A stretch of DNA of 37,311 bases, taken from NCBI GenBank assembly GCA_016871255.1, contig VFZH01000021.1:1-37311 (forward strand), written 5' to 3'. Made by a program: the position numbers and the translations under genes. Shown here piece by piece: positions 1-37,311 of the stretch; the first letter of the stretch is position 1, and every line of letters starts with the position of its first letter. The notes beneath the pieces are model-generated. The model worked only from the letters and a program-made list of their open reading frames with translations, did no database searches and had not been told where the DNA came from. The stretch is from Acidimicrobiia bacterium. GTDB taxonomy: Bacteria; Acidobacteriota; Vicinamibacteria; Vicinamibacterales; UBA2999.

Positions 1-1147
1 GGCGCCGGTTCGCGAGTTCTTCGTAGATCCGCTCGACGGCCCGCATGCGCGCCGCAAAGGAGAGCTCGTCCTCGACCCTCCGCCGGGCGGCCACGGCCCT
101 GACGGCCATGCCGTCGGGATCAAGCAGAGCCGCCTCGATGGCCTCCGCGAGCTGTGCGGACGAGCCGGCCGGCACCAGGAGTCCGTGGACGCCGTCGTCG
201 ATGAGCTGCCCGGTGCCGCCGGCCGTCGTGGCGACCACCGGCGTCTCCACCGCCATGGCTTCGAGAACGGCGTTCGGCGTGCCCTCGTAGTCCGACGACT
301 GCACGAAGAGGTCCAGCGCGTGGAGCACGTCGATAACGTCGGAGCGATGTCCGAGGAGCCGGACGCGATCGGCGACCCCGAGGCGCGTCGCCTGCGCGGC
401 CAGGTTCGGTCGCTCGGAGCCTTCACCCGCCACGACGAGCCACAATCCGGGATGCCGGGACGACAGCCGGGCAAACGCGTCCAGGAGGAGATCGAAGCGC
501 TTCTGGGGCTCGACGCGGCCCAGTGAGCCGATGAGACAGGCGGTGTCCGGAACCCCGAGCGCGTGGCGGGCCGGGAGCCGGCGGCCGGCATCGCGGCGGA
601 AGGCGGCCGGATCGATCCCGTTCAGCACCGTCGTCACCCGATCCGGGTTGCATCCTGCCGTGACGAGCGCGTCCCGGATCTGATCCGAGACCGCAATGAC
701 GCGCGGGAAGCGGCGGAGGAGCCAGCGGTCTGCCGGGTAGTAGAGCCATCGTTCCCGGACGTGGTGACCGGTCCAGCCATGGGCGGTGGAGAGCGGCACG
801 ATCCCCTCGCGGCGCGCCAGCCAGAGGGCGAGCAGGTCCGTCTTGTAGTCGTGCGCGTGCACGATGTCGATCCGGCGCTCGCGGGTGATCCGGCGCAACT
901 CGGCCCACGCCCGCCGATCGAGCGCGTGACGCTCGCGCACCTCCACGTAGTCGAGCTTCAGGTCACGCGCGGCGCCCGCGAGGGCGAACGGGCCGTCTCT
1001 CGCGTCGAGCAGATAGCAGAGCGTGATCGCGAAGCGGCCCGCGTCCGTGCTCGCCGTCCCGCGGAGGATCGTCTTCTCGGGACCACCCCCGGTTCCGCGG
1101 ACGCTCCGCAGCTCCAGGATGCGAACCGGGGGCAGATCCGTCGCCAC
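1..1147 (-). CDS. GT4-family glycosyltransferase, C-terminus truncated by window edge
   Basis: Not in the supplied ORF track. Manual minus-strand reading from GTG at 1147 gives VATDLPPVRILELRSVRGTGGGPEKTILRGTASTDAGRF...RRIDIVHAHDYKTDLLALWLARREGIVPLSTAHGW, typical of a GT4 N-terminus. The frame is open where checked near the edge (...SFAARMRAVERIYEELANRR). Confidence 0.8.
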   Translation of the reverse strand, partial: MATDLPPVRILELRSVRGTGGGPEKTILRGTASTDAGRFAITLCYLLDARDGPFALAGAARDLKLDYVEVRERHALDRRAWAELRRITRERRIDIVHAHDYKTDLLALWLARREGIVPLSTAHGWTGHHVRERWLYYPADRWLLRRFPRVIAVSDQIRDALVTAGCNPDRVTTVLNGIDPAAFRRDAGRRLPARHALGVPDTACLIGSLGRVEPQKRFDLLLDAFARLSSRHPGLWLVVAGEGSERPNLAAQATRLGVADRVRLLGHRSDVIDVLHALDLFVQSSDYEGTPNAVLEAMAVETPVVATTAGGTGQLIDDGVHGLLVPAGSSAQLAEAIEAALLDPDGMAVRAVAARRRVEDELSFAARMRAVERIYEELANRR

Positions 1148-1150
1148 GCC

Positions 1151-2518
1151 CTAGGCGACCGCCGCGACCGCAGGCTGCCGTCCCGTGGGTTCCACGGCGG
1201 TCTCTTTCTGTCGGGCGATCGCGTCGGCGAGCTGCTTCTTCGATATCCGATCGAGCGACGCGAGGATCGCGAAGGTGTACCAGGTGATGTCGTTCACGGC
1301 GAGGGCGATGAAGGCGCCGCCGACGAAGAAGCCCGCCATCGACGCGAGGATGCCGTTGGCGTAGGTGAGCATGAACCAGCTCTCGTCCGGCGGCAGGGCC
1401 TTGTGACGGGAGCGCCTGCGGATGCGCAGCCCAAGGAACGCCGAGTACGCGAACAGAAACAGCCAGAATGCGAGTCCCAGGTAGCCCATTTCAGCCAAGG
1501 CCTGGAAGTGGCTGCTGTGCACGGATCGCCGTCGCCCGTAGTAGCCGCGGGAGTAGTCGTACTCGTCGTAGGCCCGCTCGAATTGACGCAGCCCGATTCC
1601 GGTAGGGTTCGCGTTCGCGATGTCAATCGCCACGTCCCAGAAGTGCAGGCGGCTGAGCGCAGACTCTTCGTTGGTCTCCTCGTAGGTTGTGATCGTCTGC
1701 ATCCGGTCCATGTACTCACTGGGAACCGGTGCGAAAAGCAGCGCCAGCAACGACATCGTGGCCAGGCCCATCATCGGCATGAACTTCCGCTTCTGGAACA
1801 GGATGAAGACGAAGACCGCTGCCGCCAGGCCGAGCAGGCCGCTGCGAGAGAAGGTGCCGATGACCGTGCCGGCCGAGAGCGGGACGGACAGGAAGAACCC
1901 GCGCTTCAGCCACGGCTGGAACCGGTTGTACAACCGGTGCAGCCAGAGCCCCGGCAGCATGTTCTGCGACGTCGCCAGCAGCAGCGGAATCACCATGACG
2001 ATCGCCAGGGCGTAGCCGTTGTTGTCGATGTAGGCGCCGCTCAGGCCGTCGTGGAACCGGGCCCCGGTCAGGAAGAAGACGATGCCGGCCTTCGACGAGT
2101 GGAAGCCGTAGGACGATGCCAGAACGGCCACTAGAACGATCAGTCGCTGGCGCGTGTTCACGATCGTGACCAGGAGGAGGCAGACGACCAGTAGTCGTCC
2201 GAAGAAGTCGATCCATTGCCATCCGAGTTCTGGTGCTACTGCACCGGCCTGTGCGAGCAGCATGGTTCCGAAGAACGCCAGGGCCCCGAGACTCAGTGGG
2301 TGAGAAACGTCGGGCCACCTGCCGGTCGCGAGACTCGGAACAACGAGGATCACACCCAGCACGAGGGACAGGCGCAGGTCGGTAATGTCGATCCACAGGA
2401 ACTCGGCGGGCCGGAAGCAGGCGTACCAGACGTACATCACGAGCGCGCCGAAGCGGCTGAACAGTGCCCAGAAGAACCCGGGAATCAGCAGGCTGAGGAT
2501 GAAGAGGGTTCTCAGCAT
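1151..2518 (-). CDS. O-antigen ligase/Wzy-like polytopic membrane protein (exosortase A-associated O-glycosylation ligase type)
   Basis: 455 aa, many TM segments, O-antigen ligase-like core (NANPTGIGLRQFE...HSSHFQALAEMGYLGLAFWLFLF); context with exosortase locus. Confidence 0.78.
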   Translation of the reverse strand: MLRTLFILSLLIPGFFWALFSRFGALVMYVWYACFRPAEFLWIDITDLRLSLVLGVILVVPSLATGRWPDVSHPLSLGALAFFGTMLLAQAGAVAPELGWQWIDFFGRLLVVCLLLVTIVNTRQRLIVLVAVLASSYGFHSSKAGIVFFLTGARFHDGLSGAYIDNNGYALAIVMVIPLLLATSQNMLPGLWLHRLYNRFQPWLKRGFFLSVPLSAGTVIGTFSRSGLLGLAAAVFVFILFQKRKFMPMMGLATMSLLALLFAPVPSEYMDRMQTITTYEETNEESALSRLHFWDVAIDIANANPTGIGLRQFERAYDEYDYSRGYYGRRRSVHSSHFQALAEMGYLGLAFWLFLFAYSAFLGLRIRRRSRHKALPPDESWFMLTYANGILASMAGFFVGGAFIALAVNDITWYTFAILASLDRISKKQLADAIARQKETAVEPTGRQPAVAAVA

Positions 2519-2549
2519 GCGCCTTCCGTCCGCTGAGCAGCAGGTCGCG

Positions 2550-3443
2550 TCATGGCATGGGAGCGCGCATGACCGTGATCAGGTCACCCGTCCGGAGGTG
2601 GCGAGCGGTCTGCACCACAACCTCGAGCCCGTGCTCGGCCGCGAAGTGTTGAATCATGTTGTCGGTGACGTCGGATCGCCACCGTTGCTTGCGTTCGGTG
2701 ACCGAGGCATGGGCGTCAGGGTGATGAATCACGGCGTAGCCGCCAGGCCGAAGCACTCGCTGGAAGTCGCGGACGTAGGCCCGCGTGTTGACGGGGTTGA
2801 TATGCACGAACACGTCGAAAGACCAGATGGCGTCCACCGAGGCGTCCGGGAGCGGGATTCCATTGCCGTCCCCGAGGACGTACCTGATGTTAGAGGCGTC
2901 GGCAAATCGCTCCCGACAGATGGACAGCGCCCGCTCCGACACGTCCAGGACGACGACTTGCGATGACCGCTGCCGGATGATATCCGTCCACCGGCCGCCG
3001 CCCGGGCCGATCTCGAGCACAGTGCCACCCGTGGGCACGTGGGGAGCGATGTAGTGTTCGACGATTGCACGCTTCCAATCCTCGCTGTGCGTCCATTCCT
3101 CGCCGCGCAAAGACCAGTCGTAGGTATTCCAGAGCGCCACGTTGTCCGCCACGGTGTATCGCCGGGCGGCAATCGACCACGGTTCCACCACCGAGCGCCG
3201 CCGCTCGATCTGGACGAGTGTGTCGTCCAGGCGGTCGCGGACGGAGTCCACGAGCATGCGGGTGCCGTAGAGTAGCGCGTAACGCAGGCCTCCGAGTCGC
3301 CGGGCGGCCCGGAGTCGCCCGAGCGCTTTGGCCGCAAATGACCCGGACGGCGGACCGTGCTCCGGACGGGGGACCTCTGGGTCGTCGCTGCGGCCGGTGG
3401 CCGTGGCTGCTGCGGTGGGGAACGGCATTTTCGGTGTCATCAT
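2550..3443 (-). CDS. class I SAM-dependent methyltransferase
   Basis: 297 aa with VLEIGPGGGRWTDII (motif I), VLDVSERAL, GDGNGIPLPDASVDAIWSFDVFVHI. Confidence 0.85.
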   Translation of the reverse strand: MMTPKMPFPTAAATATGRSDDPEVPRPEHGPPSGSFAAKALGRLRAARRLGGLRYALLYGTRMLVDSVRDRLDDTLVQIERRRSVVEPWSIAARRYTVADNVALWNTYDWSLRGEEWTHSEDWKRAIVEHYIAPHVPTGGTVLEIGPGGGRWTDIIRQRSSQVVVLDVSERALSICRERFADASNIRYVLGDGNGIPLPDASVDAIWSFDVFVHINPVNTRAYVRDFQRVLRPGGYAVIHHPDAHASVTERKQRWRSDVTDNMIQHFAAEHGLEVVVQTARHLRTGDLITVMRAPMP

Positions 3444-3464
3444 CCGGCCGGGGTGCTGCTCTGA

Positions 3465-4253
3465 TCAACCCCGGACGAGCGGAGGCGCGCCCGTGGCCTT
3501 CGGCTCCGACAGCACCAGCACGACCTGCCAGGCGTGCCGGCGCAGCCACGGAAGCCACCGGAACAGGAACCCGTCGAATCGCTCGAGCGCGTGCAGGAGG
3601 CGCGTGAACGACCGCGACCCTCGCAGGGGGATGGCGGCGAAGGTCGTCAGGGCGAAGTAGTGTGCCTCGGCCCGGCCGAAGTACTCGCCCGCCATGGCGA
3701 TGTCGGACATCAGGAGCGGGTGCTCGTCAGGTGTCCGGAGCGACGGTGTGAGCCGCCGGTACAGATTGATCAGCGGGTTGTGGCCCAGCGGCTCGAGGAA
3801 GACCGCGTGGCCGTCGGGCCGCAGCGTGCGGGCGATCTCGGAGAACGCCCGCCGGAGATCGAGATGGTGCAGGATCGCCGCGGAGCAGATGACGTCGAAA
3901 CTCCGCTCCGGAAACTGCAGCGCCTCGGCGTCCATGACGTGAAAGCTGCCCTTGACGCCCTGGGCCGCCGCGCGCTCGGCCGCCTGGCGGACGGCCACGT
4001 CCGAGATGTCGATGCCGACGACCTCGGCGGCGCCGATCCCGTCGGTCGACGCGAGGGCGGAGGCGCCGCACCCGTACTCCAGGAGCCGCCCCCCGTCGGC
4101 ATACTGCCGCACCAGCGACCAGTACAGCCGGGTGCTGCCGTTCATGATCGCGTACACGGGTGCCAGCCGCGTGCGCCGCCGATCCGTGAACGCCGCGTTG
4201 TGGAACTCGCGCTCGCGTTCCTGTCTGGTGGTCAAAGTGCTGCCGGGAGTCAC
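3465..4253 (-). CDS. class I SAM-dependent methyltransferase
   Basis: 262 aa with LLEYGCGASALAS, VVGIDISDVAV, MDAEALQFPERSFDVICSAAILHHLD. Confidence 0.85.
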   Translation of the reverse strand: MTPGSTLTTRQEREREFHNAAFTDRRRTRLAPVYAIMNGSTRLYWSLVRQYADGGRLLEYGCGASALASTDGIGAAEVVGIDISDVAVRQAAERAAAQGVKGSFHVMDAEALQFPERSFDVICSAAILHHLDLRRAFSEIARTLRPDGHAVFLEPLGHNPLINLYRRLTPSLRTPDEHPLLMSDIAMAGEYFGRAEAHYFALTTFAAIPLRGSRSFTRLLHALERFDGFLFRWLPWLRRHAWQVVLVLSEPKATGAPPLVRG

Positions 4254-4358
4254 AACCTGAATCCCACCAACACGTTAGCACAACGAGCGGGCCGGAGACC
4301 CCGGTGCCGGTCCCGATCGGACCGCGCCGTCGAGGCGGATCTGGCGGGGGCGTGCGGC

Positions 4359-5582
4359 CTACGCGTGCCTGCCGACCGCCTCGATCGCACGGCTCGCGAC
4401 GGCGCCGACCACCCCCCAGTCGAAGCGCGTCCGCGCCAGCTCACGTGCGTGGGCGGCCAGCGAGGCTCCACGCGCACGGTCTCCCAGCAGCGTCGCGAGG
4501 CCATCGGCGAACGCGGCCCGGTCGCGGACCAGGAGATGCTGGCCATCCCGGGCGCCCAGACCCTCGCTGCCGACCGGAGTACTGATCACCGGCAGGCCGG
4601 CGGCGAACGCCTCGAGGATCTTCAGCCGGGTCCCGCCACCGCTCGTCAGCGGCACGGCGAGCACCGCCGCGGCCTCCAGGTACGGACGCACGTCCGGCAC
4701 GTCGGCCGCGATCGTCACGCCAGGCTGGCTGGAGAGCCGGCGGACAGATGGGGACGGGTCGCGGCCGACGGCCACCAGCCGTGCGTCCGGTACGGTCCGG
4801 CGAACGGCGGGCAGCGCCCCGGTGGCCAGGAACGACACGGCCTCCACGTTCGAGGGCCAGCCAAGCGCTCCCACGAACAGGATGACCGGCTCGCTCGTGA
4901 GCCTCCCGCCGGGCAGCGTCTCGTACCGGGAACAATCCACGCCGTTGGGCACGAGCACCGGGCGGCGGGCGCGGTGCCTGGCGATCTCGTCACATTCCGT
5001 TTCGGAGACGGTGAAGACCTCGTCCGCCGCCGCGGCTGCGCGCGCTTCGACCTGCTCCAGAAGACGGGCCTCCCGCTCGAGGTACCAGCGCAGGGGGTGC
5101 CACGGCGGGTAGTCCCGCGCGAGCCGCACGGCGACCCGCGAGTACACGTTGTGCAGGTCCATCACGACGGCCGCTCCAGGCGCGTGGTGCCGGTACGCGA
5201 ACGCGTCCAGGTGGTCGAGGTAGAGCACGTCGGGAGGTTGGCGGCGCACCTCGTCGGATACGGCCCGGTGCATGGCCGCACGATCGTGGCGTCCGAAGAG
5301 CACATAGGGCGTGCCCTGCAGGCCGCACGAGCTGATGCGACGCGCTTCGCGCCACCAGCCGCCGGCGTCGATCGGAACGGGGATGACGGTGATGCCGTGG
5401 TCCGCCAGCGCGTCGAGTTGGTGGCCGGCGGCGTCGTGCGCCCCGGCGACCAGCCTGAGGCTCGTGTGACCGGCCACGGCGGACAGGAGGTGGAAGGTGC
5501 GCAGGCGGCCGCCGGAGTCGAGCGGCCACGGCAGATGGCTCGTCACGGCGAGGACGTCCCGGCGGCCTGCGGCCGGCATCAT
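4359..5582 (-). CDS. GT4-family glycosyltransferase (PEP-CTERM/XrtA-associated sugar transferase type)
   Basis: 407 aa; LPWPLDSGGRLRTFHLL N-term, VPNGVDCSRYE, ILFVGALGWPSNVEAVSFL, LTSGGGTRLKILEAFAAGLPVISTPVGSEGL. Confidence 0.85.
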   Translation of the reverse strand: MMPAAGRRDVLAVTSHLPWPLDSGGRLRTFHLLSAVAGHTSLRLVAGAHDAAGHQLDALADHGITVIPVPIDAGGWWREARRISSCGLQGTPYVLFGRHDRAAMHRAVSDEVRRQPPDVLYLDHLDAFAYRHHAPGAAVVMDLHNVYSRVAVRLARDYPPWHPLRWYLEREARLLEQVEARAAAAADEVFTVSETECDEIARHRARRPVLVPNGVDCSRYETLPGGRLTSEPVILFVGALGWPSNVEAVSFLATGALPAVRRTVPDARLVAVGRDPSPSVRRLSSQPGVTIAADVPDVRPYLEAAAVLAVPLTSGGGTRLKILEAFAAGLPVISTPVGSEGLGARDGQHLLVRDRAAFADGLATLLGDRARGASLAAHARELARTRFDWGVVGAVASRAIEAVGRHA

Positions 5583-5651
5583 GGCGCAGGCGCGCCGGGG
5601 GAGGACGTTCCGCCCGGCAGGGTATCCTCAGTGGAGGCGGACCTCCTGCAC

Positions 5652-6802
5652 ATGCCTCGTACAGTAGCAGCCGGCGCGGCCGCGCCGCAAAGGGACCGGG
5701 ACGCGCGCCCCGTCGTGATGCAGCTGGTACTCAGCCTGTTTCCGGGTGGCAGCGAGCGCCTCACCGTCGAGATCGTCCGCCGGCTGGCGCCCTCCTTCCG
5801 CATGGTCGTGTGCTGTCTCGACGAGCCGGGTGACTGGGCGGCCGATCTGGACGTGCCCGTGACCGCGCTCGGTCGGCGCCCGGGGTTCCACCCCTCGCTC
5901 GGCTGGCGCATCGCGTCCTGGGCACGCCGGATGGACGTGTCGGTCGTGCACGCCCATCACTACACGCCGTTCGTCTACGGTGCGCTCGCGGGCCTCGTGG
6001 CGCCACGCCTTCGTCTGGTTTACACGGAGCACGGACGGCTGTCGGACGAGCCGCCCCGTGTGAAACGCCGGCTGGCCAACAGCCTGCTGAGCCGTCTGCC
6101 CGATCGCGCGTTCGCCGTCTCCGCCGACCTGCGCGGGCACATGATGGCTGAAGGGTTCCGCGGCTGTCCGGTCGAGGTCCTCCTGAACGGCGTGGACGTC
6201 GGGACGGCTCCAGGCCGGACCGAGCGAGACGCCGCCCGGCGTGCGCTCGGGTTCGACGACCGGGCCTTCCTCGTCGCCTCGGTGGCCAGGCTCGACCCGG
6301 TCAAGCACCTCACGGCAGCGGTCGAGGCGCTCTCGATCGTCCGCACGACGGTACCGCACGCCAGACTGGTGCTCGTCGGCGACGGGCCGGAGCGGCAGGC
6401 GATCGACGCGGCCGCGGAGCGGTTCGGGGTGCGCGACGCAGTGTTCGTCACGGGGTATCGTGCCGACGTGCACCAGTTGCTGCCCGCGTTCGACGTCTAC
6501 GTGAACAGCTCGGTGAGCGAAGGCATCTCGCTCACGATCCTCGAAGCGATGGCCGCGGCGCTGCCGGTCGTGGCCACGAACGTCGGAGGCACACCTGAAG
6601 TGGTGGCCCCGGGCGTCACGGGGGACCTCGTGCCGGCACGAGCGCCCGCCGATCTGGCCGCGGCGGTCGTCCGCCTGGCGGCCGACGCCGGGCTCCGGCG
6701 GCAGATGGGCGCCGCCGGCAGGGCGCGCGTCGAGCGCGAGTTCACCATCGATCGGATGGTGGGCGACTACGCCCGGGTGTACGCAGGGCTGGGACACGCC
6801 TG

Positions 6803-6803
<1 letters not shown>
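5652..6803 (+). CDS. GT4-family glycosyltransferase (XrtA/PEP-CTERM-associated type)
   Basis: C-terminal part of the 1089-aa ORF; plausible ATG at 5652 or 5718 (MQLVLSLFPGGSERLTVEIVRRL). GT-B motifs VARLDPVKHLTAAVEAL, LVGDGPERQAI, NSSVSEGISLTILEAMAAALPVVATNVGGTPEVV. Stop overlaps next gene start (TGATG). Confidence 0.85.
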
Positions 6804-8737
<1,934 letters not shown>

Positions 8738-8807
8738 AGTGGGAAGTGGGAAGTGGGAAGTGGGAAGTGGGAAGTGGGAAGTGGGAAGTGGGAAGCCCTC
8801 GTGCCGT

Positions 8808-11129
8808 TCAGCGGAGCGAGTCCAGCAGCTGACGTGCGGCGTCGGCTTCCGGAAAGTCCGTTCCCAGTTCCAGGGCCTCGGTCAGGGACGCGCGCGCCCG
8901 CTCCGTGTCGCCGGCTTTCGCGTAGGCCAGGCCAAGGTGGTAGCGGTAGACAGGGTTGGTCGGGACTTTCTCCACGGCGGTGCGGATGGGACGGATGGCC
9001 AGGTCGGGCAGCCCGCGCCGCAGATACACCCAGCCCAGCGTGTCGTTCACGTCGGCGTCGTCCGGGGCGCGGGCGGCGGCGTCCCGCGAGAGCTGCAGGG
9101 CTTCGTCGAGGCTGTCGCCGCGATCGGCGAGGATCCACGCCAGGTTGTTCGCTGCGACGACCGCGTCGCGATCCGCCTCGAGGGCGCGCCGGTACCACGC
9201 TTCGGCGCCTGGCATGTCCCCCTGCACCTGCCGGATCATCCCGACCATCGTGGCCGCGCTGACGAGCGTGGCCGATCGGGACGCGAGCGTTTCGAACTGC
9301 ACCCGCGCCTGGTCGAGGCGGCCGCCGCGCAGGTAGAGCTGTCCCAGCATCTGGTAGGGCGCCGCCGCGTCCGCGTCGAGCGCGATCGCCCGGGTGAGCA
9401 TCGCTTCCGCTCGCTCTCCGGCTCCCTCAGCGGCGTAGATCCGGGCCGCCAGCATGAGCAGGTCAGGATCGTCCGGCTGACCCTGCAGCCGGGTTTCGAC
9501 GGCGGGCTTCGCCGACACGGCCACGCCGGCCGCCATGTCGAGCGCCACCAGCGCTTCGAGCGGCTCGAACGCGTCGGGGTCGAGAGCCATCGCGCGCTGC
9601 AGCCACGGTCGTGCCCGCGAAGGCTGCTGCCGCAGCGACAACACGACACCCTGCAGCCAGTGCAGCGCGGCGACGTCCGGCATCCGTGACAACAGGTCCG
9701 TCAGCTCGCGTTCGGCTGCGTCGAGGTCTCCCTGGCCGATGAGCGTGCGCACCAGGATGACCCGGGGCGCGAGGTCGTCGGGCCGGCCCTTGATCGCCTC
9801 CCGCGCGAGCTGACTGGCCACCTCCGGCCGACCCGTCACGAGGTTCAGTCGCGCGAGGTGGATCTTGGCGGACACCGAATACGGGCGGTACCGCAGGACC
9901 TCGTTGAACTCGCGGACCGCCTCGTCGTGCGCGTCGATCGACGCCAGCAGCGCGGCCAGCGTGTAGTGCGCGTCGGCCGAACGGGGATCGGCCAGCGTGG
10001 CCATGCGGGCGAAGCTGATGGCGTCGTCCACGTTGCGCTCCAGCACCAGGAAGTTGGCCTTCGTCAGCAGCGCACGCGGGTGCGAGGGGAGGGCGTCCAG
10101 CGTGTCGTCGAGCAGCCGATGGGCCTCGGCCGTTCGCCCCGCCGCATAGGCCAGCGAGGCCAGCCGGCTCTGCGCGTCGCCTCGTCCTCCAGGCATGGTC
10201 GCCAGCTCTTCGAGGAGCCGCGTGCCCTCGGCCAAACGACCCTCGGTCAGGTAGTAGTCGGCGAGCACCAGCTTCGCCTGCACGGTCCCGAGGACGTCCG
10301 CCAGCGCCTGCAGGTGCGCCTCCGCCTCGCGGGGACGACCGTTGCCGAGATAGAACGTCGCCAGGGCGCGGTTGGCGCCCACGTTGCGTGGCGCCAGCGT
10401 GACGGCCGCCTTGAAGGCCGCTTCCGCCTCCTCCTGGCGCCCCTGCGACCAGAGCAGACTCGCGAGCGCAAGGTGTGTATCGGGATCATCGGGGGCGACC
10501 TCGGCCGCACGCCGCAGGTTGGCCTCGGACTGCTCGACCTCGCCGGTCGCGAGCTGGAGGGCTGCGAGGTCGGCGTAGCCGACGGCCCTGGTCGGATCCA
10601 GTTCGATCGCCTTCTGCATCCCCGCCATGGCGGCGTCGAACTGCCGGAGCCCGGCGAGCGCCGTGGCGTGGAGGATCTGGCCTGTCAGGTCGCCCGGCTC
10701 GAGCTGCAGCGCCCGCTCGGCGCTGACCCGCGCCTCGTCGAAGCTGCGTGCAGCGAGCAACGTCGCTGCCGCCTGGCGCTGGACCTCGGCGTTCCCCGAC
10801 AGCAGGTTGGCGGCGCTGACCACTTCGCGAACGGCAGCCGGCAGGTCCGACACCTGCACGTACGCGTCCGCGAGGCGGGCTCGAACCTCGCCGGCCCTGG
10901 GCTCGAGCTCGATCGCGTTGCGGTACTCGATGATCGCTTCGGCGAACCGGCCCTCCGCCGCGTACCAATCGGCCCGCTCCACGTACTCGTCGAAGCCCGT
11001 ACGGGACAGATAGAATCCCGCCGCTGCCAGCAGCAGCACGAGACCGAGCGCCGCCAGGAGCCTTCTGGCGGTGAGCCAGCGGGGGAGACCTGGGCGCGAA
11101 CGGCGGCGCCGGGACCGGGTGTGAGGCAT
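8808..11129 (-). CDS. TPR-repeat protein of PEP-CTERM system (PrsT-like), N-terminal TM anchor
   Basis: 773 aa of TPR repeats; LLAALGLVLLLAAAGFYLSRTG TM segment; colinear with the two paralogs at 12527 and 14803. Confidence 0.82.
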   Translation of the reverse strand: MPHTRSRRRRSRPGLPRWLTARRLLAALGLVLLLAAAGFYLSRTGFDEYVERADWYAAEGRFAEAIIEYRNAIELEPRAGEVRARLADAYVQVSDLPAAVREVVSAANLLSGNAEVQRQAAATLLAARSFDEARVSAERALQLEPGDLTGQILHATALAGLRQFDAAMAGMQKAIELDPTRAVGYADLAALQLATGEVEQSEANLRRAAEVAPDDPDTHLALASLLWSQGRQEEAEAAFKAAVTLAPRNVGANRALATFYLGNGRPREAEAHLQALADVLGTVQAKLVLADYYLTEGRLAEGTRLLEELATMPGGRGDAQSRLASLAYAAGRTAEAHRLLDDTLDALPSHPRALLTKANFLVLERNVDDAISFARMATLADPRSADAHYTLAALLASIDAHDEAVREFNEVLRYRPYSVSAKIHLARLNLVTGRPEVASQLAREAIKGRPDDLAPRVILVRTLIGQGDLDAAERELTDLLSRMPDVAALHWLQGVVLSLRQQPSRARPWLQRAMALDPDAFEPLEALVALDMAAGVAVSAKPAVETRLQGQPDDPDLLMLAARIYAAEGAGERAEAMLTRAIALDADAAAPYQMLGQLYLRGGRLDQARVQFETLASRSATLVSAATMVGMIRQVQGDMPGAEAWYRRALEADRDAVVAANNLAWILADRGDSLDEALQLSRDAAARAPDDADVNDTLGWVYLRRGLPDLAIRPIRTAVEKVPTNPVYRYHLGLAYAKAGDTERARASLTEALELGTDFPEADAARQLLDSLR

Positions 11130-11265
11130 TGACCGACTCCGTCTTCAGGTATTGTCGCCCGATCGCGACGCCAATACCACGGGCCGACACCCGTGCCCGG
11201 CTGGAGCTGGCGTTCAGGGAACGACGTGGGGTTCGACCGCGCAGGCGGTACCTGGGCGTGTCGAT

Positions 11266-12039
11266 TCAGGCCGCGCGGGCAGCCCGGCGCCGGCGGATCT
11301 GACGGCCCGCCAGGCCGAGGCCGGTCCCGAGCAGCAGGAGCGATGCCGGCTCGGGCACTTCCGCATCTTCCAGAGGAGGCGTGTAGCTCGACTCGGTCTG
11401 GTTGAGCACGCTGAAGTTGTTGGCGGTGAAGCTGAACGGACTCGACCCGTTGAACTGGTTGCCGTCCGTATCCGTCGGCATGCCAGGCGTCGCGTTGGAC
11501 GTCACCGAGAAGACCCACGTGGCGCTGGACGGGAGGCCGAAGTACGAGGTCAGCGACTGCGCCTTCTCGTCGATGCCGGCTCCGGACACCTGGTGGAACG
11601 AGCCGAGGTGCAGGATGAACACGTCAACCTCGGGATCGAACGAGCCGGTGAGGAGCACCGTGGGCGTGTTGATCCCGGCGTCGGGAATCTGACCCACGAT
11701 TTCGAAGTACGAGTTGTCGTCGACGGGCGAGTAGACGTTGCTGCCCTTCTTCGTCTGCGTGGCCGTGGTGAAGGAGAACGGTCCTGTCCGGAAGTTCAGC
11801 ACGCCGCCGACGATCGTGTGCAGGCCCGCGTTCAGGATGTCGCCGCTCGCGTCCACCGCCACGATCGGGATGTTGGTGCCGATCAGGGGGGCGAGACCGC
11901 CCGCGTACGACACGGTGCCGCCCATGTTCGGCCCCTGCACGAAGTTCAGCATCGCCGCAGCCGAGGCCGTCCCGGCTCGGCCCAGCAGGGCGAGGGCCAG
12001 CACGAGAACGACAGCCGGACGGCGAAGCGCGCGCCGCAT
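11266..12039 (-). CDS. PEP-CTERM sorting domain-containing secreted protein (exosortase substrate)
   Basis: 257 aa; signal peptide MRRALRRPAVVLVLALALLGRAGTASA; C-terminal VPEPASLLLLGTGLGLAGRQIRRRRAARAA (PEP motif, hydrophobic helix, Arg cluster). Confidence 0.93.
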   Translation of the reverse strand: MRRALRRPAVVLVLALALLGRAGTASAAAMLNFVQGPNMGGTVSYAGGLAPLIGTNIPIVAVDASGDILNAGLHTIVGGVLNFRTGPFSFTTATQTKKGSNVYSPVDDNSYFEIVGQIPDAGINTPTVLLTGSFDPEVDVFILHLGSFHQVSGAGIDEKAQSLTSYFGLPSSATWVFSVTSNATPGMPTDTDGNQFNGSSPFSFTANNFSVLNQTESSYTPPLEDAEVPEPASLLLLGTGLGLAGRQIRRRRAARAA

Positions 12040-12065
12040 GAGAGGTGTCGTAGAGTTTTGAGTTT

Positions 12066-12081
12066 AGCAAATGTGGTGCCA
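12066..12081 (-). promoter_or_regulatory. sigma-54 (RpoN) -24/-12 promoter of the PEP-CTERM gene
   Basis: Minus strand TGGCAC-CACAT-TTGCT matches the consensus TGGCAC-N5-TTGCW exactly, about 27 nt upstream of the ATG at 12039. Confidence 0.82.
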
Positions 12082-12240
12082 GTCAGGAACGTGCCGAGAA
12101 CGCCCTGGCATGCGTAATCCGGCACAGACTGCGGCAGGATATTCGCCGGAAAGGATCCGCAACGACGTACTTTTGTAGCTCCAGGAGGATCCGTCGTTAC
12201 CGGGCGGCGGGTTTTCGCGCGGGTGGCGCCGGGAGGGGCC

Positions 12241-12306
12241 TCCCCACCCCGCGCCGCAGGCGCCGTGCCCGTCGGGGCGTGTGTGGCGCCGAGCACGGGG
12301 TGGGGA
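12241..12306. repeat. inverted repeat TCCCCACCCCG ... CGGGGTGGGGA (11 bp perfect arms, 44-nt spacer)
   Basis: Arms 12241-12251 and 12296-12306, read directly; intergenic. Confidence 0.75.
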
Positions 12307-12367
12307 AACCCGGCGACAGGACCCGCTACAGACGGGTCGCCACCTCTGGTAACGTGATCAGCTCTTA

Positions 12368-12526
12368 GGGCCCTGGCGGGAATAAGGTTGCCATCTCGGC
12401 CGACGATGCATCCCGCCTCGCGGCGTTGCTCGTCGGTCACAGGCACCCGGCCTGCTCCCTCCTCGCGCCTGGCGAGCCGGGCGCTTCGCCGCCCGAGAGT
12501 CGGCAGCCTTATTCCCGCCAGGGCCC
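12368..12526. mobile_element. MITE-like non-autonomous element: 25-bp terminal inverted repeats (1 mismatch), 159 bp, flanked by direct TTA
   Basis: Left TIR 12368-12392 GGGCCCTGGCGGGAATAAGGTTGCC; right TIR 12502-12526, reverse complement GGGCCCTGGCGGGAATAAGGCTGCC. TTA at 12365-12367 and 12527-12529. Confidence 0.55.
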
Positions 12527-14803
12527 TTAGTAGCCCAGCAGCCGGAGGGCCTGTGCGGCGTCCGAGGCGCCCTCGAACTTGGGGTTGAGGTCCAGCGCCT
12601 TCTGCAGGGCGGCCCTGGCCAGCTCGATGTCGCCGGTCTTCATGTGGATGAGACCGAGGTGGTACTGGTAGGTGGCGTTGACCGGGTCCTTTTCGATCGC
12701 GAGCAGCTGCGCCGGCAGCGCCATCTCCGGCAGGTCCTTCCGGTAGTAGATCCACGCGAGCGTGTCGTTCACGTCCGGGTGCTCCGGGAGCTCTTCCTTT
12801 GCGACCTGGGCCAGCTGCAGCGCGATGTCGAGGTTCTGGTTGTTCTCGGCGTACAGCCACGCGAGGTTGGCGGCGGCGATCGGCGTCCTGGGATCGATCT
12901 CGAGCGCTTGCTCGTAGGCCCGCCGCGCCTCGTCGTCGCGATCGAGCGCCTGCAGCAGGTACCCGACCATGGTGTTGGCCGACACCGAGCGAGGGTCACG
13001 CTCGATCAGCGACTGGTACTCGCGAAGGGCCTGCTCCAGCCGCTGCTGGGACGCGTAGATCTGCCCCAGCATTTCGTAGGCCACCGTGTTGGTCGGATCG
13101 GCGGCAACCGCGTCCCGCAGCGTGCGCTCGGCCTGTTCCAGGTCGTTGGATGCGGTCCAGGCGCGTGCGGCGACCACGAGGAAGCGGGAATCGTGCGGAC
13201 TCTGCTGGAGGCGCTCCAGCGCGACGTCACGCGCCGCCGACATGTTCCCCATCCGGATGTGCATCGCCACGAGGCCTTCGACCGGCTCCACTGAGTCGGG
13301 TTCGGCCTTCATGCCGCGCTCGAAGAACTCCAGGGCCGTGTCCGCCTCGCCGATCGCGTGGTTGAGCGCGCCCACGAAGGCCAGCACGTCGGCCCGCTCG
13401 GCCACCTGCTCCTGGTGGGGCGCGAGCGTATCAAGCGCGCGCGAGATCTGTCCCTTGGTCGCGTGCGCCTTCGCCACGATGAACGCGGCGTCGAGGCTGT
13501 CGGGCCGTCCTCGCAGCACCTGCTGGGCGAAGTCGATCGCGACGTCGGGGTCGCCCGTGGCCAGATACAGCCGCGCCAGCTCCATCTTGGCCGGCATCGA
13601 CTGCGGCTCGAGGCGCAGGACTTCGTTGAACTCCTGAGCGGCCAGCTCGGGCTGCTGGCGGGCGGCGTAGGCCTGGGCCAGCGAGAAGTGCGCGGGCACC
13701 GAGGTCTGGTCGCGGTTGATCGCCTGGCGGAGCAGCGCGATCGCATCGTCCGCCTGCCGCTCCACCAACCGGAACTGGGCCTTGGTCATGAGCGGACGCG
13801 AGGCCTGCGGGTGCTGGGCAATGGCGTCGTCGAGGATGTCGTGCGCCTCCGACTGTCCCCCGGCGGCGTACCGGATCGCGGCGATACGGCTGCGTGCGTC
13901 GGGGAACCCCGCCGGGTCGGCGGCCGCGGTGGACAGGACCGCTTCTGCTTCGACGTCGCGCCCGAGGGCGATGTAGTAGTCGGCCAGGGCGAGCTTGGCT
14001 TGGACGGCACCGGTGGTCTCCGCGATGCGCTTGAGGTGCGCCTCCGCGTCCTCGGCGCGGTTGACGCCCAGGTAGAACGTCGCGAGCGCGCGGCTGCCGA
14101 TGAAGTTCGACGGCTCGACCTCGACGCTGCGCTTGAGGGCGGCCTCGGCCTCCTCCATCCGTCCCTGCGCCCAGTAGAAGCTGCCGAGGGTCAGGTGGGC
14201 CTGCGCCGAGTCGGGCAGGGCTTCGACGGCCCGTTTGAGGTTTTCCTCGGCCTGCTCGGGCGACCCGTTCGCCAGCTGGAACAGCGCGAGCTCGGTGTAG
14301 GTCTCGCCGCGCGTGGGATCCAGCGAGATCGCGCGCTGGATGGCGGCCAGCGCGCTGCCGGTCCGCTTGAGTCCGGCCATGGCGTTGGCGTGCAGCACCT
14401 GGGCGACGACGTTGCTCGGATCGTTGCGCAGCGCCCGCTCGGCGATGACCCGCGCCAGATCGAACTGGCGGCTGAGCAGGAACATCGTCGCGCTCTTGAT
14501 CTGCGGATCCACCGCACGCGGCATCAGCTCGGCGGCCAGCACGAACTCCTGCGCCGCCTTGCCGTAGTCCCTGGTCCGCTCGTACGCGAGCCCGAGCTGG
14601 TAGTGCGCTTCGCCGTTCTGGGAGTCCTTCTCGACGGCGTTCCGGAACTCGATGATGGCTTCCAGATCCCGACCCTCGGTCACGTACGCGTTGCCACGTT
14701 CGACGTGTTCCTCGGCCGTGGCGCCGACACAACCGGCACCCGCGGCGGCGAGCGTGAGGAGTGCCCCCAGAGCGCACGCGGACGGCAGGCGGTGGGCGAG
14801 CAT
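12527..14803 (-). CDS. TPR-repeat lipoprotein of PEP-CTERM system (PrsT-like)
   Basis: MLAHRLPSACALGALLTLAAAGAGCVG (lipobox AGAGC) then TPR repeats; ATG 14801-14803 overlaps upstream gene stop. The ORF track extends by one TTG codon. Confidence 0.83.
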   Translation of the reverse strand: MLAHRLPSACALGALLTLAAAGAGCVGATAEEHVERGNAYVTEGRDLEAIIEFRNAVEKDSQNGEAHYQLGLAYERTRDYGKAAQEFVLAAELMPRAVDPQIKSATMFLLSRQFDLARVIAERALRNDPSNVVAQVLHANAMAGLKRTGSALAAIQRAISLDPTRGETYTELALFQLANGSPEQAEENLKRAVEALPDSAQAHLTLGSFYWAQGRMEEAEAALKRSVEVEPSNFIGSRALATFYLGVNRAEDAEAHLKRIAETTGAVQAKLALADYYIALGRDVEAEAVLSTAAADPAGFPDARSRIAAIRYAAGGQSEAHDILDDAIAQHPQASRPLMTKAQFRLVERQADDAIALLRQAINRDQTSVPAHFSLAQAYAARQQPELAAQEFNEVLRLEPQSMPAKMELARLYLATGDPDVAIDFAQQVLRGRPDSLDAAFIVAKAHATKGQISRALDTLAPHQEQVAERADVLAFVGALNHAIGEADTALEFFERGMKAEPDSVEPVEGLVAMHIRMGNMSAARDVALERLQQSPHDSRFLVVAARAWTASNDLEQAERTLRDAVAADPTNTVAYEMLGQIYASQQRLEQALREYQSLIERDPRSVSANTMVGYLLQALDRDDEARRAYEQALEIDPRTPIAAANLAWLYAENNQNLDIALQLAQVAKEELPEHPDVNDTLAWIYYRKDLPEMALPAQLLAIEKDPVNATYQYHLGLIHMKTGDIELARAALQKALDLNPKFEGASDAAQALRLLGY

Positions 14804-17061
14804 CAATCCAGATTCGAGAGTACCACGCGCGCGTTGGTCGCGCCGGGGAAGTCCGAGCTCATCTTGAGCGCCGCGCTCAGCGACTGTTTCGCGAGCTCCA
14901 GATTGTCGAGCCCCGCGTAGGTCAGGCCGAGGTGGTACCGGTACACGGGGTTGTCCGGGTCGCGCTCGACGCAGCGCCGCAGGATGGGCAGCGCCTGGCC
15001 GAAGTCACCACGCTTGTAGTAGACCCAGCCCAGCGTGTCCTGGACCTCGATCTGGCCGGGCGTCAGCTCGACGGCCAGCGTGGCCAGCCGCAGCGCGGCG
15101 TCCAGGTCGCCACCCAGCTCCGCGTACAGCCACGCCAGGTTGTTGGCCGCCACCAGCGCACGGTCGTCGATGGCGAGCGCTTCTTCGTACCAGCGCAGCG
15201 CTTCGAAGGGCTTGCCCTGCGCCTGCAGGATCGTGCCCATCATCGTGGGTGGGCCGACGGCCCGGGGGGTCTTCTTCGCCAGCGCGCTGAACTCCGCGGC
15301 GGCCCGATCGAGCTGTCCGTCGGCGGCGTAGTTGCGGGCCAGTTGCTCGTAGGGAGCGGCGTTCTGCGGATCCGCCTCGATGGCTCGCCGCAGCAGTTCC
15401 GAGGCGCGCGGGCGATCGCCGGTCGTCGTGTACACGCGCGCCGCCAGCAGGAGCAGGGCCGGGTGCGTCGGCTGCCGGCCGAGGGCCCCGTCGATCAGCT
15501 CGAGGGCCCGGGTGGCGTTGTTCGAGGCCAGCTCGATCGCGATCAGGCCGTCGAGCGGCTCGACGACGTCCGGCTGTGCCTCGAGGGAGCGTTCGAAGAA
15601 CGTGCGGGCACCGCCGAGGTCCTTGTGCAGGAGCCTGAGCGAGCCCGCGAGCCAGAGCACGTCCGCCCGCGTCCCGGCCACCCGCAGCAGCGCTTCGGCG
15701 AGCCGGTCTGCGCGCGGCAGGTCGCCCTGCGCGATGGCGGCCCTGAACGCGAACACCTGCGCCTGGAGGCTGCCCGGCGCGTCCCGCGTGACTTCCTCCG
15801 AGAACTCGCGGGCGCCTTCCGAATCGCCCATCGCCAGGCGGATGCGAGCCAGCTCGAGCTTGGCAGCCACGGACCCGGGGTTGATGCGGATGATGTCCGT
15901 GTACAGCTGGACGGCTTCCGGCGTGTCGCCGCGCCCGACGTGGATCGAGGCCAGCAGGTACCGAGCCACGATGGACTGCGGATCCGCGCGCAGCGCGGCC
16001 TCGGCACGCTCCTCGGCGCCCTCCGTGTCGCCTTCGCGCAGCAGGAAGTGCGCCTTGGTCAGGATGGCCCGGGCGTGCGCAGGGTCGGTCGTGATCGTGT
16101 CGTCGATGAGGGCGTGCGCGGCATCCGTACGGCCCGCGTCGTACTCGAGCGTGGCCAGCCGGCTGCGGGCTTCGCCAAAGCCGTCGGGCGCCTGTTCGAG
16201 TGCCGCGAGGATGGTCCTGGCGTCGCCGGTCCGGCCCAGGCTCAGATAGTAGTCGGCGAGCATCAGGCGTACCGGCGTCGTCGGCGTGGCCTCGACGAAC
16301 TGGCGGAGGTGGGTCTCGGCCAGCGGGGCGCGACCGGTGCTCAGGTACAGCGTGGCCAGGGCGCGGTGGACCGCCACATTCTCAGGATCCACGTCCAGGG
16401 CCCGCTTGAGCTCGGCTTCGGTGTCCGTCACGCGTCCCTGCGCCCAGTAGAAGCTGGCCAGCGTCACGCGCGGGTTGCCGGATTCGGGATCGAGCTCGAT
16501 GGCCCGCCTGAAGTTGGCTTCGGACTCCTCGGGCGACAGCGACAGCTGGAGCGCCCCCATGTCCGAGTAGGTGCTCGCCCGGGTCGGATCCAGGGCGATG
16601 GCCTGCTGGATCGCCAGCATCGCGGCGTCGAGCCGCTTCATGCCCGCCAGCGCGTTGGCGTTGAGGACCTGGGCGGGAATGCTCCGGGGGTTGACCGTCA
16701 GCACGCGCCGGGCACAGATCTGGGCTTCGGTGTACATCTTGCCTGCCAGCAGCATGTTGCCCGCCTTCATCTGGGCGTCCATGTCGTTGGGCAGCAGTTG
16801 TGACGCCCGGAAATAGACAAGGGCGGCGTTCTGCAGGTCCCCGAGTTCCATCAGGGCGTCGCCGAGCTTCAGGAAGGCGTGGCCGCGGGTCGGATCCTGC
16901 TGGGCGGCGGTGCGGAACTCGAGGACAGCCTCGCGATGCCGTCCTTCGGCGGCGTAGGCGTCGCCGCTGGCGATCACCTCGTCGATCGAGCGACTGCAGG
17001 CCGCCGTCCACAGCGCAATCGCCAGGAAGGCGCAGCGGCTGCCGCGGACGCTGACGGGCAT
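14803..17061 (-). CDS. TPR-repeat lipoprotein of PEP-CTERM system (PrsT-like)
   Basis: 752 aa; MPVSVRGSRCAFLAIALWTAACSRS (lipobox TAAC) then TPR repeats, same layout as the neighbouring paralog. Confidence 0.83.
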   Translation of the reverse strand: MPVSVRGSRCAFLAIALWTAACSRSIDEVIASGDAYAAEGRHREAVLEFRTAAQQDPTRGHAFLKLGDALMELGDLQNAALVYFRASQLLPNDMDAQMKAGNMLLAGKMYTEAQICARRVLTVNPRSIPAQVLNANALAGMKRLDAAMLAIQQAIALDPTRASTYSDMGALQLSLSPEESEANFRRAIELDPESGNPRVTLASFYWAQGRVTDTEAELKRALDVDPENVAVHRALATLYLSTGRAPLAETHLRQFVEATPTTPVRLMLADYYLSLGRTGDARTILAALEQAPDGFGEARSRLATLEYDAGRTDAAHALIDDTITTDPAHARAILTKAHFLLREGDTEGAEERAEAALRADPQSIVARYLLASIHVGRGDTPEAVQLYTDIIRINPGSVAAKLELARIRLAMGDSEGAREFSEEVTRDAPGSLQAQVFAFRAAIAQGDLPRADRLAEALLRVAGTRADVLWLAGSLRLLHKDLGGARTFFERSLEAQPDVVEPLDGLIAIELASNNATRALELIDGALGRQPTHPALLLLAARVYTTTGDRPRASELLRRAIEADPQNAAPYEQLARNYAADGQLDRAAAEFSALAKKTPRAVGPPTMMGTILQAQGKPFEALRWYEEALAIDDRALVAANNLAWLYAELGGDLDAALRLATLAVELTPGQIEVQDTLGWVYYKRGDFGQALPILRRCVERDPDNPVYRYHLGLTYAGLDNLELAKQSLSAALKMSSDFPGATNARVVLSNLD

Positions 17062-17067
17062 GGCGGG

Positions 17068-17730
17068 CTACGCCGGGATGTGCCGCTCGAGCAGCGGGAA
17101 GAGATCGCGGACGAACTGCAGGCCGAGCGTGTCGGCCGTCTGCTCGCCGTCCTGGTCCATGTGGCCGATCGGCACGATCACGCGGACGAGGGCGCCGTCC
17201 GTCCGGTTCAGCCGGATGGCGTCCAGCACCATGTGAATCTTGCCCCAGTACTCGCTCGCGACGGTCCGGCCGTGCGCGTGGTACCAGTAGTACACCAGCA
17301 TGCGCTCGCCGCTCTTCTCGATGATGTAGCGGTTCACGTCGCGCTCGACGCCGTCGATCCACACCGTCGTCGGACCGCCCGCCACCGGCAGCCAGCCCGC
17401 GCCCGGCAGGCAGTTCATCGGGGAGTGAATCGCCTCGCCTTCGCGCTGGCTCATGTAGTAGCCGATGTACAGCCCGACCGGCCGCCGGTCCTGCTCGGTG
17501 CGGTAGACGCGGTTGATCCAGTCGTCCACGCCCAGCACCGCCACGATGTCCTCGCCCAGATCCGCCGCGCGGGCCCCCTGGAAGCCGCCGATGAAGATCG
17601 GCAGCTCGGCGAGCGGCGTCCGCTCAGGAACCGGTTCGGTCGTCGATGTGCCGGCTGCCAGCGCAACGGCGGAGCCGACCAGGCACGCGCTGAGGGCGAT
17701 CACGCGGAGGGACATCGATTGAAGGATCAC
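17068..17730 (-). CDS. epsI: EpsI domain-containing exosortase-associated protein
   Basis: About 220 aa following exosortase with GTGA overlap (GTG 17730); SPMNCLPGAGW, YYWYHAHGRTVASEYWGKIHMVLDAI motifs typical of EpsI/DUF3485. Alternative ATG at 17715. Confidence 0.85.
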   Translation of the reverse strand: MILQSMSLRVIALSACLVGSAVALAAGTSTTEPVPERTPLAELPIFIGGFQGARAADLGEDIVAVLGVDDWINRVYRTEQDRRPVGLYIGYYMSQREGEAIHSPMNCLPGAGWLPVAGGPTTVWIDGVERDVNRYIIEKSGERMLVYYWYHAHGRTVASEYWGKIHMVLDAIRLNRTDGALVRVIVPIGHMDQDGEQTADTLGLQFVRDLFPLLERHIPA

Positions 17731-18656
17731 GCGTGAGCTCCCTGCGGCCGGAGCCGCTCTGCGAGGGTGATTCCCGACACGATCAGGGCGCGGACGCCGA
17801 AGATGGCCGCGAACGCCACGACGAAGACGACCCAGCCGGAAAACTCGTGGAAGAAGCCCTCGGCGGCTTCCGGCCCGTAGAAGTGGGCCAGCAGCCCGGT
17901 GCCCGCGATGCGGAACCCGTTCGCGACGATTGCCACCGGGATGGTGCTGAGCACGATCGCGACGCGGACCAGCGGCCGCTGGTCGATGAAATAGCCGTAG
18001 ACGATCCCCAGCGTGATGAGCGAGACGAGCGAGCGGATCCCGCTGCAGGCTTCGACGACCTCCAGCTTGGTGTGCGCCAGCACGATCACGTTGCCCTCCC
18101 GGAGCACCGGCACGCCGGCCGTGGCCAGCGCCACCTCGCCGAACTGCGAGGCCACCAGCTGCAGCGGAAACGCGATCTGGTTGAAGATGATCGCCGGCAG
18201 CGGCACCATCAGCACGAGAAACGCCACCGGGAAGGCCAGCAGGCGGAGGTGCTGCCATCCGAACAGGAACACGATCGCGCCGGTGATGACGCCGATGCCC
18301 GACATCCGCATCAGGAAGAGCTCGGCGCCCAGGGTGCCGGCGCCCAGCACGGCGACGCTCGCGAGCACGATGAGCAGCCCGGTGTTGCTCGGAGCCAGCG
18401 GCTGCGCCCGCAGCCGATCGCGGCGCTCCCACGCGAAGTAGAGCGCAATCGGAACGATCAGGAAGCCGTGGGAGTAGTTGCCGTCATTCGCCCAGTCGCG
18501 CACGAGGTTCGTCGCGACACTCCAGTAGAGGGCGGCGAACGCCACCAGCAGCGCCGCCATCTGCGCAAGGTGCAGCGGCGCGGGGATCCACGATCCGGAC
18601 GATGCGGGCGGCGTAGGGGTGTCGACGGGCTGGCCCGAAACCGGGTATGGCGTCAT
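17727..18656 (-). CDS. xrtA: exosortase (XrtA/EpsH type)
   Basis: 309 aa polytopic; catalytic motifs EACSGIRSL (Cys), ANGFRIAG (Arg), FFHEFSGWVVF (His); adjacent EpsI. Confidence 0.92.
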   Translation of the reverse strand: MTPYPVSGQPVDTPTPPASSGSWIPAPLHLAQMAALLVAFAALYWSVATNLVRDWANDGNYSHGFLIVPIALYFAWERRDRLRAQPLAPSNTGLLIVLASVAVLGAGTLGAELFLMRMSGIGVITGAIVFLFGWQHLRLLAFPVAFLVLMVPLPAIIFNQIAFPLQLVASQFGEVALATAGVPVLREGNVIVLAHTKLEVVEACSGIRSLVSLITLGIVYGYFIDQRPLVRVAIVLSTIPVAIVANGFRIAGTGLLAHFYGPEAAEGFFHEFSGWVVFVVAFAAIFGVRALIVSGITLAERLRPQGAHA

Positions 18657-18693
18657 CGCTGTCTGCTCACGGCGCTCCCTCGCTCAGAGGTGA

Positions 18694-18702
18694 AGTATAC
18701 CA
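18694..18702 (-). promoter_or_regulatory. possible extended -10 promoter (TGGTATACT) for the xrtA-epsI-TPR operon
   Basis: Minus strand TGG-TATACT about 38 nt upstream of the xrtA ATG; no good -35 seen. Confidence 0.4.
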
Positions 18703-18752
18703 GCCCGATCGCGGCGCCGGCCGCACCCTGCCGTCGACCGGGCCGGTTCCTC

Positions 18753-19091
18753 TCAGGGGTGTGCGGAACGGCGGGCGCGCGCCTGGCGCTGCCGGGCGAG
18801 CAGACCGGCCACGCCGGTGCCCAACAGCAGGAGCGAGGTCGGCTCCGGTACGGCCCCGGGTAGACTCTGCGCGTCGTGGCTGAAGGGCGCGAACTTGTCG
18901 ATGTCCATGTCGCAGCAGCCCTTCTTCTTGGGGTACCCCTGGGAGAGGACGCTCTCGATCGTCGCCCTGATGAAAGGACCCTGGTTCAGGCTCGGGGTCA
19001 CGATCGAGATCGACGCACCGGCGTCGGCGGGGCGCTCGGCGCGTTCGGCGACGGGCGCGACGGCCCCCGGTGCGCTCAGGCCCCGGTCCAC
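18753..19091 (-). pseudogene. chimeric ORF: GT2 N-terminal fragment fused to PEP-CTERM tail
   Basis: GTG 19091 start overlapping upstream stop; ...ASISIVTPSLNQGPFIRATIESVLSQGYP (GT2 beta1/alpha1) then KKKGCCDMDIDKFAPFSHDAQSLPGAVPEPTSLLLLGTGVAGLLARQRQARARR. No signal peptide visible, GT2 catalytic region absent. Confidence 0.5.
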
Positions 19092-21001
19092 GTGAAGGGG
19101 TCCTCCAGAATCCCCGGCTCCGTCTTCAGGACGTCGAGCGGATGGTGAAACGTGCAACGGGCGCAGCAGGCGGGCACGCCGTGCGCCCGCCAGTTCCAGA
19201 GCGCCCGCACGCGGGGCGAGTTGTACAGCTCCGCGAGCGATTGCTCGCGCACGTTGCCCAGGCGCAGCTCCGGCTGATCGCCGACGCAGGGGCACCAGGT
19301 GACGGCTCCGTCAACGGAGATGTGCAGCGACAGCAGCGGCACCAGGCACTGACTGTCGGGAGCGGACCGCAGCGGCGCCCACGAGGCGCCGAACGGCAGG
19401 GGCCGCGAGGTATCGAGGGTGGTGAAGTTCGCATACCCGCCGGTCATGATCGAGAGCAGCGGGACGGGCGCGGCCGCGCCGAGCGTGTCCGCCACCCAGG
19501 CGTCGATCGCCGCGCGCGTCCGGGGCTTGAGCAGGCGGAAGGACAGGTAGACGCCGGTCGTGCGCAGCGCCAGGATCCGCCGGATCGACGCGACCGCCCG
19601 TGCGTAGGTGGGTCTCCCGGTCATGGCCCGGTACTCCTCTTCGTCGAGGCCGTACACGGAAATCTGCAGCCTGTCGAACCCGCGCACGATGGCTCCAGCG
19701 GTCGCGTCATCGTGGTGGTCGAGCATGACGGCGTTCGTCGTCGCGCCCACCTCGCGCACGGCCGGGTACCGGCGCACGATCGCTAGCCGAGCGAGGAGGT
19801 GCCGGTCGAGCAGCACGTCGCCGGTGACCGGTGTGAGCGACAGGTAGCCGCCGCCGATGCCGGCGTAGTCCCGGACGATCTGTTCGAACAGATCGAGCGG
19901 CATCACACGGCGCTCCCGTTGCTCGGTCGGGTACGCGCAGATGACGCAGAGGTTGTTGCAGGCGTTGACGGTTTCGCACTGCAGGCGCAGCGGGCGATAG
20001 ACGGACCCGAACGTCAGGCCGCGGGCCTGCCGCGCCGTGTCGATGAACGGATAGGGCGCCCAGGGATCGTCCGGACGCGGGGTTCCGGCGGGCGGTCGCG
20101 AGACGAGGCGCCGCAGGCGGCTGACCGCCGGCCGTCCCAGTCCGCGCCACCAGTACCGGGGCCGATTGTGCAGGAGGAAGTCGAGGAGCGCCAGCCCGTA
20201 TACCCGCACGGCGAGCGGGTGCGGGCGGGTGATCTGCAGCCGGCCGTCGAGCCGCCAGTCCCACTTCGCGAGGTACCACGCGGCCGAGACGCCCCCCGCG
20301 TGGCGCCGCGCGATCGCCATGCTGGCTGCGAGCGAGGCGTCCCAGTGGGCCACCGTCTTTGCGGCGGCGTGCACGCGTGCCGCCGCCAGCGGGCGGTCGA
20401 TGTACCTCGTGCGGTCGGCGCCGACGTGCCGGACCAGCCGGAACCAGAAGTCGTAGTCCATGCAGAAGCGCAGGCGATCGTCGAGGCCGCCGAGCGCGTC
20501 CCACACCGGGCGGCGCACGAAGGCGGCCGGCTGGGCGATGTAGCAGGCGTGTTCGAGGCGCTGAGGTGCGTCGGGACGGGTCGGGTACGGGCCGATGGTC
20601 AGGCCGTCCTCGTCGATGAGCAGCGCCGCGCCGAACACCAGCTGCGTGTCGGGATGCGCCTGGAACGTACGCGCCACCAGGTCGAGGCAGCCGGGCAGCA
20701 GCACGTCGTCGCTGTTGAGGTACCCGATGATGTCGGCCGTGGTGTCTCGGACTCCGCGGTTGACGGCGTCCGCCTGTCCCGCGTCCGGCTCCGAGGTGAA
20801 TGCCACCCGCCCGTCGTACGAGCGCAGGATGGCCAGCGTGTCGTCGGTGGAGCCGCCGTCACGGATCACGTACTGCAGCGGCTGATAGCGCTGCGCGAGC
20901 ACGCTGTCGATGGTGGCGCCGATGAACCGCCCCTGGTTGAGGCTGGGCGTCACCAGCGCGATCGCCGGGCGGGTGTCCGGAGCGTTGCGGTCCTGCGGCA
21001 T
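19076..21001 (-). CDS. GT2 glycosyltransferase fused to radical SAM/SPASM domain
   Basis: 641 aa from ATG 21001. GT2: IALVTPSLNQGRFIGATIDSVL...RDGGSTDDT...YLNSDDVLLPG. Radical SAM: CNNLCVIC (CX3CX2C). SPASM-like: SVDGAVTWCPCVGD...RLGNVREQSLAELYNS...CCARC. Confidence 0.87.
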   Translation of the reverse strand: MPQDRNAPDTRPAIALVTPSLNQGRFIGATIDSVLAQRYQPLQYVIRDGGSTDDTLAILRSYDGRVAFTSEPDAGQADAVNRGVRDTTADIIGYLNSDDVLLPGCLDLVARTFQAHPDTQLVFGAALLIDEDGLTIGPYPTRPDAPQRLEHACYIAQPAAFVRRPVWDALGGLDDRLRFCMDYDFWFRLVRHVGADRTRYIDRPLAAARVHAAAKTVAHWDASLAASMAIARRHAGGVSAAWYLAKWDWRLDGRLQITRPHPLAVRVYGLALLDFLLHNRPRYWWRGLGRPAVSRLRRLVSRPPAGTPRPDDPWAPYPFIDTARQARGLTFGSVYRPLRLQCETVNACNNLCVICAYPTEQRERRVMPLDLFEQIVRDYAGIGGGYLSLTPVTGDVLLDRHLLARLAIVRRYPAVREVGATTNAVMLDHHDDATAGAIVRGFDRLQISVYGLDEEEYRAMTGRPTYARAVASIRRILALRTTGVYLSFRLLKPRTRAAIDAWVADTLGAAAPVPLLSIMTGGYANFTTLDTSRPLPFGASWAPLRSAPDSQCLVPLLSLHISVDGAVTWCPCVGDQPELRLGNVREQSLAELYNSPRVRALWNWRAHGVPACCARCTFHHPLDVLKTEPGILEDPFTWTGA

Positions 21002-21023
21002 GGCCACCGGTAGTATGCCCCCC

Positions 21024-22154
21024 TCACGCTCCTCGAATCGCGCCGACGAGGGCGCGGCACACCTCGTCGATGTCCGCCTCCGACAGGGTCGGCGAGGAGG
21101 GGAGGTACAAGCCCTGCCGGCCGAGCCGCTCGGCCACCGGGCGGGTGCCTGCGGCGTCGCCGATGCCGCGACGCTGGAAGACCGGCTGCAGGTGCAGCGG
21201 GTGGAAGTAGGCCCGCGTCTCGATGCCGGCGGCGGCCAGCGCGCCACGCACCACGTCCCTGTCCGGAACCCCGTCCGCGAGCACCACGCCGTACATCCAC
21301 GAGGTGCTGAACGCCCACGGGTGCTCCACGGGGAGCTGCAGGCCCGGGAGGCCCGCGAGCCGCGTCCCGTACGCCCTCGCCACGGCCCGTTTGCGAGCCA
21401 CGATCGCGTCGAGACGATCCATCTGCGCGACGCCGATGGCCGCGTGCAGGTTGCTCATCCGGTAGTTGAAACCGGCCACCTCGTGCACGAACTTGTCGGG
21501 ACCCGAGTAGCCGAGATTGCGGAGTGACCGTGCCCGCTCGGCAATCGCGCCGCTCCGTGTGACGAGCATCCCCCCCTCGCCGGTCGTGATCGTCTTGTTC
21601 GCGTAGAAGCTGAAGCAGCCGACGTCTCCGAGGCCGCCCACCGGACGGTCCCGATGCCGGGCTCCCTGAGCCTGCGCGGCGTCCTCGATCACGTACAGGC
21701 CGCGCTCGCGGGCGATGTGCACCACCGGGTCCATGTCCACCGGGTGCCCGAAGAGGTGCACGGGCATCACGGCCCGTGTGCGGGGCGTGATCCGGCGGCC
21801 GATCTCCGCGGGGTCCATGTTGCCGGTCGAGGGCTCCGAATCGACGAACACCGGCGTCGCCCCGGCATGGACGACGGCCAGCGCCGTCGCGATGTTGGTC
21901 AGTGCCGGCACGAGCACTTCGTCGCCGGGACCGATCTCGAGCGCGGAGACCGCGAGGGCCAGGGCGGTCGTGCCGCTGGTCGTCGCCACGCCGTGGGCGA
22001 CACCGCACCCGTCGCTGACCAGCCGCTCGAAGCGGGTCAGGTAGTCGTTCGGTACGGTGCCGGAGAGTGCCCCGCGATCGATGGCGTCGGCCGCCATGGC
22101 GGCCTCCTCGGGACCGAGCGCCGGCTCGAACACAGGAATCCGGGGTCTACCCAT
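21024..22154 (-). CDS. DegT/DnrJ/EryC1/StrS-family aminotransferase
   Basis: 376 aa; ATTSGTTALALAV, EDAAQAQGARHRDRPVGGLGDVGCFSFYANKTITTGEGGM (PLP Lys). Confidence 0.92.
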   Translation of the reverse strand: MGRPRIPVFEPALGPEEAAMAADAIDRGALSGTVPNDYLTRFERLVSDGCGVAHGVATTSGTTALALAVSALEIGPGDEVLVPALTNIATALAVVHAGATPVFVDSEPSTGNMDPAEIGRRITPRTRAVMPVHLFGHPVDMDPVVHIARERGLYVIEDAAQAQGARHRDRPVGGLGDVGCFSFYANKTITTGEGGMLVTRSGAIAERARSLRNLGYSGPDKFVHEVAGFNYRMSNLHAAIGVAQMDRLDAIVARKRAVARAYGTRLAGLPGLQLPVEHPWAFSTSWMYGVVLADGVPDRDVVRGALAAAGIETRAYFHPLHLQPVFQRRGIGDAAGTRPVAERLGRQGLYLPSSPTLSEADIDEVCRALVGAIRGA

Positions 22155-23226
22155 CGGCCGCGGCCCGCAGCACGTGCGCGATCCGGCGTGCGTCGTCCGG
22201 CGTCAGGCGCGCGCTGGACGGGACTTCGAGCCCACGCGCCGAGAGGTCGTCCGCGTGCGGGAACGGCGTGCGGTCCTCACAGGCGGGGTGGCGGTGCATC
22301 GGGTGGAACACGCCCCGCGCCGCAATCCCGCGTTCGGCGAGCCGGGCGATGAGCCGATCCCGGCTGACCGGTGTGTGTGGGGACGTGAGCACGGGGCAGC
22401 GCCACCAGGCGCCCCGGCGGCCGTCGAGTTCCGGCACCGTCGCGAGGCTGCTGCCGGCCAGCGCCTCGGTGTAGGCCGCCGCAAGGGCGCGCTTCGCGGT
22501 CACCACGGCGTCGAGCCGCTCGATCTGCGCGACGCCCACGGCCGCCGCCAGGTTGGACAGGCGGTGGTTCAGCACGGCCCGATCGGCGGCCCGGTTGTCG
22601 GGCGAAGGGGCCCGGAGTTCCGCGACGCGGCGGGCAAGACCGGCATCGGATGTCAGGACCATGCCCCCTTCACCTGTGGCCATGAGCTTGTTGTGAAAGC
22701 TCAGGCAGGCCACGTCCGCGAGGCTGCCGACCGGGCGGTCCTTGTACCGGGCTCCGAATGCCTGCGCCGCGTCTTCGATCACGGCACAGCCGTGCCGGTG
22801 CGCCAGCGCCACGATGGCGTCCATGTCGGCAGGGTAGCCGTAGAGGTGCACCGCCAGCACGGCGCGCGTTCGCGGCGTGATGCGCGCGGCCACCGCAGCA
22901 GGATCGATTTCGAAGCGGCCGGGCGTGCAGTCGGCGAACACGGGCACGGCGCCATGCAGCGTGATGGCCCAGATGCAGGCCGAAAACGTGAGCGTGGGGA
23001 CGATGACCTCGGCGCCGGGCCCGATCCCGAGCGCCCTGACCGCCAGCAGGAGAGCGGACGTGCCGCTGCTGACCGAGACGGCGTGTTCGACGCCCGCATA
23101 CCGGGCCGCCAGGCGTTCGAGTTCGGCGACGTACGGTCCCTGCCAGGACAGCCAGCCGGAACGGATGCAGTCGGTCAGCGTCTCGATCTCGCGATCGCCG
23201 ACGACCGGTTCGTCGAGCGGGATCAT
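22147..23226 (-). CDS. DegT/DnrJ/EryC1/StrS-family aminotransferase
   Basis: 359 aa; SVSSGTSALLLAVRALGIGPGAEVIVPTLTF, EDAAQAFGARYKDRPVGSLADVACLSFHNKLMATGEGGM. Confidence 0.92.
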   Translation of the reverse strand: MIPLDEPVVGDREIETLTDCIRSGWLSWQGPYVAELERLAARYAGVEHAVSVSSGTSALLLAVRALGIGPGAEVIVPTLTFSACIWAITLHGAVPVFADCTPGRFEIDPAAVAARITPRTRAVLAVHLYGYPADMDAIVALAHRHGCAVIEDAAQAFGARYKDRPVGSLADVACLSFHNKLMATGEGGMVLTSDAGLARRVAELRAPSPDNRAADRAVLNHRLSNLAAAVGVAQIERLDAVVTAKRALAAAYTEALAGSSLATVPELDGRRGAWWRCPVLTSPHTPVSRDRLIARLAERGIAARGVFHPMHRHPACEDRTPFPHADDLSARGLEVPSSARLTPDDARRIAHVLRAAADG

Positions 23227-24002
23227 GGCTGGCGGGACCGCACGGCACGGGCGACGGCACCCAGCGACCAGTCGCGGTCGGTCAGCGGCTCCCCGGGGCG
23301 AGGGAACGGGAAGATCTCGAGCACGTCGAATCCCGCCGCTTCGAGGTGGAACGTCAGCTCCTGCGGCAGCAGGTAGCGGACCGTCTGCGCCTCGGTGACG
23401 AGGTCGAGGCCGTCCGGTCCGCCGGTCACCAGCAGTTGCTGCGTGAGGGTGACCGTCTGCGCCGTGGTATCCACCACCGGCGTGGCGAATCGCCAGAGCG
23501 AGCGGGTACCGTCGGTGGCCTGCTTCAGCCTGGGCACGGGGCCCTCACGCAGGACCGCGTTGCCGTTCCACACATCACAGACGAGCAGGGCCCCGTCTGC
23601 CAGCGCGTGCCGGATGGCGCGGAGGGCCGCGTGCAGGTCGGCGTTCGACCGCTGGAAGCCCAGGACCGCGAACAGGCAGACGCAGGCGTCGGCAGGCGCG
23701 GGCAGCGACAGCGCGGCGATCTCCTGCCGGTGCAGCGTCACGTCGGCCCCGCTCGCCGTCACCTTTCGCGCGGCGCACTCGAGCAGGCCCTCCGAGCGAT
23801 CCACCCCGATGACGCGGTATCCGCGGCGAGCCAGCTCGATCGCGTGGCCACCACTGCCGCACCCGGCGTCGAGGATCGTCCGTGGGGCGGCGCCGTAACG
23901 CGAGAAGACGGCCTCGACGAGGTCACACTCGGCCGCGTAGTCCTTGTCCGAGTAGAGAAGATCGTAGTAGCGCGCGAAGGGCCGGCCGTACGGAGCGGAC
24001 AT
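23223..24002 (-). CDS. class I SAM-dependent methyltransferase
   Basis: 259 aa; FARYYDLLYSDKDYAAECDLVE, ILDAGCGSGGHAIELARRGYRVIGVDRSEGLLE. Confidence 0.88.
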   Translation of the reverse strand: MSAPYGRPFARYYDLLYSDKDYAAECDLVEAVFSRYGAAPRTILDAGCGSGGHAIELARRGYRVIGVDRSEGLLECAARKVTASGADVTLHRQEIAALSLPAPADACVCLFAVLGFQRSNADLHAALRAIRHALADGALLVCDVWNGNAVLREGPVPRLKQATDGTRSLWRFATPVVDTTAQTVTLTQQLLVTGGPDGLDLVTEAQTVRYLLPQELTFHLEAAGFDVLEIFPFPRPGEPLTDRDWSLGAVARAVRSRQP

Positions 24003-24008
24003 GTGCGC

Positions 24009-24389
24009 TCAGAGGAGTGCCTTGTCCGGGAGGTACGGGCCGTTCTTGACCTCGATCAGCTCGGCGTCCTCGAGCACGCGGATGCCGTAGCCGCCGCGGC
24101 GGAGGACGAACACGTCGCCCGCCTTCAGCGTCACGCGCGCGAACGCTTTCCGATGGGCCCCGTACAGGTCCACACGAACCCGCCCCCGGCGTACGATCAG
24201 GCACTCCTGCAGGCGCTCGGTGACCCGCCTGCGGGGCACATGGCGGTGCGCGGCGAGGTCGGTGCCTTTCGCATCCTTCATCGTGAGCACCTGCAGCGGG
24301 TCCCGGGCATCGGTGACGGCGGTGTGCCCAGTCTCGAAGCGCCGGACGAGGATGCCGACGAGCGTCCGGTTCCGGTAGAAGCGCCGCAT
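24009..24389 (-). CDS. small cupin-fold protein
   Basis: 126 aa; HRHVPRRRVTERLQECLIVRRGRVRVDLY...VTLKAGDVFVLRRGGYGIRVLEDAELIEVKNGPY is cupin-like; same strand as the sugar genes. Confidence 0.65.
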   Translation of the reverse strand: MRRFYRNRTLVGILVRRFETGHTAVTDARDPLQVLTMKDAKGTDLAAHRHVPRRRVTERLQECLIVRRGRVRVDLYGAHRKAFARVTLKAGDVFVLRRGGYGIRVLEDAELIEVKNGPYLPDKALL

Positions 24390-24392
24390 GAT

Positions 24393-26114
24393 TCAGGCCG
24401 CGGACCGGCTCGACGCCGGCGTCCCTGAGCCGGCCGGACCCTCGATGCAGGGCAGGTGCACGGTGAAGGCGCTGCCGCGACCCGGCTCGCTCGACACCGT
24501 GATCCGGCCGCCCATCATCTCGGCGAGCCCTTTCGCCAGCGAGAGACCGAGCCCGGTGCCACGCGTCTGGGCGGCCGTGGCCGACGGGCTCCGGTAGAAG
24601 GGCTCGAAGATCCGGGGGATCTCCGCGGGGCTGATGCCCATGCCGCGGTCGGCGACCGTCACACGCACCTCGCGGCGTCCGGCCTCGTCCGTGTTCAGCC
24701 GCGCGTCGATGCCGATCCAGCGCCGCTGGCGCCCGTACTTGAGCGCGTTGGTCACGAGGTTCTGGAGACACTGCGACAGGCTGACGACGTCCCCCATCAC
24801 GGCCGGCAGGTCGCGCTCCACGTGGCAGCTCAGCTCGAACTGTTCGGCGCGCACAAGCCCTTCGGTGCTCGCCAGCGTCGCCTCGATCGCGTCGCCCACG
24901 GACACCGGGCGCAGGGCCACGCGGTTGGCACCGCGCGCCTGCCTGGCGAACAACAGCACTTCCTCGACCAGCGTGGACAACTGCCGGGCCTGCCCGGCGA
25001 TGACCGATCCGTACTCGACCAGTTGATCCCGTCCCCGGACCACGCCCTGACTGATGTTGTCCGCCGCGGAGCAGATGACGGCCAGCGGCGTCCGCAGCTC
25101 GTGCGAGACGGTGGTGACGAAGTCCATCTGCAGGGCCGCCAGCCGCTGCGCGCGGTGGCTGGCCATCACCAGCATCGCAATCGAGGTGACCAGCAGCGCC
25201 AGTGCGCCGAGGCTCATCGTGAGGTCACGGTGGTACGTGTCTTCGAGGAAGGCGCCGAGCGCCCCCCCGCGCCTGTGGCGCACCACGAGCGTCCAGTCGT
25301 CTGCGGGCGCCGCACCGGCCGGCAGCGGATACCAGACGATCGTGTCGACCACCGCGCTCCGGTGCTCGGGAATCGCGTGGAAGATTTCGATCGGTGACGG
25401 ACCCCGCCCCGTCAGGTCGCGGGCGAAGATGTTGAGCGTGCCGTCGGCGTCGGGCACGGGTCCGGCGCCGAACCCCTCGTCCGAGGTGTAGAGCGGGGGA
25501 GATGCGCCCGCCGTGACGGCGACCTCGTAGTCCAGGCCGTCAGTGCCTTCGAAATAGCGGTGTGCGAGCGTGGGCAGGATCACGTCCGTCAGGACGCCGG
25601 CGTCGAAGGACACCAGCGCCCACTCCGGCGCCGGCGAGCCCGTGCGGCGGACCAGTGCCAGGTGGCCCGGGTCGAACGACCAGGCCGTGTTCGTGACGCG
25701 CGACAGGTCGGCGAACGCCGGTGCCGAGGTCGGCCAGGGTGCCGGCTCCAGCCTGCCCGTGCCGCTGTCCAGGCGCCGCGCGCGGCCGGTGCCGGATGGG
25801 CCCGGCTCCAGCAGGTAGACGCCGCCGATGAACGCGGGGTAACGGGCCAGGGCGGTCCACTCGCGATACCGGAGCGCGTACTCCGCGTCGCTGGCCGGCT
25901 CGACAAAGAGCGTCCGGGCCGCCTCGTCGAAATTGCGCTGCAGGTCGAGGTGCCAGTTCACCATCGACATCTGCAGCGTGTCGGCCAGCCGCACGCCGGT
26001 CGCCTCGTTGATCTCGCGGCTCCAGCGGTACTGCAGCACGGTGAAGACGATCAGGACGCACGTCGTCAGGATCACGGCGGCCGTCAGCAGGTGCCCGCGC
26101 GGCCGGACCATCAC
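24393..26114 (-). CDS. sensor histidine kinase (membrane)
   Basis: 573 aa; N-terminal TM, second TM, FVTTVSHELRTPLAVICSAADN (HisKA), N box NLVTNALKYG, G boxes DRGMGI, GTGLGLSLAKGLAEMMGG. Confidence 0.93.
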   Translation of the reverse strand: MMVRPRGHLLTAAVILTTCVLIVFTVLQYRWSREINEATGVRLADTLQMSMVNWHLDLQRNFDEAARTLFVEPASDAEYALRYREWTALARYPAFIGGVYLLEPGPSGTGRARRLDSGTGRLEPAPWPTSAPAFADLSRVTNTAWSFDPGHLALVRRTGSPAPEWALVSFDAGVLTDVILPTLAHRYFEGTDGLDYEVAVTAGASPPLYTSDEGFGAGPVPDADGTLNIFARDLTGRGPSPIEIFHAIPEHRSAVVDTIVWYPLPAGAAPADDWTLVVRHRRGGALGAFLEDTYHRDLTMSLGALALLVTSIAMLVMASHRAQRLAALQMDFVTTVSHELRTPLAVICSAADNISQGVVRGRDQLVEYGSVIAGQARQLSTLVEEVLLFARQARGANRVALRPVSVGDAIEATLASTEGLVRAEQFELSCHVERDLPAVMGDVVSLSQCLQNLVTNALKYGRQRRWIGIDARLNTDEAGRREVRVTVADRGMGISPAEIPRIFEPFYRSPSATAAQTRGTGLGLSLAKGLAEMMGGRITVSSEPGRGSAFTVHLPCIEGPAGSGTPASSRSAA

Positions 26115-26809
26115 GCGGGGCCCTCCGGCCGGAACTTGTAGCCCAGGCCCTGTACCGTCAGGAAGAAGCGGGGCTGCTTCGGTTCGGGCTCGAGCTTCTG
26201 CCGGAGCGAGGCGACGTGCACGTCAACCGTCCGCGTGAACATCTTGCCGCTGTAGCCCCAGACCTCGGTGAGCAGGTGTTCCCGGCTGAGCGTCGCGCCG
26301 GAGTGCTCCAGGAAGTAGCGCAGGAGCTGGAACTCACGGGCGGACAGCCGGACCGGCTGCCCGTCGAGCGTGGCCTCGGTGCCGCGCAGGTCGACCCGGG
26401 CCGTGCCGAACTGCACCACGTCGCCCGCGGCAGTCGCCCGGCTGGGGGCGCGCCGGATCAACGCTTCGACGCGCGCGATCAGTTCCTGCATGTTGAACGG
26501 CTTGGTGACGTAGTCGTCCGCGCCGAGCTTGAGGCCCCGGACCTTGTCGGCCGTCCGGCCCAGGGCGGTCAGCATCAGGATCGGGGTGATGAGGCCGGCA
26601 CGCCGGATCTCCTGGCAGACTTCGAGGCCGCTCAGCCGGGGCAGCATCAGGTCGAGCAGGATCAGGTCGAAGGGCTGAGAGGAGGCCTTCTCGATCCCCT
26701 CCTCACCGTCCGCGGCACACTCGACCTCGTAGCCCTCGCTCCGCAGGCGATCGCCCAGGGTCATCCGCAGGGCGGCTTCGTCCTCGATGAGGAGAATGTT
26801 GTCCTGCAT
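26111..26809 (-). CDS. OmpR/PhoB-family response regulator
   Basis: 232 aa; receiver LLIEDEAAL...LILLDLMLPRLSG...LKLGADDYVTKPF, winged helix DVHVASLRQKLEPEPKQPRFFLTVQGLGYKF. Confidence 0.94.
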   Translation of the reverse strand: MQDNILLIEDEAALRMTLGDRLRSEGYEVECAADGEEGIEKASSQPFDLILLDLMLPRLSGLEVCQEIRRAGLITPILMLTALGRTADKVRGLKLGADDYVTKPFNMQELIARVEALIRRAPSRATAAGDVVQFGTARVDLRGTEATLDGQPVRLSAREFQLLRYFLEHSGATLSREHLLTEVWGYSGKMFTRTVDVHVASLRQKLEPEPKQPRFFLTVQGLGYKFRPEGPA

Positions 26810-26878
26810 GCCGTCGGGCCATTATAGCGACCGGCCTCTTGTGGGCCGTGAGTCCCGGCCCCGGCGTGGCCCGCCGCC

Positions 26879-26908
26879 TTGACGCTTCGTCGAGCGACCC
26901 GGTAGACT
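26879..26908 (+). promoter_or_regulatory. putative sigma-70-type promoter of ilvB leader (TTGACG-N18-TAGACT)
   Basis: -35 26879-26884, -10 26903-26908; predicted start lies within a few nt of the leader ATG at 26920. Confidence 0.55.
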
Positions 26909-26919
26909 GAGGGGCGTTC

Positions 26920-27081
26920 ATGGCTGCTGACCGCACCGGTGTCGTTCTGCAGGCCGTCGGCGCGATCGCGCGCGGGCCGGTCGGGATCTGCCGTGCGGCC
27001 GGCATTGGCGTCATTATCGGCGGGATTATAGGCATTCCCGGGGCGATCCGCGCCGGGAACGGGTGGATGATGCCGGCGTAG
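26920..27081 (+). CDS. Ile-rich leader peptide of ilvB attenuator (53 aa)
   Basis: MAADRTGVVLQAVGAIARGPVGICRAAGIGVIIGGIIGIPGAIRAGNGWMMPA*; cluster of ATT/ATA/ATC/GTC codons just upstream of a terminator/antiterminator and ilvB. Not in the ORF track. Confidence 0.8.
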   Translation: MAADRTGVVLQAVGAIARGPVGICRAAGIGVIIGGIIGIPGAIRAGNGWMMPA

Positions 27082-27122
27082 GACGACGCCAGCCGTCAGG
27101 GTCAAGAGGCCATCATCCACCC
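27061..27122 (+). promoter_or_regulatory. antiterminator pairing 27061-27072 with 27111-27122
   Basis: GGGTGGATGATG (27061-27072) is the exact reverse complement of CATCATCCACCC (27111-27122), competing with the terminator stem. Confidence 0.8.
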
Positions 27123-27140
27123 CGGATGATGGCCTTTTTT
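27108..27140 (+). terminator. intrinsic terminator (attenuator) between leader peptide and ilvB
   Basis: GGCCATCATCC-ACCCC-GGATGATGGCC-TTTTTT: perfect 11-bp stem, 5-nt loop, 6 U. Confidence 0.93.
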
Positions 27141-27210
27141 CGTTCAGGGGCCGCGGGGAACGTCCGATAGATCTTCTGTCGGCGGTCACGGCCGGCCGAG
27201 GCGAGGGAGC

Positions 27211-28932
27211 ATGAAGCGCACGGGTGCACAGGCAGTCTGGGAGTCGTTGGTGCGGATGGGGGTGACGACCGTCTTCGGCTACCCCGGGGGAGCGATTCTG
27301 CCCACCTACGACGCGCTGCCCGAGTTTCCGTCACTCCGTCACCTCCTGGTCCGGCACGAACAGGGGGCGACCCACATGGCCGACGGCTACGCGCGTGCCA
27401 GCGGGCGCGTCGGCGTCGCCGTGGCGACATCCGGGCCCGGCGCGACGAACATGGTGACCGGCATGGCGACGGCGATGATGGACTCGTCGCCGATCCTCTG
27501 CATCACCGGTCAGGTGGGGAGTTCGCTCATCGGCACCGAGGCCTTCCAGGAAACCGACATCACCGGCGTGACGCTGCCGATCACCAAACACAACTACCTG
27601 GTGACCCGGGCCGAGGAGATCGCCCCGACGCTCCGGGAAGCGATGTACGTCGCGCAGGCGGGGCGGCCGGGCCCCGTCCACGTGGACATCACGAAGGACG
27701 CGCAACAGGCGAGCTGCGAGTTCGAGTGGGACGACAGCGAGATCCAGTTGCCCGGGATGCGGCCGCCCCCGCTGCCGTCCGCCGAGGCGATCCGGCAGGC
27801 CGTCGCGCTGATCAACGGCGCGAAGCGCCCGCTGATCTTCGCAGGCCACGGCGCATTGCTGTCCGGGGCGATCGACCGGCTGCGGGAGCTGGCCGAGCGC
27901 GGCGACATCCCGGTCGCGATGACGCTGCTCGGCATCGGCGGCTTCCCGGCCGAGCACCCGCTCAACCTGGGCATGATGGGCATGCACGGCGAAGCATGGG
28001 TGAACTGCGCCATTCAGGAGGCCGATCTGCTCATCGCCTGCGGCATGCGGTTCGACGACCGGGTGACCGGCAACCTGAAGAACTACGCTGCCAAGGCCCG
28101 CAAGATCCACATCGACATCGACCCCACCGAGTTCAACAAGAACGTCCGCGTGGACGTGCCGCTGGCCGGTGACCTGCACGAGGTGCTCGGGGCGCTCCTG
28201 CCGCACGTGGAGCGAACCCCGCGGGCGGAGTGGCACGCCTGGATCGCCGGGAACAAGGGGGGGGAGGCCGTCCGCGACATCACCAACCTGCCCGACGACG
28301 GCCACCTGTACGCGGCACACGTCATCCACGACCTGTGGAAGGCGACCGGCGGGAAGGCGATCGTCTGCACGGACGTCGGGCAGCACCAGATGTGGGAGGC
28401 GCAGTACTACAAGCACAACGCGCCGCGGACGCTCATCACGTCGGGTGGGCTCGGCACGATGGGGTTCGCCCTGCCGGCGGCCATCGGGGCGAAGCTGGCC
28501 AGGCCGGACGCGGACGTATGGGCCGTCGCCGGCGACGGCGGCTTCCAGATGACGATGGCCGAGCTCGGCACCATGGCGCAGGAGCAGGTGAAGGTGAACG
28601 CCGCGATCATCAACAACGGCTACCTGGGGATGGTCCGGCAGTGGCAGCAGTTCTTCTACGAGAAGCGCTACGTTGCCACGCCGATCCTGAGCCCGGACTA
28701 CGCGAAGGTGGCGGAGGCCTACGGCCTGAAGGGGCTGACCGTGCGCCAGCGGCGCGACGTGATCCCGGCTGTGGCCGCGGCCCGTGCGCACGGCAAGGCG
28801 GTGATCATCGACTTCCAGGTGGAGCAGGAGGACTCGGTGTACCCGATGGTCCCGACCGGCGCCGCGCTGCACGAGATGATCCGCCGCGACGAGATCGTCA
28901 GCCCGATCGTGGAAACCGGCGCCAGCGTCTGA
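27211..28932 (+). CDS. ilvB: acetolactate synthase large (catalytic) subunit
   Basis: 573 aa; FGYPGGAILPTYDAL, HEQGATHMADGYARASGRVGVAVATSGPGATN, TGQVGSSLIGTEAFQETDITGVTLPITKHNYLV, GDGGFQMTMAELGT...NNGYLGMVRQWQ. Confidence 0.95.
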   Translation: MKRTGAQAVWESLVRMGVTTVFGYPGGAILPTYDALPEFPSLRHLLVRHEQGATHMADGYARASGRVGVAVATSGPGATNMVTGMATAMMDSSPILCITGQVGSSLIGTEAFQETDITGVTLPITKHNYLVTRAEEIAPTLREAMYVAQAGRPGPVHVDITKDAQQASCEFEWDDSEIQLPGMRPPPLPSAEAIRQAVALINGAKRPLIFAGHGALLSGAIDRLRELAERGDIPVAMTLLGIGGFPAEHPLNLGMMGMHGEAWVNCAIQEADLLIACGMRFDDRVTGNLKNYAAKARKIHIDIDPTEFNKNVRVDVPLAGDLHEVLGALLPHVERTPRAEWHAWIAGNKGGEAVRDITNLPDDGHLYAAHVIHDLWKATGGKAIVCTDVGQHQMWEAQYYKHNAPRTLITSGGLGTMGFALPAAIGAKLARPDADVWAVAGDGGFQMTMAELGTMAQEQVKVNAAIINNGYLGMVRQWQQFFYEKRYVATPILSPDYAKVAEAYGLKGLTVRQRRDVIPAVAAARAHGKAVIIDFQVEQEDSVYPMVPTGAALHEMIRRDEIVSPIVETGASV

Positions 28933-28982
28933 GCCGCCGGGCACGAGCCGGCCCCCGCCTGGCCGAAGATCGGCCTTCGTAG

Positions 28983-29002
28983 CGGCCAGCTCCAGCTGGC
29001 CG
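28983..29002. repeat. perfect palindromic hairpin CGGCCAGCT-CC-AGCTGGCCG between convergent genes (bidirectional terminator or REP-like)
   Basis: 9-bp perfect arms, 4 nt before the E1 gene stop; no U-tract. Confidence 0.6.
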
Positions 29003-29005
29003 TCC

Positions 29006-31189
29006 TTAGTACGCGAGCAGATCGCGGGCGGCTGCGACGACCTTGGCGGTGGTCGGCAGGTGCGCCTCTTCGAGCACGGGCGCGAACGGCACCGGTGTGT
29101 CGGCGGCGGCGACGAGCTGGACCGGGGCGTCCAGGTCGCCGAACGACCGGCGCACGATCTCGGCGACGATCGTCGTCCCGAAGCTGCCCGTTCGCGGCGC
29201 CTCGCACGTGACCAGGGCCCGGCTGGTCTTCGCGACCGATGCGGCGATCGTGTCGATGTCGAGCGGCAGCAACGTGCGCAAGTCGATGACCTCGACCGAC
29301 GCGCCGTCCTCCTGTTCGAGCCTGTGGGCGGCTTCGAGCGCCCGGATCGTCTGCGAGCCGAACGAGACGATCGTGAGGTCGGTGCCCTCCCGGGCCACCC
29401 GTGCCTTGCCGATCGGCACGACGTAGTCGCCTTCCGGCACGGGCAGGTTCAGCTCCTGCGGCAGCTTCTCGGGCTTGAACCGGTAGTAGTTCTTGTATTC
29501 GAGGAAGAGGACCGGGTTTCCGTCGCGCACGGCGGCCTTCAGCAGCCCCTTGGCATCGAACGCGGTGATCGGGGCCACGATCTTCAGCCCGGGTGTGGAG
29601 GCGAACCACGACTCGGGGTTCACCGAGTGGTACATGGACGTGTTCGTCGCCCAGCCCGAGGGGAAGCGGAACACGATGCCGACCGGGCCCATGTCGCGAA
29701 CCTGCTGCGTGGCCGCGTAGTTCACGATCATCTTGAAGGCTTCCGACGCGAAGTCGGCGTACTGGAACTCGACGATCGGCCTGAGACCGGTCAGGACCGA
29801 GCCGAGCGCGAGGCCCACGAAGCCCGCTTCGGCGATCGGCGCGTCGATGATGCGGCGCTGGCGGAAGGTGGCGTCCTTCCGGTTCCACGCCTCGTTCCAG
29901 TCGAGGCCGTCGTAGCGCTTCGAGAAGCCTTCGGTGACCTTGAAGGCGCCGTTCGACACGCCGATGTCCTCGCCGATCATGTAGACGTTCGGGTCGCGGT
30001 CCAGTTCCTCCATGAGGGCTTCACGGATCGCCTGGTGGTAGGTGATGGTGCGCCCGGCGGCCGGAGGCGCCGCGAGGGCGTTCTCGTGTGCGGGCGACGG
30101 CGCGAACACCTCCGACTCGATGTCGACCGGGACCGGCGCGGGGCTCTGCTCGCTCTTGATGGCGGCGGCCCGGACCTCGTCCGCGATCCGCCTGTCGAGC
30201 TCGCGGAGATCGTCGACGGTGGCGATGCGCTGCTTCAGGAGCCGGTCGCGGAACGTGGCGATCGGGTCCTTGGCCTTCCACGTGGCGAGCTGCTCGGCCG
30301 GCACGTACGAGGTGAAGGGGTCGGCCAGCGAGTGCCCGTCCATGCGCATGGACACGGCCTCGATGATGGAGACGCCGCCGGTCTCGCGGACGCGCGCCAG
30401 CGCCCGGCTCACCGTGTCGTAGACGGTGACGACGTTGGTGCCGTCAATCCAGTACCCGTCCACGTCGCGCCCGTAGCCGAGCGAGCGGAGCGCGAGCGTG
30501 GGGGTGGCGTATTCGAGCCGGTTCGGCGTGCCGAACGCCCACTGGTTGTTCTCGATCAGCAGGACGAGCGGAATGCGCATCGCCGAGGCGATGTTGAGCG
30601 CTTCGTGGACGTCGCCCGTGCTCGTGGTGCCGTCCCCGACGAACGCCAGCGCCACGCTGTCGCGGCCCTGGTACTGCTCGCCGAACGAACAGCCGACGCC
30701 GAGCGGGATCAGGGTGCCGAGGTGGCTGATCAGGCCGACGACGCGGGATGGCTGGTGCCCCATGTGCAGGCTGCCGTCCCAGCCGCGCGACAGGCCGTCC
30801 ATGCGCCCGCAGGCCTGCGCGATCGCGCGGGACGGCGGCACGCCGCGGACCAGGAACGCCGCGAGGTCGCGGATGGCCAGCGTCGTCCAGTCGCCCGGCT
30901 GCAGCGCCATCGAGGCGCCGACAGCCGTGGCCTCGTTGCCGGTGCACGGGAGGTGTTTGCCGAGGGCGATGCCCTTGCGCGACATCTTCACGATCTCGAT
31001 GTCGGTGGCCCGCGTCAGCGCCATGAAGTAGTAGCACTGGAGCAGCTGATCTCGGGAGAAGCCGTCGATGACCGGGGCGGGCAACCACGACAACCCGCTG
31101 ACGGACACGTGCAGCGAGCGCTGCTCGAGATCGCGCGTGACGTCGAGCTGCTCGAGCTCCGGATAGATGTCGGCAAGGGTGCTGATCAT
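29006..31189 (-). CDS. 2-oxoacid dehydrogenase E1 component, alpha and beta subunits fused
   Basis: 727 aa from ATG 31189; alpha: GDGTTSTGDVHEALNIASAMRIPLVLLIENNQWAFGTP (TPP motif); beta: EALMEELDRDPNVYMIGEDIGVSNGAFKVTEGF...APIAEAGFVGLALG. Confidence 0.9.
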   Translation of the reverse strand: MISTLADIYPELEQLDVTRDLEQRSLHVSVSGLSWLPAPVIDGFSRDQLLQCYYFMALTRATDIEIVKMSRKGIALGKHLPCTGNEATAVGASMALQPGDWTTLAIRDLAAFLVRGVPPSRAIAQACGRMDGLSRGWDGSLHMGHQPSRVVGLISHLGTLIPLGVGCSFGEQYQGRDSVALAFVGDGTTSTGDVHEALNIASAMRIPLVLLIENNQWAFGTPNRLEYATPTLALRSLGYGRDVDGYWIDGTNVVTVYDTVSRALARVRETGGVSIIEAVSMRMDGHSLADPFTSYVPAEQLATWKAKDPIATFRDRLLKQRIATVDDLRELDRRIADEVRAAAIKSEQSPAPVPVDIESEVFAPSPAHENALAAPPAAGRTITYHQAIREALMEELDRDPNVYMIGEDIGVSNGAFKVTEGFSKRYDGLDWNEAWNRKDATFRQRRIIDAPIAEAGFVGLALGSVLTGLRPIVEFQYADFASEAFKMIVNYAATQQVRDMGPVGIVFRFPSGWATNTSMYHSVNPESWFASTPGLKIVAPITAFDAKGLLKAAVRDGNPVLFLEYKNYYRFKPEKLPQELNLPVPEGDYVVPIGKARVAREGTDLTIVSFGSQTIRALEAAHRLEQEDGASVEVIDLRTLLPLDIDTIAASVAKTSRALVTCEAPRTGSFGTTIVAEIVRRSFGDLDAPVQLVAAADTPVPFAPVLEEAHLPTTAKVVAAARDLLAY

Positions 31190-31400
31190 GGCTGGTGGAC
31201 GGTGGCAGCTGGTTCGTGGTGGACCGACCCCGCTTCGGAACGGAGGTGTCACGGGCGCGCCCGTACGCCCGGTATTCGCAAGAGCCATGACAACATAACA
31301 GATCGTTTCATCGGGCGCCAAACCGCATGGGCTCGTTTCGTGGACCGCCAGCCCCAGCCGGACGAAGCCGAGGGCCGCGCGGGACGTCCAGCCGGTGCGG

Positions 31401-31429
31401 TTGGGTTTTTCCGGGCCAGATGGTAGAGT
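31401..31429 (+). promoter_or_regulatory. putative promoter of cysDN leader (TTGGGT-N17-TAGAGT)
   Basis: -10 31424-31429, 9 nt before leader ATG 31439; -35 only partly consensus. Confidence 0.45.
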
Positions 31430-31438
31430 CTTGGGGTG

Positions 31439-31519
31439 ATGGTCGCCGCAGCCGGCTGCGCGTGTTGTTGTTGCCCCAGCGCTCTGCTGGTTCCGGGGCC
31501 CTTCCGCACATTCAGGTGA
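31439..31519 (+). CDS. polycysteine leader peptide (26 aa) of cysDN attenuator
   Basis: ATG GTC GCC GCA GCC GGC TGC GCG TGT TGT TGT TGC CCC AGC... = MVAAAGCACCCCPSALLVPGPFRTFR*; 5 Cys in 6 codons, directly upstream of a terminator and sulfate-assimilation genes. Not in the ORF track. Confidence 0.85.
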   Translation: MVAAAGCACCCCPSALLVPGPFRTFR

Positions 31520-31560
31520 GCAGGCCCGCTCGACAGGCGAGCGGGACACGACGAATCGGA

Positions 31561-31592
31561 AGCCCGGGACGAGCCGCCCGGGCTTTTTTTTT
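31561..31592 (+). terminator. intrinsic terminator (attenuator) between Cys leader and cysD
   Basis: AGCCCGGG-ACGAGCCG-CCCGGGCT followed by 9 T (31584-31592). Confidence 0.92.
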
Positions 31593-31615
31593 GCACGGCC
31601 TCCGTGTGATCGACG

Positions 31616-32596
31616 ATGACTGCACTGGCACGAACGACCCGGCCACCCGCACCAGCGATGGCGTCCCCGCGTGACCCTGGGACGCCCCCGTCACCTCTCC
31701 GCCTCGACCACCTCCAGCGCCTGGAGGCGGAGAGCATCCACATCATGCGCGAGGTGGCGGCCGAGTTCGAGCGGCCGGTCATGCTCTATTCGATCGGCAA
31801 GGACTCGTCGGTGATGCTGCGGCTCGCCCAGAAGGCGTTCCATCCGGCGCCGCTGCCGTTCCCGCTGCTCCACATCGACACCAGCTACAAGTTCCGCGAG
31901 ATGATCGAGTTCCGCGACCGGATGGCGGCGTCCGTGGGCGCCCGACTGATCGTGCACACCAACCGTGAGGCGCTCGCCGACGGGACCGAGCCCTTCGCCG
32001 TGGGCACGCAGCGCTGCTGCGGGCTGCTGAAGACGAAGGCGCTCCTCGACGCACTGCGCGAAGGCGGGTTCGACGCCGCGTTCGGGGGCGCCCGCCGCGA
32101 CGAGGAGCGGTCGCGCGCCAAGGAGCGCGTCTTCTCGCTGCGCGACGCGCACGGACAGTGGGACCCGAAGCGGCAGCGCCCGGAGCTGTGGAACCTGCTC
32201 AACAGCCGCCTCAATCCCGGCGAGAGCATCCGCGTGTTCCCACTGTCGAACTGGACCGAAATCGACATCTGGCAGTACATCCACGCGGAGAACATCCCGG
32301 TCGTGCCGATGTACTTCGCCCGCGATCGCGAGGCGATCGTGCGCGGCGACTCCATCATGATCCGGGAGCAGTCGTTCGTGCCGCTGCTGCCGGGCGAGCG
32401 GCCGCAGATCGTCAAGTGCCGCATGCGCTCGCTGGGCTGCTCGCCCTGCACGGGCGCCATCCGCTCCGATGCCGACACGGTCCCGAAGATCATCGAAGAG
32501 CTGGTGGCCGTGCGCCAGTCCGAGCGCCAGCTGCGCGTCATCGACCACGACCAGGACGGGTCGATGGAGATCAAGAAGCGCGAGGGGTACTTCTAG
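31616..32596 (+). CDS. cysD: sulfate adenylyltransferase subunit 2
   Basis: 326 aa; [76 protein letters not shown]. Confidence 0.96.
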
Positions 32597-33928
32597 GTGG
32601 CGCCCGGGGGCGGCCTCGACCCGTCATCGTCCGGCCTGCTGCGCATCTGCACCGCCGGCAGCGTCGACGACGGGAAGAGCACGCTGATCGGACGGCTGCT
32701 GCACGACTCGCAGGCGATCTACGAGGACCAGATCCGGTCCGTCGAGGCGGCCTCGAAGAGCCGGACGGCCGGGCCGATCGACTTCTCGCTGTTCACCGAT
32801 GGGCTGAAAGCCGAGCGCGAGCAGGGCATCACGATCGACGTGGCGTACCGGTACTTCGCCACGGCGCGGCGCAAGTTCATCCTCGCGGACACGCCGGGCC
32901 ACGAGCAGTACACCCGGAACATGGCCACCGGCGCGTCGACCGCCGAGCTCGCCATCCTGCTGGTGGACGCCCGCCACGGCGTCCGGGAACAGTCGCGCCG
33001 TCATGCGCGCATCGCCCGCCTCCTGGGCATCACCCACTTCGTGGTGGCCATCAACAAGATGGACCTGGTGGACTTCGACCGGGCCGTGTTCGACGGCATT
33101 GCCGCCGAGTTCGCCCGGATCCTCGACGGGGCGAGCGCCGTCACCATCCCGATGAGCGCCCTGATGGGGGACAACGTCATCACCCGGAGCCAGCGGACAC
33201 CCTGGTACGAGGGCGTCAGCCTGCTCGAGCACCTGGAAGCCGTGGACGTGGACACCGATGTCACGGGCAAGGCCTTCCGCTTTCCGGTGCAGATGGTGCT
33301 CCGGCCGCACCACGAGTTCCGCGGCTTCGCCGGGCAGATCCAGTCTGGCGTGATTCGGGCGGGCGACCAGGTCACCGTCTGGCCTGGTGGCCGGTCGACG
33401 GCCGTCAGCCGCATCGTCAGCTGGGAAGGGGATCTCCCCTCCGCGTTCGCGCCGATGTCGGTGACGCTGGTGCTCGAGGACGAAATCGACATCAGCCGGG
33501 GCGACATGCTCGTCGCCGGACCGGTCCAGGTGGGGCAGCGCTTCACCGCGGACATCGTGTGGATGGACGAGCGGCCGCTCGAGTCGACGCGGGTGTACCT
33601 GCTGAAGCACACGAGCCGGATCGTGACGGCGGAAGTGGACCGCCGTCTGGAGCTGAACGAGATCGGGCCGGCAGCGGTGCGGACGTCACGGCCGTTGATC
33701 TTCGACGCGTACCGCGAGAACCGGGCGACCGGGAGCTTCGTGCTGATCGACCCGGCCACCAACTTCACCGCCGGCGCCGGGATGATCGGCGCCTTCGAAG
33801 CCGAGGCTGCGGCAGCAGGCCACGAAGGCGCGGCCGAGCGGCTGGCGCGCCTGGCCCGGCGCGCGGGGAGCGACCGCGAGGCCGTCGACGCGGTGCGCGT
33901 GGCGCTCGAAGAGATTCTGGGGAAGTAG
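32597..33928 (+). CDS. cysN: sulfate adenylyltransferase subunit 1 (GTPase)
   Basis: 443 aa from GTG; GSVDDGKSTLIGRLLHDSQAIYEDQ, DTPGHEQYTRNMATGAS, NKMDLVDF; no C-terminal APS kinase domain. Confidence 0.95.
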   Translation: MAPGGGLDPSSSGLLRICTAGSVDDGKSTLIGRLLHDSQAIYEDQIRSVEAASKSRTAGPIDFSLFTDGLKAEREQGITIDVAYRYFATARRKFILADTPGHEQYTRNMATGASTAELAILLVDARHGVREQSRRHARIARLLGITHFVVAINKMDLVDFDRAVFDGIAAEFARILDGASAVTIPMSALMGDNVITRSQRTPWYEGVSLLEHLEAVDVDTDVTGKAFRFPVQMVLRPHHEFRGFAGQIQSGVIRAGDQVTVWPGGRSTAVSRIVSWEGDLPSAFAPMSVTLVLEDEIDISRGDMLVAGPVQVGQRFTADIVWMDERPLESTRVYLLKHTSRIVTAEVDRRLELNEIGPAAVRTSRPLIFDAYRENRATGSFVLIDPATNFTAGAGMIGAFEAEAAAAGHEGAAERLARLARRAGSDREAVDAVRVALEEILGK

Positions 33929-34126
33929 CGCGCAGACGCGAAATCCCGAAGCTCCATCCCAAGGACGGAAGCGAAGGGCTCGCGAATGACGTGAGCTGTC
34001 GTGGCGCCGGCCTGCCCTCATCGACGTGCGCGTCGCGTGAAACGGCCGACCCGCGGAGACGGCGGCGCCGGCGCATGCCCGGCCTCCCGGAATCGAGCGG
34101 TCGCAGCGGACGACATGGCTCGTCGG

Positions 34127-34990
34127 TCAGCGTGACCGTTCGGGATTCGGCGGTTGGGACTTGGAATGGGATTCGGGCCTGGAGGTTCGGGACGTGACGC
34201 TGTCAGGATCCGCCCTCGGCACCGCGACCGCCGCCTGAAGCGGGCGGTCGCGGGGATCGCCTGGGTAGAAGACCCGCTCGAGGAACAGGCCGGAGGCGGG
34301 TGCCGTCAGTCGCGCGGGCAGGTCGCTGGCGCCGTCCAGCAGCGCCGCGGCCTCGGCTTCTCCAAGCCGGCCGCGGCCCACCTCGACGAGCACGCCGACG
34401 AGCCGCCTGACCATCTTCCAGAGGAAGTGTGAACCCTCGACATGGACGACGAGCAGGTCGCCGTCCTCGTGCAGGTCCATCGTCTCCAGGTGGACCTCGG
34501 TCGAGGCGTCCTCCGGGTCGGCATCGGAGAACGCGCGGAAGTCGTGGAAGCCCACGAACGCCGCGGCCGTGCGGCGCATCGCGCCCGGATCCAGCTCGTC
34601 ACGGACCCACCAGACGAACGGCTTGGCGAACGCGGTCCGCCGCCGGGCGATCTGGTAGACGTAGCTGCGCGCGACGGCGTCGTGGCGGGCGTGAAAGCGG
34701 CGGGGGACACGCTCGATGCTGAGAATGACGATGTCCGAGGGAAGGGCGTCGTTGACTCGCCGCCGCACGGTCTCGGGAGGCAACGTGGTGGCGAGGTCCA
34801 GGTGCGCCACCTGCGCCAGCGCGTGGACGCCGGCATCGGTGCGCCCGGCGCCGTACAGCTCGAAGTCGCGGATACCCGTGGCTTCGACGACGGCGCGCGT
34901 CATCTCGCCGGCCACGGTCCGCGCGTTCTTCTGGATCTGCCAGCCGCGATACCGCGTGCCGGCGTACTCAATCGCGAGCTTCAGCCGCAT
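34127..34990 (-). CDS. truA: tRNA pseudouridine(38-40) synthase TruA
   Basis: 287 aa; MRLKLAIEYAGTRYRGWQIQ, ELYGAGRTDAGVHALAQVAHLD (catalytic Asp), GSHFLWKMVRRLVGVLVEVGRG. Confidence 0.95.
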   Translation of the reverse strand: MRLKLAIEYAGTRYRGWQIQKNARTVAGEMTRAVVEATGIRDFELYGAGRTDAGVHALAQVAHLDLATTLPPETVRRRVNDALPSDIVILSIERVPRRFHARHDAVARSYVYQIARRRTAFAKPFVWWVRDELDPGAMRRTAAAFVGFHDFRAFSDADPEDASTEVHLETMDLHEDGDLLVVHVEGSHFLWKMVRRLVGVLVEVGRGRLGEAEAAALLDGASDLPARLTAPASGLFLERVFYPGDPRDRPLQAAVAVPRADPDSVTSRTSRPESHSKSQPPNPERSR

Positions 34991-37311
34991 GCATGCGCTG
35001 GATCGCGTCGCCGAGCGCCCTGATCTCCTCGCCGTAGGTGGCCCAGTCGCCCGCGCGCTGCGCGGCGATCGCGCGGTCGTAGCGGCGCTGCGCCTCGCCA
35101 GCCAGCCCCACCAGCGAAGCCGGCGTGGCGTCCGCCGCCGGACCGGGCGCGGGCACGGCGGACGTCAGGGACACCGCGGGAGCCTCGATCGGTGCCCCGT
35201 TCTCCCCACCGAAAATCCGCTGGATGGCCGAGTCGAGCGAGTCTTCCATGACGATGGCGTTGCCGTAGGCGACGACGACCCGCCGGAGCTCGGGGATGCG
35301 GCCGCCCTCGCCGCGCAGGTACAGCGGGCGCACGTAGATGAGCGATTCCTCGATCGGAATGACCATCAGCGTGCCCCAGATCACCTGCGAACCCTGCTGG
35401 TTCCAGAGCGTGATCTGCGGCGCGATCTCCTGGTCCTGGTTCATCCGGGCCACGACTTGCCTGGGCCCGAAAACGACCTTCTGCTTCGGGAACTGGAAGA
35501 CGCGCAGTGTGCCGTAGTGCTCGCCGTCGCTGCGCGCGACGAGCCAGGCGGCCAGGTTGTCCTTGGCGCGGGGCGTGAACGGCAGCATCTGGATGAACTC
35601 CGGCTCCGCTTCACCCGGCAGCCGCATGATCGTGTAGTACGGCTGCATCGGCCGCGCCTCGCGTCCGTCCTCGACCGACGGAATCTCCCACTGGTCCTCG
35701 CGGTTGTAGAAGACCGCCGGCTGCGTCATGTGGTACGTCGCGTAGACGGAGGACTGGAGGGCGAAGAGATCTTCGGGGTAGCGGACGTGCTCGCGGAGCG
35801 ACGCGGGCATGTCCGCGAGCGGACGCAGCAGGCCGGGGAACGCCCGTGCGTAGGCGGCCGCGATCGGGTCGCGGTTGTCGGCCAGGTAGAGCGTGGTGGT
35901 GCCGTCGTAGGCGTCCATCACGATCTTCACGGAGTTGCGGATGTAGTTGATCCCCCGGACGCCCGGCGTGGCGTAGGGATAGCGATCCGTCACCGTGTAG
36001 GCGTCGAGCATCCAGGACAGCCGGCCGTCGGCCAGCACCAGGTACGGATCCGCGTCGAAGAGGAGGAACGGCGCGATCAGGCGCGCCCGCTCCCGCACGT
36101 TCCGGTGGAAGATGATCCGGCTCTCGTCGGTGATGTCGTTGCTGAGCAGGATCTGGTACGAACCGAAACGCAGCGCGAAGAGCGCCTTGCGCCAGAGCGC
36201 GTTGATCGGCACGCCGCCCGTGCCGTCGTACTGCGTGAAGACGTTGTCGTCCCCCTTCGGGTAGTCGAACTCGCGGGTGTTGGTCCTCACGATGACGTAG
36301 TCGTTCGACAGCTCGCCGAAGTAGATGCTCGGCTGGTCGACGGTGAGCCCCTTCGATGTCTCGGGCGGCAGGTTGCCGACGAAGAGCACCGGCAGGCCCT
36401 GCGACGTGACCTCGTTGACGGGACCGAGTGTCAGCCCGTAACCGTGCGTGAACGTCAACCGCTCGTTCACCCACGTGCGATTGGGCAGGGACGAGGAGTT
36501 CAGCTCGCGGGCCGACAACATGACCTGCCGGAGCTCGCCGTCGATCCGGTACCGATCGTTGTCCACCGAGACGAAGTCGTAGTAGGTGCGGATCTCCTGC
36601 ATCTGGCCGAACGTGTCGAGCAGCGGCTGGTGATCCCACAGCCTCACGTTGTCGAGCGTGGCGCCGTTGGCCGCGATCTGCTCGACGCTGAGCTCCGCGT
36701 CGCCGGAGAGGTCGCTGGTTTCGACCGTGTCGAGCGCGAACGCGCGCCGCGTGGCGTCGATGTTGTGGCGGATGAACGGCGTTTCACGCGCCTGCTCGTT
36801 GGGCGCGACGACGAAGCGCTGGAGGGCTGTGCCGTACAGCTCGCCCCCGACCGAGGTGACCAGGAAGAGCATCACCCCCGCCGGGATGGGCCAGGCCCGC
36901 CGCGAGTACGCCTGCACGACGGCGAGCGCGGCGGCAGCCAGCGAGACGCCGATCAGCAGGGTTGCGGCGGGCATGCGGCCGTTGATGTCCGCGTAGGCGG
37001 GCCCGTAGATGAGCCCGGCCGAGCCCAGCAGGTACCCGGCGCGACGGAGCCAGGCGCCCAGGGCCAGCAGCAGGAAGAACGCGGCGGCCAGCAGGGACAG
37101 GTGCCGGCGGGGCGCGGCCGCCACGGCGAGGCGAGCCGGAAGCCCGGTCGTGAGATGGCCCGACAGGAGGTACAGCGCGGCGGCGCCCAGGGCCGCCAGG
37201 ACGACCAGAATCTGGCCGATCGTCTGCGTCAGCTCGAGCAGCGGCAGCGCGAACACGTAGAACCCGAGGTCGAGTCCCAGCACGGGATCGACCTCGCCGA
37301 ACGGCCCGGCG
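34968..37311 (-). CDS. UPF0182 family membrane protein, N-terminus beyond window
   Basis: Frame is open to the right edge (...AGPFGEVDPVLGLDLGFYVFALPLL...); QMQEIRTYYDFVSVDNDRYRIDG, THGYGLTLGPVN, YFGELSNDYVIVRTNTREFDYPKGDDN; stop overlaps truA start by 23 bp. Confidence 0.9.
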   Translation of the reverse strand, partial: AGPFGEVDPVLGLDLGFYVFALPLLELTQTIGQILVVLAALGAAALYLLSGHLTTGLPARLAVAAAPRRHLSLLAAAFFLLLALGAWLRRAGYLLGSAGLIYGPAYADINGRMPAATLLIGVSLAAAALAVVQAYSRRAWPIPAGVMLFLVTSVGGELYGTALQRFVVAPNEQARETPFIRHNIDATRRAFALDTVETSDLSGDAELSVEQIAANGATLDNVRLWDHQPLLDTFGQMQEIRTYYDFVSVDNDRYRIDGELRQVMLSARELNSSSLPNRTWVNERLTFTHGYGLTLGPVNEVTSQGLPVLFVGNLPPETSKGLTVDQPSIYFGELSNDYVIVRTNTREFDYPKGDDNVFTQYDGTGGVPINALWRKALFALRFGSYQILLSNDITDESRIIFHRNVRERARLIAPFLLFDADPYLVLADGRLSWMLDAYTVTDRYPYATPGVRGINYIRNSVKIVMDAYDGTTTLYLADNRDPIAAAYARAFPGLLRPLADMPASLREHVRYPEDLFALQSSVYATYHMTQPAVFYNREDQWEIPSVEDGREARPMQPYYTIMRLPGEAEPEFIQMLPFTPRAKDNLAAWLVARSDGEHYGTLRVFQFPKQKVVFGPRQVVARMNQDQEIAPQITLWNQQGSQVIWGTLMVIPIEESLIYVRPLYLRGEGGRIPELRRVVVAYGNAIVMEDSLDSAIQRIFGGENGAPIEAPAVSLTSAVPAPGPAADATPASLVGLAGEAQRRYDRAIAAQRAGDWATYGEEIRALGDAIQRMHAAEARD

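Follow-up and report, generated by a model that had tools for sequence, protein, structure and literature searches.

A predicted polycysteine leader-peptide attenuator ahead of cysDN and its recurrence in Acidobacteriota

Introduction

Many soils are dominated by Acidobacteriota, a phylum whose gene regulation is scarcely known. In one soil member of the phylum (genome of 3.9 Mb in 243 contigs), a short ORF with a run of cysteine codons and a GC-rich hairpin followed by a T run precede the sulfate adenylyltransferase genes cysD and cysN. The question that this locus raises is whether ORF and hairpin together form a switch that senses cysteine supply, and whether such a switch is peculiar to one operon. 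The window analysed here is the whole 37,311-nucleotide stretch, contig C21, and the comparison extends to relatives across the class Vicinamibacteria and the phylum.

Organization of the locus

The elements of the locus follow one another in this order:

31401..31429, + strand: predicted sigma-70-type promoter (-35 TTGGGT 31401-31406, 17-nt spacer, -10 TAGAGT 31424-31429; score 7/12)
31436..31519, + strand: leader peptide ORF (M)MVAAAGCACCCCPSALLVPGPFRTFR, start GTG 31436 or ATG 31439, stop TGA 31517-31519
31457..31474, + strand: putative regulatory Cys codons TGC GCG TGT TGT TGT TGC (CACCCC), read from the sequence
31473..31499, + strand: possible 1:2 "protector" hairpin, GCCCC 31473-31477 with GGGGC 31495-31499 (-11.3 kcal/mol)
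31490..31513, + strand: predicted antiterminator 5' arm, segment 2 (31490-31497, 31501-31506, 31510-31513; duplex -27.0 kcal/mol)
31525..31545, + strand: predicted 8-bp spacer hairpin CCCGCTCG-ACAGG-CGAGCGGG (-16.2 kcal/mol), enclosed by the antiterminator
31553..31570, + strand: predicted antiterminator 3' arm, segment 3, overlapping the terminator 5' arm in the folding
31558..31592, + strand: predicted intrinsic terminator, GC-rich stem with core AGCCCGGG/CCCGGGCT and 9 T at 31584-31592 (-20.5 kcal/mol)
31616..32596, + strand: cysD, sulfate adenylyltransferase small subunit, putative regulated gene (TIGR02039, 454.9 bits, cut-off 396.6)
32597..33928, + strand: cysN, sulfate adenylyltransferase large subunit, putative regulated gene (TIGR02034, 531.2 bits, cut-off 336.1)

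The first-pass annotation had placed a 26-codon ORF at 31439-31519, its cysteine codons at 31457-31474 and a terminator with an 8-bp stem and 9 T at 23 nt ahead of cysD. All of these placements are exact, the in-frame GTG at 31436 being an equally likely start and the 23 nt running from the end of the T run to the cysD ATG at 31616. The leader carries five Cys codons and the gene behind it is cysD. Upstream gene order, the spacer hairpin at 31525-31545, a weak 1:2 hairpin and a longer antiterminator were absent from that annotation. The upstream neighbour is divergent, a fused pyruvate dehydrogenase E1 gene on the minus strand (29006 to ~31189), in which the alpha and beta subunits form one ORF (29006-31189). 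With this neighbour divergent and no + strand gene in the region just upstream, no + strand message needs the terminator at 31558-31592.

The divergent gene bears on the plainest alternative, that an ordinary intergenic terminator happens to follow a chance Cys run and regulates nothing. Runs of TGY codons turn up repeatedly in this GC-rich genome: four consecutive TGY codons occur at 26 places, and a reversed-pattern control at 32, so the Cys run alone is no proof. Unlike the run alone, the Cys-run ORF and the terminator together exceed chance. A covariance model built from 19 leaders, the window leader among them, has a single match in this genome, the window leader itself (E = 2e-16); the next, unrelated match has E = 0.29. 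Given also about 100 recurrences of the leader before sulfur and cysteine genes, and the co-evolving pairings described below, a chance origin is hardly credible. A second TGTTGTTGTTGT in the same genome (contig C102) was judged not to be a leader, and no leader was found in the stretch examined upstream of its cysH-siroheme-sulfite reductase genes.

A predicted near-leaderless start

Only 6 nt separate the -10 element from the GTG (9 nt from the ATG), so the window leader mRNA is probably leaderless; judged by the transcription start predicted from this spacing, the ORF is at least near-leaderless. Two points count against the window copy, a promoter that scores only 7/12 and the absence of a Shine-Dalgarno sequence, and translation of the ORF is a prediction. 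Among 122 leaders, a promoter scoring at least 8/12 lies 4-10 nt (mostly 6-10) before a start codon in 59 (48%), against 0.5% at shifted positions. These 59 promoter-abutting leaders start with GTG (44), ATG (11) or TTG (4), and SD-like 4-mers are present in 15% of leaders. Leaderless genes have been predicted to make up 9.7-19.4% in Acidobacteria (PMC3160421).

Mutually exclusive predicted RNA structures

The candidate antiterminator had first been drawn between CCGGGGCCCTTC (31493-31504) and GAAGCCCGG (31559-31567). Its positions stand but its extent does not: the folded antiterminator is longer, pairing 31490-31513 with 31553-31570 through three helices (31490-31497:31563-31570, 31501-31506:31557-31562 and 31510-31513:31553-31556), with a duplex energy of -27.0 kcal/mol. 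When the RNA is folded with a ribosome on it, the proposed switch is reproduced: a ribosome on the Cys codons favours the antiterminator and one on the stop codon the terminator. For any modelled Cys codon, the free RNA behind the ribosome, ending at 31573, is predicted to fold into the antiterminator; moving the ribosome to the stop codon yields the terminator (-20.5 kcal/mol). Once the whole RNA is available, the terminator usually has the lowest energy, which makes antitermination dependent on co-transcriptional folding, as in the classical model.

The switch would work as follows. Transcription would begin near 31436, and a ribosome would load on the 5' end of the emerging RNA without delay. 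Under a shortage of Cys-tRNA, it would stall on 31457-31474 and leave 31490-31513 free to pair with 31553-31570; the antiterminator would form ahead of the emergence of the terminator 3' arm, the polymerase would enter cysDN and sulfate activation would rise. When cysteine is plentiful, the ribosome would reach the stop at 31517 and cover or disrupt segment 2, perhaps assisted by the 1:2 hairpin. With segment 2 blocked, the terminator at 31558-31592 would fold and transcription would end ahead of cysD. Termination, leaderless translation, stalling and cysteine as the signal are all steps that we infer.

The pairings were examined across relatives, locus by locus. Over 119 leaders the segment 2:3 duplex, which joins the 3' part of the ORF to the terminator arm, has a median energy of -32.1 kcal/mol and a median z of -2.36 against dinucleotide shuffles, with z < -1.64 in 75% of them; in the window z = -3.3. 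Own arms pair more strongly than swapped arms (means of -31.9 and -27.2 kcal/mol; Wilcoxon p = 1.4e-16, overstated because the leaders are related, with a consistent direction). These comparisons argue that the two antiterminator arms co-evolve. Column-wise pair counts for helix 2:3 in the gapped MAFFT alignment are not above shuffles; they are uninformative because the flanks of segment 3 are misaligned, and per-locus duplex tests were therefore used in their place. In cysD-type leaders, covariation is seen in the terminator helix and in the 1:2 helix. Over the 119 loci the 1:2 helix is not significant, and its support is thus limited to the cysD-type leaders.

The same leaders bear on the possibility of translational or Rho-dependent attenuation in the mycobacterial style, in which the position of the ribosome on the upstream ORF would decide how open the cysD start is, or whether Rho loads, with the hairpin playing no part. 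Mycobacterial leaderless polycysteine ORFs ahead of cysteine genes do lack conserved terminators and have been termed translational attenuators. Here, however, 119 of 122 leaders have a GC-rich hairpin with a T run at a fixed spacing from the end of the ORF (median 31 nt past the stop), and segment 2 co-evolves with the terminator arm, which makes this alternative improbable.

A metabolite-binding riboswitch or T-box with a Cys ORF by chance would equally place a terminator ahead of an amino-acid gene. All Rfam families nevertheless score below threshold: with Rfam 15 the leader has no match at threshold, the best sub-threshold matches being unrelated sRNAs, and no conserved aptamer-like core was found in the leader alignment (A1). 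This explanation, too, has next to no likelihood. The favoured reading is a ribosome-mediated transcription attenuator that senses Cys-tRNA charging: the element is real and conserved, and very probably it responds to cysteine.

Conservation and variation in relatives

Upstream regions of CysD homologues from relatives were scanned, a comparison that the first-pass annotation had suggested. The Cys-run ORF and the terminator are kept, and the remaining peptide and stem sequences vary. Where cysD is first in its operon, most close relatives have a hypervariable Cys-run peptide followed, about 30-45 nt past the stop, by a GCCCGGG...CCCGGGC-T terminator. Where TauE or a cysteine synthase-JAB fusion precedes cysD, the leader stands before that gene instead; it moves with the operon promoter, to tauE or to cysK-JAB. 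No Cys-run ORF with terminator was found ahead of cysD in about 20 non-acidobacterial loci examined.

The peptide itself could be imagined as a functional small Cys-rich protein, binding metal or active in redox, that is co-transcribed with sulfur genes. Small Cys-rich proteins are capable of binding metals. Against such a role, outside the Cys run the peptide differs greatly from locus to locus, in length as well as in sequence, its conserved codons fall on the pairing arms, and the number of Cys codons ranges from 3 to 9 (usually 4-8). A functional peptide is accordingly very improbable.

In the leader runs of the 122 loci, that of the window (31457-31474) included, UGU is strongly preferred over UGC, the reverse of the preference in the genes themselves: TGT makes up 67% of leader Cys codons (397:191 TGT:TGC) against 14% (83:499) in the downstream genes, and the window genes have 1:13. 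Leaders found without the model show the same preference (71 of 111, 71:40). Avoidance of structure and slower decoding are possible causes.

A probable regulon of sulfur and cysteine genes

In the class of the window, the covariance model matches at E <= 0.01 in 124 of 193 genomes, with up to five matches per genome, and is without a match in the other 69; there are about 100 strong copies. A Cys-run ORF is present at 95 of 101 strong matches (E up to ~1e-5), and 85 of these 95 have a gene of sulfate or sulfite assimilation, siroheme synthesis, sulfur transport or cysteine synthesis within 1.3 kb. The model was trained on Cys codons, and Cys ORFs among its matches are thus partly built in; independent evidence comes from matches outside the class and from the genes downstream. 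Among 396 genomes sampled from the phylum, strong matches are confined to the class save one outlier (L233), ahead of a CysH-like gene. Ten of the 11 weak matches outside the class are bare terminators with no Cys-run ORF, and the eleventh (L246) is a leader with CTCCPCCC ahead of a YeiH-like gene. Ten genomes of other groups gave weak model matches only.

Downstream functions were assigned by seed matching and by Pfam/NCBIfam. First genes behind the leaders are of the siroheme synthase type (then uroporphyrinogen methyltransferase and sulfite reductase), CysH, DUF2061 with CysH, CysD and cysteine synthases; others are TauE, Cons_hypoth698 (YeiH), an NMT1-type binding protein, RimK-like ATP-grasp and AhpC/TSA-domain proteins.

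Several of these neighbours merit a description of their own. A cysteine synthase with a fused C-terminal Prok-JAB domain lies behind a Cys leader and ahead of cysD (L262:1-3501; also L252 and L264); it resembles the mycobacterial CysM/Mec+ pair, in which the proteins are separate. A small DUF2061 membrane protein gene lies between leader and cysH at eight loci (L131, L135, L138, L154, L158, L161, L163, L169). A RimK-like ATP-grasp family (GIYYEHPDWFRPLFAELDRRG) recurs behind Cys leaders (L185, L189, L200, L212, L256, L260) and may have a role in thiol or peptide metabolism. AhpC/TSA-domain (TlpA-like) proteins are found in the same position at L208, L219 and L256, and a phosphate-selective porin O/P family gene follows the leader at L199:1-3501.

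Beyond the class, several Terriglobia cysD loci have Cys-run ORFs (e.g. CCACCC) that begin shortly after promoter-like sequence, and their terminators have different stems. Leader-terminator complementarity is significant in several of them, among about ten loci, with some arms chosen by hand; for both reasons the evidence is weaker here than at class level. A covariance model built from five Terriglobia leaders (R2) matches in 4 of 396 genomes, one match being strong, and was set aside as too narrow.

On the favoured reading the window leader is part of an Acidobacteriota regulon that is apparently undescribed so far. Sequence and comparison show a Cys-run ORF, the promoter-start spacing, a terminator, exclusive pairings, arm co-evolution and linkage to cysteine and sulfur genes. 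The initial observation is thereby confirmed and its interpretation is supported and largely holds: the attenuator ahead of the cysDN operon stands, and the single-operon scope gives way to a regulon in related genomes. We incline, somewhat, to a broader view, that most assimilatory sulfur metabolism in Acidobacteriota is under a phylum-wide regulon of leaderless polycysteine transcription attenuators, replacing or working beside a CysB/CymR-type protein regulator, in which stems turn over fast, the underlying logic persists and selection favours the rare codon UGU within the Cys run. Such a regulon would take in cysDN, cysH, siroheme synthesis and sulfite reductase, cysteine synthases, sulfite/sulfur transporters and perhaps thiol-related ATP-grasp and thioredoxin-like proteins.

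A 2010 survey remarked that hardly any predicted attenuator of Acidobacteriota had been given a function (PMC2965389). The open-access literature, to which our search was confined, turned up no description of a cysteine attenuator from this phylum. The window leader provides a precise, testable function for one such attenuator, and its relatives suggest cysteine attenuation with an intrinsic terminator at regulon scale. The leader signature also offers a way to find genes under cysteine control, some of them as yet unexplained, the ATP-grasp family for one.

Comparison with known attenuators

The class of mechanism is old. The leader shares with the trp, his, leu and ilv attenuators a peptide with many residues of the amino acid that governs the operon, and an antiterminator that competes with an intrinsic terminator; it differs from them in the amino acid, cysteine, in its near-leaderless start and in a 1:2 segment that lacks general support. 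The first-pass annotation had supposed that a terminator-based version outside Actinobacteria may be undescribed. This was too broad, and "first outside Actinobacteria" is too strong, because a Cys attenuator of the terminator type has already been predicted for cysS in Rhodobacterales, the uORFC-8-2 motif (PMC8632094). Both systems are predicted to combine Cys codons with terminator-based attenuation. uORFC-8-2 has two tandem Cys codons and a conserved AUG, and serves cysteinyl-tRNA synthetase in alpha-proteobacteria (PMC8632094), whereas the Acidobacteriota leaders usually have 4-8 Cys codons and precede sulfate-assimilation and cysteine-synthesis operons.

Cys leaders lacking terminators have been predicted in Actinobacteria (Seliverstov et al. 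2005, PMC1262725), and were shown in mycobacteria, as polycysteine leaderless ORFs, by Canestrari et al. 2020 according to papers that cite it. The mycobacterial ORFs have in common with the Acidobacteriota leaders the runs of Cys codons, a near-leaderless upstream ORF, the cysteine/sulfur operons and presumed sensing of Cys-tRNA. The mycobacterial leaders carry no conserved terminator hairpins and are described as attenuators of a translational or Rho type, whereas the leaders described here, from another phylum, have an intrinsic terminator and a competing antiterminator. The likeness links the two groups either by convergence or by old ancestry.
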